Source: Pseudomonas sp. R76 (GTDB lineage Bacteria; Pseudomonadota; Gammaproteobacteria; Pseudomonadales; Pseudomonadaceae). From it: a stretch of 64,000 nucleotides of DNA. Positions 1-64,000 of the stretch are shown piece by piece; the first letter of the stretch is position 1, and every line of letters begins with the position of its first letter. Under the pieces are notes generated by a model, which had not been told where the DNA came from, searched no databases, and saw nothing but the letters and a program-made list of their open reading frames with translations. The stretch is taken from positions 1,798,001-1,862,000 of the forward strand of contig NZ_CP019428.1 in the NCBI RefSeq assembly GCF_009834565.1. The letters run 5' to 3'. Both the position numbers and the translations under genes were made by a program.

Positions 1-258
1 GTCATCACCGACCGCATCGCTCAGTTGCCCCAACAGGCCCAGCGCCGCCAGCTCTGCCGCCTGGGCACCTTCTGCATCGCTGAGGGACTCGCCCAACCGG
101 CCGATGTAGGCAGGCTTGCCGTCGACCATGGGAATTTGCCCGGAGATAAACAACTGGCTCTTGCTGATCACATGATTGATGTAATTGGCCGCCGGCTGGC
201 TGGGCGTTGGCAGTGTCAGGCCAAGGGCGTGTACGCGTTGGCGGATAGAGTCGCTCAT
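1..258 (-). CDS. RidA/YjgF-family protein, 3' part cut by window edge
   Basis: The reading frame starts with ATG at 256-258 (minus) and stays open for 86 codons to the left edge, so the C-terminus is missing. The visible product begins MSDSIRQRVHALGLTLPTPS and then has SKSQLFISGQIPMVDGKP, the N-terminal strand pattern of the YjgF/YER057c/UK114 (RidA) family, whose members hydrolyse reactive enamine or imine intermediates or act on related small molecules. About two thirds of a normal-length protein is present. It lies 91 bp downstream of a LysR regulator on the same strand, so the two may be co-transcribed. The conserved C-terminal arginine region lies outside the window, so active deaminase function cannot be judged. 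Confidence 0.8.
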   Translation of the reverse strand, partial: MSDSIRQRVHALGLTLPTPSQPAANYINHVISKSQLFISGQIPMVDGKPAYIGRLGESLSDAEGAQAAELAALGLLGQLSDAVGDD

Positions 259-349
259 GGTGAAACCTCTTGAGTGAAGAAGGTTTCAGCATGTTGGCTG
301 CGACAATGGGCGACAAACGGATAGAACTTACTCGACGTATCGAAATAAC

Positions 350-1222
350 TCACGCGTCGTTGCAGGTTTCCTTCAACCACTGGCTGAAGCATTCGGCCGC
401 CTCACTGGCGGGGCCTTGGGGCGCGATCAGCCAGTAGCCGATTTCGCTGTGATAGGGCGGCCAGTCAAAGGCTTGCACCAGGCTGCCATCCTGCAACTTG
501 CGCTCAATCAAACGGTGCCGGCCCATGGCGATGCCCTGGCCGGCCACGGCGGCTTCGACCACGATGTTGTAGTCGTGCAACATCACGCGGGGGTGGCGCT
601 CGAGGTCGACTTGATAATGCGCGGACCAATCGGTCCACTCAAAAGGCCGGTGCGAGGTGGCCATCAACAGCGCGCCATTGTGCACGTGGCTGGCCTTGAA
701 GGCCGGGCTGCACACCGGTGAGATCACTTCAGGCATCAGCCGTGTGGCGTCTACATCGGGCCAGTCGCCCTTGCCATAACGGATAGCCAGGTCGACCTCG
801 GCGGCGGCGACGTTGGCCAATTGAATCGACGGCAGCAACTCCACCTGGATATGCGGGTAACGGTTAAGAAACCCCGCCAGGCGCGGAGCCAGCCACAGGG
901 TGGCGAAGGAGGCGAGCAGGCCTACGCGCAGCACGGTGGAACTGGGCGCGGTCTTTTGCGCGCGGGTAGCGGCGGCGATGGCGTCGAGGGCGGGGCGGAT
1001 TTCGTCGTAGTAACGCTGGCCGTCGGCAGTCAGATCGATCGCACGGGTGCGTCGGATAAACAGCGATTTACCCAAATGCAGTTCGAGCTTCTGCACCTGG
1101 TGGCTCAGGGCACTTTGCGTCACCGATAACTCGTTCGCCGCCTTGATAAAACTCAAATGCCGCGCAACGGCCTCGAAGGCGCGCAGGGCCAGCAGCGGCG
1201 GAAGGTCCTTGTGCAATGCCAC
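350..1222 (-). CDS. LysR-family transcriptional regulator, GcvA-like
   Basis: A 290-residue LysR-type regulator. The winged helix-turn-helix is in residues 8-67, with the typical run ALRAFEAVARHLSFIKAANE and then SVTQSALSHQVQKLE; a periplasmic-binding-like effector domain follows from about residue 95. The DLPPLLALRAFEA opening and the length match the GcvA-like branch, which often controls amino-acid or amine metabolism. The ATG at 1220-1222 has an AGGTGG stretch just upstream. The RidA-family gene follows on the same strand and is the obvious candidate target or co-operon partner. The effector cannot be told from sequence. Confidence 0.9.
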   Translation of the reverse strand: MALHKDLPPLLALRAFEAVARHLSFIKAANELSVTQSALSHQVQKLELHLGKSLFIRRTRAIDLTADGQRYYDEIRPALDAIAAATRAQKTAPSSTVLRVGLLASFATLWLAPRLAGFLNRYPHIQVELLPSIQLANVAAAEVDLAIRYGKGDWPDVDATRLMPEVISPVCSPAFKASHVHNGALLMATSHRPFEWTDWSAHYQVDLERHPRVMLHDYNIVVEAAVAGQGIAMGRHRLIERKLQDGSLVQAFDWPPYHSEIGYWLIAPQGPASEAAECFSQWLKETCNDA

Positions 1223-1355
1223 CTGAAGGCTCCTGCTGGGTAGGGTGGAAAGTGCCGATTTTGGGCGATGACCTGCATTTTGTCGCCCGCTGATTTGCCG
1301 TCGGGCGGACGAGGCCGCATTATTGAGCTATTCCCGCCACGACGTAAGCCAAGCC

Positions 1356-1517
1356 ATGAGTGATGACGACAAGCTGATCGACCTGAATGCCGAACGTGCC
1401 AAGCGTGTGCATGACTTGAATGACAAACGCCTGAATGAAGTTCGTCAGGCGTTTGAACAAGCGATGCCACTGGGTAACGTTAAGAAAAAGCCAAAGAAAA
1501 AGCCGAAAAAGCGTTAA
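1356..1517 (+). CDS. Small hypothetical protein with lysine-rich tail
   Basis: A 53-residue product starting MSDDDKLIDLNAERAKRV and ending in repeated KKKPKK units, giving an acidic, helical first half and a very basic tail. An upstream TTG at 1323 is in frame, but ATG at 1356 gives the more natural start. No known domain is recognised. A charged protein with a basic tail could bind nucleic acid or membranes, but this is only inference. It is followed by a hairpin at 1523-1542 that may end its transcript. It reads away from the LysR gene and shares a 130-bp intergenic region with it. Confidence 0.6.
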   Translation: MSDDDKLIDLNAERAKRVHDLNDKRLNEVRQAFEQAMPLGNVKKKPKKKPKKR

Positions 1518-1522
1518 AACAA

Positions 1523-1542
1523 CCTGCATCTGTTGATGCAGG
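1523..1542 (+). terminator. Probable terminator hairpin
   Basis: CCTGCATC and GATGCAGG form an 8-bp stem with a TGTT loop directly after the small gene's stop codon. The downstream tract is only partly T-rich (TCAGTTATTGCCCTTCTTT), so termination efficiency is uncertain. Confidence 0.5.
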
Positions 1543-1660
1543 TCAGTTATTGCCCTTCTTTACGCCCCGTTGCGGGCGACATTGATCCCCGTCAATTTTC
1601 CAATCCGCCTTCTCCATTAACTTAGCCCTATCGCAACAGGGCACGAGCAGGAGGCCGGTC

Positions 1661-1777
1661 ATGTTTTTCGATAATGTGGTGTTTGCCGGGGTGCTGACTG
1701 TCAGCCTCATGGTGCTGTTTTTTGTAGGATTCGGGATTTTTATCTGGAAGGACGCTAATAAGCGTAAAGAACCGTAA
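1661..1777 (+). CDS. ccoM: Probable CcoM, small cbb3-type cytochrome oxidase subunit
   Basis: A 38-residue single-pass membrane protein that starts MFFDNVVFAGVLTVSL and ends with the charged tail WKDANKRKEP. An AGGAGG-type ribosome site (GAGCAGGAGG) sits just upstream, and an intrinsic terminator follows, so this is a real short gene. From memory, the D-N-V-V-x-A-G-V-L-T-V segment followed by a hydrophobic helix and WKD-x-x-KRK matches CcoM, a small transmembrane subunit found with Pseudomonas cbb3 oxidases and needed for their stability. It is not near the cco operon here, which fits a separately encoded subunit. The family call rests on pattern memory, not a search. Confidence 0.6.
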   Translation: MFFDNVVFAGVLTVSLMVLFFVGFGIFIWKDANKRKEP

Positions 1778-1812
1778 GTTCTTCCGGGTTACATGAGCAC
1801 GCAAGGCATTTT

Positions 1813-1837
1813 GGGCGACTTCGGTCGCCCTTTTTTT
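1813..1837 (+). terminator. Intrinsic terminator after the small membrane protein
   Basis: GGGCGAC and GTCGCCC pair around a TTCG loop, followed by seven T residues: a textbook rho-independent terminator. Confidence 0.9.
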
Positions 1838-1853
1838 GTCTGCTATTTAATGT

Positions 1854-1968
1854 GATCGTTCCGACGCTCCGCGTGGGGAATGCCGCCGAGGACGCTCTGC
1901 GTCCCGCACCTGTAGTTGTGACGCTGAGCTTCACTCGATGCATTCCCACGCAGAGCGTGGGAACGATC
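1854..1968. repeat. Complex palindromic intergenic repeat, copy 1 (degenerate)
   Basis: The element begins GATCGTTCC and ends GGAACGATC as inverted termini, with internal GACGCTCTGCGTC-type mini-palindromes. The same architecture recurs at 11337-11443 and 28584-28695. This copy is the most decayed: its left CCCACGC arm has become CCGACGC and one inner palindrome is broken. It lies between two terminators in non-coding DNA. Confidence 0.85.
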
Positions 1969-1977
1969 AGTGGGGAT

Positions 1978-2017
1978 AAAAAAAGGCGTGATCCTTATCG
2001 GGATCACGCCTTTTTTT
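1978..2017 (-). terminator. Bidirectional terminator downstream of pitA
   Basis: GGCGTGATCC and GGATCACGCC form a 10-bp stem with a 6-base loop, flanked by seven A on the left and seven T on the right. It can terminate transcription in both directions and lies 13 bp past the pitA stop codon. Confidence 0.9.
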
Positions 2018-2030
2018 CAACAGCAGCTTA

Positions 2031-3506
2031 TCAGCTGCCCAACGCCTTGGACGCTAGCCAGAACAACCCGGCCGACAGGCCCACGGTTGCCGGCAAGGTC
2101 AACACCCAAGCCATCAGAATGGTCTTCACGGTGCCACCTTGCAGGCCGCTTTTGTTGGCAACCATGGTCCCGGCAACACCGGACGACAGCACATGGGTGG
2201 TGGAAACCGGCAGGCTGAAGATGTTCGCCAGGCCAATCATGCTCGCCGTGGTGATCTGCGCCGACATGCCCTGGGCATAGGTCATGCCCTGCTTGCCGAT
2301 CTTCTCACCTATGGTCAGCACTACACGTTTCCAACCGACCATGGTGCCCAGGCCCAGGGCCAGCGCGACCGCGAGGATCACCCAGAACGGCGCGTACTCG
2401 GTGGTGGCCGTCAGGTCTTTACGCAGCTTGTCCAGGTCGGACTTCTCACGCGCATCCAGGCCTGGCAACTTGCCGACTTTCTTCGCAGTGTCGTCCAGGC
2501 ACAGCAGGTAGCGGCGCACTTCAATACGGTGTTCGGAGGTCAGCGAGTGGTAGTCCGAGACACCTTTCAAGGTCTCCATCAGCGCGCTGATAGTGGGCTC
2601 GGTCTGCTGCGGGTTGCACTGGAACTTGCCCGGCAGGTCATCCTTCACACTTTTGCCCAGTGCCAGGAACTCGCCGAGGGTGGCGTTGTTACGCTGGTAG
2701 AACTGGCTCAAGTGCACGGTGGCGTCACGGGTGCGCTCGATCTGATAGGTGGTGCTGCCCAGGTCGAGTACAAACTGTGCCGGCACGATGCCGATCAGCA
2801 CCAGCATGATCAGGCCGATACCTTTCTGGCCATCGTTGGAACCGTGCACGAAGCTCACGGCCATGGCCGAAATCACCAGCACCAGGCGGTTCCAGAACGG
2901 CGGGTGTTTCTTGTCGTCGAGCTTGCGGCGCTGGTCTGGGGTCTTGTGCATTTTCGACAGTGGGCGCCACCATTTCAGGCCGATCAGCACCAAGGCTGCG
3001 ACCAGGAAACCGGCCATCGGCGAGAACACCAGGGACGCGCCGATATCGATCGCTTTCTGCCAGTTCACACCGTCAGCCAGGGGAATATCGTTGATCAGGG
3101 CGTTCGCCAGGCCGACACCGAGGATCGAGCCGATCAACGTGTGGGAGCTGGAGGCCGGGATACCGAAGTACCAGGTGCCCAGGTTCCAGGTAATCGCCGC
3201 TGCCAATAATGAGAAGACCATTGCCAAACCATGGCCGGTGTTCACATTGATCAGCAACTCCACCGGCAGCAAATGCACGATGGCATAGGCAACACCCACA
3301 CCGCCGAGCAACACGCCGAGGAAGTTGAACACCCCGGAGAAGAACACGGCCAGGTGCGGCGGCATGGCTTTGGTATAGATGACTGTGGCCACCGCGTTAG
3401 CGGTGTCATGAAAGCCATTGATGAACTCGAAGGCGAGGACAAAGGCCAGGGCGAGCAACAGGCTCACTAGAACCCAAGCATCCAGTCCGCTGAATAAATC
3501 GATCAT
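2031..3506 (-). CDS. pitA: Low-affinity inorganic phosphate transporter, PiT family
   Basis: A 491-residue PiT-family permease that moves metal-phosphate with protons across the inner membrane. The two family repeats are visible: GFHDTANAVAT near residue 32 and HGSNDGQKGIG near residue 220, each within hydrophobic helices. A hydrophilic cytoplasmic stretch of about 150 residues separates the N- and C-terminal helix bundles, as in E. coli PitA (499 residues). The ATG start at 3504-3506 gives the usual N-terminus. A strong terminator follows. No phoU-like DUF47 gene is next to it, so it appears monocistronic. No clear Pho box was identified upstream. Confidence 0.93.
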   Translation of the reverse strand: MIDLFSGLDAWVLVSLLLALAFVLAFEFINGFHDTANAVATVIYTKAMPPHLAVFFSGVFNFLGVLLGGVGVAYAIVHLLPVELLINVNTGHGLAMVFSLLAAAITWNLGTWYFGIPASSSHTLIGSILGVGLANALINDIPLADGVNWQKAIDIGASLVFSPMAGFLVAALVLIGLKWWRPLSKMHKTPDQRRKLDDKKHPPFWNRLVLVISAMAVSFVHGSNDGQKGIGLIMLVLIGIVPAQFVLDLGSTTYQIERTRDATVHLSQFYQRNNATLGEFLALGKSVKDDLPGKFQCNPQQTEPTISALMETLKGVSDYHSLTSEHRIEVRRYLLCLDDTAKKVGKLPGLDAREKSDLDKLRKDLTATTEYAPFWVILAVALALGLGTMVGWKRVVLTIGEKIGKQGMTYAQGMSAQITTASMIGLANIFSLPVSTTHVLSSGVAGTMVANKSGLQGGTVKTILMAWVLTLPATVGLSAGLFWLASKALGS

Positions 3507-3771
3507 GAAGGTTTTCTGACCCGGTCGTAAGGGGGCGCGATTATGCCAGAAAACCTCAGTAATCGATGCACTAGCTGCTCATCGGTCGCAATCTTCACTG
3601 AAAAAAGTCCGAGCAAAGGGGCGCATCCCAGGGTTTTCGGGGCTTTGGCAAGTCTTTGATTTATAAAGCGCGTGGCCCGAAAGGCGGGTTTTTTTGACCG
3701 AAATGTCACGTTTGAAACATTTGTACGAAATTTCGCTCAAGGCTGTAGGAGCCTGATGAAAATCAGGTCGC

Positions 3772-3798
3772 CCACCGCTGGCAATGAGCCAGCGGTGG
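3772..3798 (-). terminator. Hairpin downstream of the small hypothetical gene
   Basis: CCACCGCTGG and CCAGCGGTGG form a perfect 10-bp stem with a 7-base loop 31 bp after the stop codon of the gene at 3830-4030. No T-run follows on the minus strand, so it may stabilise the 3' end rather than terminate. The rest of the 3507-3829 gap holds the pitA promoter region; nothing else is clear there. Confidence 0.5.
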
Positions 3799-3829
3799 TG
3801 GCAAAACCTTGGCGCTCAAATCGAAGTGC

Positions 3830-4030
3830 TTATGGCTCTTCGGTTTTGAGTTCCTGTTCAATCTTTTGGATTTCCTGGGCAAATGCCTGATCCAGCAAGC
3901 TGGCTCGCTTGCGCCACGGCTTGCGCTCGGGCTCAGGCTGGGCGGCGTAGGTGGTGACTTCCCCGCCGTAAACGTCCTTGTAACGTTGCTCCTGGCGCTC
4001 AAGTTCCGCGCGCAGTTCGTCTTTCGTCAC
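3830..4030 (-). CDS. Small conserved-looking hypothetical protein
   Basis: A 66-residue charged protein, [20 protein letters not shown] at its start, followed by a Pro/Glu linker and a second helical segment ([15 protein letters not shown]). Both ends are predicted coiled-coil-like helices, with no signal peptide or membrane segment. The start is GTG at 4028-4030, supported by TTAGGT eight bases upstream. No function is recognised. The long non-coding stretch on its upstream side (4031-4577) separates it from pcaR, so it is likely an independent unit. Confidence 0.65.
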
Positions 4031-4449
4031 AGTGTTACCTAATTGAGTTGAGTTATTGACTGTGCAGCGTTAGGCCTGAAAGTCGTCCTCGGGTTATTTC
4101 AAATTGAACAACGCAGCCGTTCAAGTTTGAAAGAGGACCAAAGGGCATATCTTTTAAGCGGTTACTTGTGACCGGTGATGCACATTGCGCAACGCCTGGC
4201 GAGCTCCAATCCCGATATCGATACCGGGCTGACCTCTGCACAAGCTGCATTATAGCGGCGCATTTGAATAACACTATCACCATGAAGTTAAAAAGCGTCA
4301 ACGTCGTGTGAGGGTTTTGTTACATGCTCGCGTCAGTAATTGTGAAAAGCTGGCGGCATAAAGTCTGCACTCAACTAAATGTCACGTATGAGTACGTCAA
4401 CTGTATGGATCCCTCGTGCAGTATCGGTGCTCGGCGTGCTGGGCAAATT

Positions 4450-4481
4450 GCGATTATCGAATGATCGTCCGATAATCGCCC
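4450..4481. promoter_or_regulatory. Paired PcaR-type operators upstream of pcaR
   Basis: GCGATTATCG (4450-4459) and CGATAATCGC (4470-4479) are inverted copies separated by ten bases, about 100 bp before the pcaR start. The core CGATAATCG is that of the 15-bp PcaR site described in P. putida. An autoregulatory role is inferred. The rest of 4031-4577 shows no gene. Confidence 0.65.
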
Positions 4482-4577
4482 AATGTTGCGGCCCCAGCCT
4501 TGTACATCAAGGCCAGCGCGGCTTGTAATAGCGGCCAACCCTCCCAGCGGTTGAAAAATAAGAGAAAGGACCCTGAA

Positions 4578-5420
4578 ATGAACGATCAATTGCGCAACTC
4601 CTTCGCGTCAGTGGCGCCGCCGATCGTGGCTTCCCCGGCCAAGCGCATCCAGGCGTTTACCGGTGATCCGGATTTCATGACCTCGCTGGCCCGTGGCTTG
4701 GCGGTGGTGCAGGCGTTTCAGGAGCGCAAACGCCACCTGACCATCGCCCAAATCAGCCACCGCACCGAAATCCCGCGCGCTGCCGTGCGCCGTTGCCTGC
4801 ATACGTTGATCAAGCTCGGCTACGCCACCACCGACGGACGCACTTACTCGCTGCTGCCCAAAGTCCTGACACTGGGCCATGCCTATTTATCCTCCACACC
4901 CCTGGCGGTCTCCGCGCAGCCGTACCTGGACCGCATGAGCGAGCAACTGCACGAAGCCTGCAACATGGCGACCCTGGAAGGCGACGACATCCTCTATATC
5001 GCTCGTTCCGCCACAACCCAACGCTTGATTTCGGTGGACCTGTCGGTGGGCGGGCGCCTGCCGGCGTATTGCACGTCCATGGGCCGCATCCTGCTCGCGG
5101 CGTTGGATGATGCCTCGCTGCAGGATTACCTCGATCACGCCGACCTGCAAACCAAAACCAGCCGCACCCTGACGACCCCCGAAGCCTTGTTCGAATGCCT
5201 GCAACAAGTGCGTCAGCAAGGTTGGTGCATCGTCGACCAGGAACTGGAGCAAGGCCTGCGCTCCATTGCGGTGCCGGTGTACGACGCGTCCGGCCAGGTT
5301 CTGGCTGCGTTGAATGTCAGCACCCATGCCGGACGGGTCAGTCGCAGTGAGTTGGAACAGCGTTTCCTGCCGAGCATGCTCAGCGCCAGTCGTGAGTTGA
5401 GTGCCCAGCTATTTGCCTAA
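4578..5420 (+). CDS. pcaR: Pca regulon activator, IclR family
   Basis: A 280-residue IclR-family regulator that, with beta-ketoadipate as inducer, activates pca genes in Pseudomonas. The N-terminal winged helix spans about residues 35-95 (FMTSLARGLAVVQAFQ, then LTIAQISHRTEIPRAAVRRC), with the IclR effector domain after it, including GRLPAYCTSMGRILLAAL. The start ATG at 4578 is preceded by AGAAAGGA. Paired CGATAATCG operators lie about 100 bp upstream. It heads the pca cluster and is followed by pcaK on the same strand, as in other pseudomonads. The length and the extended N-terminus fit PcaR better than PobR or CatR-type regulators. Confidence 0.93.
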   Translation: MNDQLRNSFASVAPPIVASPAKRIQAFTGDPDFMTSLARGLAVVQAFQERKRHLTIAQISHRTEIPRAAVRRCLHTLIKLGYATTDGRTYSLLPKVLTLGHAYLSSTPLAVSAQPYLDRMSEQLHEACNMATLEGDDILYIARSATTQRLISVDLSVGGRLPAYCTSMGRILLAALDDASLQDYLDHADLQTKTSRTLTTPEALFECLQQVRQQGWCIVDQELEQGLRSIAVPVYDASGQVLAALNVSTHAGRVSRSELEQRFLPSMLSASRELSAQLFA

Positions 5421-5564
5421 GTGTTCGGTCACCGCACAGAACCCGGCTTGATCAATTGACGGTGTTTCCCCAGGCTTATTAATGTGCGGCAGCGCTCTAG
5501 CGCGCCCCAATAATAATGACGGCCCCAGGCCGTTCGCCCGCCCATCGGTGTGGAAATAACAATA

Positions 5565-6905
5565 ATGAACCAGCCCTCTGTCGGTACTAACCTGGACGTG
5601 CAGTCCTTTATCAACGCCCAGCCGCTGTCACGTTATCAGTGGCGTGTGGTGATCCTGTGTTTCCTTATCGTTTTCCTCGACGGCCTCGACACCGCCGCCA
5701 TGGGCTTTATTGCGCCCGCGCTGTCCCAGGATTGGGGCATCGACCGCGCCAGCCTCGGCCCGGTGATGAGCGCCGCGTTGATCGGCATGGTGTTCGGCGC
5801 GTTGGGTTCAGGCCCGCTGGCCGACCGCTTCGGGCGCAAAGTGGTGTTGGTGAGTGCGGTGCTGGTGTTTGGCGCATTCAGCCTGGCGTCGGCCTACAGC
5901 ACCAACGTCGACCAGTTGCTGGTGTTGCGCTTCCTCACCGGGCTGGGCCTGGGGGCGGGCATGCCGAATGCCACCACCTTGCTCTCCGAGTACACCCCTA
6001 AGCGCCACAAGTCGCTGTTGGTGACCAGCATGTTCTGCGGGTTCAACCTGGGCATGGCCGGTGGCGGGTTTATCTCCGCCAAGCTGATTCCGGCGTTCGG
6101 CTGGCACAGCCTGTTGATGATCGGCGGCATCCTGCCATTGATCCTGGCGGTGGTGCTGTTGGTGTGGCTGCCGGAATCGGCACGCTACCTCGTGGTGCGC
6201 AATCGCGGCACCGACAAAGTGCGCAAGACCTTGTCGCCCATCGAGCCCAATCTCGTCGCCCAGGCCACCAGCTTCAGCGTGCCGGAGCAAAAAACCGTCA
6301 AGGCGCGCAATGTGTTTGCGGTGATCTTCTCCGGCACTTACAGCGCCGGCACCTTGTTGCTGTGGCTCACTTACTTCATGGGCCTGGTGATTGTTTACCT
6401 GCTGACCAGCTGGCTGCCGACCTTGATGCGTGACAGTGGCGCCAGCATGGAACAGGCCGCGTTTATCGGCGCATTGTTCCAGTTTGGTGGCGTATTGAGT
6501 GCGGTCGGCGTGGGCTGGGCGATGGACCGGTTCAACCCTCACAAGGTCATCGGTACTTTTTACCTGCTGGCCGGGGTGTTTGCCTACGCGGTGGGGCAGA
6601 GCCTGGGCAACATCACCTTGCTGGCGACTCTGGTGCTGGTGGCCGGCATGTGCGTCAACGGCGCGCAATCGGCGATGCCCTCATTAGCCGCACGCTTTTA
6701 CCCGACCCAAGGCCGCGCGACCGGTGTGTCGTGGATGCTCGGCATCGGCCGCTTCGGCGCGATTCTCGGCGCGTGGATGGGCGCGACGTTGCTGGGGCTG
6801 GGCTGGAACTTCGAGCAGGTACTCACCGCGCTGGTGATTCCAGCGGCATTGGCCACGGCTGCCGTTGTGATCAAAGGCATGGTCAGCCATGCGGACGCGA
6901 CCTGA
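5565..6905 (+). CDS. pcaK: 4-hydroxybenzoate/protocatechuate transporter, MFS
   Basis: A 446-residue major facilitator of the aromatic acid:proton symporter (AAHS) family with twelve expected helices. The diagnostic DGLDTAAMGFIAPAL lies in helix 1, the loop motif GPLADRFGRK follows helix 2, and PESARYLV ends helix 6. PcaK imports 4-hydroxybenzoate and protocatechuate and in P. putida also helps chemotaxis to them. ATG 5565 is chosen over an in-frame GTG 15 bases upstream because the family N-terminus (MNQPSVGTN-like) starts there. It stands between pcaR and the catabolic genes. Confidence 0.92.
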   Translation: MNQPSVGTNLDVQSFINAQPLSRYQWRVVILCFLIVFLDGLDTAAMGFIAPALSQDWGIDRASLGPVMSAALIGMVFGALGSGPLADRFGRKVVLVSAVLVFGAFSLASAYSTNVDQLLVLRFLTGLGLGAGMPNATTLLSEYTPKRHKSLLVTSMFCGFNLGMAGGGFISAKLIPAFGWHSLLMIGGILPLILAVVLLVWLPESARYLVVRNRGTDKVRKTLSPIEPNLVAQATSFSVPEQKTVKARNVFAVIFSGTYSAGTLLLWLTYFMGLVIVYLLTSWLPTLMRDSGASMEQAAFIGALFQFGGVLSAVGVGWAMDRFNPHKVIGTFYLLAGVFAYAVGQSLGNITLLATLVLVAGMCVNGAQSAMPSLAARFYPTQGRATGVSWMLGIGRFGAILGAWMGATLLGLGWNFEQVLTALVIPAALATAAVVIKGMVSHADAT

Positions 6906-6938
6906 GGTCTGACACGATTTTGTAGCAGCCACGAGACC

Positions 6939-7027
6939 ATGTGGGAGCTGGCTTGCCTGCGATTGCATCAACTCAATTTGCCTGCTGGACCGAGTCGTCT
7001 GCATCGCAGGCAAGCCAGCTCCCACAT
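6939..7027. repeat. REPIN (inverted REP pair), GCTGGCTTGCCTGCGAT class
   Basis: The left arm ATGTGGGAGCTGGCTTGCCT and its inverted copy near 7004-7027 enclose a short variable spacer. It sits between the pcaK stop and the pcaI operator region and may stabilise the 3' end of the pcaK message. Confidence 0.9.
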
Positions 7028-7084
7028 TGACGGTTGGGAGCTGACCTGGCTGCTTTGCACGAAAGATTAGCTAGGCAACAATTC

Positions 7085-7119
7085 GTTCGATAATCGAACA
7101 CTCCGTCGATTATCGGATT
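7085..7119 (+). promoter_or_regulatory. PcaR operator pair at the pcaI promoter
   Basis: GTTCGATAATCGAAC at 7085-7099 is a perfect 15-bp palindrome differing by one base from the published P. putida PcaR site GTTCGATAATCGCAC. A second, weaker GTCGATTATCGGATT lies at 7105-7119. They are about 90-120 bp before the pcaI start, where activator and promoter elements would be expected. Binding itself is inferred. Confidence 0.8.
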
Positions 7120-7205
7120 GTTCGGCTCAATGCCCCGGCTTAATCTTCAAGCACTTCGGCGCCACCTCAGCGCCTTTTTCGATCAACACCGGGAGCCCGA
7201 ACCCC

Positions 7206-8063
7206 ATGGCTGAAATTCTTGCGCTGCGTGACGCGGTGAAGCAATTCGTGAACGACGGCGATACCGTCGCACTGGAAGGCTTCACCCATCTGATCCCTAC
7301 GGCAGCGGGTCATGAAATCATCCGTCAGGGCAAGAAAGACCTGACGCTGGTGCGTATGACGCCTGACCTGATCTACGACCAGTTGATCGGTGCTGGCTGC
7401 GCCCGCAAGTTGATTTTCTCCTGGGGCGGCAACCCGGGTGTGGGCTCCTTGCATCGCCTGCGCGACGCGGTGGAGAAACAATGGCCGCAGCCGCTGGAGA
7501 TCGAAGAACACAGCCACGCTGACCTGGCGAATGCCTACGTCGCCGGTGCATCGGGCCTGCCGTTCGCGGTGCTGCGTGCCTACGCCGGTTCCGACTTGCC
7601 CAAGGTCAACCCGCTGATCAAAACCGTGACCTGCCCGTTCACCGGCGAAGTGCTGGCGGCCGTGCCCTCGGTACGCCCGGACGTCACCGTGATCCACGCA
7701 CAAAAGGCCGATCGCAAGGGCAACGTGTTGCTCTGGGGCATTCTCGGTGTGCAAAAGGAAGCGGCGTTGGCCGCCAAGCGTTGCATTGTCACCGTCGAAG
7801 AAATCGTCGACGACCTGAATGCACCGATGAACAGCTGTGTGTTGCCGACCTGGGCCCTGACCGCGGTGTGTCATGTACCGGGTGGCGCGCATCCGTCCTA
7901 CGCTCACGGCTACAACGAACGTGACAACCGCTTCTATCAGGCGTGGGACCCGATCGCCCGCGACCGTGGGACTTTTACCGCCTGGATAGACGAATACATC
8001 CACGGCACCGCCGACTTCAGTGAATTCCAGGCCAAGCTGGCCAATGCGCAGGAGGCCAAGTAA
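7206..8063 (+). CDS. pcaI: 3-oxoadipate CoA-transferase subunit A
   Basis: A 285-residue alpha subunit of the family I CoA-transferase that moves CoA from succinyl-CoA to 3-oxoadipate. The nucleotide-fold stretch DTVALEGFTHLIPTAAGHEI near the N-terminus and SWGGNPGVGSLHR around residues 73-85 are typical of the large-type PcaI of pseudomonads. The reading frame stops with TAATG, so pcaJ starts on the last base of the stop, with AGGAGG just before it: the two are translationally coupled and form one enzyme. PcaR-type operators lie upstream. Confidence 0.95.
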   Translation: MAEILALRDAVKQFVNDGDTVALEGFTHLIPTAAGHEIIRQGKKDLTLVRMTPDLIYDQLIGAGCARKLIFSWGGNPGVGSLHRLRDAVEKQWPQPLEIEEHSHADLANAYVAGASGLPFAVLRAYAGSDLPKVNPLIKTVTCPFTGEVLAAVPSVRPDVTVIHAQKADRKGNVLLWGILGVQKEAALAAKRCIVTVEEIVDDLNAPMNSCVLPTWALTAVCHVPGGAHPSYAHGYNERDNRFYQAWDPIARDRGTFTAWIDEYIHGTADFSEFQAKLANAQEAK

Positions 8064-8842
8064 TGGCTTACTCGACCAATGAAATGATGACCGTCGCCGC
8101 CGCGCGCCGCCTCAAGAACGGCTCGGTGTGCTTTGTCGGCATCGGCTTGCCCTCTAAAGCCGCCAACCTGGCGCGCCTGACCTCGTCGCCCGACGTGGTG
8201 CTGATCTACGAGTCCGGCCCGATAGGCGCCAAGCCAAGCGTGTTGCCACTGTCCATCGGCGATGGCGAGCTGGCCGAAACCGCCGACACCGTGGTGCCGA
8301 CCGGTGAGATTTTTCGCTACTGGCTGCAAGGTGGGCGCATCGACGTCGGTTTTCTCGGCGCCGCCCAGGTCGACCGCTTCGGCAATATCAACACCACCGT
8401 GGTCGGCGATTACCACCAGCCCAAAGTGCGCCTGCCAGGTGCCGGTGGTGCGCCGGAGATTGCCGGTTCGGCCAAGAGCGTGCTGATCATCCTCAAGCAG
8501 TCGGCGCGTTCGTTTGTCGACAAGCTCGACTTCATCACCTCGGTCGGCCATGGCGAAGGCGGCGATTCACGCAAACGCCTGGGCCTGCCGGGCGCCGGTC
8601 CCGTAGGGATTATTACCGACCTGTGCATCATGGAACCGGAAGCGGGCAGCCATGAGTTTGTGGTCACCGCGCTGCACCCTGGCGTAACCCGTGAGCAAGT
8701 GGTCGCGGCCACTGGTTGGGCGATTCGGTTTGCCGATCAGGTGGAAACGACTGACGAACCGACGGAGGTCGAACTGACCGCCCTGCGTGACCTTGAAGCC
8801 CGCACCGCCGCCGCCCATGGCCAAGCGCCAGGAGAAGCCTGA
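8063..8842 (+). CDS. pcaJ: 3-oxoadipate CoA-transferase subunit B
   Basis: A 259-residue beta subunit. The catalytic glutamate motif is in VVLIYESGPIGAKP near residue 50, the glutamate that forms the CoA thioester in this family. Downstream GGRIDVGFLGAAQVDRFGN is the conserved core. Its end overlaps the start of pcaF by the TGATG arrangement (TGA 8840-8842, ATG 8842-8844), so pcaI, pcaJ and pcaF are tightly coupled. No odd feature was seen. Confidence 0.95.
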   Translation: MAYSTNEMMTVAAARRLKNGSVCFVGIGLPSKAANLARLTSSPDVVLIYESGPIGAKPSVLPLSIGDGELAETADTVVPTGEIFRYWLQGGRIDVGFLGAAQVDRFGNINTTVVGDYHQPKVRLPGAGGAPEIAGSAKSVLIILKQSARSFVDKLDFITSVGHGEGGDSRKRLGLPGAGPVGIITDLCIMEPEAGSHEFVVTALHPGVTREQVVAATGWAIRFADQVETTDEPTEVELTALRDLEARTAAAHGQAPGEA

Positions 8843-10041
8843 TGCGCGAGGTATTTATCTGTGATGCCATCCGCACGCCCATTGGCCGATTTGGCGGTGG
8901 CTTGTCCACGGTGCGCGCCGATGACTTGGCGGCCTTGCCGATCAAGGCACTGATCGAGCGCAACCCGTCGGTGGACTGGTCGGCTGTCGACGAAGTGTTC
9001 CTCGGTTGCGCCAACCAGGCCGGCGAAGACAACCGCAACGTTGCGCGCATGGCGCTGTTGCTGGCGGGCCTGCCAGAGAGCATTCCCGGCGTGACCCTCA
9101 ACCGCCTGTGCGCCTCGGGCATGGACGCCATCGGCACGGCTTTCCGCGCCATTGCCAGCGGCGAAATGGAGCTGGCGATTGCCGGTGGCGTTGAGTCGAT
9201 GTCCCGCGCGCCATTCGTGATGGGCAAGGCCGATGCGGCGTTTTCACGCAACATGAAGCTGGAGGACACCACTATCGGCTGGCGTTTTATCAACCCGTTG
9301 ATGAAGGCCCAGTACGGCGTGGACGCGATGCCGCAGACCGCCGATAACGTCGCCGATGATTACAACGTGTCTCGCGCCGACCAGGACGCCTTCGCCCTGC
9401 GCAGCCAGCAACGCACTGCCGCCGCGCAGGCTGCCGGGTTCTTCGCTGAAGAAATCGTTGCGGTGCGGGTTGCGCACAAGAAGGGCGAGACCGTGGTGGA
9501 ACACGATGAGCATCCACGGGACACCACCCTGGAAGCCCTGGCCAAACTCAAGCCAGTGAATGGCCCGGACAAGACCGTAACCGCGGGTAATGCTTCTGGC
9601 GTGAACGATGGCGCGGCGGCACTGATACTCGCCTCCGCCGACGCGGTGAAAAAACACGGCCTGACCGCCCGCGCGCGCGTACTGGGTATGGCCAGCGCCG
9701 GTGTCGCACCACGGGTGATGGGGATTGGCCCGGTGCCGGCGGTGCGCAAGCTGGTGGAGCGCCTCGGTTTGGCGGTCACCGACTTTGACGTCATTGAACT
9801 CAATGAAGCCTTCGCCAGCCAAGGCCTGGCGGTGCTGCGTGAGTTGGGCATTGCCGACGACGCCCCCCAGGTCAACCCGAACGGCGGCGCCATCGCCCTC
9901 GGCCATCCGTTGGGCATGAGCGGCGCGCGGTTGGTGTTGACCGCGCTGCATCAGTTGGAAAAAACCGGTGGCAGCAAAGGCCTGGCGACCATGTGTGTAG
10001 GCGTCGGCCAAGGCTTGGCCCTGGCGATTGAACGCATCTAA
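8842..10041 (+). CDS. pcaF: 3-oxoadipyl-CoA thiolase
   Basis: A 399-residue thiolase that splits 3-oxoadipyl-CoA into succinyl-CoA and acetyl-CoA. The first catalytic cysteine is in LNRLCASGMDAIG near residue 90; GGVESMSRAP follows; the histidine is in NGGAIALGHPLGMSGAR near residue 350 and the second cysteine in MCVGVGQG near residue 385. Full length for PcaF. The start overlaps the pcaJ stop. pcaH follows after a 17-bp gap, so one transcript probably runs pcaIJFHG. Confidence 0.95.
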   Translation: MREVFICDAIRTPIGRFGGGLSTVRADDLAALPIKALIERNPSVDWSAVDEVFLGCANQAGEDNRNVARMALLLAGLPESIPGVTLNRLCASGMDAIGTAFRAIASGEMELAIAGGVESMSRAPFVMGKADAAFSRNMKLEDTTIGWRFINPLMKAQYGVDAMPQTADNVADDYNVSRADQDAFALRSQQRTAAAQAAGFFAEEIVAVRVAHKKGETVVEHDEHPRDTTLEALAKLKPVNGPDKTVTAGNASGVNDGAAALILASADAVKKHGLTARARVLGMASAGVAPRVMGIGPVPAVRKLVERLGLAVTDFDVIELNEAFASQGLAVLRELGIADDAPQVNPNGGAIALGHPLGMSGARLVLTALHQLEKTGGSKGLATMCVGVGQGLALAIERI

Positions 10042-10058
10042 AAAGAGAGGATTGCTCC

Positions 10059-10763
10059 ATGAGTGACAAGCCCGGATACCGGCGCCCGCAAGCGGGCACT
10101 CAACCTGATTACCTGCACCCGGCCTACCAGTCGACGAACCTGCGTTCGCCGTCCCAGCCATTGGTGTTTCTGCCGCATTCGCTGTCGGAAATTACCGGCC
10201 CGACCATCGGCGCCGAGCGCGTCAATGAGAAGGACAATGACCTGACTGCCCAGCACGAGGGCGAGCCTCAAGGTGAGCGCATCATCATTCATGGCCGCGT
10301 GCTGGATGAAAATGGCTTGCCGGTGCCAGGCATTCTGGTGGAGATCTGGCAGGCCAATGCTGCGGGCCGTTACAACCACAAGCGTGACCTGCACGATGCG
10401 CCACTGGACCCGAACTTCACCGGCACCGGTCGCACCGTTACCGACGCCGATGGCTGGTATCAGTTCCAGACCATCAAGCCCGGTGCGTACCCGTGGGGCA
10501 ACCATCACAATGCGTGGCGCCCGGCGCATATCCACTTTTCCCTGTTCGGCCCGAGCGTGCTGACGCGCCTGGTCACACAGATGTATTTCCCCGGCGACCC
10601 GCTGCTGGAGTACGACCCGATCTACAACTGTGTGCCGGACACCTCGGCCAAACAGCGCCTGATCGCCCGTTTTGACCTGGAAAAAACCATTCCTTCCTAT
10701 GCCCTCGGCTACCGCTGGGACATCGTCCTGCGCGGCCGCGACGCCACGCCGATGGAGAAATGA
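10059..10763 (+). CDS. pcaH: Protocatechuate 3,4-dioxygenase beta subunit
   Basis: A 234-residue intradiol dioxygenase beta chain. The four non-haem Fe(III) ligands of the family are identifiable: a tyrosine in AAGRYNHK, a tyrosine in PGAYPWGNHH, and two histidines in RPAHIHFS. The N-terminal domain begins with the PDYLHPAYQSTNLRSPSQPL pattern seen in PcaH. It lies 17 bp after pcaF, with AAGAGAGG upstream of the ATG, and its stop is followed one base later by the pcaG start. Confidence 0.96.
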   Translation: MSDKPGYRRPQAGTQPDYLHPAYQSTNLRSPSQPLVFLPHSLSEITGPTIGAERVNEKDNDLTAQHEGEPQGERIIIHGRVLDENGLPVPGILVEIWQANAAGRYNHKRDLHDAPLDPNFTGTGRTVTDADGWYQFQTIKPGAYPWGNHHNAWRPAHIHFSLFGPSVLTRLVTQMYFPGDPLLEYDPIYNCVPDTSAKQRLIARFDLEKTIPSYALGYRWDIVLRGRDATPMEK

Positions 10764-10764
10764 G

Positions 10765-11331
10765 ATGACACTCAATGCGACCACGTCCCACACCGTCGGG
10801 CCGTATTACCACATCGGCCTGACCTGGCTGAACCGCGAAGACCTGACCGTGCCGGCCACCCTTGGCGAACGCGTGGCCATCAGCGGGCAAGTGGTGGATG
10901 GCAACGGTGATGTCGTTAACGACGCCATGCTTGAAGTCTGGCAGGCCAATGCGGCCGGCAAGTACGACCACCCGGAGGATGAGCAGGACAAAGCCGTCGA
11001 CCCTCACTTCGAAGGTTTTGGCCGAGTGCCGGTGGATGCCGAAGGGCGCTTTCGCTTTACCACCATCAAGCCGGGCAGCGTGCCGGGGCTGAAAGGCACG
11101 ACCCAGGCGCCGCACCTGGTGGTGCTGGTGTTTGCGCGTGGGTTGGTGAAGCACCTGCTGACGCGGATTTATTTTGACGGCGAGGCGTTGAATGGCGACG
11201 ACCCGTTGCTCGCGTGCGTGCCTGCCGAGCGGCGCGGCACGTTGATTGCCCAGCAGGATGGGGCAGGGGTGTATCAGTGGAATGTGATTTTGCAGGGCAC
11301 AGATAAGGAAACGGTGTTCTTCGACTATTGA
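10765..11331 (+). CDS. pcaG: Protocatechuate 3,4-dioxygenase alpha subunit
   Basis: A 188-residue intradiol dioxygenase alpha chain, MTLNATTSHTVGPYYHIGLT at the start. It shares the fold of PcaH (LEVWQANAAGKYDH, then FTTIKPGSVPG) but lacks the paired iron-binding histidines, as expected since only the beta chain carries iron. ATG 10765 follows the pcaH stop by one base and is preceded by GGAGAAATGAG. Slightly short against the roughly 200 residues usual for the family. A palindromic repeat follows before pcaT. Confidence 0.95.
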   Translation: MTLNATTSHTVGPYYHIGLTWLNREDLTVPATLGERVAISGQVVDGNGDVVNDAMLEVWQANAAGKYDHPEDEQDKAVDPHFEGFGRVPVDAEGRFRFTTIKPGSVPGLKGTTQAPHLVVLVFARGLVKHLLTRIYFDGEALNGDDPLLACVPAERRGTLIAQQDGAGVYQWNVILQGTDKETVFFDY

Positions 11332-11336
11332 GACCC

Positions 11337-11443
11337 GATCGTTCCCACGCTCTGCGTGGGCATGCAGCCAGGGACGCTCTGCGTCCCAAAGCCTGACGCA
11401 GAGCGTCACAAAAGGCATTCCCACGCAGAGCGTGGGAACGATC
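11337..11443. repeat. Complex palindromic intergenic repeat, copy 2 (best preserved)
   Basis: Starts GATCGTTCCCACGC and ends GCGTGGGAACGATC. It contains four small hairpins in order, CCCACGC-TCT-GCGTGGG, GACGC-TCT-GCGTC, GACGC-AGA-GCGTC and CCCACGC-AGA-GCGTGGG, so the whole is an inverted repeat made of inverted repeats. It lies 6 bp past pcaG. Confidence 0.9.
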
Positions 11444-11519
11444 ACCAAAAGTCTGCTTGCGGAACATGGTTGTTGCAAAGTATGTCTAGGCTATAACCGT
11501 TCCCACTGAGTGAAAAAAC

Positions 11520-12815
11520 ATGACAACAACAACGAGTCACTACACCGGAGAAGAACGCAGCAAACGGATTTTTGCGATTGTCGGTGCTTCCTCCGGCAAC
11601 CTTGTCGAGTGGTTCGACTTCTACGTTTATGCCTTCTGCGCCATCTATTTTGCCCCGGCGTTTTTTCCGTCGGACGACCCTACGGTCCAACTGCTGAACA
11701 CCGCCGGCGTATTCGCTGCCGGGTTCCTGATGCGACCGATTGGCGGCTGGTTGTTTGGCCGCGTGGCCGACAAGCATGGCCGTAAAAACTCGATGATGAT
11801 CTCGGTGCTGATGATGTGCGCCGGCTCCCTGGTCATCGCCTTCTTGCCCACTTACAAAGACATCGGCGCCTGGGCGCCGGCCTTGCTGCTGGTGGCGCGT
11901 TTGTTCCAGGGCTTGTCGGTGGGCGGCGAATACGGCACCACCGCGACCTACATGAGTGAAATTGCCCTCAAGGGCCAGCGTGGCTTTTTCGCCTCGTTCC
12001 AGTATGTAACCCTGATCGGCGGGCAACTGCTGGCGGTACTGGTCGTGGTGATCCTGCAACAGTTTCTCAGCGAAGACGAACTGCGTGCCTGGGGCTGGCG
12101 GATTCCGTTTGTGATCGGCGCCATTGCGGCGGTGATCTCTCTGCTGCTGCGTCGCACCTTGAAAGAAACCACCAGCAAGGAAATGCGCGAAGACAAGGAC
12201 GCCGGCAGCATCGTTGCGCTGTTACGCGACCATGGCAAAGCGTTCGTTACCGTGCTGGGCTACACCGCCGGCGGCTCGCTGATTTTCTACACCTTCACCA
12301 CTTACATGCAGAAGTACCTGGTGAACACCGTCGGCATGCACGCCAAGACGTCGAGCTACATCATGACGGGCGCGCTGTTTCTCTACATGTGCATGCAGCC
12401 GCTGTTCGGCATGTTGGCGGACAAGATCGGCCGCCGCAATTCGATGCTCTGGTTTGCCGGTCTTGGCACGCTGTTCACCGTGCCGATTCTGCTGACCTTG
12501 AAAACCGTCAGCAGCCCGTTCCTGGCCTTTGTCCTGATCACCCTGGCGTTGGCGATTGTCAGCTTCTACACCTCGATCAGCGGCCTGGTCAAAGCGGAAA
12601 TGTTCCCGCCCCAGGTGCGTGCCTTGGGCGTGGGCCTGGCCTATGCGGTGGCGAATGCGATTTTTGGTGGTTCGGCGGAAGTCGTCGCGTTGAGCCTTAA
12701 ATCCATCGGCATGGAAAACGCCTTCTACTGGTATGTCACCGCGATGATGGCGATCGCCTTCCTGTTCAGCTTGCGCCTGCCGAAAGAGGCGGCGTACCTG
12801 CACCACGATCTATAA
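11520..12815 (+). CDS. pcaT: Dicarboxylate/beta-ketoadipate transporter, MFS (MHS family)
   Basis: A 431-residue major facilitator of the metabolite:proton symporter family. [17 protein letters not shown] in helix 1 and [13 protein letters not shown] in the 2-3 loop are signature stretches; a second loop motif, [11 protein letters not shown], is in the C-terminal half. In P. putida the pcaT product takes up beta-ketoadipate and related dicarboxylic acids. pcaB follows 10 bp downstream, so it belongs to the pcaTBD unit. The ribosome site is weak. The complex repeat separates it from pcaG. Confidence 0.92.
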
Positions 12816-12825
12816 GGGACGCGTT

Positions 12826-14190
12826 ATGACACTGCGCACGAGCAACCAATTGTTCGACGCTTACTTCACCGCTTACAGCATGGCCGAAGTGTTCTGCGAT
12901 CAGGGGCGTTTGCAGGGCATGCTGGATTTTGAAGCGGCTCTGGCCCGGGCGCAGGCCCAGGTCGGGCTGATTCCGCAGGCCGCCGTTGCACCGATTGCCC
13001 AGGCCTGCCTGGCGTCTTTGTACGATGTGGATGCGCTCGGCGTGGCGATTGCCACGGCGGGCAATTCGGCGATCCCGTTGGTAAAGGCGCTGGGCAAGTT
13101 GATTGCCAGTGAAGATGCCGACGCCGAACGTTACGTGCATCTGGGTGCGACCAGCCAGGACGTGATGGACACTGGCCTGGTCCTGCAATTGCGCCGCGCG
13201 TTGGTGTTGATCGAAGCCGATTTGGCGCAATTGGGTGAAGTCCTTGCCCAGCAGGCCCAGCGTTATGCGAGCGTGCCGTTGGCCGGGCGCACGTGGTTGC
13301 AACACGCGACGCCGGTCACCCTGGGGATGAAAATCGCCGGTTGGCTGGGGGCGGTGACGCGCAGTCGCCAGCGCCTTGCCGAGCTGAAGCCGCGCCTGTT
13401 GGTGCTGCAATTCGGCGGCGCGTCCGGCACCCTGGCGGCGCTGGGTGAGCAGGCCATGCCCGTGGCCGAAGCCTTGGCGGCGGAGTTGCAGTTGAGCTTG
13501 CCCGAGCAACCCTGGCACACCCAACGCGATCGGCTGGTGGAGTTCGCCAGTGTGCTCGGCCTGATTGCCGGCAGCCTGGGTAAGTTGGGCCGTGATATCA
13601 GCCTGTTGATGCAGACCGAAGCGGCAGAGGTGTTTGAACCTTCGGCGCCCGGCAAAGGCGGTTCGTCGACCATGCCGCACAAACGCAACCCGGTGGGTGC
13701 CGCTGTGCTGATCAGCGCGGCGACCCGTGTGCCGGGGTTGGTCGCGACAATGTTCAGCGCCATGCCCCAGGAACACGAGCGCAGCCTGGGCCTGTGGCAC
13801 GCCGAATGGGAAACCTTGCCGGAGATTTGTCGGTTGGTGTCTGGTGCCTTGAAGCAGGCGTTGCTGGTGAGCGAGGGGTTGGAAGTCGCCCCTGAGCGCA
13901 TGGCGCACAACCTCGATTTGACTCAAGGCCTGGTGCTGGCAGAAGCCGTCAGCATCGTGCTGGCCCAGCGCTTGGGCCGCGACACCGCGCATCATCTGCT
14001 GGAGCAATGTTGCAAGCGCGCCGTCGCGCAAGGGCGCCATCTGCGCGCGGTGCTCGCGGACGAACCGCAGGTGACCGCCGAGTTGTCAGCGGTTGAACTG
14101 GACCGCCTGCTCGACCCTGCTCACTACCTGGGCCAGGCCCGCACCTGGGTCACCCGCGCGGTGGCCGACCATTTTGCATTGACCGCGTAA
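12826..14190 (+). CDS. pcaB: 3-carboxy-cis,cis-muconate cycloisomerase
   Basis: A 454-residue member of the fumarase/argininosuccinate-lyase superfamily that lactonises 3-carboxymuconate. The superfamily signature GGSSTMPHKRNPVG is present near residue 280, and LGATSQDVMDTG near residue 105 is the second conserved block. Length is normal. It lies 10 bp after pcaT and 10 bp before pcaD, which indicates a single message. Confidence 0.95.
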   Translation: MTLRTSNQLFDAYFTAYSMAEVFCDQGRLQGMLDFEAALARAQAQVGLIPQAAVAPIAQACLASLYDVDALGVAIATAGNSAIPLVKALGKLIASEDADAERYVHLGATSQDVMDTGLVLQLRRALVLIEADLAQLGEVLAQQAQRYASVPLAGRTWLQHATPVTLGMKIAGWLGAVTRSRQRLAELKPRLLVLQFGGASGTLAALGEQAMPVAEALAAELQLSLPEQPWHTQRDRLVEFASVLGLIAGSLGKLGRDISLLMQTEAAEVFEPSAPGKGGSSTMPHKRNPVGAAVLISAATRVPGLVATMFSAMPQEHERSLGLWHAEWETLPEICRLVSGALKQALLVSEGLEVAPERMAHNLDLTQGLVLAEAVSIVLAQRLGRDTAHHLLEQCCKRAVAQGRHLRAVLADEPQVTAELSAVELDRLLDPAHYLGQARTWVTRAVADHFALTA

Positions 14191-14200
14191 GGAGACCGCT

Positions 14201-14992
14201 GTGGCCTTTGTACAACTCGCCGAGGGCGAACTGCATTACCAACTGGATGGGCCAGTGGAAGCGCCGGTGTTGGTATTGTCCAACTCCCTGGGCACCGACC
14301 TGCATATGTGGGACATCCAGATCCCGGCTTTTACCGAGCATTTTCGTGTGCTGCGTTTCGACACCCGTGGCCACGGCAAGTCCCTGGTCACCGAGGGGCC
14401 GTACAGCATTGAGCAACTGGGCTACGACGTGATCGCGCTGCTGGATGCATTGGATATCCAGCGTGCGCATTTCTGTGGTTTATCCATGGGCGGCCTGATT
14501 GGGCAATGGTTGGGCATCCATGCCGGTGAGCGTTTGCAGCGCCTGGTGGTGTGCAACACCGCCGCCAGGATCGGCACACCGGAGGTGTGGAACCCGCGTA
14601 TCGAGATGGTCTTGCGTGAGGGTCCGGCAGCCATGGTGGCGTTGCGCGATGCGTCGATTGCGCGCTGGTTCACCGCCGATTTTGCCGCCGCCAACCCGCA
14701 CCAGGCCAAGCAGATTACCGACATGCTCGCGGCCACTTCGCCCAAGGGTTACGCCGCCAACTGCGCAGCGGTGCGTGATGCGGATTTCCGTGAGCAGGTG
14801 GCCTCGATCAAAGCGCCGACCTTGGTGATTGCCGGTACTGAAGATGCGGTCACACCGCCGGCCGGTAGCCACTTTATCCAGAACCATGTGAAGGGCGCCG
14901 AATACGCCGAGTTCTATGCGGCCCACCTTTCCAACGTCCAGGCCGGGGCTGATTTCAGTAACCGAGTACTGAAGTTCTTGCTGGCCGATTAA
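14201..14992 (+). CDS. pcaD: 3-oxoadipate enol-lactonase
   Basis: A 263-residue alpha/beta hydrolase. The nucleophile serine is S95 in CGLSMGGLIG, the acid is in GTEDAVTPPA near residue 212, and the histidine is in AAHLSNVQA near residue 245. HWD-type oxyanion residues sit early, around SNSLGTDLHMWD. The start is GTG at 14201, preceded by AAGGAGA. It opens the enol-lactone to 3-oxoadipate. A REP-type repeat follows before pcaC. Confidence 0.95.
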   Translation: MAFVQLAEGELHYQLDGPVEAPVLVLSNSLGTDLHMWDIQIPAFTEHFRVLRFDTRGHGKSLVTEGPYSIEQLGYDVIALLDALDIQRAHFCGLSMGGLIGQWLGIHAGERLQRLVVCNTAARIGTPEVWNPRIEMVLREGPAAMVALRDASIARWFTADFAAANPHQAKQITDMLAATSPKGYAANCAAVRDADFREQVASIKAPTLVIAGTEDAVTPPAGSHFIQNHVKGAEYAEFYAAHLSNVQAGADFSNRVLKFLLAD

Positions 14993-14997
14993 ACCCT

Positions 14998-15128
14998 GTG
15001 GCGAGCGAGCTTGCTCGCGCTGGACTGCGAAGCAGTCCCAAATCCGCCCATTCAAGTTTTCCGGTAAGAATGCGCATACCTGACTGGGGCTGCTGCGCAG
15101 CCCAACGGGAGCAAGCTCCCTCGCCACA
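14998..15128. repeat. Long REP pair, GCGAGCGAGCTTGCTCGC class, between pcaD and pcaC
   Basis: TGTGGCGAGCGAGCTTGCTC at the left and GAGCAAGCTCCCTCGCCACA at the right face each other around a spacer with its own short palindromes (GACTGCGAAGCAGTC and CTGCTGCGCAG). This is a different REP class from the others here. It splits the pcaTBDC unit and could affect pcaC expression. Confidence 0.85.
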
Positions 15129-15170
15129 AGGTATGCCGTTCTCCGGGCCATTTACGCTAAGGAGCTTTTT

Positions 15171-15566
15171 GTGGACGAGAAACAACGTTACGCCGACGGC
15201 CTGCAAGTGCGCCGCGAAGTGCTGGGCGACGCGCATGTCGACCGCAGCCTGAATGCCCTTACCGAGTTCAACAGCGAGTTCCAGGAAATGATCACCCGCC
15301 ACGCCTGGGGCGATATCTGGACCCGCCCCGGCCTGCCGCGGCACACCCGCAGCCTGATCACCATCGCCATGCTGATCGGCATGAACCGCAGTGAAGAGTT
15401 GAAGTTGCACCTGCGTGCGGCCGCGAGCAATGGCGTGACCCGCGCCGAGATCAAGGAAGTGCTGATGCAGAGCGCGATTTATTGCGGTATTCCGGCGGCG
15501 AATGCGACCTTCCATCTCGCCGAGTCGGTGTGGGATGAACTCGGCGTGGAGTCGCGGCAGGACTGA
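15171..15566 (+). CDS. pcaC: 4-carboxymuconolactone decarboxylase
   Basis: A 131-residue CMD-family protein that decarboxylates gamma-carboxymuconolactone to the enol-lactone. The conserved core is WTRPGLPRHTRSLITIAML and the helix EIKEVLMQSAIYCGIPAAN. The start is GTG at 15171 with AAGGAGC upstream. Length is typical. It is the last pca gene here, 178 bp after pcaD, with the repeat in between; a weak AAACACA/TGTGTTT hairpin at 15571-15590 may end the transcript. Confidence 0.94.
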   Translation: MDEKQRYADGLQVRREVLGDAHVDRSLNALTEFNSEFQEMITRHAWGDIWTRPGLPRHTRSLITIAMLIGMNRSEELKLHLRAAASNGVTRAEIKEVLMQSAIYCGIPAANATFHLAESVWDELGVESRQD

Positions 15567-15596
15567 ATTGAAACACACGCATCTGTGTTTGCTGGA

Positions 15597-16481
15597 TCAG
15601 TGTGAATCGGCATCCCATATCCAGTTCCACACTCCCGGCAAATGCACCTCTTCATTCACATCCTTCACCGTACGTGCCAGCGCCGCGCGTTCCAGCGTGG
15701 CGTGGTCGGTGTAGAACGGCTCGGCGGCGGTCTTCATGCCGTTGATCCGGGCGCTGTCCATCAGAATCTGCAAGTACTCCTGCATGTGCCGCGCGGTGTA
15801 GCGATTGATGTCATGAAAGGTCACCACCACCGGTATCACGCCATCCACCGTCGGCAGTTCGCCCAAGGCAATGCGCTCGCGCACCACTGACAGTTGCCGG
15901 TACAAATTCGCCCGCCGCCGTGGGCTGCCGTTGAAGCCCCAGATCTTGCCGTCATTGGCACTCAGGTCCGTCAGCAATACGTGCATGCCGTGGCGCTGGT
16001 AGGCGGCGAAGGTGCGCTTGTCATAGTTCCAGAACGGCGGGCGCACCAGCAGGGGCGATGCGCCAGTGATCGAGGCAATGTCCGCTGCGCCTTGGCTGAG
16101 GGTGCGTTCAAGCTCGGCGTCACTTAGCCAGCGGTGGTTGGTGTGAAACCCCGTGGCGGTGTGGAAGGCCAGGACGTGACCGGCTGCGTATTCACGCACC
16201 ATGGTCTTGCGACCCCGCGGGCTGCCACCGGAGCGCGACGCCTCGGTTTGCAGGAAGAACACCGCCTTGATGCCCGGCAGTATCGGGTTGTGCGCCAGGT
16301 CGGCTATCACTGAACGGCTCGGGTTGTTGTAGCCTGAAGCGCTGGGGCCGTCATCGAAGGTCAGCAGGAAGCGGATCGGGGCCTGGGCCTGCAAACGCTG
16401 TTCGGTCTGCGGCGTCAGGGCGATGGGCGCGCCGATGCAGCCGCTGAGCAGGATCGACAGAATGACAATGAGATAGTTCAT
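15597..16481 (-). CDS. Polysaccharide deacetylase-family lipoprotein
   Basis: A 294-residue product with a lipoprotein signal (MNYLIVILSILLSGCIG, lipobox LSGC), so it should be anchored to the outer or inner membrane from the periplasm. A NodB-type carbohydrate esterase domain follows: TFDDGPS near residue 41, the metal-binding histidine region around HTATGFHTNH, and the arginine motif VRPPFWNYD. It probably removes acetyl groups from peptidoglycan or an exopolysaccharide, but the substrate is not visible. It is convergent with pcaC, only 30 bp away, and lies downstream of the porin gene on the same strand. Confidence 0.82.
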   Translation of the reverse strand: MNYLIVILSILLSGCIGAPIALTPQTEQRLQAQAPIRFLLTFDDGPSASGYNNPSRSVIADLAHNPILPGIKAVFFLQTEASRSGGSPRGRKTMVREYAAGHVLAFHTATGFHTNHRWLSDAELERTLSQGAADIASITGASPLLVRPPFWNYDKRTFAAYQRHGMHVLLTDLSANDGKIWGFNGSPRRRANLYRQLSVVRERIALGELPTVDGVIPVVVTFHDINRYTARHMQEYLQILMDSARINGMKTAAEPFYTDHATLERAALARTVKDVNEEVHLPGVWNWIWDADSH

Positions 16482-16605
16482 GGCGGCCTGGGTTAAGAGG
16501 GTGATCCGTGTCGATGACCTCCATGTGTCGACTCAAGGGCGCGTGCACGATACAGCATGATCGCGCCGGCTATAACGGGTAAATGCTGCCGCTGGTCTTA
16601 AGGAT

Positions 16606-16668
16606 AGCGGGCTGTTGTCTCAGCCCGCTTTTCAGGTGTCAGCCGCGAACAGTTAACGCGCGCGGCTG
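16606..16668. terminator. Two hairpins downstream of the porin gene
   Basis: AGCGGGCT and AGCCCGCT pair around an 8-base loop (16606-16629), followed on the plus strand by TTTT. A second stem, CAGCCGCG with CGCGGCTG, follows. Either could end the minus-strand porin message, though the T-run favours the plus strand. Confidence 0.4.
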
Positions 16669-16690
16669 GAGCATGGCCTGACCAGGGCGT

Positions 16691-17941
16691 TTACAAAAGG
16701 CTGATTGGATAGCTGACGATCAACCGATTCTCGTCAAACTCATTGTTGCTGTAGTCCCTGCGCATGCTCGAATTACGCCACCGCACGTTGAGATCCCTGA
16801 AGGTGCCGCTCTGCACCGTGTAGCCCAGTTCGCTCTCGCGGCCCCACTCCTTGCCATCGGTGATGGTGCCGGTGTGCACATTGCTGCCGCTGAGGTAGCG
16901 GTTCATCAAGGTCAGGCCCGGGATGCCGAGGGCGGCGAAGTTGTAGTCGTGGCGCACTTGCCAGGATTTCTCTTCGGCGTTGTCGTAGCTGGCGTTGTAA
17001 CTGTCGTTGGCCAGGGTGCCGCCGCTGGTGCCGTTGACGCGCATCCACGCGCTGTTGCCGGTGAGTTTTTGCAGGCCAACATAGAATGTGTTGCCGCCGT
17101 ATTTGGCCGAGAACAGGCCGGACCAGGTTTTGTTGTCCAGGCTGCCGGCGCGGGCGCTGCCGTCGTCCTTGCCGTAGAAGAACCCGAGGTTGGCGCCCAG
17201 GGTCCAGTCACCCACGGGCTGGCTGTGGATCAGGTTGACGTACTGCTGGCGGTAGATGTCCTTGAGTTGGGCATTCCACACGCCGACCTGCGTGCGCTTG
17301 TCGTTGAAGGCGTATTCGGCACCCTGGAAATTGAAGCGGTCGGAGGTGAAGGCGGCTTTCCCGAACATCGACATGTCCGTCATGCTGCTGTCGTCGCGCG
17401 GGCTGTTGGCGCGGAACTGGCCGCCGTAAAGGGTCAGGCCGTCGATTTCCTTGGAGGTGATCTGCCCGCCGCGCAGGGTTTGCGGCAGCGAACGGCCATC
17501 GTCGGAGCGCAGGATAGGCAGCACCGGCATCCACTCGCCCACCTTCAGTTCGGTCTTGGAAATCCGCGCCTTGAACGCCACGCCCAGGCGCCCGAAGTTA
17601 TCTGCCGGGCGGCCGTCGTGGTCCAGCGGCAACAGCTGGGTGCCGCCGGTGCCGCGCCCGCCATCGAGTTTTTGCGAGTACATGCCCAACACATCCATTC
17701 CGAAACCTACCGTGCCCTGGGTGAAGCCGGAGCGCGCGTCGAGAATGAAACTTTGCGTCCACTCCTGCGCGCCGCCCTGGGCTTTGGTCGGGTTGGTGAA
17801 GTTGCGGTTGAAAAAGAAATTGCGCAGGTTGAGGTTGGCGCTGGCGTCTTCAAGGAAGCCGTGTTCTTCAGCGACGACAGGCAGGGCAAAACTGGCGACA
17901 GCGGTTGCCAGCCACAGCTGGCGCGGTTGGAAAATGCTCAT
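16691..17941 (-). CDS. OprD-family outer membrane porin
   Basis: A 416-residue 18-strand-type porin with a cleavable signal peptide (LATAVASFALPVVAEEHGFL). OprD-family marks are the N-terminal LEDASANLNLRNFFFNRNFT region, EWTQSFILDARSGFTQGTVG, and the NGYNASYDNAEEKSWQVRHD-like stretch near residue 310. The family passes small carboxylates and amino acids. Its place beside the pca cluster makes an aromatic acid or dicarboxylate a plausible substrate, but it is on the opposite strand and no PcaR site was found, so this is weak inference. Confidence 0.85.
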   Translation of the reverse strand: MSIFQPRQLWLATAVASFALPVVAEEHGFLEDASANLNLRNFFFNRNFTNPTKAQGGAQEWTQSFILDARSGFTQGTVGFGMDVLGMYSQKLDGGRGTGGTQLLPLDHDGRPADNFGRLGVAFKARISKTELKVGEWMPVLPILRSDDGRSLPQTLRGGQITSKEIDGLTLYGGQFRANSPRDDSSMTDMSMFGKAAFTSDRFNFQGAEYAFNDKRTQVGVWNAQLKDIYRQQYVNLIHSQPVGDWTLGANLGFFYGKDDGSARAGSLDNKTWSGLFSAKYGGNTFYVGLQKLTGNSAWMRVNGTSGGTLANDSYNASYDNAEEKSWQVRHDYNFAALGIPGLTLMNRYLSGSNVHTGTITDGKEWGRESELGYTVQSGTFRDLNVRWRNSSMRRDYSNNEFDENRLIVSYPISLL

Positions 17942-18107
17942 GGTGTTGGACCTGTTGTTATTGGGGTTATGCAGGTGCCGGCCATGGTGCTTGGCGGTGC
18001 GGTGGCGTTGGAAGTGGGGAGAGGCGGGTTGTGGGCGATGATCGAACGCAAGTTGGCGGGCCGGACTCAGGAGGTCCGGCCCGGTTTACTGGGCTTTTTT
18101 CGAAGGG

Positions 18108-19730
18108 CTAGCGCAGCGAGTTCAAACTGGTCCACGGGATGGCCGGCAGATATTTCTGGCAGGCGAGGGTTGTAGCCACCATTGCCGCCAGAAACACCAC
18201 TTGCAGCGGGCTCCAATAGGCCCAGTGCAACCCTTTGATCCAAGGGATCCTGGCATTGAAATTTTCGTTGACCTTGCCGATTCGCCGCGAGTGAAACAGG
18301 CTGATCAGGATCATGCCCAGGTGGGTCAGCATGCCCATGATCCCGAGGATGTAGCCAAACACCAGGAGTAACACCAATTGCGGAATACCATGGCGTAGCA
18401 CCAGCCTGAACTGGTCGATGCTCAGCCGCTTGGGCAGCAGGCGTTCGCTGAGCCACAGGTCCTGGACGATCAGGCGAGAGGCGAAATCTGCCCATATTTG
18501 GGCACCGCGCAGGGCGAAGATTGCGGGAAGGGCTGTCAGCAGGATAAACAAAAAGAATTTGGCCGGCAGCGAGGTGTCGAGGAGTGGATGAAAGGCCAGG
18601 CCGCTGGCCAGGGCCAACCCGGCCCAGACTCTGATCCAGCTATCAAGGGTCACCCCGCGCGGCAGGAATTTGCGCCAGAAAAAAACGTTCGGATCCGGCA
18701 GGCGTTCGAGCAAGGCCGGGTAGCGCCAGGTCAGCACTTCAGCCAGGTGTTGAGTGGCATTCCACGCAGGGTCATCAAAGCCTTCGACCAAGCGTTTCTG
18801 TTCCTTCACGCTCATCACCGTAACCAGCAGGCGCGCCGCCAGGGCATCGGCGGAGGTGCGGCGGGTATCGTGGGCCTTGTCTAGCAGGTTGTCGAAGAAG
18901 CTTTCCTGCTCGCAGCGCGAGACCAGCTGGCGCCACATCCACGCTGGTTCCGGGTACACGCCTTTCTGGTCATCCCAGCCAAACGCCTGGCACACCCGCT
19001 CGAACAGCGGCACGCTCCATTGGGTGTCGTGCAGCAGTTGCAGGAGGATGCGCTGCCACTGTTGCTGCAGGTCAAACACCCGCAGCCAGGGTTGCTGGTT
19101 GTAGGCGTTGAGCTGGTTGACGAACTCGCGCTCGGCCTTTTGCTCCAGCTGTTCCTGCAGCGTCTGGCGATAGGCCTGCAGCAGCTCGCCGCTGAGTGCC
19201 TCGTGTTGCCAGGGGCTCATCGCTACACCTTGCCAGGGCGTCAGCCATTCCAGCTGCTGCACCGCCCAGGCGGCAATCGCTGCGCGCTCCCCCGGGGCCT
19301 CGAAACAGTGACGCAGCAAGGCTGCCTGGAACGCATCGGCGCAGCGTTGTTGCTGGGCCTGTTCCCAGCGCTCGCCGAGGTTATGAGCGCCCAGCCCGTT
19401 GATCAGCGCTTGCGCGCGCGTCTGCTCGGGCGGCAGGTCGAACGGGGCAGGGCTGACGGGGCGTATGTGGGCGAATTCCGCGTACTCATGCGGGTTGCCG
19501 TCGGCCAGTTCGGCCACTGGCGCGTTGATGACCTGGACGTCTTCGTCTTCTTCCTCATGCTCGGCCCGCCAGCGCGCGATATTCAGCGCGTTTTCATACG
19601 CTTCGCGCAGGCGCTGGAAACCCTCGGCATCATCGTCCGGGCGGCAGCTTTTCAGCAGCCGCGCGTAGGTACGCTTGATGGTGCGCTCGTCGGCATCGTC
19701 CGCCAGTTGCAACACTGTCCAACAGTCCAT
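18108..19730 (-). CDS. J-domain-like membrane protein, likely HscC co-chaperone
   Basis: A 540-residue protein. Residues 1-60 form a J-domain-like helical hairpin (DCWTVLQLADDADERTIKRT, then EGFQRLREAYENAL), but the canonical HPD is R30-P31-D32 here. A long middle region rich in Gln and Trp follows, and four or so hydrophobic helices fill the last 180 residues (LALASGLAFHPLL, FFLFILLTALPAIFAL, LVLLLVFGYILGIMGML). It begins 11 bp after the hscC stop, so both are made from one message. E. coli HscC works with the J-proteins DjlB and DjlC encoded beside it, so the same partnership is inferred. The basic residue replacing His may tune the HscC interaction. Confidence 0.8.
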   Translation of the reverse strand: MDCWTVLQLADDADERTIKRTYARLLKSCRPDDDAEGFQRLREAYENALNIARWRAEHEEEDEDVQVINAPVAELADGNPHEYAEFAHIRPVSPAPFDLPPEQTRAQALINGLGAHNLGERWEQAQQQRCADAFQAALLRHCFEAPGERAAIAAWAVQQLEWLTPWQGVAMSPWQHEALSGELLQAYRQTLQEQLEQKAEREFVNQLNAYNQQPWLRVFDLQQQWQRILLQLLHDTQWSVPLFERVCQAFGWDDQKGVYPEPAWMWRQLVSRCEQESFFDNLLDKAHDTRRTSADALAARLLVTVMSVKEQKRLVEGFDDPAWNATQHLAEVLTWRYPALLERLPDPNVFFWRKFLPRGVTLDSWIRVWAGLALASGLAFHPLLDTSLPAKFFLFILLTALPAIFALRGAQIWADFASRLIVQDLWLSERLLPKRLSIDQFRLVLRHGIPQLVLLLVFGYILGIMGMLTHLGMILISLFHSRRIGKVNENFNARIPWIKGLHWAYWSPLQVVFLAAMVATTLACQKYLPAIPWTSLNSLR

Positions 19731-19741
19731 GTCGATTTCTC

Positions 19742-21439
19742 TCAGCGCCAGAAGCCGTTGTCGAGTTGCTCAAGTTGACGGGTCAGCTCGCTGCGGGCCT
19801 CGCGGATGCGGCGTTCATCCTGGGTGTCGAGCACTTGCTGGAACTGCGCGGCCCAGTGCCCGAGCTGCTCGCGCAACTCGCCGAGGTTTTCCTGGTAGAG
19901 CCGTTCGAGGCGGGCGGTCAGCACGGTGTTGACCTGCTGATCGCGTGGGTGAATCTTCAGCAGCGCCAGGGCTTGCAGGCGTTGTTGGATCTCCTGCGGG
20001 CTCAGCACGCCGGGGTTGTTCTCGATCACCAGCGAGTGCTGCTCGCCGGTCAGCGGGATGTTCACCTGGGCTTCGAGCAGGCCGTTGTTGTCGTAGGTGA
20101 AGCGCACGTCCAGCGAGACTTCGCCGGCCTTGCGCTTGGGCACGGGAATTTCCAGCTGGCCCAGTTCGATGTTGTCGCGCACCAGGCGGCTTTCGCCTTG
20201 ATAGATTTTCAACAGCACGTAACTCTGGTTGTCGTGCAGGGTGACCACGCTCTTGACCCGGCTGACCGGCACGCTGCTGTTGCGCTCGATCAGCGGCAGG
20301 TAATGCCCGCTTTCGATATGGCCGCCGTACTGGTTCGAGGTTTCGATGCCCAGGGTGTAAGGGCAGACGTCGGTCAGCACGATCTCTTCCAGCGCTGCCG
20401 AACGGGCCTTGAGCGCGGCCTGGATCGCCGCACCGTGGGCGACCACCTGGTCGGGGTCGAGGCTGATGGACGGGAAGCGCCCGAACAGACCAGCCGCCAG
20501 TTTGCGCACCAATGGCATGCGCGTGGTGCCGCCGACCAGCAGGATTTCATCGAGGTCGCCGACGCGAATCCGCGCGTCGCGCAGGGCCCGTTCAATCGGC
20601 GCGCGCAGGCGCTCCAGCAAGGGCGTGTAGAGCTTGGCGAGTTCGGCCTGAGTGATGGTGCTGACCCACTGCTGGCCGTCGACGCGCAGGGCGAATTCGG
20701 CGCTGTCGTCCTGGCCCAAGGCTTTGCGCACGCGCTCGGCTTCGCGGCGCAGGGCTTGCAGCACACTGCTGGTGGGCGGGAAGCCTTGGGCATTGCGCTG
20801 GCTGTCGACGAAGTGTTCGAGCAACAGGGTGTCGAAATCTTCGCCGCCGAGGAAGTTGTCGCCGGCGCTGGCACGCACCTCCATCACGCCGTCGAACAGC
20901 TCGATGATCGACACGTCGAAGGTGCCTCCGCCGAGGTCGAACACCAGGAACGAAGTTTCCTTGTCACGCTGGTGCAGGCCGTAGGCCAACGCGGCGGCGG
21001 TGGGTTCGTTGATGAGTTTTTCAACGTTGAGCCCGGCCAACTCACCGGCGATGCGCGTGGCCTTGCGTTGGCCGTCACTGAAGTAGGCGGGCACGCTGAT
21101 CACCGCTTCGGTGACGGTCTGGCCGTAAGTGCGCTCGATGTCTTCCTTGAGGCTTTTGAGTACCAGCGCCGAGAGTTCTTCGGGGCGGAACGAACGGTCG
21201 CCCAGGCGTACTTCCGTGGCACTGCCCATGAAGCGCTTGAACAGCGACGTGGTCATGTGCGGGTGGGTGTGCAGGCGTTCCTTGGCGGCTTGGCCCACCA
21301 GGATGCGGCCTTGATCATCCAGGCCGACCACACTCGGGGTCAGCAACTGGCCAAGGGCATTGGGCACCATTTCGGCAGCGTCACCGCGCCAGACGGCGGC
21401 CAGGCTGTTGGTCGTCCCCAGGTCGATTCCTACGATCAT
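19742..21439 (-). CDS. hscC: Hsp70-family chaperone HscC
   Basis: A 565-residue Hsp70. The ATPase domain shows [14 protein letters not shown] at the start, [12 protein letters not shown] near residue 190 and [13 protein letters not shown] near residue 320. The substrate-binding part is short and the C-terminal lid is reduced, giving the length of E. coli HscC (556) rather than DnaK (about 638). ATG 21437-21439 is chosen because it starts directly at MIVGIDLG and has GGGAG upstream; a longer in-frame start would run into the REPIN. It is the first gene of a two-gene unit with the J-protein. Confidence 0.92.
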
Positions 21440-21536
21440 TACGACAAGCTCCCTCTGTGGTCTGTAAGAATCTGTAACCAATTTTACCCTGAAAGGTTTG
21501 GCAGAAAGCAAGGCGCAAGACGGAGTCGGGTTGCCC

Positions 21537-21624
21537 TGTGGGAGCTGGCTTGCCTGCGATAGCGGCCGGTCAGTCAGTACAGGTGTGGCTGACACACCGC
21601 TATCGCAGGCAAGCCAGCTCCCAC
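21537..21624. repeat. REPIN, GCTGGCTTGCCTGCGAT class
   Basis: TGTGGGAGCTGGCTTGCCTG and its inverted copy ending at about 21624 flank a spacer, with GATAGCGG and CCGCTATC extending the stem. It separates hscC from the efflux operon. Confidence 0.9.
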
Positions 21625-21653
21625 CTTTGATCCGCGGTGGTCAATGAACCGGC

Positions 21654-21694
21654 AAAAAAAAAAACCGCTTCCGGTAAGGGAAGCGGTTTTATTT
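21654..21694 (-). terminator. Intrinsic terminator of the emhABC operon
   Basis: ACCGCTTCC and GGAAGCGGT form a 9-bp stem with a 6-base loop; on the minus strand it is followed by eleven T residues. It lies about 15 bp past the emhC stop. Confidence 0.93.
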
Positions 21695-21706
21695 ACAGCA
21701 GCACGA

Positions 21707-23164
21707 TCAGAACAACTTCAGTGCCGGTGCTTCTTCTTTCAACGGCTCGTTCTTCGCGGTCTGCTCGTTCCAGCCACCGCCGAGGGCCTTGTACAGGTTG
21801 ACCTCGCTGTTGAGCTGCGCCAGGCGGTCGGTGATCAGCGATTGCTGGGCACTGAACAGCTGGCGTTGGGCATCGAGGAACGTCAGGTTGCTGTCGACAC
21901 CAATGCGGTAGCGACGCTCGGCCAGGCGGTAGTAATCCTGGTTGGCCGCGACGAAGCCACGTTGGGCATCCAACTGCTGCTTGTAGGTTTCACGGGCGGC
22001 GAGGCCGTCGGAAACTTCCTGGAAGCCGGTCTGAATCGCCTTCTCGTAGTTGGCCACGTTGATCTCTTTCTGGATCTTCGAGTAGTCCAGGCTTGCGCGC
22101 AGGCTACCGGCGTTGAAGATCGGGATGTTGATCTGCGGTGCAAACGACCAGGTGCCCGAGCCGCCTTTGAACAGGCCGCCCAGGGTTGGGCTGGCGGTGC
22201 CGGCGCTGGCCGTCAGGCTGATGCTCGGGAAGAACGCTGCACGCGCCGCGCCGATATTGGCGTTGGCGGCCTTGAGGTTGTATTCGGCCTGCACAATGTC
22301 GGGACGACGTTGCAGCAGGTCCGATGGCAACCCGGCAGGCACTTCGCTGAGCAGGTCATCCGACAGTGGCTTGCTGGCGATATTCGCCGGCAGGCCGGTG
22401 CCGAGCAGCAGGGTCAGGTTGTTTTCGTCCTGGGCCACCTGGCGGGTATAACGCGCCAGTGCCACGCGGGCGTTTTCCACCGAGGTGCGCGCCTGGCTGA
22501 GGTCGAGGGCCGAGGCCACGCCGACTTCGTTGCTGCGCGAGGTCAGTTTGTAGCTCTGCTCGAACGCGCCCAGAGTGTCCTGAGTCAGCTTGAGCAGTTC
22601 CTTGTCGGCCTGCCAGGTCAGGTAGGCGTTGGCCACACTGGCCACCAGGCTGATCTGGGTGCTGCGCCGCGCTTCTTCAGTGGCGAAGTACTTTTGCAGT
22701 GCTTCTTCACTCAGGCTGCGCACGCGGCCGAACAGGTCCAGCTCATACGAGCTGATCCCCAGGCCAGCCGAGTACTGGCTGGTGATGCCCGCTTCGCCGG
22801 TTTGCGACAGCTTGGCCGGGGTTCGCGAGCGGCTGCCGCTGCCCGTGGCCGAAATAGCCGGGAACAGGTCGGCACGCTGGATCTGGTACTGCGCTGCATA
22901 GGCGTCGATGTTCAGGGCCGCGACACGCAGGTCACGGTTGTTGACCAACGCGGTCTGGATCAGCTGTTGCAGGGCAGGGTCATGGAAAAACTGCTTCCAG
23001 CCCTGCTCGGCAGCGGCCTGGCCCGGCGCCTGGGCCGACGAATACGCCGGCCCCTGCGGGTACTGGGCCGCCACCGGCGCTTCGGGGCGCTGATAGTCAG
23101 GTATCAGCGAGCAGCCACTGAGCACGAATGCCGTGACGGCTAGGGAAAGTAGCGACTTGCTCAT
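21707..23164 (-). CDS. emhC: RND efflux outer membrane channel, OprM/TtgC/EmhC type
   Basis: A 485-residue outer membrane factor lipoprotein: signal with lipobox [10 protein letters not shown], then the usual [13 protein letters not shown] opening. The internal duplication of the TolC fold is visible as two sets of long helices ([20 protein letters not shown] and [20 protein letters not shown]). It forms the trimeric exit duct for the EmhAB pump. Its ATG overlaps the emhB stop (ATGA, 23161-23164), so it is translationally coupled. The name Emh is used because the host looks like P. fluorescens; TtgC and OprM are the P. putida and P. aeruginosa equivalents. Confidence 0.93.
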
Positions 23165-26100
23165 TGGCCAGCCTCTTTAGGAGTTTCAGTAGTGTCCGAC
23201 TTTTTGTTGCGCTCGCCGGCAGACGACACGGTTGCATAGAACAGTGGCACCCAGAAGATCGCCAGGACGGTGGCGGTGATCATACCGCCAATTACGCCGG
23301 TACCGATCGCGTGCTGGCTGCCTGAGCCTGCGCCGGTGGAGATCGCCAGCGGCAATACGCCGAGGACGAACGCCATGGAGGTCATGATGATCGGTCGCAG
23401 ACGCATGCGGGACGCCTCAATGGCTGCCTCGACGATGCCTTTGCCTTGTTCGTGCAGCTCTTTGGCAAACTCCACGATCAGGATGGCGTTCTTCGCGGCC
23501 AGGCCCACCGTTACCAACAGGCCCACCTGGAAGAACACGTCGTTGGACAACCCACGCATGCTGGTTGCTATCAACGCACCCACAACCCCTAGCGGCACTA
23601 CCAGGATAACTGCGATCGGGATCGACCAGCTTTCGTACAGTGCTGCGAGGCAGAGGAACACCACCAGCAGCGACAAGGCGTACAGCGCAGGAGCCTGGGA
23701 GCCGGACAAACGTTCTTCGTACGACAACCCCGTCCACGCATAGCCAACACCTGCAGGCAGTTGCTTGGCAATATGCTCGACTTCGGCCATGGCGTCACCG
23801 GTGCTGTAGCCCGGCGCCGGTGTACCGAGGACTTCCATCGCCGCTACACCGTTGTAGCGCGAAAGTTTCGGCGAACCGAAGATCCACTTGCCCGAAGCGA
23901 TGGAGGACAACGGCACCATCTTCCCGGAGTCGCTGCGCACGTACCATTTGTCCAGGTCTTCAGGGGACATGCGGCTGGCGGCGTCACCTTGCACGTACAC
24001 CTTCTTCACACGACCGCGGTCGATGAAGTCGTTGACGTAGCTGCCACCCAGGGCAATTGCCAGGGTCTGGTTGATATTCGACAGGGTGATGCCTTGGGCA
24101 CTGGCTTTCTCGTCATCGACGGTGAGCTCGTACTGCGGCTCATCGTTCACGCCGTTGGGTCGCACGCCTGCCAGAATCTTGCTTTGTGCTGCCATACCGA
24201 GGAACTGGTTACGCGCCGCCATCAATTTGTCATGACCAACACCGCCCTGGTCTTGCAGGAACACGTCGAAGCCGGTGGCGTTACCCAGTTCCAGTACAGA
24301 CGGGGGCACGATGGCAAATACCATGGCGTCCTTGAATGTCTGCATGAAGTAGCCCTGGGCGCGCTTGGCGATTTCGAAGACCGAGTTGGAGGCGTCACGC
24401 TCGCCCCATGGCTTGAGCATCACAAATGCCAGGCCCGAGCTTTGGCCGCGACCGGCGAAGTTGAAGCCGTTTACGGTAAACACCGATTTCACGCCTTTGC
24501 CTTCGCCCGGCTCGCCTTCCTTATCGTTGAGCAGGTAGGCACGCATATCGTCGATGACTTTCTGCGTACGTTCAGCCGTAGAACCGACCGGCGTCTGTAC
24601 CTGGGCAAAGATAACGCCCTGGTCTTCATCGGGCAGGAACGCCGCTGGGATGCGCATGAACAGCCAGATCATGCCGGCGAAGATCAGTAGGTACACCAGG
24701 AACGCCGGAATCTTGTGCTTGATCATGTTGCCCACGCCGCGCTCGTAGCTCAGTACGCCACGGTCGAAGGTGCGGTTGAACCAGCCGAAGAAACCACGCT
24801 TGGGTTGGCCGTGTTTTTCCGGGTCGATCGGCTTGAGCATGGTGGCGCACAAGGCCGGGGTGAAGATCAGCGCAACCAGTACCGACAACGCCATGGCCGA
24901 AACGATGGTGATGGAGAACTGTTTGTAAATCACACCGGTGGAACCGCCGAAGAACGCCATCGGCAACAGTACCGCCGACAGTACCAGCGCAATACCCACC
25001 AGGGCGCCCTGGATCTGGCCCATGGACTTGACCGTCGCTTCTTTGGGCGACAGGTGTTCCTCGGCCATTACCCGCTCGACGTTTTCCACCACGACGATGG
25101 CATCGTCCACCAGCAAGCCGATGGCCAGGATCATGCCGAACATGGTCAGGGTGTTGATGGTGAAACCGAACGCCGCGAGGATCCCGAAGGTACCCAGCAG
25201 CACCACCGGTACGGTCATGGTGGTGATGATGGTGGCGCGGAAGTTCTGCAGGAACAGGAGCATCACCAGGAACACCAGCACGATCGCTTCGACCAGGGTG
25301 TCAACTACACCGGAGATCGATTCGGTCACCACTGGGGTCGTGTCATACGGCACCACCGCCTTCATGCCTGGCGGGAAGAACGGTTCAAGCGACGCTACGG
25401 TGGCGCGGATGGCCTTGCCGGTGTCCAGGGCGTTGGCGCCCGAGGCCAGCTTGATCGCCATGCCGGAAGCCGGCTTGCCGTTGAACTGCGCAGCGATGCT
25501 GTAGTTCTGACCACCGAGCTCAATACGGGAGACATCCTTCAGGCGTACCTGTGAGCCGTCGGTATTGACCTTCATCAGGATATTGCCGAACTGCTCTGCA
25601 GTCTGCAGGCGAGTCTTACCGATAATGGTCGCGTTCAGCTGAGTACCGGGCAGGGCTGGCAGGCCGCCCAGTTGGCCAGTAGCCACCTGCACGTTCTGAG
25701 CCGAGATCGCCGTACTGACATCTACCGGCGTGAGCTGGTAGTTGTTCAGCTTGGCCGGGTCCAGCCAGATACGCATGGCGTACTGCGAACCGAATACCTG
25801 GAAGTCACCCACACCGGCGGTCCGCGAAATCGGATCCTGGATGTTCGACACGATGTAGTTGGACAGATCGTCCTTGGTCATGCTGCCGTCTTCCGACACC
25901 AGACCGATCACCATCAGGAAGTTCTTCACCGACTTGGTTACGCGGATACCCTGCTGCTGCACTTCTTGCGGCAGCAGTGGCGTCGCCAGGTTCAGCTTGT
26001 TCTGCACCTGAACCTGGGCGATGTCCGGGTTGGTACCCTGGTTGAATGTCACGGTGATGGTCATGCTGCCGTCGGAGTTACTGTCCGAGGAAACGTAACG

Positions 26101-26325
26101 CAGGTTGTCGATACCGTTGAGCTGTTGCTCGATCACCTGCACCACGGTGTCCTGCACGGTTTGTGCGGACGCGCCTGGGTAGGTCACCTGGATGTCGATG
26201 GCGGTCGGCGCGATGGCCGGGTATTGGTTGATGGGCAACTTCAGGATCGAAAGTGCCCCGACCAGCATGATCACCAGGGCAATAACCCAGGCGAAAATGG
26301 GACGGTCGATAAAAAATTTCGACAT
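23161..26325 (-). CDS. emhB: RND multidrug efflux transporter, MexB/TtgB/EmhB type
   Basis: A 1054-residue HAE1-family inner-membrane pump. The N-terminus [20 protein letters not shown] is the family hallmark. [16 protein letters not shown] in helix 4 carries the paired aspartates of proton relay, and the partner lysine lies in helix 10 ([20 protein letters not shown]). Two large periplasmic loops provide the binding pockets. It exports hydrophobic drugs, solvents and aromatic hydrocarbons with EmhA and EmhC. The gap to emhA is 3 bp. Confidence 0.95.
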
Positions 26326-26328
26326 GGG

Positions 26329-27480
26329 TTACTCCCCTTTGCCGGCAGCGGCAGCAGGAGCAGCACTGCCCGCATCAGCAGGCTTGGCGTTGTCGGCCGG
26401 TTTGACCTTGACCTCGGCGCCCGGCTTGACGTACTGCAAGCCTTCTGTGATCACGCGGTCACCGGCGTTCAGGCCTTTTTCCACCAGCCAGTAGGCGCCG
26501 TACGTGCGGTTGGCCACCAGTACACGCTGCTCGACCTTGTTGTCGGCGTTGACGATCAGCGCCGTTGGAGTGCCCTTCAGGTCACGGGTCACGCCTTGCT
26601 GCGGAGCCAGGATGGCCTTGCTGTTCACACCGGCTTGCAGTTGGGCGTGTACGAACATGCCCGGCAGCAGGGTGTGGTCAGGGTTCGGGAACACCGCGCG
26701 CAGGGTCACGGAACCGGTGGTCTGGTCGACCGACACTTCGGAGAACTCCAGCTTGCCGTCCTGGCTGTAAGGCGTGCCGTCTTCCAGGGTCAGCTTGACC
26801 TTGGCAGCATTTTCGCCGGCTTTTTCCAGCTGACCGCTAGCCAGGTCGCGGCGCAGTTTCAGCATTTCAGCCGAAGACTGTGTGACGTCGACGTAGATCG
26901 GGTCCAGTTGCTGGATCACGGCCATGGCATCGGCCTGGCCATTGCTGACCAGCGCGCCTTCGGTCACCGAAGAACGGCCAATACGCCCGGAGATCGGCGC
27001 GAACACTTTGGTGTAACGCACGTTGATCTGGGCGGTTTGAACGTTTGCTTCTGCGGTCATGCGGTTGGCGACGGCGGTGTCGTATTCCTGACGGCTGACG
27101 GCTTGCTCATCGACCAACTGCTTGTAGCGGTCGGTGATCGACTTGGTCTGGGTCAGGCTTGCTTGTGCGCTTTTCAGGGTGGCGTCATACACCGACGGGT
27201 CGATCTGGTAGAGCTGTTGCCCTTCCTTCACGTCGGCGCCTTCCTTGAACAGGCGCTTGAGAATAATGCCGTTGACCTGAGGCCGAACTTCCGCGATGCG
27301 ATAGGCCGTGGTGCGGCCCGGCAGCTCGGAGGTCAGGGTAAAGGCTTGCGGTTGAATAGTGACCACGCCGACCTGAGGGGTTTGAGCGGGCGGAGCCGCC
27401 TCTTCCTTTTTACATCCGCTGAGCAGCGATGCCAGGGCGACGGCAGTGACCAGAGCGGTAACAGCTGGCTTAAGTTGCAT
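26329..27480 (-). CDS. emhA: RND efflux periplasmic adaptor, MexA/TtgA/EmhA type
   Basis: A 383-residue membrane-fusion lipoprotein. The signal peptide ends in LASLLSGCKKEEAAPP; the ATG at 27478-27480 is chosen because it starts that signal, whereas a longer frame has no signal ahead of it. The lipoyl-like and hairpin regions follow (GRTTAYRIAEVRPQVNGIIL, then LYQIDPSVYDATLKSAQASL). It bridges EmhB and EmhC. It is the first gene of the operon and faces emhR across a 286-bp region holding the operator. Confidence 0.95.
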   Translation of the reverse strand: MQLKPAVTALVTAVALASLLSGCKKEEAAPPAQTPQVGVVTIQPQAFTLTSELPGRTTAYRIAEVRPQVNGIILKRLFKEGADVKEGQQLYQIDPSVYDATLKSAQASLTQTKSITDRYKQLVDEQAVSRQEYDTAVANRMTAEANVQTAQINVRYTKVFAPISGRIGRSSVTEGALVSNGQADAMAVIQQLDPIYVDVTQSSAEMLKLRRDLASGQLEKAGENAAKVKLTLEDGTPYSQDGKLEFSEVSVDQTTGSVTLRAVFPNPDHTLLPGMFVHAQLQAGVNSKAILAPQQGVTRDLKGTPTALIVNADNKVEQRVLVANRTYGAYWLVEKGLNAGDRVITEGLQYVKPGAEVKVKPADNAKPADAGSAAPAAAAGKGE

Positions 27481-27570
27481 GAAGATCCTCGGGTCAGGCG
27501 CGCAGAATGCGCACAAGAAGTGTGGAAGGGTAAAAAACAAGCTGTGAGTAGATAAGTAGCTTGCTACGCA

Positions 27571-27600
27571 ATATACTTACGTTCATGGTTGTTTGTAAAC
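27571..27600. promoter_or_regulatory. TtgR/EmhR-type operator
   Basis: The stretch opens ATATACTTAC and closes GTTTGTAAAC, with TTCATGGTT between. Read on the minus strand it matches closely, from memory, the P. putida TtgR operator (GTTTACAAACAACCATGAA then GTAAGTATA). It is about 90 bp before emhA and 165 bp before emhR, overlapping the likely promoters. Confidence 0.85.
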
Positions 27601-27766
27601 TCTTGACAGGCTTCGCAGATTGTTGACAAAGCAACTGCCAAAGCCTCGATTTTAGTACGTTCGGTGCCCATGACGGCGTCGTCCCACAATTATTCAGATG
27701 ATCGTTGGCGCCTATTAAAGCTGCGTTACCGATAGTCCCAAGTGTTCTGATTGAGGTTTTACTGCC

Positions 27767-28438
27767 ATGGTTCGTCGCACCAAAGAGGAAGCTCAGGAAA
27801 CGCGCAGCCAGATTCTCGACGCCGCCGAACAGGCGTTTTATGAGCGCGGCGTTGCGCGCACTACGCTGGCGCACATCGCTGCGTTGGCCGGCGTGACGCG
27901 CGGCGCTATCTATTGGCATTTCAGCAACAAGTCCGATTTGCTGCAGGCACTGCTCGACACGCTGCACGAACCCTTGGACGAATTGGCCCGGGCCAGTGAA
28001 AGCGAGGATGAGGTCGACCCGCTGGGCTGTATGCGCAAGCTGTTGATTCATTTGTTCCATCAGGTGGCCCTGGATCCGAAAACCCGGCGCATCAACGAAA
28101 TTTTGTTTCATAAGTGCGAGTTCACCGATGAAATGTGTGACATGCGTCGCCAGCGCCAGACCCATAGCCTGGAATGTAACCTGCGTATCGGCCTGACTTT
28201 GCGTAACGCGGTCCATCGTGGGCAACTTCCGGAAAATCTCGACACCACCCGTGGTGCGGTGTGCATGCATGCGTACATCAATGGGCTGATTGGCCAATGG
28301 CTGCTGGTGCCCGACAGCTTTCAGTTGCATCAAGAGGCCGAGCGTTGGGTTGATGCAGGGCTGGACATGCTGCGCTTGAGCCCCAGCCTACGCAATTTAG
28401 ACAAAATGCGTAATTGCATCCAGTTGTGTCAACAGTAA
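27767..28438 (+). CDS. emhR: TetR-family repressor of the efflux operon
   Basis: A 223-residue TetR-family protein close to TtgR and EmhR. The HTH domain covers residues 10-57 ([20 protein letters not shown], then [20 protein letters not shown]) and the ligand domain follows. These repressors release DNA on binding antibiotics, flavonoids or solvents. It is divergent from emhABC with the operator in the shared region, the usual arrangement. The C-terminal 15 residues ([14 protein letters not shown]) extend a little past typical TtgR (210). Confidence 0.93.
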
Positions 28439-28583
28439 AGACCAGAGACAGTCAATCGTCCCTTCGGCTGATCGGTGGGGTGACTTTATATACGGGCTGG
28501 CGGGCGGTTGATAGGTAGCCGCCTAAGTATTTTGTAGCAATATTGTTGCAAGGCTGTGAAGGAATGTTTCCCAGCCTTTGTAT

Positions 28584-28695
28584 GATCGTTCCCACGCTCC
28601 GCGTGGGAACGCTTCCTGTGACGCTCTGCGTCACGCTTAAGGAGCAGACGCAGAGCGTCCAGGGCGGCAATCCCACGCAGAGCGTGGGAACGATC
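28584..28695. repeat. Complex palindromic intergenic repeat, copy 3
   Basis: GATCGTTCCCACGCTCCGCG at the left and GCAGAGCGTGGGAACGATC at the right, with inner GACGCTCTGCGTC and GACGCAGAGCGTC. It has the same four-hairpin layout as the copy at 11337, and lies in the gap between emhR and xenB. Confidence 0.9.
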
Positions 28696-28706
28696 AAACA
28701 GGCGAT

Positions 28707-28740
28707 AAAAAGCCCCGGTTCCTGCGAACCGGGGCTTTTT
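28707..28740. terminator. Bidirectional terminator between emhR and xenB
   Basis: AAAAAGCCCCGGTT and AACCGGGGCTTTTT form a long stem with a 6-base CCTGCG loop and A/T tails on both sides, serving the converging emhR and xenB messages. Confidence 0.93.
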
Positions 28741-28757
28741 CGTTTCAGCTGGTTACA

Positions 28758-29813
28758 TCACAGGGCCAGGGTTGGATAGTCGATATAACCGACCGGGCCT
28801 TTGGCATAGAACGTTTCCGGGTGCGCTTCGTTCAGCGGCGCATCGGCCTTCAACCGCGCCGGCAGGTCAGGGTTGGCAATGAACGGTACGCCGAAGGCTA
28901 CCGCGTCTGCCTTGCCGGAGGCCAGCCAGGCGTTGGCGCTGTCCTTGGTGAAGCGTTCGTTGGCGATATACGCGCCGCCGAAGGCTTTTTTCAGTTGTGG
29001 GCCGAGGCTGTCGCCGGCTTCTTTTTCACGCGAGCAGATGAACGCAATGCCACGCTTGCCCAGTTCGCTGGCGACGTAGGTGAAGGTTTCCGCCAGGTTG
29101 TCGTCGCCCATGTCATGGGAGTCGGCGCGCGGTGCCAGGTGCACACCGACACGGCCGGCGCCCCACACTTCAATGGCGGCGTCAGTCACTTCCAGCAGCA
29201 GGCGCGCACGGTTTTCCAGGGAGCCACCGTAGTTGTCGGTGCGCTGGTTGGTGCTGCTCTGCAGGAACTGGTCGAGCAGGTAGCCGTTGGCGCCGTGGAT
29301 TTCCACGCCGTCAAAACCGGCAGCCTTGGCGTTTTCGGCACCCACGCGGTAAGCGTCGACGATGTCGGCGATTTCAGCGGTTTCCAGGGCGCGAGGCGTC
29401 GGGTAGTCGGCCAGTGGGCGCACCAGGCTGACGTGGCCTTTAGGCTGGATCGCGCTCGGTGCCACCGGGGTTTCACCGTTCAGGTAGGACTCGTGGGAAA
29501 TGCGGCCGACGTGCCACAGTTGCAGGACGATCTTACCGCCTGCGCCGTGCACGGCCTTGGTCACGTTAGCCCAACCGCGTACCTGGTCGTTGGACCAGAT
29601 GCCCGGCGTATCCGGGTAGCCCACGCCCAGTGGCGTTACGGACGTGGCTTCGCTGAGGATCAGCCCGGCAGAGGCGCGTTGTACGTAGTACTCGGCCATC
29701 AGCGCGTTCGGCACGCGACCTTCATCAGCGCGGCAGCGGGTCAGCGGCGCCATGATGATGCGGTTGGACAGTTCCAGGTCGCCCAGTTTGATCGGATCGA
29801 AAATAGTCGTCAT
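28758..29813 (-). CDS. xenB: Old Yellow Enzyme-family flavin oxidoreductase, XenB-like
   Basis: A 351-residue FMN-dependent ene/nitro-ester reductase. The N-terminus SNRIIMAPLTRCRADEG and the ligand pair of HGANGYLLDQFLQ (H and N that contact substrate) are diagnostic. Length and sequence resemble xenobiotic reductase B and NemA, which reduce nitroesters, nitroaromatics and activated alkenes. It is the last gene of an arsR-MFS-xenB run, 31 bp after the transporter. Control by the ArsR-type repressor suggests it answers an electrophile or oxidant; its true substrate is unknown. Confidence 0.9.
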   Translation of the reverse strand: MTTIFDPIKLGDLELSNRIIMAPLTRCRADEGRVPNALMAEYYVQRASAGLILSEATSVTPLGVGYPDTPGIWSNDQVRGWANVTKAVHGAGGKIVLQLWHVGRISHESYLNGETPVAPSAIQPKGHVSLVRPLADYPTPRALETAEIADIVDAYRVGAENAKAAGFDGVEIHGANGYLLDQFLQSSTNQRTDNYGGSLENRARLLLEVTDAAIEVWGAGRVGVHLAPRADSHDMGDDNLAETFTYVASELGKRGIAFICSREKEAGDSLGPQLKKAFGGAYIANERFTKDSANAWLASGKADAVAFGVPFIANPDLPARLKADAPLNEAHPETFYAKGPVGYIDYPTLAL

Positions 29814-29844
29814 GGGATAACACCTTTCTCTTTAAGTGGATTGA

Positions 29845-31011
29845 TCAGTTGGTCGCAGGGGCCAGGTCGGCATTGCCGCTCTGACGGAAAGTAATCAGGG
29901 TCACCAGCAGGGCCAGGATCGCCAGGGCGGCAGCCGCCAAGGGCACGCTGGTCAGGCCGAAGCCGTGGGCAATCACGCTGCCGCCGACCCAGGCGCCGAG
30001 GGCGTTGCCGATGTTGAAGGCGCCGATGTTCAGGGTCGACACCAGGTTTGGCGCGGCCTTGCCGAAGGTCACCACGTTGATCTGCAGCGCCGGGACGGCG
30101 GCGAACGAGGCGGTGGCCCACAGGAACAGAGTGATTTCAGTCGGGATCACCGCGACGCTGGTCCAGGTCAGTACGGTGGAGACCACCGCCATGCTGATGA
30201 ACACGCCGATCAAGGTGGCCGCCAGGCGTTTGTCCGCCAGCTTGCCGCCGATGATGTTGCCCACGGTGAGGCCCAGGCCGATCAGCAACAGGGTCCAGGT
30301 CACGCCTTTGGGCGACACGCCGGTGACGTCGCCGAGCAGCGGCGCGACGTAGGTGAAGAGGGTGAACATGGAGGCGGCGAACAGTGCGGTCATGGTCAGC
30401 GACAACCAGATGCCGGCGCCCTTGAGTGCGGCGAGTTCGGCGCGCATGTCGAGTTTTTCTTCGTCACGCTTGGCCGGCAGAAAGCGGATCAGGCCGATCA
30501 ACGCCACCACACCAATCACCGTCACCGCCCAGAAGGTCGAGCGCCAGCCGGCTTCCTGGCCCAGTGCGGTGCCGAGCGGCACGCCCAGCACGTTGGCCAG
30601 GGTCAAACCGGTGAACATCAACGCCACGGCCGACGCACGTTTGTTGGCCGGCACCAGGTTGGCGGCAACCACCGAACCAATCCCAAAGAACGCACCGTGG
30701 CACAGCGCGGTGACCACACGGGCAAACATCAGCACGTTGTAGTCACTGGCCAGGGCGCAGAGCAGGTTGCCAATGATAAAAATGCCCATCAACGCTACCA
30801 GGGCGGCCTTGCGTGGCAGCTTGGCGGTGGCCAGTGCCATGAAAGGGGCGCCGATGGCCACGCCCAGGGCGTAGCCGGTGACCAGCCAGCCGGCGCCGGG
30901 GATCGACACGCCCAAGTCCGCCGCCACATCGGGCAGCAAGCCCATGATGACGAACTCGGTGGTGCCGATGGCGAAGGCGCTGAGGGCCAGTATGAGTAGC
31001 GAGAGGGGCAT
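29845..31011 (-). CDS. MFS efflux transporter, DHA1/AraJ-like
   Basis: A 388-residue twelve-helix drug:proton antiporter-like protein. FAIGTTEFVIMGLLPDVAAD in helix 1 is the standard opening of the AraJ/PbuE-like branch, with GAPFMALATAKLPRKAAL as the 2-3 loop. The substrate cannot be assigned. It lies between the ArsR-family repressor (14-bp gap) and the flavin reductase (31-bp gap), so it may export the compound sensed by the repressor or the product of the reductase. Confidence 0.87.
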   Translation of the reverse strand: MPLSLLILALSAFAIGTTEFVIMGLLPDVAADLGVSIPGAGWLVTGYALGVAIGAPFMALATAKLPRKAALVALMGIFIIGNLLCALASDYNVLMFARVVTALCHGAFFGIGSVVAANLVPANKRASAVALMFTGLTLANVLGVPLGTALGQEAGWRSTFWAVTVIGVVALIGLIRFLPAKRDEEKLDMRAELAALKGAGIWLSLTMTALFAASMFTLFTYVAPLLGDVTGVSPKGVTWTLLLIGLGLTVGNIIGGKLADKRLAATLIGVFISMAVVSTVLTWTSVAVIPTEITLFLWATASFAAVPALQINVVTFGKAAPNLVSTLNIGAFNIGNALGAWVGGSVIAHGFGLTSVPLAAAALAILALLVTLITFRQSGNADLAPATN

Positions 31012-31025
31012 TATCGTTTCCTTGG

Positions 31026-31352
31026 TTACAGCGGTTCGATGATTTCAGCGCTGAGTTCAGTCGTGAGCGCCGTGAGGAAGGCTTGAATCGTTTCCTCATT
31101 GCGTTTGAAAAAGTGCCACTGCCCGGCCTTCTGGCTGCTGATCAACCCGGCCCGTTGCAACGTGGCCAGGTGGGCCGACACGGTCGACTGGGACAAGCCG
31201 CAGCGCTGGTCAATCTGCCCGGCACAGATGCCGTATTCGTGGTGGTGCACTTGCTCGGGGAACTGCACTTTCGGGTCTTTCAGCCAGGTGAGAATGTCTC
31301 GTCGTACTGGGTGCGCCAGGGCTTTTATTATTTCGTCGAGGTCAATGGACAT
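31026..31352 (-). CDS. ArsR-family transcriptional repressor
   Basis: A 108-residue winged-helix regulator: IIKALAHPVRRDILTWLKDP, then the recognition region CGLSQSTVSAHLATLQRAGL. The metal-binding ELCVCDL-type motif of arsenic sensors is absent; the cysteines present are in GICAGQIDQRCGL, so sensing may be thiol-redox or electrophile-based rather than metal-based (inference). It heads the operon and faces acpH across a region with three similar boxes at 31374-31476. Confidence 0.88.
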   Translation of the reverse strand: MSIDLDEIIKALAHPVRRDILTWLKDPKVQFPEQVHHHEYGICAGQIDQRCGLSQSTVSAHLATLQRAGLISSQKAGQWHFFKRNEETIQAFLTALTTELSAEIIEPL

Positions 31353-31373
31353 GGCAGGGGCTCGGTGTCGTAA

Positions 31374-31476
31374 AACGTTATATCGCGATGAGGCGAACTT
31401 TAAATCGTTATATCCCGATACACCAATATGCTTTTGATCTTAGGTCAGGCTATTTCGGTATATCGGGTTATAACGA
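31374..31476. promoter_or_regulatory. Three-box operator between arsR and acpH
   Basis: TCGTTATATCCCGATA (31405-31420), its near-inverted partner TATCGGGTTATAACGA (31461-31476) and a variant ACGTTATATCGCGATG (31375-31390) lie between the divergent genes. The consensus is TCGTTATAWCCCGATA. Box 3 ends 30 bp before the acpH start. AT-rich partial palindromes of this kind are typical of ArsR-family targets. Confidence 0.7.
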
Positions 31477-31506
31477 TACGGATTCGGCAGTGGTAGACTG
31501 CGCGGC

Positions 31507-32091
31507 ATGAATTATCTCGCACATCTGCACCTGGGCGGCCAACTTCCTGCGCAATTGCTGGGCAGCCTTTATGGCGACTTCGTCAAAGGCCGGCTGCAGG
31601 GCCAGTACAGCCCGCAAATCGAGTCGGCCATTCAGCTGCATCGCTCCATCGACCGTTTCACCGACAGCCACCCGTTGGTCGGCGAGGCGTTGTCACGCTT
31701 CAGCCTGACTCGCAAGCGCTACGCCGGGATTGTCCTCGATGTGTTTTTCGATCACTGCCTGGCGCGGGATTGGGCGCAGTATGCCGACCAGCCGCTGGAG
31801 CGTTTCACCGCCCAGGTATACCGCGTGCTGGCCGCCGAACCGCAGCTGCCGGAGCGGCTGGCGCAGATCGCGCCGTACATGGCGGCGGATGATTGGCTGG
31901 GTTCGTATCGTGAGTTCGCGGTGATGGAGCAGGTGTTGCGCGGGATTTCGCGGCGGCTGACGCAGCCTGAGGAATTAAGGCATGCGATGCAGGAGTTGCG
32001 GGTGTTGTATGAACCGCTGAGTGAAGATTTTCGGCTGTTCTACCCAGAGTTGCAGAAATTTGCACAGCTCCAACTGACAACTGAGATCTAA
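31507..32091 (+). CDS. acpH: Acyl-carrier-protein phosphodiesterase
   Basis: A 194-residue HD-like hydrolase that removes the 4'-phosphopantetheine arm from acyl carrier protein. MNYLAHLHL at the start, LLGSLYGDFVKG and the metal-binding pattern FFDHCLARDW are the AcpH/DUF479 hallmarks. Length matches E. coli AcpH (193). It is divergent from the ArsR operon and could be influenced by the same operator. A REPIN follows directly. Confidence 0.9.
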   Translation: MNYLAHLHLGGQLPAQLLGSLYGDFVKGRLQGQYSPQIESAIQLHRSIDRFTDSHPLVGEALSRFSLTRKRYAGIVLDVFFDHCLARDWAQYADQPLERFTAQVYRVLAAEPQLPERLAQIAPYMAADDWLGSYREFAVMEQVLRGISRRLTQPEELRHAMQELRVLYEPLSEDFRLFYPELQKFAQLQLTTEI

Positions 32092-32092
32092 C

Positions 32093-32180
32093 TGTGGGAG
32101 CTGGCTTGCCTGCGATAGCAGTCTGTCAGTTGAAGAGATGTGGCTGACCCACCGCTATCGCAGGCAAGCCAGCTCCCACA
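32093..32180. repeat. REPIN, GCTGGCTTGCCTGCGAT class
   Basis: TGTGGGAGCTGGCTTGCCTG and CAGGCAAGCCAGCTCCCACA at the two ends with GATAGCAG/CCGCTATC extension. It begins two bases past the acpH stop. Confidence 0.92.
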
Positions 32181-32203
32181 TTTGAACCGGTGTTCAGTTC
32201 ATC

Positions 32204-32995
32204 TTAAGCCGCAAACGCCGGCCGAGCATCCACCTGCTCCGCCTCCGGCAACGGCCCAAACAACGCCTTCTGCACCGCCTGTTGCGCCTGGAATGCCAGC
32301 GCCGCGCGTTCCTGTCCGGCGCAGGCAATCGGCTTGAGCACATGGATTTCCACATCGCCCTGGTCGTTGGCAAACAGACGCATCAGGTGTGAGAGCAAAT
32401 CGTCATCGCCAATAAACGGCGCCAGCGCATCCACTTGCCCATCGCGCAGGTAACGAATCGCCACCGGTTGCAGCGACACATCCGCATCAATCGCACTGGC
32501 CAGCAAGCGCCCGTGGAACGTGCGCAGGCTGCGCCCGTCGGTGGTGGTGCCTTCCGGGAACATCAGCAGCGGGTGCTGTTGCTCCAGGTGACGAGTCATC
32601 TGCTTGCGGATCAACTGGCTGTCGCCCGAACCACGGCGGATAAACAAACTGCCGGCCTTGGCTGCCAACCAACCGGCCACCGGCCAGGTGCGCACTTCGG
32701 CCTTGGACAAAAATGACAGCGGCGTGACCATGCCCAGCAGTGGGATGTCGGTCCACGACACGTGATTGCTCACCCACAGCATCGGCGTTTTTGGCAGCTC
32801 ACCGTGCACCGTCACGCGAAAGGGCAGGGCGTTGGTCAGCCGCGCCATGAAAAACCGCGACCAACGCTGGCGCCGCACCATCGAATTAGCCACGCCCAAA
32901 CGTTCGAACACACCAAACACACTGGCCATGCTCAAGCCCAGCGCCACCACCAGCAGCACCCGGGCAATGCGCCCGTACACCCGCAGGCGGGCCAT
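32204..32995 (-). CDS. olsA: Lyso-ornithine lipid O-acyltransferase (PlsC family)
   Basis: A 263-residue membrane acyltransferase with an N-terminal hydrophobic helix (GRIARVLLVVALGLSMASV). The family motifs are NHVSWTD (HX4D, catalytic) and FPEGTTTDG. In the second step of ornithine lipid synthesis it adds the ester-linked acyl chain to lyso-ornithine lipid; the family also includes 1-acylglycerol-3-phosphate acyltransferases. Its ATG (32993-32995) overlaps the TAA of the preceding gene, an OlsB homologue, which supports the OlsA assignment. Confidence 0.87.
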   Translation of the reverse strand: MARLRVYGRIARVLLVVALGLSMASVFGVFERLGVANSMVRRQRWSRFFMARLTNALPFRVTVHGELPKTPMLWVSNHVSWTDIPLLGMVTPLSFLSKAEVRTWPVAGWLAAKAGSLFIRRGSGDSQLIRKQMTRHLEQQHPLLMFPEGTTTDGRSLRTFHGRLLASAIDADVSLQPVAIRYLRDGQVDALAPFIGDDDLLSHLMRLFANDQGDVEIHVLKPIACAGQERAALAFQAQQAVQKALFGPLPEAEQVDARPAFAA

Positions 32996-33750
32996 TACAT
33001 GGCCGCCTTGAAGTGGCGGGCGTAACGCGGGCACAGCTCGTCGCGCTTGAGCAGGATAAACACGTCGGCCACCTGGAAATCTTCATCCCAGCACGGCTCG
33101 CCGCAGATCTTCGCGCCCAGGCGCATATAGGCCTTGAGCAGCGGCGGCATTTCGGCGATCACGTTGGTCGGCAGGTCCAGCGCCGGCAGCGGCTTTTTCG
33201 GCTCGGCGCGCAGGTGTTCGTTGCACAGGTAGCGTTCGCGCAGGCGCTGCATGATCGCGTGGGCCTGGATGCCGCCGTCGTGCATCGGGATGCTCGCGCA
33301 ACCCATCAAGTAGCTGTAGCCGCCCTGGTTCAAGACTTCCGCCAACTCGCCCCACAACACCGCGATGGTGCCACCGTTGCGGTAAGCCGGATCGACGCAG
33401 GTGCGGCCGATCTCCAGGATCGGGCCTTGCAGGTGCAGCAAACCATGCAGGCTGAATTCTTCTTCGCTGTAGAACCGGCCCAAGGTGCTCGCGGCCTGGT
33501 GGTCGAGCAGACGGGTGGTGGCCACTAGTCGACCGCTGTTCAAATCGCGCACGCCGATGTGGCTGCAGTGAACATCATAGTCATCCATGTCCAGACCCAG
33601 TTCCGCGCCTTTCAGCTTGGCATTGAACTCGCCGCTGAACACGTTGAACCGCAGGGCCTGGGCTTCCTGCAGCGCCTGTGCGCCAACCAGGCGTTCGGCT
33701 TGCAGACGGCGTTCATTGCCGGTGTCGCTGATGCGGGCGATCTGAGTCAT
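32995..33750 (-). CDS. olsB: L-ornithine N-alpha-acyltransferase
   Basis: A 251-residue GNAT-like acyl-ACP transferase that attaches a 3-hydroxyacyl chain to ornithine. Conserved stretches are [34 protein letters not shown] and [15 protein letters not shown] 33748-33750 is preferred over a GTG eight codons upstream because of the GGAG placed 12 bases before it. It ends in TAATG with olsA, giving an olsBA operon. Ornithine lipids replace phospholipids when phosphate is low, but no Pho box was recognised. Confidence 0.88.
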
Positions 33751-33977
33751 GGCGAATCTCCGAGTGCCGGCCACGTACCGGCCAGTCGACTTGTTTGTCC
33801 AAACTCAGGCTAGGTAGGCTCGGTGTCAGCACCATGAAGTTACGGTGACGGTTGGATGACAGGCCTCAGGGCTCGGCACCAGGCTTGGGTGGAACTCGAT
33901 TGCGCCCGTCCACCAATTAGACGGTGGGATGCTGATGCAGATATGACGAAAAACCTTTGTTCAATGGGGAAAAAGAC

Positions 33978-34736
33978 ATGCCGAATTCAATCGAGTGGAC
34001 CCTCCCTCCCGCGCAATGGGATGCTCAAGGCGGCGGGCATTTGCAGGGTTCACCCCTTGACGGCAAGACCGGAGTGAACCCTCAGGACGGCCGCAGCTAT
34101 GGCACAAAAATGAGCAATCGCCCGGTCATTCTTGGTTCGCAGCTGTATGACTACCGGTGGATACACGACTACCCAAGGGGCAAACCTGAGAATATTTGGG
34201 GGGACTTCAGCCAGTGGGGGGCCGATAACTGCCTGGCCATCGCGGTGATCAAGCTGGCGATGATGCAATTCGGCAAAAGCCCGCTGGATGTCTTCAAGTC
34301 TGTAAAAGAAACAGCCGATGGCTTTCAGATTGTCCTGAGAAACGGCGAGTCGACGTACCTGGGCAGAGAAGAACTCAAACAGGCCGCTACGGCAGCGGGT
34401 TTCAAAGGCGAGGACCCTACGACGTTGCTGTACGCCAATTTCCTGTTTGCGGTCAGCGCCAAGCGTTACCTGGAGGCCGGGTATGGAACGTACAGCCAGG
34501 CCCTGAAGGTGCTGTGCAGTGGCGGCAGTAGCGCTGAATATGCCTTCAGGCGGCTGGGGTTATGGGAGCAGGTGGAACCCGTGTCGATCCACGAACTGGT
34601 TAACGGCAGGATGGGGATGTTCCAGTCTGGCAGCCATATTGAGTTTGCCGCTGATGGGCATGAGGAGCGCTGGGGGAAAAAGGGCGGTACGCCGCCCACC
34701 ACTTCGATCTATCAAGCGTATGCGTTTAAGCCATGA
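33978..34736 (+). CDS. Unknown protein with possible papain-like Cys/His pair
   Basis: A 252-residue protein with no signal peptide or membrane helix and no family I recognise. A disordered Gly/Pro-rich start (residues 15-45) precedes a globular part. A cysteine at the head of a helix, C85 in WGADNCLAIAVIKLAMM, and a later histidine on a strand, H220 in SGSHIEFAADG, are placed as in papain-fold (calpain/CHAP/NlpC-like) hydrolases. This is a hypothesis only. GGGGA sits eight bases before ATG 33978, so translation is likely. It has no operon partner. A secreted effector or toxin is possible, as is an unrelated fold. Confidence 0.55.
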   Translation: MPNSIEWTLPPAQWDAQGGGHLQGSPLDGKTGVNPQDGRSYGTKMSNRPVILGSQLYDYRWIHDYPRGKPENIWGDFSQWGADNCLAIAVIKLAMMQFGKSPLDVFKSVKETADGFQIVLRNGESTYLGREELKQAATAAGFKGEDPTTLLYANFLFAVSAKRYLEAGYGTYSQALKVLCSGGSSAEYAFRRLGLWEQVEPVSIHELVNGRMGMFQSGSHIEFAADGHEERWGKKGGTPPTTSIYQAYAFKP

Positions 34737-34843
34737 CCGGCTTTTTCAGCAAAACCTTGCCCGCCTGGGAGGATCGCTGTCGCTAACTTGTCACTTTTCC
34801 GGGCTAGGCTCGCGGGCTTGAATGCCCCCTTGAGTTTGCGTCC

Positions 34844-35917
34844 ATGGTCCGAGGCTTGTTGTGCGTTGCCCTGCTGTTTGTCACCGTCGCCGCCCACGCC
34901 GAAACCTGGCCTGACAAGGACTGGGCCAGGGGTGCGACGCTCTCAGGACCCGCTGTCGATGCTCTGGATAGCTACGCTTTTCCGCCGCGTGACGACGCCA
35001 CCCGCCAAGGCATTCGCACCGACGCGCTGCTGGTGATCCGCGATGGCGAGATCATCTACGAACGCTACGCCGCACCTACCACCGCCAGCACCCCGCACCT
35101 GACCTGGTCCGTCAGCAAAAGCCTGATGGCCACCGTGCTCGGCGTGGCCTACGGCGAAAACCGCTTCAAACTCACCGACCCCGCCGCACGCTTCTACCCG
35201 CCGATGAAACAGCACCCCAAGGTGACCCTGGCCGACCTGCTGCACTGGGCCTCGGGCCTGGATTGGCAGGAAGACTACGAATATGCGCCGCTGAAATCCT
35301 CGGTGGTGGCGATGCTCTACACCCGTGGCCGCGCCGACATGGCCGAGTTTGCCGCCGACACCGAAGCCGTCGCCGCACCGGGCCAGGCCTTCCGTTACTC
35401 CAGCGGCGACAGCAACATCCTCTCCGCCGCGCTCAAAGGCATGCTCGGCCACAAGGCCTATATGAGTTACCCGTGGGATGCGCTGTTCAAGCCGCTGGGC
35501 ATTCACGACGCCACCTGGGAAACCGACGCCGACGAAACCTTCGTCGCCTCGTCCTACGCCTACCTCACCGCCCGCGATTTGGCGCGGGTCGGCCTGTTGA
35601 TGGCGCGCGACGGTCGCTGGGGTGAGCAGCAGTTGCTGCCCAAAGAATGGGTCGCCTTCAACTGCCAACCCTTCGACAAGTACAAACCCGGCCAGGACGA
35701 AGCCGTGCCCGGCGGGCAATGGTGGCTCAACCGGGGCGCCCCAAAACCATGGCCCGACGCACCCGCCGACACCTTCGCCGCCCTCGGCCACTGGGGCCAG
35801 GCGCTGTACGTGCTGCCCGATGAACACCTGGTGATCGTGCGTTACGGCGATGACCGCGACGGCACGTACCGCCACAACGAACTGCTCAAACGCGTGCTTG
35901 CGGCGGTGCAACCATGA
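34844..35917 (+). CDS. Secreted serine hydrolase, beta-lactamase/6-aminohexanoate-dimer hydrolase fold
   Basis: A 357-residue protein with signal peptide LLCVALLFVTVAAHA. The SxxK motif of class C beta-lactamase-like hydrolases is S89-V-S-K92 in TWSVSKSLM; a tyrosine motif YSSGDSN lies near residue 180. It most resembles the 6-aminohexanoate-dimer hydrolase group, which cleaves amides and esters. The substrate is unknown. The ATG of the following small gene overlaps the stop (ATGA), so the two are coupled. Confidence 0.85.
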   Translation: MVRGLLCVALLFVTVAAHAETWPDKDWARGATLSGPAVDALDSYAFPPRDDATRQGIRTDALLVIRDGEIIYERYAAPTTASTPHLTWSVSKSLMATVLGVAYGENRFKLTDPAARFYPPMKQHPKVTLADLLHWASGLDWQEDYEYAPLKSSVVAMLYTRGRADMAEFAADTEAVAAPGQAFRYSSGDSNILSAALKGMLGHKAYMSYPWDALFKPLGIHDATWETDADETFVASSYAYLTARDLARVGLLMARDGRWGEQQLLPKEWVAFNCQPFDKYKPGQDEAVPGGQWWLNRGAPKPWPDAPADTFAALGHWGQALYVLPDEHLVIVRYGDDRDGTYRHNELLKRVLAAVQP

Positions 35918-36228
35918 TTCGTCGTCATCCGTTTATCAGCGTTTTTCTGCTGCTGTTACTCGCTCTGCTGGGCTGGATTTGGCACGAACGCGTCAACCTG
36001 CAAGCCTTCCCCGACATCATCGCGGCGTACACGGCCAAGGAGTACTGCTCGTGCCGGTACGTGCAGAACAATCCCGCCGACTATTGCCTGGGTTATGTGA
36101 AGCAATACGTGCCGACCAGCGCATTCAGCGACAACCCGGAGCGCAGTGAAGTGACGGCGAGCGGGTTGGGGCGCACGCACACGGCGCGCTGGCTAGGCGA
36201 CCGTCAAGGCTGCCGCCTCAACCCCTGA
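35914..36228 (+). CDS. Small membrane-anchored Cys-rich protein
   Basis: A 104-residue product with an N-terminal membrane helix (FISVFLLLLLALLGWIW) and a periplasmic part holding a cysteine set: KEYCSCRYVQ, DYCLGYVKQY and GCRLNP. The four cysteines could form disulfides or bind metal. It overlaps the hydrolase gene by four bases, so it may be its accessory factor; no known family is recognised. Its last codons and stop are duplicated 189 bp downstream. Confidence 0.7.
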   Translation: MIRRHPFISVFLLLLLALLGWIWHERVNLQAFPDIIAAYTAKEYCSCRYVQNNPADYCLGYVKQYVPTSAFSDNPERSEVTASGLGRTHTARWLGDRQGCRLNP

Positions 36229-36244
36229 CACACCCAGGATTTTC

Positions 36245-36331
36245 TGTGGGAGCTGGCTTGCCTGCGATGCAGGCACCTCGGCACATCAGGCATAACCAGT
36301 TGATGCCTTCGCAGGCAAGCCAGCTCCCACA
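36245..36331. repeat. REPIN, GCTGGCTTGCCTGCGAT class
   Basis: TGTGGGAGCTGGCTTGCCTG and GCAGGCAAGCCAGCTCCCAC enclose a short spacer, 17 bp after the small gene. Confidence 0.92.
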
Positions 36332-36373
36332 TTTGACCGAGTACACGCGTCTATCTGATGTACTGAGCTCAAA

Positions 36374-36463
36374 ATGTGGGAGCGGGCTTGCGTCAAGGCT
36401 GCCACCTCAACCCCTGGCACACCCAGGATTTTCTGTGGGAGCAGGCAAGCCAGCTCCCACATT
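36374..36463. repeat. REP fragments with duplicated gene end
   Basis: A lone REP arm (ATGTGGGAGCGGGCTTGCG) runs straight into a 51-bp copy (36391-36441) of 36202-36252, with 49 of 51 bases the same. That copy ends at a shortened REPIN (GTGGGAGCAGGCAAGCCAGC). The block looks like a local duplication bounded by REPs. Confidence 0.85.
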
Positions 36464-36536
36464 GGATTTGCATTAATCATTGGAAATGAGAGAAGTCCAA
36501 GCCGGCGCCCGATGCACTGCACCGGGCGCGAACGAC

Positions 36537-36827
36537 TTACTGCGGGGTTTGATTACCAGGCTGCAATGCCAGCAGCAGGTCATCAATGATGGCCTTACCC
36601 ATTTCTCCCAGGTAATGCGAGGCGAATGCAAACTTCTCCGCCTTGGGATCCATGGCGGCTTCAAGGGAGAGCATTTTTGCGTAATAGAGCACGTGGGATG
36701 CGTGTTCGAGGGCTTCTACGAGCGGAACCCCGGCGTTGACGCGGAACACTTTCAGATGGCTTTTGTTCTCTCCGCAGTCTGCGAAGGTGGCGGCGCCGAT
36801 GGTTTCGGCTGATGCTGCGTTAGTCAT
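36537..36827 (-). CDS. DUF3077-family protein
   Basis: A 96-residue acidic protein, MTNAASAETIGAATFADCGE at its start, with the VNAGVPLVEALEHASHVLYY helix and a second helix ending in DDLLLALQP. The pattern fits DUF3077, a small Pseudomonas-specific family of unknown function. ATG 36825-36827 is preferred because AAAGGA precedes it; an in-frame ATG eight codons upstream is less well placed. The mRNA leader is unusually structured (36856-36954) and suggests control by RNA folding. Confidence 0.78.
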   Translation of the reverse strand: MTNAASAETIGAATFADCGENKSHLKVFRVNAGVPLVEALEHASHVLYYAKMLSLEAAMDPKAEKFAFASHYLGEMGKAIIDDLLLALQPGNQTPQ

Positions 36828-36855
36828 AACTGATTCCTTTTGCATGAACAAAAAG

Positions 36856-36954
36856 AGCTGCCACTAACGTTTCCAGGCGAAGGGTGGCAACTGTACGCGG
36901 GCTGGAAACCGAGGCAAAAGGAACCCGGCAGACCCGAAGGTCTCCCACGTACAG
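36856..36954 (-). promoter_or_regulatory. Structured RNA leader with attenuator-like hairpin ahead of the DUF3077 gene
   Basis: Read on the minus strand, an 11-bp outer stem (36944-36954 with 36891-36901) closes two inner hairpins: AGACC-UUCG-GGUCU and CCGGG with CUCGG. A 9-bp hairpin follows (36884-36892 with 36856-36864), then CUUUUUG, 24 bases before the gene's start. Three of the four stems carry a single G-U pair on the minus strand that becomes a C-A mismatch on the plus strand, pointing to RNA made from the minus strand. The extended terminator stem shares two bases with the outer stem. Confidence 0.6.
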
Positions 36955-36973
36955 CCGCCAAAAAGCACAAACT

Positions 36974-36996
36974 GCAGGCATAAAAAAAGCGCCTGC
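36974..36996. other. Short hairpin upstream of the leader
   Basis: GCAGGC and GCCTGC pair around an 11-base loop that includes seven A residues (U on the minus strand). It may be part of the same leader or a separate element. The rest of the 36997-37220 gap shows nothing else clear. Confidence 0.35.
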
Positions 36997-37220
36997 TGAT
37001 TGTTTGACGACGCTGTAGCGTCCTTAAGCATCGGGTTTCCAGGCCCGGTCACTGATGAGCAGCGACGGAGGCGAGGTTAACTCTATGCACGCGCCGTCGC
37101 AACCGGTGGCCAATAGCTGTCCGCAATCTGCGTTGTGTTTCCAGTGCGCGCCCCTGTAGTAACCTTGCCCGCAGCCGACCCCACTCACGTCGGCCGTTAA
37201 CAGGCATAGAAAGGAGACTT

Positions 37221-37592
37221 ATGACGCTGGGGCGCAAGGCCGAAAACTACTTCAGGATGATAAGAACGCGAATGGGCCTGGAGAAAAACTATTATTTAAA
37301 AAGCTTCGTTATTGCGCTGTTTATTTTTTGCATGAGCGTCTCCGTTTTTAAATCAAGCGATAAGGCCACCATCTATATCTTGATCTGCGGGGTTAATGCG
37401 CTGTTGTTCCCGCTGGCCAGGCGTGCAGTTGAAAACGTTGTCTTTCGTTTTACTGGAAAAGATTTTTGGGCGACACATCCCCTACGGGCCGCCGCATCTC
37501 ATGGTGGTCACGTACTGCTATGGATGTTTTATTTCGTTTTTGCCATTCCGCTTGGCGCCTTTTATGGACTGTGGTTGTGGCTGAAAAAATAG
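37221..37592 (+). CDS. Colicin E1-type (pore-forming bacteriocin) immunity protein, orphan
   Basis: A 123-residue inner-membrane protein with three hydrophobic segments (about 28-45, 50-65 and 98-117). It matches, from memory, colicin E1 immunity protein in layout and key residues: P-L-A-R-R-A-V-E-N followed by KDFW, and a last helix FAIPLGAFYGLWLWLKK against the known FxLAIPFGLLGLF type. Such proteins block the pore domain of one bacteriocin in the membrane. ATG 37221 has AAGGAG just upstream. No bacteriocin gene is nearby. It is more AT-rich and Lys/Phe-rich than its neighbours, which suggests transfer. Confidence 0.75.
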   Translation: MTLGRKAENYFRMIRTRMGLEKNYYLKSFVIALFIFCMSVSVFKSSDKATIYILICGVNALLFPLARRAVENVVFRFTGKDFWATHPLRAAASHGGHVLLWMFYFVFAIPLGAFYGLWLWLKK

Positions 37593-37828
37593 TGCCCGTT
37601 CGCGTGGCCTCTGCTTTCTGAGAGCGGAACCTCTATTTGTTGGGCCCCTCGTTTTGGGGGCGCTTCGCACCCCGGCGCAAGCAAGCTTGCTCGCCACAGG
37701 GTTATTAGGTGTCCGCCTCAGGTTCCACCCAGTGGAACCACCTTTGATTGTCCTCCCGCCCACATCGCGGTTAGCTGGCGATGTGTCGCAAACAAGAACG
37801 GGAACACCCGCCTGTGAGGAGAATCACC

Positions 37829-39004
37829 ATGCGCCCACACCAGCACATTCTGGATTGGCTCAGCGACGTCGCCAGCGACTTGCACACCGTGCGTCAAGAC
37901 ATCCACGCCCATCCCGAACTCGGTTTTGAAGAAAACCGCACCTCGGCGCTCGTCGCGCAATCCTTGAAAAATTGGGGTTATGACGTGCACACCGGCATCG
38001 GCAAAACCGGTGTGGTCGGCGTGCTGCGCAATGGCAGCAGCTCGCGTACGTTGGGCATTCGCGCCGACATGGACGCCTTGCCCATCATCGAAAACACCGG
38101 CGCGGCCTACACCAGCCAGCACGCCGGGTGCATGCACGCCTGTGGGCATGATGGCCACACCACCATGCTGCTCGGCGCCGCGCGTTACTTGGCGGCGACG
38201 CGGCAATTCGACGGCACCTTGAACCTGATTTTCCAGCCCGCCGAAGAAGGCCAGGGCGGCGCCGAGGCGATGTTGGCGGACGGCTTGCTGGAGCGTTTCC
38301 CCTGTGATGGGTTGTTTGGCATGCACAATATGCCGGGCTTGCCCGCTGGGCATTTGGGCTTGCGCGTCGGCCCGATGATGGCGTCCCAGGACTTGCTCAC
38401 CGTAACGCTGGAAGGCGTCGGCGGCCATGGTTCCATGCCGCATTTGACGGTGGACCCGTTGGTGGCGGCGGCGAGTATGGTCATGGCGTTACAGACGGTG
38501 GTGTCGCGCAACATCGACACCCAGGAAGCCGCCGTGGTCACGGTCGGCGCGCTGCAAGCAGGGCAGGCCGCCAATGTGATTCCTCAGCAAGCCCTGTTGC
38601 GCCTGAGCCTGCGCGCACTGAACCCCAAGGTGCGCGAGCAGATGCTGGAACGCGTCAACGCCATCATCCAGACCCAGGCCGCCAGCTTCGGCTGCACGGT
38701 GCAGATCGAACACCGCCCGGCCTACCCGGTGCTGGTCAACCACGCCGAAGAAACCGAGTTCGCCCGCCAGGTCGGCGTCGCCTTGCTCGGCGCCGATGCG
38801 GTGGACGGCAACACCCGCACGCTGATGGGCAGCGAAGACTTCGCCTGGATGCTGCAACGCTGCCCCGGCAGTTACCTGTTTATCGGCAACGGCGTGTCGC
38901 GGCCGATGGTGCATAACCCCGCCTATGACTTTAACGACGACATCCTGCTGACCGGCGCCGCCTATTGGGGCGCGCTGGCCGAGAGCTGGCTCAAGCCTGC
39001 CTGA
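37829..39004 (+). CDS. M20-family amidohydrolase (hippurate hydrolase-like)
   Basis: A 391-residue M20D peptidase-family hydrolase of N-acyl amino acids. Metal-binding blocks are MDALPIIENTG, HACGHDGHTTMLLG and PAEEGQGGAEAM; the dimerisation domain carries GGHGSMPH. ATG 37829 follows GAGGAGA. It probably releases an amino acid from an acylated compound. A transporter, an amidase and an IclR regulator follow on the same strand, so it belongs to an amide-degradation cluster. Confidence 0.87.
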   Translation: MRPHQHILDWLSDVASDLHTVRQDIHAHPELGFEENRTSALVAQSLKNWGYDVHTGIGKTGVVGVLRNGSSSRTLGIRADMDALPIIENTGAAYTSQHAGCMHACGHDGHTTMLLGAARYLAATRQFDGTLNLIFQPAEEGQGGAEAMLADGLLERFPCDGLFGMHNMPGLPAGHLGLRVGPMMASQDLLTVTLEGVGGHGSMPHLTVDPLVAAASMVMALQTVVSRNIDTQEAAVVTVGALQAGQAANVIPQQALLRLSLRALNPKVREQMLERVNAIIQTQAASFGCTVQIEHRPAYPVLVNHAEETEFARQVGVALLGADAVDGNTRTLMGSEDFAWMLQRCPGSYLFIGNGVSRPMVHNPAYDFNDDILLTGAAYWGALAESWLKPA

Positions 39005-39063
39005 CGACCGCCTTTTTTATGCCGCTGGACCCTTGCCCTTATCGGTTGAATGGAGTGTTCCTC

Positions 39064-40374
39064 ATGCAGATTTCAAAACCCGGTGTTTCGCGCACCCGCC
39101 AGGTGGTGGCGGCGGTGATCGGCAACGCGCTGGAATGGTATGACTTTATCGTTTACGGCTTTCTGGCCAGCATCATCGCCCGACAGTTTTTCCCCTCGCA
39201 GGACGAGTACGCCTCGCTGTTGATGGCCCTGGCCACCTTCGGCGTGGGCTTTTTCATGCGCCCGGTGGGCGGCATCCTGCTGGGTATCTATTCCGACCGC
39301 AAAGGCCGCAAGGCGGCGATGCAGTTGATTATCCGGCTGATGACGGTGTCCATCGCGCTGATCGCCTTTGCGCCCAATTACGCCGCCATCGGCATGGGCG
39401 CGCCGTTGCTGATCGTGGTGGCGCGCATGCTTCAAGGCTTTGCCACCGGCGGTGAATACGCGAGTGCCACGGCGTTTCTGGTGGAGAGTGCACCGGCCCA
39501 TCGCAAGGGCTTGTATGGTTCCTGGCAATTGGTGGGGCAATGCCTGGCGGTGTTTGGTGGTGCGGCGATGGTGGCGCTGGCCACGTACTTTTTTTCGCCG
39601 CAAACCCTCGACCTGTGGGGCTGGCGTGTGCCGTTCGTATTGGGCTTGCTGATCGGCCCGGTGGGGCTGTGGATTCGCCGGCACATGGAAGACCCGGAAG
39701 AATTCATCCAGGCGCGCAAGCAGGCCACCGGCCCGGCGCCGAGTTTGATGGACGTGCTGCGTGAGCATCGACGCAGCATCCTGGTGTCGATGGGCCTGGC
39801 GTGCGGCGCGACGGTGTCGTTCTACGTGGTGCTGGTGAACATGCCGACCTTCGCCCACAAAAGTCTTGGCCTGCCGCTGGACCAAGTGCTGATGGTGCAG
39901 ATGTTTGCGGTGGCGCTGATGACCGTGGTGATTCCGCTGTCCGGCCTGCTCTCGGATCGCCTCGGGCGGCGCCCGGTGTTGATGGCTTTCACCCTGGCCT
40001 TCTTCGTGATGGTCTACCCGTTGTATGTGTGGGTGGCCGCTGCGCCGTCCATCGAGCGTTTGCTGGTGATGCAAGTGCTGCTCTGCACGGCCATCGGCGG
40101 TTTCTTTGGCCCGGCGCCGACGGCCTTGGCCGAGCAGTTTCCTATCGAGGTGCGCTCGACCGGCGTGTCGGTGGCCTATAACGTGGCGGTAATGGTGTTC
40201 GGCGGCTTTGCGCCGTTGATCGTCACCTGGCTGACCAAAGTGCTGGGCACGCCAGTGGCGCCATCGTTTTACGTGCTGTTCGCTTGCGTGCTGACGCTGC
40301 TGGGCACTTACTGCATGCAGGAGGCACCGCGGGCGAATAGGCCGCTGCCGTTTTCAAGTGAGGTGAAGCCTTGA
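39064..40374 (+). CDS. MFS transporter, metabolite:proton symporter family
   Basis: A 436-residue twelve-helix transporter. IGNALEWYDFIVYGFLASII in helix 1 and IYSDRKGRKAAMQ in the 2-3 loop are typical of the MHS group that brings in carboxylates and related metabolites. The substrate is unknown but should be that of the neighbouring hydrolases. ATG 39064 is 60 bp after the M20 gene. Its stop TGA overlaps the TTG start of the amidase. Confidence 0.88.
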   Translation: MQISKPGVSRTRQVVAAVIGNALEWYDFIVYGFLASIIARQFFPSQDEYASLLMALATFGVGFFMRPVGGILLGIYSDRKGRKAAMQLIIRLMTVSIALIAFAPNYAAIGMGAPLLIVVARMLQGFATGGEYASATAFLVESAPAHRKGLYGSWQLVGQCLAVFGGAAMVALATYFFSPQTLDLWGWRVPFVLGLLIGPVGLWIRRHMEDPEEFIQARKQATGPAPSLMDVLREHRRSILVSMGLACGATVSFYVVLVNMPTFAHKSLGLPLDQVLMVQMFAVALMTVVIPLSGLLSDRLGRRPVLMAFTLAFFVMVYPLYVWVAAAPSIERLLVMQVLLCTAIGGFFGPAPTALAEQFPIEVRSTGVSVAYNVAVMVFGGFAPLIVTWLTKVLGTPVAPSFYVLFACVLTLLGTYCMQEAPRANRPLPFSSEVKP

Positions 40375-41813
40375 GCATTGTTGAGTGGGACGCGACTGAG
40401 CTGTCGCGGGCGATTCATGCGCGGCACGTGTCGTGTGAAGAGGTGATGCACGCGTACCTGGCGCAGATCCAGCGCTTCAACCCGCGCGTGAATGCGCTGG
40501 TGTCGTTGCGCGACGTCGACGACGTGCTGGCCGAGGCGCGGGCCTGTGATCGCGAACTGGCCCTGGGCCAATCGCGCGGCTGGATGCACGGCATGCCCCA
40601 GGCGATCAAGGACCTGGCCGCCACCCAGGGCTTGCGCACCACCTTGGGCTCGCCGTTGTTTGCCGAACATGTGCCCAGCGAAGATGCAATCAGCGTGGCA
40701 CGGGTGCGGGCCAGCGGCGCGATCATTATCGGCAAGACCAACGTGCCGGAATTCGGCCTCGGCTCGCAGACCTACAACACCCTGTTCGGCACCACCGGCA
40801 ATGCCTATGACCCACGCCGGGTGGCGGGCGGCAGCAGTGGCGGGGCGGCGGTGGCCCTGGCGCTGCGCATGCTGCCGGTGGCCGATGGCAGCGACATGAT
40901 GGGCTCGCTGCGCAACCCCGCCGCGTTCAACAATGTGTTTGGCCTGCGCCCGTCGCAAGGGCGCGTGCCGCACGGGCCGATGCCGGAAGTGTTCGTGCAG
41001 CAACTGGGCACCGAAGGCCCGATGGGCCGCAGTGTGACCGATGTGGCGCGGTTGCTGAGCATCCAGGCCGGTTACGACCCGCGGGTGCCGTTGTCATCCA
41101 AAGACGACCCGACGGTGTTCGGCGAACCCTTGCAGCGCGACTTCAAAGGCGCGCGCCTGGGTTGGTTGGGGGATTACAACGGTTACCTGCCGATGGACGA
41201 CGGCGTGCTGAGCCTGTGCGAATCGGCTCTTGGCGATTTCGTCACGCTGGGGTGTGAAGTAGAAAGCTGCCAGCCGGAGTTTTCCCTGGCGCGGCTATGG
41301 CGCAGTTGGCTGGTACACCGCCATTGGCTGGTGCACGGCAATCTCGGCGCGGCCTACGCCAACCCGCAAAAACGTGCGTTGCTCAAACCCGAGGCGCAAT
41401 GGGAAGTGGAGGGCGGCCTGGGCCTGAGTGCCCAGCAGGTGTACCAGGCGTCGGTGGATCGCAGCGAGTGGTATCGCGCCCTGGCCAAGTTGTTCGAACG
41501 TTACGATTTCCTGTTGCTGCCCACCGCCCAGGTGTTCCCTTTCGATGCACAACAGGCGTGGCCGCGCCTCGTTGGCGGGCGCGAAATGGACACCTACCAC
41601 CGCTGGATGGAGGTGGTGATCGGGCCGACACTCGCCGGTCTGCCAAGCATGAGTATCCCGGTGGGGTTCAACCCTGGCGGCTTGCCCATGGGCCTGCAGA
41701 TCATCGGCCCGGCCCAGGCCGACCGCGCGGTGCTGCAATTGGCGTACGCCCATGAACAGTTGACCCAATGGGTGCAGCGCCGGCCACCGGCGTGCCTTGC
41801 ATCGGGCAGTTGA
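40371..41813 (+). CDS. Amidase signature-family enzyme
   Basis: A 480-residue amidase. The Ser-cisSer-Lys triad is K80 in MPQAIKDLAAT, S156 in VAGGSSGGAAVA and S179 in DGSDMMGSLRNPA. The start is TTG at 40371, whose T precedes the upstream gene's stop (TTGA), and AGGTGAAG lies before it, so translation is coupled. It would hydrolyse the amide after uptake. An IclR regulator follows after 64 bp. Confidence 0.88.
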   Translation: MSIVEWDATELSRAIHARHVSCEEVMHAYLAQIQRFNPRVNALVSLRDVDDVLAEARACDRELALGQSRGWMHGMPQAIKDLAATQGLRTTLGSPLFAEHVPSEDAISVARVRASGAIIIGKTNVPEFGLGSQTYNTLFGTTGNAYDPRRVAGGSSGGAAVALALRMLPVADGSDMMGSLRNPAAFNNVFGLRPSQGRVPHGPMPEVFVQQLGTEGPMGRSVTDVARLLSIQAGYDPRVPLSSKDDPTVFGEPLQRDFKGARLGWLGDYNGYLPMDDGVLSLCESALGDFVTLGCEVESCQPEFSLARLWRSWLVHRHWLVHGNLGAAYANPQKRALLKPEAQWEVEGGLGLSAQQVYQASVDRSEWYRALAKLFERYDFLLLPTAQVFPFDAQQAWPRLVGGREMDTYHRWMEVVIGPTLAGLPSMSIPVGFNPGGLPMGLQIIGPAQADRAVLQLAYAHEQLTQWVQRRPPACLASGS

Positions 41814-41877
41814 CGCGCAACCGGGCCTGTATCTTGCTGTGAACAATGATCATCCACCGGCAACAAGGAGATCGAAC

Positions 41878-42648
41878 ATGGGCAGCCACGCCGAGACAGG
41901 CACCGTACGGTCGGTTGAGCGCGCACTGGCAATTGTCGAATTGCTCGGTGAACACCAGGCGTTGGGGTTGGAGGAGCTGCATTATCTGACGCGCCTGCCC
42001 AAGGCCACTGTGTCGCGCATGTTGCTGACCCTGCAAGAGCAGGGTTGGGTCTATCGCGGCCTGAGCGATCGCCGTTATCGCCTGCGCGCCCAGCGCTTGT
42101 TCGGCGACACCCAGCAACGCTTCAAGCGCCAGGTGGTGGAAAGCGCCGCGCCGTGGCTGCTGGAATTGAGCGAACGCACTGGGCTGGTGGTGGATTTATC
42201 CTGTTTTGATGGCGAGCGCCTGGAGGTCATGGAAAGCGCGATCCCCAGCGTGCTGCGCAAGTTGTATCCGAACAATTGCCAGATCGTCGGCCAGCACGCC
42301 AGCCTGTTTCACTCGGCGATGGGCAAGGCGTGCCTGACGCAATTGCCCGCCGAAGAGGTGCAACGCCTGGCGGGCCGCGACCATGTGGCGGCCGATGAGC
42401 AGTTGCACACCTGCGAGCAAACCCAGCATCAGGGGTTTGGCCAGCGCACCGAAGGTTATTGGGAATACACGGTGCGCCTGCCATTCCTGATACGCGCGGT
42501 GGCGTTGCCGGTGCAGGCCAATGGGCGGCTGATCGGCAGCATGGCGTTGCACTGGCCGATGCATCAGGCGCCGGTGGAGCGTGTGTTGAACCTGCATATG
42601 GCCAGCCTTGAAGCGACGGTGCGCGATGTGCAGCGGGCGCTGGCCTGA
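41878..42648 (+). CDS. IclR-family transcriptional regulator
   Basis: A 256-residue IclR protein: VRSVERALAIVELLGEHQAL and LPKATVSRMLLTLQEQGWVY form the winged helix, and HSAMGKACLTQLPAEEVQRL lies in the effector domain. ATG 41878 has AAGGAG eight bases before it. It is the last gene of the amide cluster and is the natural candidate to control it. The ligand is unknown. Confidence 0.88.
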   Translation: MGSHAETGTVRSVERALAIVELLGEHQALGLEELHYLTRLPKATVSRMLLTLQEQGWVYRGLSDRRYRLRAQRLFGDTQQRFKRQVVESAAPWLLELSERTGLVVDLSCFDGERLEVMESAIPSVLRKLYPNNCQIVGQHASLFHSAMGKACLTQLPAEEVQRLAGRDHVAADEQLHTCEQTQHQGFGQRTEGYWEYTVRLPFLIRAVALPVQANGRLIGSMALHWPMHQAPVERVLNLHMASLEATVRDVQRALA

Positions 42649-42666
42649 CAGTCACCGCTGAAACAA

Positions 42667-42681
42667 ATGTGGGAGCTGGCT
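42667..42681. repeat. Solitary REP arm
   Basis: TGTGGGAGCTGGCTT stands alone without its inverted partner, probably a decayed REPIN. Confidence 0.7.
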
Positions 42682-42752
42682 TTGTCAGTTACATTGCGCC
42701 CGGCACCCGGCACAGTTAAGGTTCGTCCAGGTTTTTTGCCTCACGAGTCTTT

Positions 42753-43334
42753 ATGTTCAACGTCAAACCCCTGGCCTTCACGCTGCTGACGGCTGCCGCT
42801 CTGCCTGCCCACGCCGACTGGTACTTGGATAACGAATCCTCACGCCTGTCGTTCGTCACCACCAAAAACACCGAGATCGCCGAAGTGCAGCGTTTCCTGG
42901 TGTTGCACGGCAAGGTCGACAGCCAGGGCGCGGCGAAACTGGAGGTGGAGCTTGAGTCAATCAACAGCGGCATTCCGCTGCGCGACGAGCGCATGCGCAA
43001 TGACCTGTTCCAGATCAAGGCCTTTCCTGAAGCGCTGATCAGTGCACGCATCAACCTGCAACCCATCAATGATTTGGCCCCCGGCGCGCAAGTAGAGTTG
43101 CGCCTGCCCTTGAACGTCACCCTGCACGGCAAGACCCAAACCTACAGCGCCGAGTTGCTGGCCACGCGCCTGGATGACCGGCGTTTCCAGGTGGTGACCC
43201 TGGAACCGGTGGTGTTGCATGCCGAGGATTTCGATTTGGCGCCGGGTGTGGCGGCGTTGCGTAAGGCGGCTGGGTTGAAGTCGATCAGTTTATCGGTGCC
43301 GGTGGGTGCGGTTCTGATCTTTACGGCGCGTTGA
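42753..43334 (+). CDS. YceI-family periplasmic protein
   Basis: A 193-residue exported beta-barrel-like lipocalin-type protein with signal peptide LAFTLLTAAALPAHA and then DWYLDNESSRLSFVTTKN, the YceI opening. The family binds isoprenoid or polyisoprenoid chains, but the role in pseudomonads is unclear. The stop TGA is one base before the ATG of the cardiolipin synthase gene, so the two are co-transcribed and may act in envelope lipid handling. Confidence 0.85.
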   Translation: MFNVKPLAFTLLTAAALPAHADWYLDNESSRLSFVTTKNTEIAEVQRFLVLHGKVDSQGAAKLEVELESINSGIPLRDERMRNDLFQIKAFPEALISARINLQPINDLAPGAQVELRLPLNVTLHGKTQTYSAELLATRLDDRRFQVVTLEPVVLHAEDFDLAPGVAALRKAAGLKSISLSVPVGAVLIFTAR

Positions 43335-43335
43335 G

Positions 43336-44493
43336 ATGAGCGGCGCGGTGTTCCCGTGGCGCAGCGCCAACCGTTTCGAGTTGCTGATCGACGGGCCACG
43401 CTTTTTCCCGCAGATGCTGGTGGCGATTGCTCGCGCCGAGCAGCACGTCGATTTGGAGTTGTACCTGGTGGAAGCCGGGGCCTGCGCCGAGGCCATGGTG
43501 CAAGCCTTGGTACTGGCCGCCGAGCGTGGCGTGCGAGTGCGCTGCCTGTTTGATGATTACGGCAGCCTGGCGTTTACCTTGGGGCTGCGTAAACGCCTGA
43601 CCGACGCGGGCGTGGAGCTGCGTTTCTACAATCGCCTGAGCTGGCGGCGCTGGATGCGCAACCTGTACCGCGACCACCGCAAGCTGTTGCTGGTCGACCA
43701 GCGTATCGCCGTGGTCGGCGGAACTGGCGTGACGGATGAGTTCTGGACGCCGGGGCAGGACACGGCTGATTGGCATGAAGTAATGGTGCACATCAGCGGC
43801 CCCTTGGTGCTGGATTGGCAAGCGTTGTTCGACCGTCAGTGGCATGCGAATGCGGCGCGCCGCGAGTGGAAGCCCGCCACCCATTTCGGTTTGCCGCGCC
43901 TGCCCAAGGTGCCGGCGACCGGGCCGGGCCTGGGGCGCGTCGCGTATGCCGACGCCCGCCAGCACCGCGATATTTTGCAGTCGTTGATTCGCGCGTTGAA
44001 CAGCAGCCAGCAACGCATTTGGCTGGCCACGCCGTATTTTCTGCCGACCTGGAGCGTGCGCCGCGCCCTGCGCCGTGCGGCCGGGCGCGGCGTGGATGTG
44101 CGTTTGTTGCTCACCGGGCCGCGCACCGATCACCCGTCGGTGCGTTACGCCGGGCACCGTTACTACCCGCGTTTGCTGCGTGCGGGTGTACAGATTTTTG
44201 AATACCAGCCGTGCTTTCTGCACCTCAAAATGGTGCTGGTGGATGATTGGGTCAGCATTGGCTCGTGCAATTTCGATCACTGGAATTTGCGCTTCAACCT
44301 GGAAGCCAATCTGGAAGCCTTGGACCCTGAGTTAACGCTGGCCGTGGCGGGCAGTTTCGAGCGTGATTTTGCAAAGAGCCAGGCGGTGAGCCTGGCGGCG
44401 TGGAAGGCCCGGCCGTTGTGGCGGCGGGTCAAGCAGCGGGTGTGGGGCTGGATTGATCGGTTGGTGGTGAACCTGTTGGATCGGCGGGGGTAG
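43336..44493 (+). CDS. clsB: Cardiolipin synthase, ClsB-like
   Basis: A 385-residue phospholipase D-superfamily enzyme. The two HKD motifs are complete: H114, K116 and D121 in HRKLLLVDQRIAVVGGT, and H296, K298 and D303 in HLKMVLVDDWVSIGS. It joins two phospholipids to make cardiolipin, at the inner membrane. Length fits the ClsB/ClsC branch and the absence of N-terminal membrane helices excludes ClsA. It follows yceI by one base. A hairpin overlaps its stop codon. Confidence 0.88.
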   Translation: MSGAVFPWRSANRFELLIDGPRFFPQMLVAIARAEQHVDLELYLVEAGACAEAMVQALVLAAERGVRVRCLFDDYGSLAFTLGLRKRLTDAGVELRFYNRLSWRRWMRNLYRDHRKLLLVDQRIAVVGGTGVTDEFWTPGQDTADWHEVMVHISGPLVLDWQALFDRQWHANAARREWKPATHFGLPRLPKVPATGPGLGRVAYADARQHRDILQSLIRALNSSQQRIWLATPYFLPTWSVRRALRRAAGRGVDVRLLLTGPRTDHPSVRYAGHRYYPRLLRAGVQIFEYQPCFLHLKMVLVDDWVSIGSCNFDHWNLRFNLEANLEALDPELTLAVAGSFERDFAKSQAVSLAAWKARPLWRRVKQRVWGWIDRLVVNLLDRRG

Positions 44494-44508
44494 GGCGCCC
44501 CCGCCTTT
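44483..44508 (+). terminator. Terminator overlapping the clsB stop
   Basis: GGCGGGGG and CCCCCGCC form an 8-bp stem around a 7-base loop holding the stop codon, followed by TTT. It lies just 5 bp before the convergent autotransporter gene's stop and may serve both. Confidence 0.6.
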
Positions 44509-44513
44509 GCTGA

Positions 44514-47450
44514 CTAAAACTGCAATGTGTACTGCGCCGTGAGGCTTTGGTCGCGCGTGCGCTCACCGCGCTGTTGGCTGAAGCCGAAGTCCAAACTGCT
44601 GTCGCGGCTCAGGCGCGCGGTGGCGCCCAATTCCAAGCGGGTGCTGAGGCGATCCAACGGCGCACCGCTGACACTCATCACGCGGCCGCCGTCCCAGGCT
44701 GCCTGAGTGGTCGGTTGCAGGTCGCCGCTGGCATGGGTGTAGGCCAGGCCGCCACGCAGGCTCAGCCATGACGGGCCGATTTGTGCCTTGCCCAGGTCGA
44801 GGTTGACCCGCACGCCACCGGTGGTCAGGTTGAAGTTTTCCTTCGAGCCTTTGCCCTTCAGCGCAGCCATGCCGCCGCGCTCTTTGAAGCCTTCGCTGCG
44901 CTGTTGCACATTGGCCAGTTGCAGGTACGGCTGCCAGTCCCAGGCGTCATGGCTGAACGTATAGTTGGCCTCGGCAAACGTCTGCACGGTGCGGCTGGCG
45001 TATTTGGCGCTCAGGCGGTTCTCGACGCCGGGGAAGCTGACGCGGCGTTTTGTCTCGATCTCATGTTACGCATAGGCGATGCCGCCATACAGGCCGAACG
45101 CGTCCCACGTGTGGCCGGCGTGCAGGGCCAATTGGAAGGTGTCGACGCTGGCCTTGCCACGCGAACCGGCCCGCACATCCGTAAGGCCACTGCCCGCCAC
45201 TACGCCCACGCGAGTGCCTTGTTCAAGTGTGTGGTCAAACCCAAGCAGCAGGCCTGTGGTGTTGTGGGCCGTGCGCGTGGTGTTGCTGTCGCCTGCAAGT
45301 TGGCCGGATTGACGCGGCAGTTGCACCCAGACGCCTTGGTTCCTGGCGTCGAGTGCGGCGACGCGGCGGTCTTGCGCCAGGCGCTGACGGTCCAGTGCGG
45401 CCTGGCGCACGACACGGCTGTTTTCAATCAGCACCGCTTGGGTGCTGGCATGCAGTTCGCCGCTCAACTGGTCCAGTGCCGAAGGCGCCTGCTCTGGAAA
45501 CAGCGCGGTCAGGCGTTGCAGCAGCGGCGAAGGCTGGGATTGCGCGTCCGCAGCATTGGCGACGGCGCGTTGGTTGGGCGTCTGCGCCGCAGAAGCCAGT
45601 GACTGGCCGCGGCCAAACTCCACCAGTAAGTTATTGCCTTGCTTGACCTGGGAAACGCTGAGGAAAGGCGAGAACTCGCGGCGGTCAATCGAGGTAAATT
45701 CGCCATTCAACGCACCTTGGGCCTGCAGGATGCTGTAGCGCTGGCCCAGGTAATAGTGATTGGGTTGCGCGCTCAGGTACAGCGAGCCACCGTTGATGGA
45801 GGCCTGGTTTTGGACTTGCAGTTTGGCTGGAGCTGCCGGGCTGGTCAGCCCGGTCATCAGGGTTGAGCCGGCGGCTTGTGTGTAATCGCCCGCCACGTCC
45901 AGGGAACCGTTCAGGCGCAGCACGCCGCCGTCGACGTTGACGTCGCCCTTGAGCGCGTTGGTGCCGTCCAGCTCCAGGATGCCTTGCTTGAGCGTGGCCC
46001 CGGCGAAGCTGTTATTGCCGCTGAGGCGCAGCCAGCCGATGCCGGTTTTTTCCAGGCGACCGGGGCCGCCGATATCGTTGCGCCAATCATCCCAGGCACC
46101 GCCTTGCCAGACGATTGCGCCCCCGGCAGGGCGGTCCATGTTCACCGAGGTGTCGACGCGCAACTGGCCGGGGCCGTCGATGGCTTTTTTCAGGTTCATC
46201 AGGCCCCAGCCGTAGACGTCGTCCACACCCGGCGCGCCGAGGTCGGTGGCGGTGGTGAGCAATACGTCGCGGATTTGCGGGTTGTCGAGGTAGGGGAAGC
46301 GTTCCATCAGCAGGGCCAGGCCGCCGGTAACGTGGGGGGCGGCGAAGGAGGTGCCGGTGTCGGTCCTGTAGCCAAACTCAGGTGTATCCCCAGCGACCGT
46401 ATAGCCGTTGACCCTGCCGTCGGCACCATAGGAGTACTTGACATCAATTTCACCGCTGATCGTCGACGAGGTGATGTCGGTGCCGGGGGCCGCGATGCAC
46501 CAGTTTTGGCTGAACCCGCAACGGTGGGAGGCGTCATTCAACGTCAGGTCTTGTTGCAGGTTAATCACACTCAGCCAATAAGGTTCCAACTCAGGTCTTG
46601 CTCTAGGCAGGCTGGCCAGGGGTTCAGCGACCGGTGCTGTTTGCGGTGACGCGTTAGGCGCTTGTGTATTGCCGGCAGCCCAGACCTGTAGAAAACCATA
46701 GTCCAGTGACCCTCGGCCTAACGGCTGAGCTAATGTGGCAAGCCCCTTGAGGTCGGCATCCAATTCAGTTTCGTTGTCAGTCGCGGTGAAGGGTGGGCCC
46801 CAACTGTTATTGATGACCCTTACATTTTGCCCATGCAGTTGTGCGTAGGCCGCCAGTATCTCAGTTGGGCCTGCTGTTCTTTCGTACAGATACTCAGACT
46901 CGTTGGTGGCAAACCTCAGCGCACTGAAGGTACTGGCGTAGGCAACGCCGTGCATACCCGTACCTTCCCGGTTGGCCGCCACCGTCCCGGCCACATGGGT
47001 GCCGCGAAAGATGTAAGAAAAAGTATCATCCTCAACTATAATTTGAGAACGATCACCCTCGGTGAAAAAACAGCCTTCACTGGGCGACAACAGCGCTTCG
47101 CTGCTACACCCTGGGGCGTTCATCTGAACGCCGATGTGGGCCTTTCCCATGAATTCGTTGTGGCGAAGGTCGGTGCCGCTATCGTAAATGGCCACTTGCA
47201 CCCCCTTGCCACTCAGGCCGCGAGCGTAGGCGAAGTCAGCGCCGATTGCCGCCAGCCCCCAGTTACTCTTGAACTCTTCACTGCGCCAGCTGGCCGCATC
47301 GTTCAGTCGGCCTTGTTCAACATAGCTCGCGGCTTCAAGCGGCATGTCCGACAAGCAGCCGAGTACACAGAGGATCAGAGCATTTCGCTTGAGTGATGAT
47401 TGAACGGGCGCTTTTGCGGATGCCGTTCGGGCGTTTTCCGTGGGTGACAT
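44514..47450 (-). pseudogene. Subtilisin-type autotransporter serine protease, interrupted by in-frame TAA
   Basis: One continuous frame encodes about 794 residues before TAA at 45066-45068 and 183 after it. The passenger has the subtilase triad D90 (VAIYDSGTD), H152 (RGTHVAGT) and S368 (TDTGTSFAAPHVTGG), then an autotransporter-associated repeat (LSGNNSFAGATLKQGILELD) and the start of the beta-barrel (LPRQSGQLAGDS onward). The barrel continues past the stop, GGIAYA then HEIETKRRVSFPG, where most relatives have Trp. The final residue is Phe, as barrels need. The truncated protein would lack its last strands and should not reach the surface. Either a nonsense mutation, readthrough or a sequencing error explains it. 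Confidence 0.85.
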
Positions 47451-47563
47451 GGTCCACACACCTGCAAAAAAATGAGGCTGACAGGGTGTGCGAGGGGGGC
47501 GGGAGCGTGATGTAGGACTTGGCTTGTAACGAGGAGTGAAAGTTAACTTTTTGCGGAGTTTGC

Positions 47564-47588
47564 GCCCCCTCTTCTAAAAAGAGGGGGC
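47564..47588 (-). terminator. Hairpin downstream of bglX
   Basis: GCCCCCTCTT and AAGAGGGGGC form a perfect 10-bp stem with a 5-base loop, 8 bp past the bglX stop. A T-run is lacking, but the stem is strong. Confidence 0.65.
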
Positions 47589-47596
47589 TGCAACCC

Positions 47597-49888
47597 TTAC
47601 AGCAACTCGAACGTCTGCTGCTGCACATCCTGGGAGTCGAGCCCGATCTGCACATTGAATTCGCCCGGTTCTGCGGCGAACTTGAGCTGGGTGTTGTAGA
47701 ACTTCAAGTCTTCCTCGGTGATGGTGAAGTGCAACGTGCGCTCTTCACCGGCCTTGAGCATGACCTTCTGGAAGTTTTTCAGCTCCTTGATCGGGCGGAT
47801 CATCGAGCCGGCCACGTCCTGGATATACAGCTGCACCACGGTTTCGCCATCGACCTTGCCGGTGTTTTTCAGCGTGACGCTGGCGTCGAGCTTGCCGGTC
47901 TTGTTCAGGGTGGTGGACGACAGTGCCATGTCCGACAGGCTGAACGTGGTGTAGCTCAGGCCATAACCGAACGGAAACAACGGCCCGGTGGTGTCATCGA
48001 AGTATTGGGAAGTGTAGTTGCCTGGCTTGCCTGGGGTGAATGGCCGGCCGATGGTCAGGTGGTTGTAGTAGGTGGGAATCTGCCCGACCGAACGCGGGAA
48101 GGTGATCGGCAGCTTGCCCGATGGGTTGTAGTCACCGAACAGCACGTCGGCGATGGCGTTGCCGCCCTCGGTGCCGGCGAACCAGGTTTCGAGGATCGCG
48201 TCGGCTTCTTTGTTCTCATCCACAATCGACAACGGGCGGCCGTTCATCAACACCAGCACCAGCGGTTTGCCGGTGGCCTTCAACGCCTTGATCAGGTCGC
48301 GCTGGCTTTGCGGGATGTTCAGGTCGGTGCGGCTCGAGGATTCATGGGACATGCCACGGGACTCACCCACGGCAGCCACCACCACATCGGCATTCTTCGC
48401 GGCTTTCACCGCTTCATCAATCAGCACCTGCGGCGCGCGGGTGTCATCCACCACTTCCGGGGCATCGAAGTTGAGGAAGTTGAGGTAGTCGACCACGGCC
48501 TTGTCGTTGGTGATGTTGGCGCCACGCGCGTAGATCACTTTGCCTTTTTCGCCGATCACCGCGTTGAGGCCGTCGAGCAGGGTGACCGATTGCGCCGGTT
48601 TGCCGGCGGCGGCCCAGCTGCCCATCATGTCGATCGGCGCCTTGGCCAGCGGGCCGACCAGGGCGATGGTCGCGGATTTTTTCAGCGGCAGGGTGTTGTT
48701 CTGGTTTTTCAGCAACACCAGGCTGCGGCGCGCGATATCGCGGGCGTCGCTACGGTGCAGGCGGCTTTCGGCGTCGGTGTCGGCCGGGTCATCCTCGGCT
48801 TTGCCGATGCGCAGGTACGGGTCCTTGAACAGGCCCATGTCGTACTTGGCGCCGAGCACTTCGCGCACGGCGTTGTCGATGTCGCTTTGTTCGATTTCGC
48901 CGGACTTGAGCAGGCCGGGCAGTTCCTTGCCGTACAGCGAGTCGTTCATGCTCATGTCGATGCCGGCCTTGATCGCCAGCTTGGCGGCTTCACGCCCGTC
49001 CTTGGCCACGCCGTGTTTGATCAGCTCGACAATTGCGCCATGGTCGCTGACGGCCAGGCCTTTGAAGCCCCAGTCTCTGCGCAGCAGGTCGTTCATCAGC
49101 CAGGTGTTGGCGGTGGCGGGTACGCCGTTGATCGAGTTCAACGCCACCATCACGCCACCGGAACCGGCCTTGATCGCCGCGTGGTAGGGCGGCAGGTAGT
49201 CCTGGTACATCTTGACCGGGCTCATGTCGACCACGTTGTAGTCGCGACCGCCTTCCACCGCGCCGTACAGGGCGAAGTGCTTGACGCTGGCCATGAGGCT
49301 GTCGGCATTGGCCGGGCTGGTGCCCTGGAAGGCCTTGACCATCACTTCGGCGATGCGCGAGACCAAATAGGTGTCTTCGCCGAAGCCTTCGGAGGTACGG
49401 CCCCAACGCGGGTCGCGGGAGATATCGACCATCGGCGCAAAGGTGATGTCGAGGCTGTCGGCGGCGGCTTCCTGGGCGGCGATGCGCCCGGAGCGGCCGA
49501 TGGCGTCCATGTCCCAGCTGGAGGCCAGGGCCAGGCTGATCGGGAAAATTGTGCGGTGGCCGTGGATCACGTCATAGGCGAAGAACATCGGGATCTTCAA
49601 CCGGCTGCGCATGGCCGCGTCCTGCATCGGACGGTTTTCCGGGCGGGTGATCGAGTTGAACGTGCCGCCGATGCGGCCGGCGGCGATTTCCTTGCGGATC
49701 AGCTCGCGGGGCATTTCGGGGCCGATGCTGATCAGGCGCAACTGGCCGATCTTCTCATCCAGGGTCATCTGCTTGAGCAGGTCGCTGACAAAGGCGTCCT
49801 TGTCTTTAAGCGCAGCAGGCTTTGTTTCTGCCCACACGGGGTGACTGGCCAGAGTGGCAACAAGGCCGAGCAAACACAGCTTCTTCAT
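47597..49888 (-). CDS. bglX: Periplasmic beta-glucosidase, GH3
   Basis: A 763-residue glycoside hydrolase family 3 enzyme with signal peptide LCLLGLVATLASHPVWA. The N-terminal barrel has the nucleophile aspartate in GLAVSDHGAIVEL near residue 285, the (beta/alpha)-sandwich follows, and the fibronectin III-like end domain (YIQDVAGSMIRPIKELKNFQ) closes it. Length equals E. coli BglX (765). ATG 49886-49888 fits the signal peptide and has AAAGGA upstream. It cleaves beta-linked glucose from oligosaccharides in the periplasm. Confidence 0.93.
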   Translation of the reverse strand: MKKLCLLGLVATLASHPVWAETKPAALKDKDAFVSDLLKQMTLDEKIGQLRLISIGPEMPRELIRKEIAAGRIGGTFNSITRPENRPMQDAAMRSRLKIPMFFAYDVIHGHRTIFPISLALASSWDMDAIGRSGRIAAQEAAADSLDITFAPMVDISRDPRWGRTSEGFGEDTYLVSRIAEVMVKAFQGTSPANADSLMASVKHFALYGAVEGGRDYNVVDMSPVKMYQDYLPPYHAAIKAGSGGVMVALNSINGVPATANTWLMNDLLRRDWGFKGLAVSDHGAIVELIKHGVAKDGREAAKLAIKAGIDMSMNDSLYGKELPGLLKSGEIEQSDIDNAVREVLGAKYDMGLFKDPYLRIGKAEDDPADTDAESRLHRSDARDIARRSLVLLKNQNNTLPLKKSATIALVGPLAKAPIDMMGSWAAAGKPAQSVTLLDGLNAVIGEKGKVIYARGANITNDKAVVDYLNFLNFDAPEVVDDTRAPQVLIDEAVKAAKNADVVVAAVGESRGMSHESSSRTDLNIPQSQRDLIKALKATGKPLVLVLMNGRPLSIVDENKEADAILETWFAGTEGGNAIADVLFGDYNPSGKLPITFPRSVGQIPTYYNHLTIGRPFTPGKPGNYTSQYFDDTTGPLFPFGYGLSYTTFSLSDMALSSTTLNKTGKLDASVTLKNTGKVDGETVVQLYIQDVAGSMIRPIKELKNFQKVMLKAGEERTLHFTITEEDLKFYNTQLKFAAEPGEFNVQIGLDSQDVQQQTFELL

Positions 49889-50129
49889 GAATATCCTTTT
49901 TCGGCTCACTGCACAGCGAAAATGCGCTGTTCTGCCAAAATGTGGGGAACATATGTTGTTGTTCGAGTGTTATTGCAGTAAATGCACGACACTTGTGAAC
50001 TCTTATTCGCGCTGGGCATCTTTTTAGCTGATTGGCTCGACGCAATCCAGTGGTGGCGGATTATGCCCCAAGCGCGCGGTTTATAGGGTTAGTCGTCACA
50101 TTCCATCCAGTTTGGGCAGGAGAAACACC

Positions 50130-50741
50130 ATGCAAGCAGCACAAGGTTACCGCTGGGGCTTGAAAGCCGCGGCTTTGCTACTGATCAGCAGCGTGCTGAG
50201 CGGTTGCGGCATCAACACGATTCCGACCCTGGACGAACAGGCCAAGGCGGCCTGGGGCCAGGTGCAGAACCAGTACCAACGGCGCGCCGACCTGATCCCC
50301 AACCTGGTAGAAGTGGTCAAGGGCTACGCCGCCCATGAGCAAGACACCCTCACCGCCGTGATTGAAGCGCGGGCCAAGGCCACTTCGATCCAGGTCGACG
50401 CCAGTACCCTCGACAACCCGGAAAAACTCAAGCAGTTCCAGCAAGCCCAGGATGGCTTGAGCGGTGCCCTCAGCCGCTTGATGGTGGTGTCCGAGCGCTA
50501 CCCGGACCTCAAAGCCAACCAGAACTTCCTGGCCCTGCAGTCCCAACTTGAAGGCACGGAAAACCGCATTGCCGTGGCCCGTCGTGACTTTATCCAGGCC
50601 GTGCAGGCGTACAACACTGAAATCCGTACCTTTCCAGGCCGCCTGTGGCACAGCGTGATGTACAGCGACTTGCCGATCCGCGCCACGTTCGAGGCCACCA
50701 GTGCCGACGCCGATAAAGCGCCGCAAGTGAAGTTCAAATAA
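50130..50741 (+). CDS. lemA: LemA-family lipoprotein
   Basis: A 203-residue protein with lipobox VLSGCGINTIP and the LemA core: QVQNQYQRRADLIPNLVEVV and then RRDFIQAVQAYNTEIRTFPG. LemA proteins are envelope helical bundles of unclear role, often beside TPM-domain genes, as here. ATG 50130 has GCAGGAGA upstream. The two TPM-domain genes follow on the same strand after short gaps. Confidence 0.9.
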   Translation: MQAAQGYRWGLKAAALLLISSVLSGCGINTIPTLDEQAKAAWGQVQNQYQRRADLIPNLVEVVKGYAAHEQDTLTAVIEARAKATSIQVDASTLDNPEKLKQFQQAQDGLSGALSRLMVVSERYPDLKANQNFLALQSQLEGTENRIAVARRDFIQAVQAYNTEIRTFPGRLWHSVMYSDLPIRATFEATSADADKAPQVKFK

Positions 50742-50759
50742 GGCTTCTCTGAGGTGTCG

Positions 50760-51491
50760 ATGCGTTTATTACGGATAGGCTTGGCGCTGTGGTTGCTGGC
50801 CTGCGTCGGTGCGGCCCAGGCGGCGCTGACGTTTCCGCCATTGACCGGACGGGTGGTGGACACCGCCCAGATGATCGACCCGGCGGTACGTGCGCAGATT
50901 ACCCAGCAATTGCAGGCGCTGGAGCAAACCTCCGGCGACCAGATCGTGGTGGTCACCGTGCCCGACCTGCAAGGTGTGCCCATTGAGGACTACGGTTATC
51001 AATTGGGCCGCCAGTGGGGCATCGGCCAGAAGGGCAAGGACAACGGCGCGCTGTTGATCGTCGCGCGCGATGAGCACAAATTGCGCATCGAAGTCGGCTA
51101 TGGCCTCGAAGGCGTGCTGACCGATGCGCAGTCGTGGGTGATCATCAACCAGGTGATCGCGCCCAAGTTCAAGGCCGGCAATTACAGCCAGGGCATCAGC
51201 GACGGCGTCTCGGCAATGGTGCAGGTGGTGGGCGGCGAGCCGCTGGCGGTGCCTGCCCATGTGGCGGATGCGAATTTTGCCAAGGATAATCCCGGGCTCT
51301 CCATCGGCTTGTTCATTCTGCTGATCGGCGTGTTGTGGCTGTGCAATCGCCTGGGCCTGCCGGTTGGCGCTATTTTGTTGGCTATTCTCAGCAGCAGTGG
51401 GCGCGGTGGCGGCGGTGGGGGCGGCGGCGGTGGTGGCTTCAGAGGCGGCGGTGGTGGTTTCGGCGGCGGTGGTGCCTCAGGTGGCTGGTAA
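50760..51491 (+). CDS. TPM-domain protein with C-terminal Gly-rich tail
   Basis: A 243-residue protein: signal peptide (LALWLLACVGAAQA), TPM domain (LTGRVVDTAQMIDPAVRAQI, then VGYGLEGVLTDAQSW), a membrane helix (LFILLIGVLWLC), and a very glycine-rich tail ending FGGGGASGGW. The TPM fold was first seen in the photosystem II repair protein TLP18.3. ATG 50760 is chosen since GAGG lies six bases before it, and the start two codons upstream is worse placed. Middle gene of lemA-TPM-TPM. Confidence 0.87.
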   Translation: MRLLRIGLALWLLACVGAAQAALTFPPLTGRVVDTAQMIDPAVRAQITQQLQALEQTSGDQIVVVTVPDLQGVPIEDYGYQLGRQWGIGQKGKDNGALLIVARDEHKLRIEVGYGLEGVLTDAQSWVIINQVIAPKFKAGNYSQGISDGVSAMVQVVGGEPLAVPAHVADANFAKDNPGLSIGLFILLIGVLWLCNRLGLPVGAILLAILSSSGRGGGGGGGGGGGFRGGGGGFGGGGASGGW

Positions 51492-51522
51492 TGACAATAA
51501 CTAGAAAGGGGCATCTACAACC

Positions 51523-52140
51523 ATGGCATTACTGAGTGAGCACGAGCAACGGCAAGTCGCCGAGGCGATCGCCCGCGTCGAAAGAAACACCGATGCCGAA
51601 CTGGTGACGGTGCTGGCGGCCCGTGCCGACGATTACGCCTACATCCCGCTGTTGTGGGCCAGCCTGATCGCCCTGGTGGTGCCCGGCGTGGTGCATTACT
51701 TGTCGGGTTACCTGACCATGTACACCTTGTTGTTGGCGCAGTGGGCGACATTCATCGTGTTGTGCCTGGTGTTTCGCCTGCCCAAGGTCACCACCCGCTT
51801 GATCCCGCGTTCGGTACGGCACTGGCGCGCGTCCAACCTGGCGCGTCGGCAGTTTCTGGAACAGAACCTGCACCACACAGTGGGCGGCACCGGCGTGCTG
51901 ATTTTTGTCAGCGAGGCCGAGCGCTATGTGGAGATCCTGGTGGACGAGGGCATTTCCAAGCGGCTGGATGACAGCAGTTGGGATGGCATCGTCACGGCGT
52001 TTACCCAGCAGGTGAAACAGGGGCACACGTTGGCCGGGTTTGTTGCCTGTATTGAGGCGTGTGGGGAATTGCTCAAGGTGCATGTGCCGGTGACGCAGAC
52101 CCGTAATGAGCTGCCGAACCGGTTGATCGTGCTGGAATAA
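51523..52140 (+). CDS. Membrane TPM-domain protein
   Basis: A 205-residue protein with two transmembrane helices (YIPLLWASLIALVVPGVVHY and YTLLLAQWATFIVLCLVF), then a TPM domain carrying GGTGVLIFVSEAERYVEILV. It begins 31 bp after the previous gene, with AAAGGGG upstream. It is likely to act with LemA and the Gly-rich TPM protein at the membrane, but the role is not known. Confidence 0.85.
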   Translation: MALLSEHEQRQVAEAIARVERNTDAELVTVLAARADDYAYIPLLWASLIALVVPGVVHYLSGYLTMYTLLLAQWATFIVLCLVFRLPKVTTRLIPRSVRHWRASNLARRQFLEQNLHHTVGGTGVLIFVSEAERYVEILVDEGISKRLDDSSWDGIVTAFTQQVKQGHTLAGFVACIEACGELLKVHVPVTQTRNELPNRLIVLE

Positions 52141-52168
52141 CCCACACCACTCAGAACTCATAGGGGAG

Positions 52169-52274
52169 CTGCTTTTCTGTGGGAGCCGGGCTTGCCCGCG
52201 ATGGCATCACCTCGGTTTGCCTGATGGACCGAGTTGGCTGCATCGCAGGCAAGCCAGCTCCCACAGAAAAGCAG
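52169..52274. repeat. REPIN with extended stem
   Basis: Ends GCTGCTTTTCTGTGGGAGCC and GGCTTGCCCGCGATGG at the left, and the inverted copy (CATCGCAGGCAAGCCAGCTC then CCACAGAAAAGCAG) at the right, giving an outer stem longer than in the other copies. The left arm is a GCCGGGCTTGCCCGCG variant. Confidence 0.88.
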
Positions 52275-52385
52275 TTCCACATTTGATTGGCGGCGGCTGA
52301 GCGACCGTTGATCAAATAACCCCGTGCCCTAAACCCTTATCCCCCCTAAAATGCCCGGCATTCCCAGCCCGAGGCGTTTTTGTTC

Positions 52386-53603
52386 ATGTCCGTCACCGCT
52401 CAACCTGCCCGCCCTGCGCCGGATCATCACGCCCAGTTCATCGAGCTGCTGAGCGCAAGCCTGGCGCAGAACGCGTTTATCAAGCTGGTGCTGGCCAAGT
52501 ACGTCGGCGAAGAGGCCGAGCTGCAACGGCTGATCATCAAACCCGTGACGGTCAAGGAGCAGGCGTGCCTGTCCTTCGTCTACCGCTACAAGACCCGCGA
52601 CATCACCAAGAACTTGCCCCTGGCCGATGGCGTGGCGGCGATTGCCGCGCTGCTGCCGGCGTCGTTCAAGAATGCGCACTTGCTGTCGCTGACCGACGAA
52701 GCCCAGCTGGAATACAGCAAGAAGAACAAAAGCTCGCTGTTCAAAAGCAAGCCGCAGCAATTGCGTGAGGCGCCGTCCGCCGAGCACAACCGTGAGAAGA
52801 ATCGCTTCCTCGACCTGAGCCGGCCATTCCTCGCCGACCTTGGCGTGACCGATGCCAAGCAGGCGCTGATCCCGTCGATGTCGCGCAAGTGGAAGCAGAT
52901 CAACAAGTTCATCGAAGTGTTCAGCCATGCGCTGACCTCGTCGCCGCTGAAGCTCGACCAGCCGGTGCGCGTCGCCGACTTTGGTTCGGGCAAGGGCTAC
53001 CTGACGTTCGCCATTCACGATTACCTGCGCAACACCCTCAAGGCCGAGGGCGAAGTGACCGGCGTGGAATTGCGCGAAGACATGGTGACCCTGTGCAACA
53101 CCGCCGCCGCGCGCCTGGAACATCCGGGGCTGGTGTTCAAGTGCGGTGACGTGCGCAGCGTGGCGCCGAGCGAGCTGGACGTGATGATCGCGCTGCATGC
53201 CTGTGACATTGCCACCGACTACGCGATCCACACCGGCATCCGTTCCGGCGCGTCGATCATCATGTGCTCGCCGTGCTGCCACAAACAGATTCGCCTGCAG
53301 ATCCAGAGCCCGGTGCTGCTCAAGCCGATGCTGCAATACGGCCTGCACCTGGGCCAGCAGGCGGAAATGGTCACCGACAGCCTGCGCGCGTTGTACCTCG
53401 AAGCCTGCGGTTACGAGACCAAGGTGTTCGAGTTCATCTCGTTGGAGCACACCAACAAGAACAAGATGATCCTGGCGGTGAAGCGCAACGAGCCGGTGGA
53501 CAATGCGCAGTTGCTGGAGAAAATCCAGGAATTGAAGGCGTTCTACCACATCAGCGAGCACTGCCTGGAAACGCTGTTGCGCGCGGATGGCTATTTAGGC
53601 TGA
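52386..53603 (+). CDS. SAM-dependent methyltransferase, Methyltransf_32-like
   Basis: A 405-residue class I methyltransferase. The SAM-binding glycine loop is VADFGSGKGYLTFAI near residue 200; the acidic residue is in TGVELREDM, and SPCCHKQIRLQI lies after it. The 185-residue N-terminal region is not recognised and may bind the substrate. The layout resembles METTL25/Methyltransf_32 proteins, whose targets are RNA or ribosome linked in eukaryotes; the bacterial substrate is unknown. ATG 52386 is used because the TTG two codons earlier has no ribosome site. Confidence 0.82.
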   Translation: MSVTAQPARPAPDHHAQFIELLSASLAQNAFIKLVLAKYVGEEAELQRLIIKPVTVKEQACLSFVYRYKTRDITKNLPLADGVAAIAALLPASFKNAHLLSLTDEAQLEYSKKNKSSLFKSKPQQLREAPSAEHNREKNRFLDLSRPFLADLGVTDAKQALIPSMSRKWKQINKFIEVFSHALTSSPLKLDQPVRVADFGSGKGYLTFAIHDYLRNTLKAEGEVTGVELREDMVTLCNTAAARLEHPGLVFKCGDVRSVAPSELDVMIALHACDIATDYAIHTGIRSGASIIMCSPCCHKQIRLQIQSPVLLKPMLQYGLHLGQQAEMVTDSLRALYLEACGYETKVFEFISLEHTNKNKMILAVKRNEPVDNAQLLEKIQELKAFYHISEHCLETLLRADGYLG

Positions 53604-53615
53604 ACACAGAACCAA

Positions 53616-53710
53616 AATGTGGGAGCTGGGCTTGCTCGCGAATGCGGTGCATCAGTCGCCTAATAGGTTGGATGACACTCCGCTTTCGCGAGCAAGCCCG
53701 CTCCCACATT
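53616..53710. repeat. REPIN, GCGGGCTTGCTCGCGAA class
   Basis: ATGTGGGAGCTGGGCTTGCT and AGCAAGCCCGCTCCCACAT form the ends. Its right end touches the stop codon of the EamA gene (TTA at 53710-53712 on the plus strand). Confidence 0.9.
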
Positions 53711-54609
53711 TAGACCGCATTTATCTTTGAGGTCGGCGCAGGCTGCACCGCCGTCTTGCGCCCCAGCATTACCGTCACGATGACCCCACAGGCAAACAGC
53801 CACGTAATCGGCTCGATATGCTCACCAAAGAACAACGCCGAAAAGGCGATGGTGAAGAAGATCTGCAACAGCTGAATCTGGCTGACCCGCGCAATCCCGC
53901 CCATCGCCAGCCCGGCGTACCAGGCGAAGAAGCCCAGGAATTGCGAGAACAGCGACACATACCCGAACGCCCACCAGGTGCGCATGGAAATTGCGCCTTG
54001 ATGCTGCGCCGCCAAGTACCACACCGGGCCGATCAACACGGGTGTGGACAGCACCAGCGCCCAGCAGATCACCTGCCAGCCGCCCATCTCCTTGGCCAAC
54101 CCGCCTCCTTCGGCATAGCCCAGGCCACCCACGGCAATCGCGCCGAGCATCAACAAATCCCCCGCCTGGATACTGCCCGCACCGGTGATCAGCGCATAAC
54201 TCAGCACCAATGCACTGCCCAGCGCCGCGCAGGCCCAGAAGGCTTTCGACGGCCGCTCGTGGGACAGCCACGCCGCGTACAGCGCCACGCACAATGGCTG
54301 CAGGCCGTTGACCAGCGCGCCATGGGAGGCCGGCAAGGTTTGCATGGCCCAGGCCGACAGCACCGGGAAGCCGAGGATCACGCCAGCGATCACCAGGCAC
54401 AGGCCGCGCACCTGGCGCCAGGTCGGCCAGCGCTCGCGGCGCCACAGCAACAGCGCCGCCGCCGGGACCGCCGCGAACAAGGCGCGGCCCAGGCCGTTGA
54501 GCAACGGGTGGATTTCCTGCACGACGATGCGGGTGAAGGGCAGCGTGAGGCTGAAGATGATGACGCCCAGCAGGCCGAGGGCCATGCCGGTGTTTTCGCG
54601 CGAGCTCAT
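53710..54609 (-). CDS. EamA-family (DMT) metabolite exporter
   Basis: A 299-residue ten-helix transporter with two EamA repeats: LGLLGVIIFSLTLPFTRIVV at the start and LFSQFLGFFAWYAGLAMGG in the second half. The family exports amino acids, amides and other small metabolites; the substrate is unknown. ATG 54607-54609 starts at MSSRENTGM; a longer frame upstream has no membrane features. It lies between two REPINs and stands alone. Confidence 0.85.
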   Translation of the reverse strand: MSSRENTGMALGLLGVIIFSLTLPFTRIVVQEIHPLLNGLGRALFAAVPAAALLLWRRERWPTWRQVRGLCLVIAGVILGFPVLSAWAMQTLPASHGALVNGLQPLCVALYAAWLSHERPSKAFWACAALGSALVLSYALITGAGSIQAGDLLMLGAIAVGGLGYAEGGGLAKEMGGWQVICWALVLSTPVLIGPVWYLAAQHQGAISMRTWWAFGYVSLFSQFLGFFAWYAGLAMGGIARVSQIQLLQIFFTIAFSALFFGEHIEPITWLFACGVIVTVMLGRKTAVQPAPTSKINAV

Positions 54610-54730
54610 GATGGGGACCGAAATCTGGAGGGCTTCAAGGAAAGCCCATCTAGCCACAACCCCCTGTGATCGGGGGCCTACAGATGGGTGCGGATTTATC
54701 CGTACAGTTTCGGCAGGCTCTGGGGATAAC

Positions 54731-54819
54731 CTGTGTGAGCTGGCTTGCCTGCGATAGCATCACCGCGGTCTATGCGTAAGACCGAGGTGCCTGTATCGCA
54801 GGCAAGCCAGCTCCCACAT
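54731..54819. repeat. REPIN, GCTGGCTTGCCTGCGAT class (one arm mutated)
   Basis: The left arm has CTGTGTGAGCTGG where others have CTGTGGGAGCTGG; the right arm CAGGCAAGCCAGCTCCCACA is intact. Confidence 0.88.
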
Positions 54820-54833
54820 TGACCGTGCTAGCC

Positions 54834-57392
54834 TTAGAAAAACCGCGTGATGCTGATCTTCGCATCGCGGCCCTTGGTGTAGGCGCGGTCGCCGCTCAAG
54901 GCCGGGCGGAAGTTGTTGTTGAACAGGTTGTCCACGGTGAAATTCACCTCGGTGCCTTTCAGGTAAGCCTGTTGCGGTTTCCATTTGGCGAACAGGCCTT
55001 GGGTGTTGTAGGCCTTGTTGCCGTATTGGTCGTAGAACAGGTCGCCCACACTGCTGCCCGGGCCGCCGGAATATTTGTCACTGGGCAAGCGATCGGTCGC
55101 GCCGATGAACTGGCCCATCCAGCCCACCTGGGCATCCCAGGCCGGAATATTGGTGCCCAGTACCAGCACCCATTTGGTCGGTGGAATATCGCGGGCCGGC
55201 ACGTCCGGGCCCCACGGGTTGGTGTAGGCGCCTTCGTGTTCGCCCTTGGCGTAGGCGAGCGACACCGAGCCGAACAGGTAGGTGGAGTTGTAGAACGATT
55301 CCAGCTCAAAGCCCTTGATGGTCAGGCCACCGATGTTGCGGTAGTTGGACATCGCTCCCGGCGGGCAGGCGTTGGAAATCGTGCCGCCATTGACGGCCTG
55401 GTTTTGGCAGCCGACGCCGGTGGCCTTGAAGATTTCGTCTTCGACCTTGTTGTGGAACAAGGTGGTGCGCACTTGCAGGTTGTCGTCCTGGGCGATCAGG
55501 TGATCGAAGCTGAAGACGCTGCCCACGGTGATCGAGGTGATGCGCTCCGGGTCCAGGTCGACGCTGGTAGCGGTGCGGCTGCCCAGGCCTTGCACCTCGT
55601 ATTGTTCGTCGATGACCGGCGCGCGCCAGGTCTTGCTCCAGTTGGCGAACAGCCCCAGGTGTGGGGTGACGTTCCAGAACAGCGCCAGGCGCGGCGACCA
55701 GCCGGTGTAGGTGCGGTCGCTGTAATCGTGGCCAACGGCCGGGTCGGGATTGTTGTAGTACGGCGCGTCGTTGCCTTCGCCGCGATTGCGCACATGGTCG
55801 TATCGCAGCGACGGCGTAATCGTCACATCGCCCACCGTGACCGCATCCTGGACAAAGAAACTGTTGGTATCGACCTTGCCGTGGGGCATGAGACCCGGCT
55901 GGAAATGCCCGTAGTTGTAGCGCGCGGTGTTGTAGGTGGAACCGGGCATCCACATGTCGGTTTCGCGGATGTGCTTGCGAATTTGCCCGCCGACGGTCAC
56001 CGCATGTTGCAGCGGCCCGGTGTCAAACAGGCTGACGTTACGGATGTCGAGGTTCTTGTCGGTGTAGCCGGTGTCCATCTGGCGCCCGCCGGTGGCCAGC
56101 TGGAAAAATGCGGTGGCGTCACGGGCGTCGGTCTGGTCGGTGTTGGACTGCGAATACTTGACGGTCAGGTCCACCAGCGGGTTGTCCAGCGGCGTGTATT
56201 CATACTTGCCCGACCACGTGGTGTCGGTGGTGTCGCGGTGCGCTAAAAAACGTTTCAACGCGTTTTCGTAGCCGTAGCGGTTGATATTGGCCTGGGTCGG
56301 CGGTGTCGGGTAGCTGGCGGCGGAGAAGGGTGTCCAGCGATTGCTGTGGGAGCGCGAGTAGGACAAGCCGACACTGTGCTCTTCGGTGAAGTGCGCATTG
56401 ACCTTGAACAGTTTGCCGTCCACGTCCTGGGCGCTGTTGGGCAGGCGCTGAGGGTTGATGGGGTACTCGTTGTTCTCGTTAGGCAGCTTGGCCGCGACCT
56501 TCATATCGCCGCCGTCGCGTTGGGTCAGGTAGGCCAGCGCGTCGAAGCGGCCGTCGTCGGTACGGCCATACACGGCGCTGCTGTAGACCTGTTCGTGGTC
56601 GTTGCTGGAGTAACCATATTTAAGCATCGCGCCGCTGTTGCGGCCGTCCTGCAGCAGGTCCGGGGCATCTTTGGTGGTCATGTTGACCGTGCCGCCAAAC
56701 CCGCCGTTGCCGGTGAACGGCGAGTTGGGGCCTTTCTCCACTTCGATGCTTTTGATCAGCTCGGGCTCGATAAAGACCGTGCCTTGCTGGTAGCGCTCGA
56801 AGCCGGTCTTGGTGGCGCCGTCGACGGTCATCGGCACGTCTTCGGCATCGCCGAAACCACGGATGTTGATGGTCTGGCCGCCGGGTTTCAGCGAGCCGCC
56901 CTGGCTCACGCCGGGCAAGGTCTGCAGCAGGCTGGGGATGTTATTGGACTGGTAACGGTCGATGTCGGCCTGGGTCATGGTCGAGCGGTTGACGGTGCTG
57001 GAGTCGACTTCGTTATCGGTGCCGATCACGCTGAGCGCGTCGAGTTGGATGGCGCCGCTGTGGGTGGTCTTGCCCTCGTCGGGGCGTACCACGTAGGTGC
57101 TGCCGACTTTGATCAGGGTGAACTCGCCGTTTTTCAGCAAGGTGCGAATCGCCACTTCCGGGGTGAAGTCGCCATTGAGTGCCGGCGCTTGCACGTTCTT
57201 GAGCAGTGTTTCATCGAACAGCAGCTGGATTTTTGCCTGCTGCGCCACTTGGCTCAGGGACGTGGCCAGCGACTGGGCGGGCAGTTGCAACGTGAACGAC
57301 TCGGCCTGGGCGCTGAGGCTGAACGCCAGGCAGGTGGCGATCAGGGTCGGTCGAAGAAACAGGTGCGAAGCGTGGCAAGGCGCGCGAAACAT
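54834..57392 (-). CDS. TonB-dependent receptor with STN signalling domain (FecA-like)
   Basis: An 852-residue outer membrane receptor. Signal peptide (LIATCLAFSLSAQA), STN domain (residues 37-90, ATSLSQVAQQAKIQLLFDET), plug, then the 22-strand barrel ending in KISITRFF. The STN domain couples ligand binding to the FecR/FecI pair encoded upstream. The ATG at 57390-57392 has GGGGGAT before it. The ligand is probably a siderophore or iron chelate made by other microbes; no match can be named. It is 128 bp after fecR. Confidence 0.92.
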   Translation of the reverse strand: MFRAPCHASHLFLRPTLIATCLAFSLSAQAESFTLQLPAQSLATSLSQVAQQAKIQLLFDETLLKNVQAPALNGDFTPEVAIRTLLKNGEFTLIKVGSTYVVRPDEGKTTHSGAIQLDALSVIGTDNEVDSSTVNRSTMTQADIDRYQSNNIPSLLQTLPGVSQGGSLKPGGQTINIRGFGDAEDVPMTVDGATKTGFERYQQGTVFIEPELIKSIEVEKGPNSPFTGNGGFGGTVNMTTKDAPDLLQDGRNSGAMLKYGYSSNDHEQVYSSAVYGRTDDGRFDALAYLTQRDGGDMKVAAKLPNENNEYPINPQRLPNSAQDVDGKLFKVNAHFTEEHSVGLSYSRSHSNRWTPFSAASYPTPPTQANINRYGYENALKRFLAHRDTTDTTWSGKYEYTPLDNPLVDLTVKYSQSNTDQTDARDATAFFQLATGGRQMDTGYTDKNLDIRNVSLFDTGPLQHAVTVGGQIRKHIRETDMWMPGSTYNTARYNYGHFQPGLMPHGKVDTNSFFVQDAVTVGDVTITPSLRYDHVRNRGEGNDAPYYNNPDPAVGHDYSDRTYTGWSPRLALFWNVTPHLGLFANWSKTWRAPVIDEQYEVQGLGSRTATSVDLDPERITSITVGSVFSFDHLIAQDDNLQVRTTLFHNKVEDEIFKATGVGCQNQAVNGGTISNACPPGAMSNYRNIGGLTIKGFELESFYNSTYLFGSVSLAYAKGEHEGAYTNPWGPDVPARDIPPTKWVLVLGTNIPAWDAQVGWMGQFIGATDRLPSDKYSGGPGSSVGDLFYDQYGNKAYNTQGLFAKWKPQQAYLKGTEVNFTVDNLFNNNFRPALSGDRAYTKGRDAKISITRFF

Positions 57393-57520
57393 GAAATCCC
57401 CCGGGGTGGCCAAGTGGCCGAAAAGGTGTGCGTATCAAACACAGTCGGGAGGAAGACGGGGCAGGCCAAAAAATCCACACATGCGAATGCAAAATATTCT
57501 CAAGTGAGTGCCTGACGCAA

Positions 57521-58489
57521 TTATTTGCTCGGTTCGATTCTGACAACGCCATCGGCTGAGGCCACGGTTTTCACCGGTAGCAGGGCAGGCAGGGCGTTGA
57601 GCAGGGCGTCCGGATCATTCACATCAAGGTTGCCCGAGACCTTCAATTGCGCCACGGACTTGCTGACTTGCAGCGGTGCCTGGGGCCGGTAGAGGCTCAG
57701 CTCATCAATCAGGCTGGCCAGGTCGCGGTTGCGAAAGGACAGATGCCCGCTGCGCCAATCCGCCACTTCTTCAGCCGTGAGGGTTTGGTGTTGCACGGTG
57801 CCCTTGGCGTAGCTGTAGGTAGCGCGTTGCTGGGCGCCGAGCAAGGTCACCGGGCTTTTGGCGTCCGGCTCGAAGGCGACCTGGCCATGGGCCACGCTGA
57901 CCACCAGTTGCTGCTGGCTGCGGCGCACATCGAAACCGGTGCCGACCACGCGCACGTTGGCCTCGCCGGCTTGCACATACAGCGGGCGCTCCTTGTCGGC
58001 GGCGACTTCGATGTACAGCTGGCCCTTGTCCAAATGAAGGATGCGTTGATGGGCGCTGAATTCCACCCGCACGCGCGTATTGGCATTCACGTACAACGTG
58101 CTGCCATCGGGCAGGTTTAACGTACGCATGCCTTTGGCATGCGCGGCGATCTGGCTGTGGTAGAGCTCGCGAGGCGCACCGATGTGCGTGGCCAACAGCG
58201 CACAGACCAGCGCAGCAGCCACAGCCAGGGCAGGGCGCCAGGCCGAGGGTTTGCGCTTGGGCAGCGGCAGCGGTTTGTTCAATTGCTGCAGTTGGCCGAG
58301 GTCGGCCCACAGTTGTTCAAACTCGGCATAGGCGCGGGCATGTGCAGGCTCGGCCTGCCAGGCGGCAAAGGCCTTGCGGTCGGCTCGCCCCGCTTCGCTA
58401 CGGTTGCGGGCAAACCAGCTGGCGGCTTGGGCATCGATGGAGTCGCTCGCTTCGATGTTCAAGGCGTCGATGTCGCTCAGGCGGTTCAT
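57521..58489 (-). CDS. FecR-family anti-sigma factor
   Basis: A 322-residue inner-membrane sigma regulator. The cytoplasmic N-terminus has the DUF4880 stretch AASWFARNRSEAGRADRKAF, then one helix (ALAVAAALVCALLATHI), then the periplasmic FecR domain (LNLPDGSTLYVNANTRVRVE). It holds or activates the sigma factor according to the receptor signal. The ATG overlaps the sigma-gene stop (ATGA, 58486-58489), so the two are made together. Confidence 0.93.
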   Translation of the reverse strand: MNRLSDIDALNIEASDSIDAQAASWFARNRSEAGRADRKAFAAWQAEPAHARAYAEFEQLWADLGQLQQLNKPLPLPKRKPSAWRPALAVAAALVCALLATHIGAPRELYHSQIAAHAKGMRTLNLPDGSTLYVNANTRVRVEFSAHQRILHLDKGQLYIEVAADKERPLYVQAGEANVRVVGTGFDVRRSQQQLVVSVAHGQVAFEPDAKSPVTLLGAQQRATYSYAKGTVQHQTLTAEEVADWRSGHLSFRNRDLASLIDELSLYRPQAPLQVSKSVAQLKVSGNLDVNDPDALLNALPALLPVKTVASADGVVRIEPSK

Positions 58490-59025
58490 TCTGGCTGCTC
58501 CGTGCCGGGTTCTTGTTGAAGGCGTCGCTTGCAATGCAGCAGGGCAAAAGCGATGTGCTTTTCCACCATGCTGGTCGAAATACCCATGCGCTCGGCGATC
58601 TGCGCCTGGCTCAGGCCTTCGAAGCGGTGCAGCATAAGGGCTTCTCGCCTGCGGGGCGAGAGTTCGGCGAGGACTTCTTTCAACTGTTCCAGGCGTTGCA
58701 AGCGCTGCGCGGCGGCCATGGGCTCGTTTTGCTCATCGATGACCGGCTCGGCGTCCCTTTCGGCCGGGTCAAGGTGGACGGTCTGCCGTACCTTCTGTTT
58801 ACGCCAGTGATCGCGCAACAGGTTGCGCGCCATCTGGAACAGAAACGCCCGTGGCTGCTCGACCTTGGCCCGGTCGCGGTAATCCAGCCATTGGGCAAAG
58901 ACATCCTGGGTCATGTCCGCCGCGTCGCTGGCGTTGTCCGTGCGTTTGCGCAGGAAATACAGAATATCTGCATAAAACCCGCGAAAGGCATCGGCCGACA
59001 ACGGGTCGGGCTTGGGACGAGACAT
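58486..59025 (-). CDS. FecI-type ECF sigma factor
   Basis: A 179-residue extracytoplasmic-function sigma factor. Region 2 is FYADILYFLRKRTDNASDAA then DMTQDVFAQWLDYR, and region 4 is LSPRRREALMLHRFEGLSQA then QIAERMGISTSMVEKHI. It should drive transcription of the receptor gene. A Fur-box-like site lies about 50 bp upstream, so it would be made when iron is scarce. Confidence 0.93.
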   Translation of the reverse strand: MSRPKPDPLSADAFRGFYADILYFLRKRTDNASDAADMTQDVFAQWLDYRDRAKVEQPRAFLFQMARNLLRDHWRKQKVRQTVHLDPAERDAEPVIDEQNEPMAAAQRLQRLEQLKEVLAELSPRRREALMLHRFEGLSQAQIAERMGISTSMVEKHIAFALLHCKRRLQQEPGTEQPE

Positions 59026-59068
59026 GGATATCCTTCTTGACGAAGCACGACGTAGAAAAGTCGCGAAT

Positions 59069-59087
59069 GATATCGAGAATTATTGTC
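59069..59087 (-). promoter_or_regulatory. Fur-box-like site upstream of the sigma gene
   Basis: On the minus strand GACAATAATTCTCGATATC matches 13 of 19 bases of the consensus GATAATGATAATCATTATC. Position before the sigma gene fits iron-dependent control. Confidence 0.6.
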
Positions 59088-59120
59088 ATTTGTCTCTATG
59101 TAAAGCGTGTACCCAATCAA

Positions 59121-59193
59121 ATGTGGGAGCTGGCTTGCCTGCGATGGCGATGGTGACTGCACCACCGCTATCGCAGGCAAGCCAGCTCCCACA
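59121..59193. repeat. REPIN, short spacer
   Basis: ATGTGGGAGCTGGCTTGCCT and CAGGCAAGCCAGCTCCCACA are close together, giving one of the shortest REPINs here. Confidence 0.9.
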
Positions 59194-59206
59194 GGAGGCC
59201 ACGCCT

Positions 59207-60079
59207 CTAGCGCAGCAATGTCCTTAGTTGCTCGATCCCCGCTTCACCCAACGGGAACACCGGCAAGCGTGGATCACCTGCTTCCAACCCGGTCAAACGC
59301 AACCCGGCCTTGATCGTCGCCGGCAAACCACCCTTGAGGATGAATTCCAGCAGCGGCAATTGGCGATAGAACAGTTCCCGCGCCAGTGTCAGGTCGTTGG
59401 CCAGCACCGCGTCATACAACGCCAGGTTGAGCTGCGGGATCAGGTTCGGCGCCGCCGTGCACCAACCCTTGGCGCCGGCCGCGAAGGCTTCCAGGGCCAG
59501 CGGGTTGCAGCCGTTGTAGAACGGCACGTCGCTGTGGCGATGCAACTGGTGCATGCGTTGAATATCACCGGTGCTCTCCTTGACCATGGTCACGTTCGCC
59601 ACCTGCTTGACGATGCGCAGGATCAAGTCCACCGACATGTCGGTGCCGCTGGTGGCCGGATTGTTATAGAGCATGATCGGCACGCCGACGCTGTCGCCAA
59701 TCGCCGCATAATGGGCGAGGATTTCCGCCTCGCTGAGTTTCCAATAGGACGCGGGCAACACCATCACCACATCGGCGCCATTGGCCTCGGCGTAACGCGC
59801 ACGGCGCACGGCCTTGGCGGTGGTCAGGTCGGACACGCTGACAATCGTCGGCACGCGCCTGGCGATTTTTGCCAGGCTGTAGGCGCTGACTTCATCCCAC
59901 TCGGCATCGCTCAAATACGCACCTTCGCCCGTGCTGCCCAAGGGCGCGATGGCGTGCACGCCGCTGTCGATCAAGCGGTCGATGGAGCGGCCGAGGGCGT
60001 CGAGGTCAATGCGCTGGCCGTCGGCGCTGAATGGGGTGATGGTGTAGCCGATGATGCCGTGAATAGTTGGGTTGGACAT
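59207..60079 (-). CDS. Dihydrodipicolinate synthase-family aldolase/lyase
   Basis: A 290-residue DapA-fold enzyme. The Schiff-base lysine is K167 in VTMVKESTGD and the tyrosine is Y138 in MLYNNPATSG; PLGSTGEGAYLSDAEW is the substrate loop. The family includes true DapA and many sugar-acid or pyruvate lyases; the operon with a class II aldolase and its own regulator points to catabolism, not lysine synthesis. Substrate unknown. It lies 28 bp after the aldolase gene. Confidence 0.85.
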   Translation of the reverse strand: MSNPTIHGIIGYTITPFSADGQRIDLDALGRSIDRLIDSGVHAIAPLGSTGEGAYLSDAEWDEVSAYSLAKIARRVPTIVSVSDLTTAKAVRRARYAEANGADVVMVLPASYWKLSEAEILAHYAAIGDSVGVPIMLYNNPATSGTDMSVDLILRIVKQVANVTMVKESTGDIQRMHQLHRHSDVPFYNGCNPLALEAFAAGAKGWCTAAPNLIPQLNLALYDAVLANDLTLARELFYRQLPLLEFILKGGLPATIKAGLRLTGLEAGDPRLPVFPLGEAGIEQLRTLLR

Positions 60080-60107
60080 AAAGGAGTCTCCGCTCGGAAT
60101 AGGGCAA

Positions 60108-60890
60108 TCAGTTCAGGCAATCGGCGTGTTGTCGCAGGTTCTGCCGGGCGTAGTAGTTGAACGCGGCGCCGTGGCGCTTGGGCTTGGAGATCCAGTCATG
60201 CGCCTCGCGGCCCAGTTCCGGCAGGATCGGCTTGATCGTCCCGGCTGCCATCGCCAGCAACTGCAACTTGGCCGCGCGCTCGATCAACTGCGCGATCACG
60301 CAGGCTTCTTCGATGCTCGCCCCAGTGGCCAGCTGACCGTGGTGCGAGAGCAGGATCGCGCGTTTGTCGCCCAGCGCCGTGGTGATGATTTCACCTTCTT
60401 CGTTGCCCACCGGAACCCCCGGCCAGGCCTCCAGAAATGCACAGTCTTCATACAGCGGGCAGAGGTCCATGTGCGACACCTGCAGCGGCACTTCGAGCAT
60501 CGACAGCGCGGCGATATGCGTGGGATGCGTATGGATGATGCAGTTCACATCCGGCCGCCCACGGTACACCCAGGTGTGAAACCGGTTGGCCGGGTTGGGA
60601 ATGCCGTGGCCTTCCAGCACTTCAAGATCCTCGTTGACCAGCAGCAGGTTGCTGGCAGTGATCTCATCAAAACCCAGGCCCAGTTGCTGAGTGTAATAGG
60701 TGCCGGGCGTGGGCCCGCGTGCGGTGATTTGCCCGGCCAGGCCGGAGTCATGGCCGTGTTCGAACAGGATGCGACACGTGAGCGCCAGCTTTTGCCGGTC
60801 GGTCCACGTATTATCCGCCAGGGTGTTTTGCATCTGCATCAGTGCTTGCTTGACCAGTTGGTCTTTGGGGAGTGCTAATGTCTTGGCCAT
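60108..60890 (-). CDS. Class II aldolase/adducin-family protein
   Basis: A 260-residue zinc-dependent enzyme. Metal-ligand histidines are H120 and H122 in IIHTHPTHIAAL, with a further pair in LLSHHGQLAT near residue 185. Start ATG 60888-60890 has AAAGGA upstream. The group includes fuculose-phosphate aldolase and relatives acting on hydroxylated carboxylates. It is the first gene of the unit with the DapA-fold lyase and faces the XRE-cupin regulator. Confidence 0.85.
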   Translation of the reverse strand: MAKTLALPKDQLVKQALMQMQNTLADNTWTDRQKLALTCRILFEHGHDSGLAGQITARGPTPGTYYTQQLGLGFDEITASNLLLVNEDLEVLEGHGIPNPANRFHTWVYRGRPDVNCIIHTHPTHIAALSMLEVPLQVSHMDLCPLYEDCAFLEAWPGVPVGNEEGEIITTALGDKRAILLSHHGQLATGASIEEACVIAQLIERAAKLQLLAMAAGTIKPILPELGREAHDWISKPKRHGAAFNYYARQNLRQHADCLN

Positions 60891-60987
60891 ATCGGTGTCC
60901 TTTGGGTGGTGCATGGACGTCGGGTTTGCTGCTCTCCCGCTGCTCGCAAGGTCGTTGGGTGAACGCAAATGACACTAAAGATGCTAT

Positions 60988-61004
60988 ATGACACATTGTG
61001 TCAT
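60988..61004. promoter_or_regulatory. Perfect palindromic operator between aldolase and regulator genes
   Basis: ATGACACATTGTGTCAT is a 17-bp palindrome centred on T60996. A half site ATGACACT lies at 60969. It sits about 98 bp before the aldolase start and 46 bp before the regulator start, where either promoter could be blocked. It is the likely target of the XRE-cupin regulator. Confidence 0.72.
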
Positions 61005-61049
61005 TGGCAAGTGAAGCGCTGGCTTTTCTGCATGGATTAATCGCAGCAC

Positions 61050-61577
61050 ATGTCTATCCGTTTGAAATTACTGAGAAAAAAACTTGGAGTAACCCTGGAG
61101 TCCCTGGCTGAAAAATCCGGGATGACCAAGAGTTATCTGTCCAAGGTCGAACGCGGGCTCAACACGCCGTCAATTGCCGCCGCGTTGAAATTGGCCAAGG
61201 CGTTGAACGTGAAGGTTGAAGAACTGTTCAGCGAAGACAACATCAGCCTCGACAGCTACAGCCTGGTGCGCAGCCACGAGCGGCCCGACACCGCGCCGGG
61301 TTATGCGGTGCTGGCCCATCAGGTCAGTGAGCGCAGCCTGCTGCCGTTCATCATCTACCCGCCGGCGGAGTTCACCGACAAGACGTTCAAGGAGCACGTG
61401 GGAGAGGAGTTTCTGTTCGTGCATGAAGGCCAGGTGGAGGTGGATTTCATGAGCGAACGGGTAATCCTGAATCGGGGTGATGCGCTGCACTTCAATGCGC
61501 AAAAACCCCACCGAATTCGCTCGGTGGGCGAGGCGCAGGCGCAGTTGTTGGTGGTGGTGCACAGCGCCGAAGAATGA
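61050..61577 (+). CDS. XRE-family regulator with cupin sensor domain
   Basis: A 175-residue protein: HTH_3 in residues 3-57 (RKKLGVTLESLAEKSGMTKS, then YLSKVERGLNTPS), then a cupin barrel from residue 90 with HVGEEFLFVHEGQVEV and GDALHFNAQKPHRIRSVG. Such regulators usually bind a small metabolite of the pathway they control. It is divergent from the aldolase-lyase operon, with a perfect palindrome in between. ATG 61050 has no strong ribosome site. Confidence 0.88.
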   Translation: MSIRLKLLRKKLGVTLESLAEKSGMTKSYLSKVERGLNTPSIAAALKLAKALNVKVEELFSEDNISLDSYSLVRSHERPDTAPGYAVLAHQVSERSLLPFIIYPPAEFTDKTFKEHVGEEFLFVHEGQVEVDFMSERVILNRGDALHFNAQKPHRIRSVGEAQAQLLVVVHSAEE

Positions 61578-61605
61578 CCGTGTTTCCAAGTTGGAATACA
61601 GTCAG

Positions 61606-61694
61606 TGTGGGAGCGGGCTTGCTCGCGAATGCGGTGTGTCAGCTCCACATAAGTTGACTGATACACCGCATTCGCGAGCAAGCCCGCTCCCACA
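61606..61694. repeat. REPIN, GCGGGCTTGCTCGCGAAT class
   Basis: TGTGGGAGCGGGCTTGCTCG and CGAGCAAGCCCGCTCCCACA with a 49-bp centre. Same class as the copy at 53616. Confidence 0.92.
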
Positions 61695-61718
61695 TTTTGA
61701 TCTTCTTTGTTCGGGGGA

Positions 61719-62735
61719 TCAGCGCTCGACCGGCACCGAGAGCGCCGAATTACCCAACGGATGCGTGCGCGCCGCAAAGAACTTCAACGTCACACCGCTG
61801 CCCTCGAACAGCTCCGAATACCGGCGCTTCTGCTGGCGAATAAACCCATCGCTGCGCCCCGACACCGAGATCGCCAGCGTCGTCAGCCTCGCCTGGCGCA
61901 GCGCATCCACCAGGTGCTTATCCTGCGGCCCAAGGTCATGGCCGAAGATGCACAGCGACCCTTCATGGCTGAGCAACTGCTCATAACAGAACGACAAATA
62001 GTCCGAACTGCGGATGGTCTTGAGCTTCTCTTCCACCTTGCCCTCACTGACAAACAGCGGCACGTCGTCCAGCGTCTTGATCGTGTTATTGATCGCAAAA
62101 CTGCTGAGCAAAGTGCTGTCGGTGGACGGCAATTTACGCGCGGTGCCGTCGAGGTTACGCACCAAGTGCAGGCCGCCGTGCAGGTAAAGGATGCGCGTGG
62201 CGTCGGTGCGCGTGTTGCGCAGGTCGAAGCTGGCGTCGGCGCTGCCAAACAGGTCGTCGATGCCTGGCGTGTGCAGGATCGCCCAATAGTTGAGCAGGTC
62301 GTAATTGCTGGTGAAAACGGTGGGGTAGCGGGCCAGTTCGGCGTTGATCGTCGCCAGCGTCGAGGGTTGCACCAGCCGCCACGGAATGTGCACGGCGTGG
62401 ATGGTGTTGATCAACGCTTCCTTGATCGCGTAGTAGCGGTTGCGCGGTGCCGCCGAGCTGACCGCCAGGGCCTTGTTGACCCGGCTGGTGGTTTTCAAGG
62501 CGCCCAACGCCTGCTCGAAGCTGCGGGTCTGCAGGGCGTCGAACACACTCAGCTCGGACGGGCTGAGGGGTTTTTCTTCGACGGTGCGCGCGTTTTCGAA
62601 CAGTGAATCGTAGGCAAAGTCTTCCCAAATCGTGCGGCTTGCGCCGTTGCCGATCAGAATCCCACTGAAGTCGATGGCGCTGCGCAGCGCGCTCCAGTCT
62701 TCAAGGTGGGCGTCAATATCCTGGAAATCCTTCAT
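61719..62735 (-). CDS. SIR2-like protein of the DUF4917 type
   Basis: A 338-residue protein. Its Rossmann-like features are those of SIR2/NAD-using proteins: FSGILIGNGASRTIW (residues 23-37), VFTSNYDLLNYW (140-151), then LYLHGGLH (183-190) where the sirtuin catalytic histidine lies. The pattern fits DUF4917, a SIR2-clan family. It lacks the four cysteines of a zinc-binding deacetylase, so NAD hydrolysis is more likely than deacetylation. SIR2-like domains often serve anti-phage defence, but this gene stands alone between a regulator and an alcohol dehydrogenase. Confidence 0.78.
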   Translation of the reverse strand: MKDFQDIDAHLEDWSALRSAIDFSGILIGNGASRTIWEDFAYDSLFENARTVEEKPLSPSELSVFDALQTRSFEQALGALKTTSRVNKALAVSSAAPRNRYYAIKEALINTIHAVHIPWRLVQPSTLATINAELARYPTVFTSNYDLLNYWAILHTPGIDDLFGSADASFDLRNTRTDATRILYLHGGLHLVRNLDGTARKLPSTDSTLLSSFAINNTIKTLDDVPLFVSEGKVEEKLKTIRSSDYLSFCYEQLLSHEGSLCIFGHDLGPQDKHLVDALRQARLTTLAISVSGRSDGFIRQQKRRYSELFEGSGVTLKFFAARTHPLGNSALSVPVER

Positions 62736-62858
62736 TGCGGCGGGTCTACTCGATTTCGGCTGGGTGGTGACTTTATCACGAGCCGGCGTTGATCCTGATC
62801 AAGATGCCGCAGGCAAGTCAGGTTGATCCTGTAGGCATAACGCCTCTGAGGATTGACC

Positions 62859-64000
62859 ATGAGCAGCACCTTTTTCATTCCCGCCGTCAACATCATGGGC
62901 ACCGACTGCCTCGACGAAGCCATGATCGCCATCCGCAACTACGGCTTTCGCAAGGCGCTGATCGTCACCGACGTGGGCCTGGCCAAGGCGGGCGTGGCCA
63001 GCCTGATCGCCGAGAAACTGGCGATGCAGGACATCGACTCGGTGATCTACGACGGCGCCAAGCCCAACCCCAATGTCGAAAACGTCGAGAACGGCCTGGC
63101 GCTGTTGCAGCGCAGCGCCTGCGATTTCGTGGTGTCGTTGGGCGGCGGCTCGCCCCATGACTGCGCCAAGGGCATCGCGTTGTGCGCCACCAATGGCGGG
63201 CATATCGGCGACTACGAAGGCGTCGATCAGTCGAGCAAACCGCAGCTGCCACTGGTGGCCATCAACACCACCGCCGGCACGGCCAGCGAGATGACGCGCT
63301 TTTGCATCATCACTGACGAAACCCGCCACGTGAAAATGGCCATCGTCGACCGCAACGTCACGCCGCTGCTGTCGGTCAACGACCCGGCGCTGATGGTCGG
63401 CATGCCCAAGGGCCTCACCGCCGCCACCGGCATGGACGCGCTGACTCACGCCATCGAAGCCTACGTGTCCACCGCCGCCAACCCGATTACCGACGCCTGC
63501 GCCATCAAGGCCATCGAGCTGATCAGCGCCAATCTGCGCCTGGCGGTACGCGACGGCAGCGACAAGGCCGCGCGGGAAAACATGGCGTATGCGCAATTCC
63601 TCGCCGGCATGGCCTTCAATAACGCGTCCCTGGGCTTTGTGCACGCCATGGCCCACCAACTCGGCGGCCTTTACGACCTGCCACACGGCGTGTGCAATGC
63701 GGTGTTGCTGCCCCATGTGCAAAGTTTCAACGCCAGTGTGTGCGCCAAGCGCTTGAGTGACGTGGCGCGCGCATTGGGCGCCGATATCAAGGGCATTACC
63801 CCGGAAGAGGGCGCCCAGGCCGCCATTGCCGCGATTCGCACCTTGGCTCACGACGTTGAAATCCCGGCCGGGTTGCGCGAATTGGGCGCCAAGTTGCAGG
63901 ACATTCCGCTGCTGGCCACCAATGCGTTGAAGGATGCGTGCGGGCTGACCAACCCACGGCGGGCGGATCAGCGCCAGATCGAGGAGATCTTTCGCAACGC
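62859..64000 (+). CDS. yiaY: Iron-containing alcohol dehydrogenase (YiaY-like), 3' end cut by window edge
   Basis: A group III alcohol dehydrogenase open for 380 codons to the window end; family length (about 383) means only the last few residues are missing. The nucleotide-binding motif is GGGSPHD (95-101). Iron ligands fit D193 and H197 in [13 protein letters not shown]262 in [12 protein letters not shown] and H276 in YDLPHGVCN. It oxidises short alcohols with NAD. ATG 62859 has TGAGGAT upstream. It is divergent from the SIR2-like gene. Confidence 0.9.

Follow-up and report, generated by a model that had tools for sequence, protein, structure and literature searches.

The closest described system is the immI region (c4-icd-ant1) of phages P1 and P7. 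The GenBank record of P1 gives the order promoter P1c4, a1, b1, c4 (77 nt), a2, b2, icd, and ant1, where icd begins 50 nt after c4 and ant1 overlaps the end of icd by 4 nt. According to the notes in this record, C4 RNA represses icd-ant translation, and C4 and Icd are named as regulators of Ant in the accessible text of PMC8201110. In the satellite phage P4, the CI RNA pairs with sites on both sides of itself, which leads to early termination of transcription; in the IsrK/STnc1160 region of the Salmonella prophage Gifsy-1, the first RNA is followed by a terminator, a processed RNA lies further downstream, and the genes orf45 and anrP are AUGA-coupled (both in the available sections of PMC4825925). 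For A. baumannii, the accessible part of PMC5320573 reports 21 similar chromosomal C4-like sRNAs in one genome (Group 1), which have variable a' loops, are apparently processed at a GG motif, and for which co-option was proposed. A C4 family with many copies on one chromosome thus has a precedent. C4 and c4-a1b1 were listed as motifs of Proteobacteria and phages in 2010 (PMC2864571, as excerpted). In the searches made of open-licence PubMed Central papers, no Pseudomonas report was found of neighboring targets with matching, diverging codes or of a link to DUF3077 and DUF6124.

The locus studied here lies in Pseudomonas sp. R76, in a stretch of 64 kb that is called the window throughout. An initial annotation had described a structured leader at 36856..36954 on the minus strand, with the layout of a riboswitch or attenuator and no link to any named RNA family. 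A family can be named: in the Rfam search of the window, RF01695 (C4 antisense RNA) matches 36965-36880 on the minus strand with 74.7 bits (gathering score 45). This match settles the identity of the structured RNA as C4 antisense RNA. A closed two-hairpin junction upstream of an ORF does resemble a riboswitch or another ligand sensor; yet no riboswitch family matches, the loop varies among copies and fits its own target, and the sole other family over threshold in the window is PhrS, so that the chance of a ligand sensor is negligible. The assignment to C4 rules out a new RNA family as well. The PhrS small RNA (RF01673) is located at 1622-1839 on the plus strand (190.8 bits). Elsewhere in the window, a stretch of about 100 bp (32086-32195) matches several Pseudomonas loci, often on both strands, and is REP-like by appearance.

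The fold itself was confirmed. Between 36954 and 36856, the minus strand forms the outer stem, the cUUCGg hairpin, the second hairpin, and the further stem that had been described, followed by U5 at 36854-36850. Its minimum free energy of -44.4 kcal/mol (z -3.08) was equalled by 1 of 200 shuffles, while the plus strand folds more weakly (-38.6, z -2.34; equalled by 4 of 200), which agrees with the proposed direction. The feature is larger than had been delimited: the C4 match reaches beyond the fold, its outer stem extends to 36959, and the whole unit spans 37102 to 36537. Also, the gap between hairpin and ORF, given as 24 bases, amounts to 22 when counted from U5 to the ATG at 36827. Alignment to P1 c4 predicts a mature C4 of 77 nt (36959-36883).

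The initial annotation had proposed covariation as a check on the RNA, and the copies of the same genome provide it. The structure alignment comprises 36 R76 copies, a 37th below the cut-off being left out. Pairs form in 96.8% of cells and 12 of 26 base pairs show two-sided change; none of the five measures was reached by any of 500 shuffles, which ignore the kinship of the copies and address a structure that was itself derived from the C4 family. Slid structures pair in just 27-47% of cells. Three stems are present, the second of UUCG type, and the covariation is carried by the first and second (P1 and P2). Around the variable b' loop, the third stem (P3) lacks two-sided changes, and 89.4% of its cells are paired. 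GG at the position expected for an RNase P cut, as read from the sequence, is invariant in all 36 rows.

C4 is part of a cassette that runs on the minus strand from promoter-like sequence at 37102 to the end of an ORF at 36537. The P1 layout is present with a sigma70-like promoter, an a1 hairpin, C4, a2, b2, and the ORF; b1 alone is degenerate. The putative promoter is composed of a -35-like box TTGCGA (37097..37102) and, 17 nt after it, a -10-like box TAACCT (37074..37079). The pattern tested (TTG-N3, a spacing of 16-18, TA-N3-T) occurs in the leaders of 26 of the 37 R76 copies (300 shuffles: mean 2.5, maximum 8). Of 66 distinct C4-bearing DUF3077 loci, 52 have it (shuffles: mean 2.5, maximum 6). 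About 60 nt upstream of C4, a c4-a1b1-like leader (RF03163), consisting of the -10 region and two hairpins, matches 37028..37080 with 33.8 bits, i.e., below the gathering score of 46.7 and with an E-value of 5.9e-7 for 401 bases. The P1 piece scores 51.0 for this family and 68.8 for RF01695. Its RF03163 match (L180 3218-3270) starts one base before the annotated -10 box, and hence the model probably includes promoter DNA in its first columns; TAACCT of the R76 leader falls in these same columns, like the annotated -10 of P1c4.

The loop of the second leader hairpin is occupied by a1 (CCUGGAAAC). At 37035..37043, a1 reads CCTGGAAAC, contains the a2 sequence CTGGAAAC, and offers 8 nt complementary to a'. 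At the b1 position (37021..37027) AAGGA alone fits b' (5 nt, score 5.0); by eye, b1 is retained in other R76 copies, e.g., 909485, 1604986, and 5849353. Between a1 and C4, a T-run (36981..36990) takes the position of the isrK terminator and may end a short transcript. T-runs of at least 5 within 70 nt upstream of C4 occur in 19 of 37 R76 copies. The similarity of the R76 leader to isrK is weak (29.5 bits, cut-off 50).

Both variable parts of C4 find their complement just downstream, a feature which the initial annotation did not contain. The b' loop UUCCUUUUGC (36914..36923) is an exact 10-nt complement of b2 GCAAAAGGAA (36834..36843), which overlaps the Shine-Dalgarno-like AAGGA at a distance of six bases from the ATG; when the target region was shuffled 5000 times by mononucleotides, a run of 10 never occurred. 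On the junction strand, a' GUUUCCAG (36902..36909) is an exact 8-nt complement of a2 CUGGAAAC (36869..36876), 3 nt past the end of the C4 match, and a run of 8 was reached in 10 of 5000 shuffles. Of the initial reading, a minus-strand RNA that is a regulatory leader of the gene that follows is supported. This gene (36537..36827) encodes a DUF3077 protein of 96 aa (PF11275, 93 bits, cut-off 21), and neighboring genes encode a beta-lactamase-fold protein and an M20 peptidase, a setting that is matched in loci L071 and L074. Just past the cassette promoter, a divergent small protein is encoded at 37221-37592 on the plus strand, with a weak match to PF03526, colicin E1/microcin immunity (27 bits, cut-off 25).

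The locus thus resembles the P1/P7 region in its three-stem RNA, in the complementarity of a' and b' to a2 and b2, in the placement of b2 at the ribosome-binding site, and in the order promoter-a1-b1-C4-a2-b2-ORF, where most copies have some 50 nt between C4 and the ORF. Unlike the phage region, the window copy is situated among chromosomal genes, precedes DUF3077 rather than icd and ant, and has a degenerate b1; dozens of copies with differing codes are possible per genome. We consider it very probable that the cassette is a chromosomal, self-contained antisense silencing unit of the immI type, in which each C4 acts mainly on its own cassette. Anatomy and matching codes together strongly suggest the following mechanism. 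From one promoter, a leader with a1 (b1), C4, a2, and b2 would be transcribed together with the small gene, here DUF3077. C4 would be excised from this leader, presumably by RNase P. Its a' strand would then pair with a2 and its b' loop with b2, the Shine-Dalgarno region of the cassette's own gene, such that translation of the small gene would be blocked. Pairing with the upstream a1/b1 might in addition damp C4's own transcript. If a short a1 RNA is terminated at the T-run, it could act as a decoy; we mention this as a lead, because the short leader RNA IsrK of Gifsy-1 activates translation in trans (described in the available part of PMC4825925), and the R76 a1 leader is likened to it by layout. 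The likeness to P4 (seqA, CI, seqC) is similarly one of description rather than of sequence: an antisense RNA from its own leader, with sites upstream and downstream and with processing that we infer for C4. P4 CI, in the sections of the source available, works by premature termination.

A different reading would leave C4 unprocessed. The leader would act in cis as an attenuator, flipping to a hairpin between the 3' strand of C4, AGUUGCCAC (36892-36884), and a competitor strand GUGGCAGCU (36856..36864), which would end transcription or hide b2. The C4 fold and the competitor hairpin are mutually exclusive, the window copy carries its U5 directly after the competitor stem, and P1 has by eye a similar strand at the same place. 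The initial annotation had envisaged a switching terminator stem here, and its competition with the 3' strand of C4 stands; the competitor stem scores at least 6 in 30 of 37 copies. However, such a score is also reached in 791 of 1332 non-self pairs, the mean self pairing of 6.98 is barely above the non-self value of 6.54 (45 of 10000 permutations), and a T-rich tail is present in just 5 of 37 copies, so the U tract is not conserved. Intrinsic termination is consequently a single-copy feature at most. The invariant GG at the expected RNase P site and the precedents of P1 and Acinetobacter argue for a freed RNA, and we rate the attenuator as very unlikely.

The antisense cassette is one of many. 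The R76 genome has 37 C4 matches, 36 of them over the cut-off, scattered along the 6.8-Mb contig, and 33 a1b1 (RF03163) matches, 12 of them over the cut-off and 30 upstream of a C4; 14 well-known control genomes contain neither. An ORF of at least 60 aa follows 36 of the 37 copies. Setting aside the one copy without ORF and two with ORFs judged spurious leaves 34 cassettes, whose ORFs match DUF6124 in 23 cases, DUF3077 in 12 (some match both), and Bro-N in three (E up to 0.01). Viewed from the protein side, a comparison of match lists by hand gave 29 distinct DUF3077/DUF6124-type genes in R76, one of them below its cut-off. C4 is located just upstream of 24 of these or at the head of their operon, and in one further case a transposase-like ORF separates the gene from its C4. 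The remaining four have no C4, three of which (one by eye) retain an a1-like leader. Two arrangements deviate. In cassette 5559094 (L041 2761-3939) a 392-aa ORF, transposase-like by eye, lies between C4 and a DUF6124 gene, as if the cassette had been split by an insertion element. Locus L031 holds three successive C4 copies (2201331, 2201610, and 2201705), of which one scores below the Rfam cut-off; neither of the two upstream copies has a convincing ORF to itself.

Most of the R76 copies have recognition sequences that match their own target better than those of other copies. In exact runs of at least 7, a' matches its own a2 in 34 of 37 R76 copies compared to 91 of 1332 non-self pairs, and b' its own target window in 23 of 37 compared to 44 of 1332; neither self mean was reached in 20000 permutations. 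When G-U pairs and mismatches are allowed in the score, 28 of 37 self pairs and 11 of 1332 non-self pairs fit in both parts, all 37 copies being included and the thresholds having been picked after the scores were seen. The a1 and b1 regions, too, fit the a' and b' of their own cassette better than foreign ones (0 of 10000). Taken alone, the a part is not private: one a' core is common to four copies, and others to two to four. All these tests used windows fixed to the end of C4 that reach into the first codons, and a few best matches of b' fall there, e.g., in 4015925. The restriction of the comparison to the a and b regions improved the separation; with duplex energies over wide regions, self and non-self were poorly separated and the own target ranked first in 11 of 37 copies.

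Three further sets show an excess of self over non-self pairing. Among the best-scoring loci of the genus found by the RNA (29 minus one duplicate), both parts fit in 28 of 28 self pairs versus 104 of 756 non-self pairs, and among the IMG/VR loci (90 matches minus the five lowest-scoring and five duplicates) in 63 of 80 versus 164 of 6320. The weakest set is that of loci found by the DUF3077 protein (69 minus three duplicates) with 31 of 66 versus 140 of 4290. There, exact b' runs of at least 7 occur in 14 of 66 self and 98 of 4290 non-self pairs, and a' runs in 63 of 66 and 1166 of 4290, which reveals that a codes are widely shared. Thus, many copies of this set pair imperfectly, decay, or are not separated by a alone.

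How far codes diverge between neighbors is illustrated by the tandem pair 114031/114924 (L019 4001-5357). Its Bro-N ORFs are 98% identical (323 of 329 aligned nt), whereas identity drops to 63 of 82 positions between the C4s and to 33 of 44 between the target regions. The b' scores are 8.4 and 6.7 for the own target and 5.3 and 4.4 for the cross combination, while one a' cross score (7.6) exceeds the self score (7.0). The pair 4015138/4015925 has a common a' and different b' parts, and one cross b' score equals the self score; the separation is therefore incomplete. Since the a/b code differs between most of the approximately 34 cassettes, each C4 would act mainly on its own cassette.

The association of C4 with DUF3077 extends beyond R76. 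Protein relatives were collected from Pfam, PHROGs, tblastn, and fetched loci; in named Pseudomonas species, DUF3077 relatives are 90-97% identical. An alignment scan of genome contigs revealed 201 DUF3077 loci, the best 80 of which are all titled Pseudomonas. With a covariance model built from the R76 copies, same-strand C4 was identified at 69 of these best 80, upstream of the DUF3077 match in 68 and overlapping its first matched bases in one (L084). Among 21 C4-bearing loci inspected by eye, at least 10 carry at b2 a leader ORF that is about 20-27 codons long and ends in a stop overlapping the start of DUF3077 (ATGA), so that the DUF3077 gene is an ATGA-coupled second ORF like that of icd-ant1 in P1. 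In L100, L105, and L122, a stop codon lies inside the matched DUF3077 stretch. The protein itself is modeled with a two-helix hairpin (36-59, 64-88; mean pLDDT 78.5), for which a fold search returned no significant solved structure (best E 1.4). It matches phrog_36471, where no function is assigned (E 3.5e-15), and NCBIfam gave no match among nine proteins. In a furfural-tolerant evolved P. putida, a DUF3077 pseudogene was altered by an insertion, for which the accessible text of PMC9630843 gives no mechanism.

The remaining 11 of the best 80 loci have no C4 match, and together with the four R76 genes this indicates that C4 is not obligatory. This bears on a type I toxin-antitoxin-like unit, in which the small protein would be harmful and C4 its antitoxin, as could be suspected from icd of P1, a cell division inhibitor. 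The architecture is the same as that of P1 c4-icd, and the many scattered copies with mostly different codes would suit such units. But nine of the 11 loci without C4 (L073, L074, L076, L117, L129, L131, L134, L135, and L140) retain an a1-type leader, as judged by eye from the sequence, which speaks against an essential antitoxin. In L073 and L074, the match to the window breaks off at 36859 and resumes from 37031, with common breakpoints, and the DNA beside these two loci is 93% (L073) and 85-92% (L074) identical to the window neighborhood; thus, the DUF3077 gene has been kept without C4 in related species. In addition, PADLOC matches none of three proteins. On this evidence a toxin-antitoxin unit is unlikely.

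On the level of genomes, a C4 match is present in 137 of 149 members of the genus (R76 included), 136 of them over the cut-off, in a survey that scored up to 27 candidates per genome. Rescoring gave 30-47 copies in eight genomes chosen among those with at least 27 candidates in the genus survey, and 9 and 3 copies in two low-count genomes. In the sample of the class, C4 was found in 12 of 187 genomes, R76 being one of them, and the other 11 (of 186) hold 1-4 copies. C4-like DNA was also identified in 32 of 50,697 phage records, 31 of which are named Pseudomonas phages. It lies 50 nt upstream of the annotated anti-repressor Ant in PAShipCat1, and within annotated ORFs among regulatory genes in phiAH14b and U10. 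Neither DUF3077 (two queries) nor DUF6124 (one query) had a tblastn match in these phage records. In IMG/VR, 24 loci encode a DUF3077 relative, 18 of them with C4; several are close to the end of a contig and may represent host flank. A DUF3077 relative was found on one of 72,556 plasmids.

These phage occurrences invite the reading that the cassettes are relics, i.e., decaying immunity modules of prophages or satellites without present function. Three R76 cassettes encode Bro-N/anti-repressor-like proteins, and copies exist that have lost C4 or contain an internal transposase-like ORF. Against this stand the complementarity, which is maintained although a and b differ among copies, the 30-47 copies in the eight chosen genomes, and the absence of DUF3077 and DUF6124 from the phage records as queried. 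We regard relics without function as improbable, and the self-contained silencing cassette remains our preferred reading.

A more far-reaching idea is that Pseudomonas converted a phage immunity RNA into dozens of silencing units across the genome. These units would be nearly orthogonal, would use two-part codes that selection keeps apart, and would mostly serve one kind of small helical protein; the same RNAs may be an inherited immunity repertoire against phages or satellites that share their codes. We put this forward as a speculation that may well fail. One strict case speaks for an immunity repertoire: both parts of the target of the 10-kb phage vB_Pae_U10 (L303) are fitted by the C4 of R76 cassette 114031, and the phage's a' strand and b' core are those of this cassette (L019 4001-4088). 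From these sequences, cross-silencing would be predicted between the two. When 131 chromosomal C4s were compared more loosely with seven phage cassettes, 17, 10, 1, 0, 0, 10, and 5 of them fit (0 to 13%), which is no better than the background (non-self 0.8 to 14% in four sets).

If our interpretation holds, a single chromosome would contain about three dozen antisense RNA/target pairs of one design with diverged specificities. It would constitute a natural data set on the separation of RNA codes and a source of insulated regulators. The report on chromosomal C4-like RNAs in Acinetobacter, which in its accessible text leaves neighboring targets unnamed, would be extended: in R76 the targets are pointed out, the codes are self-matching, and the copy numbers are higher. 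DUF3077 and DUF6124 would share one mode of control and be linked to phage immunity, and the function of these proteins would become testable by removal of C4.
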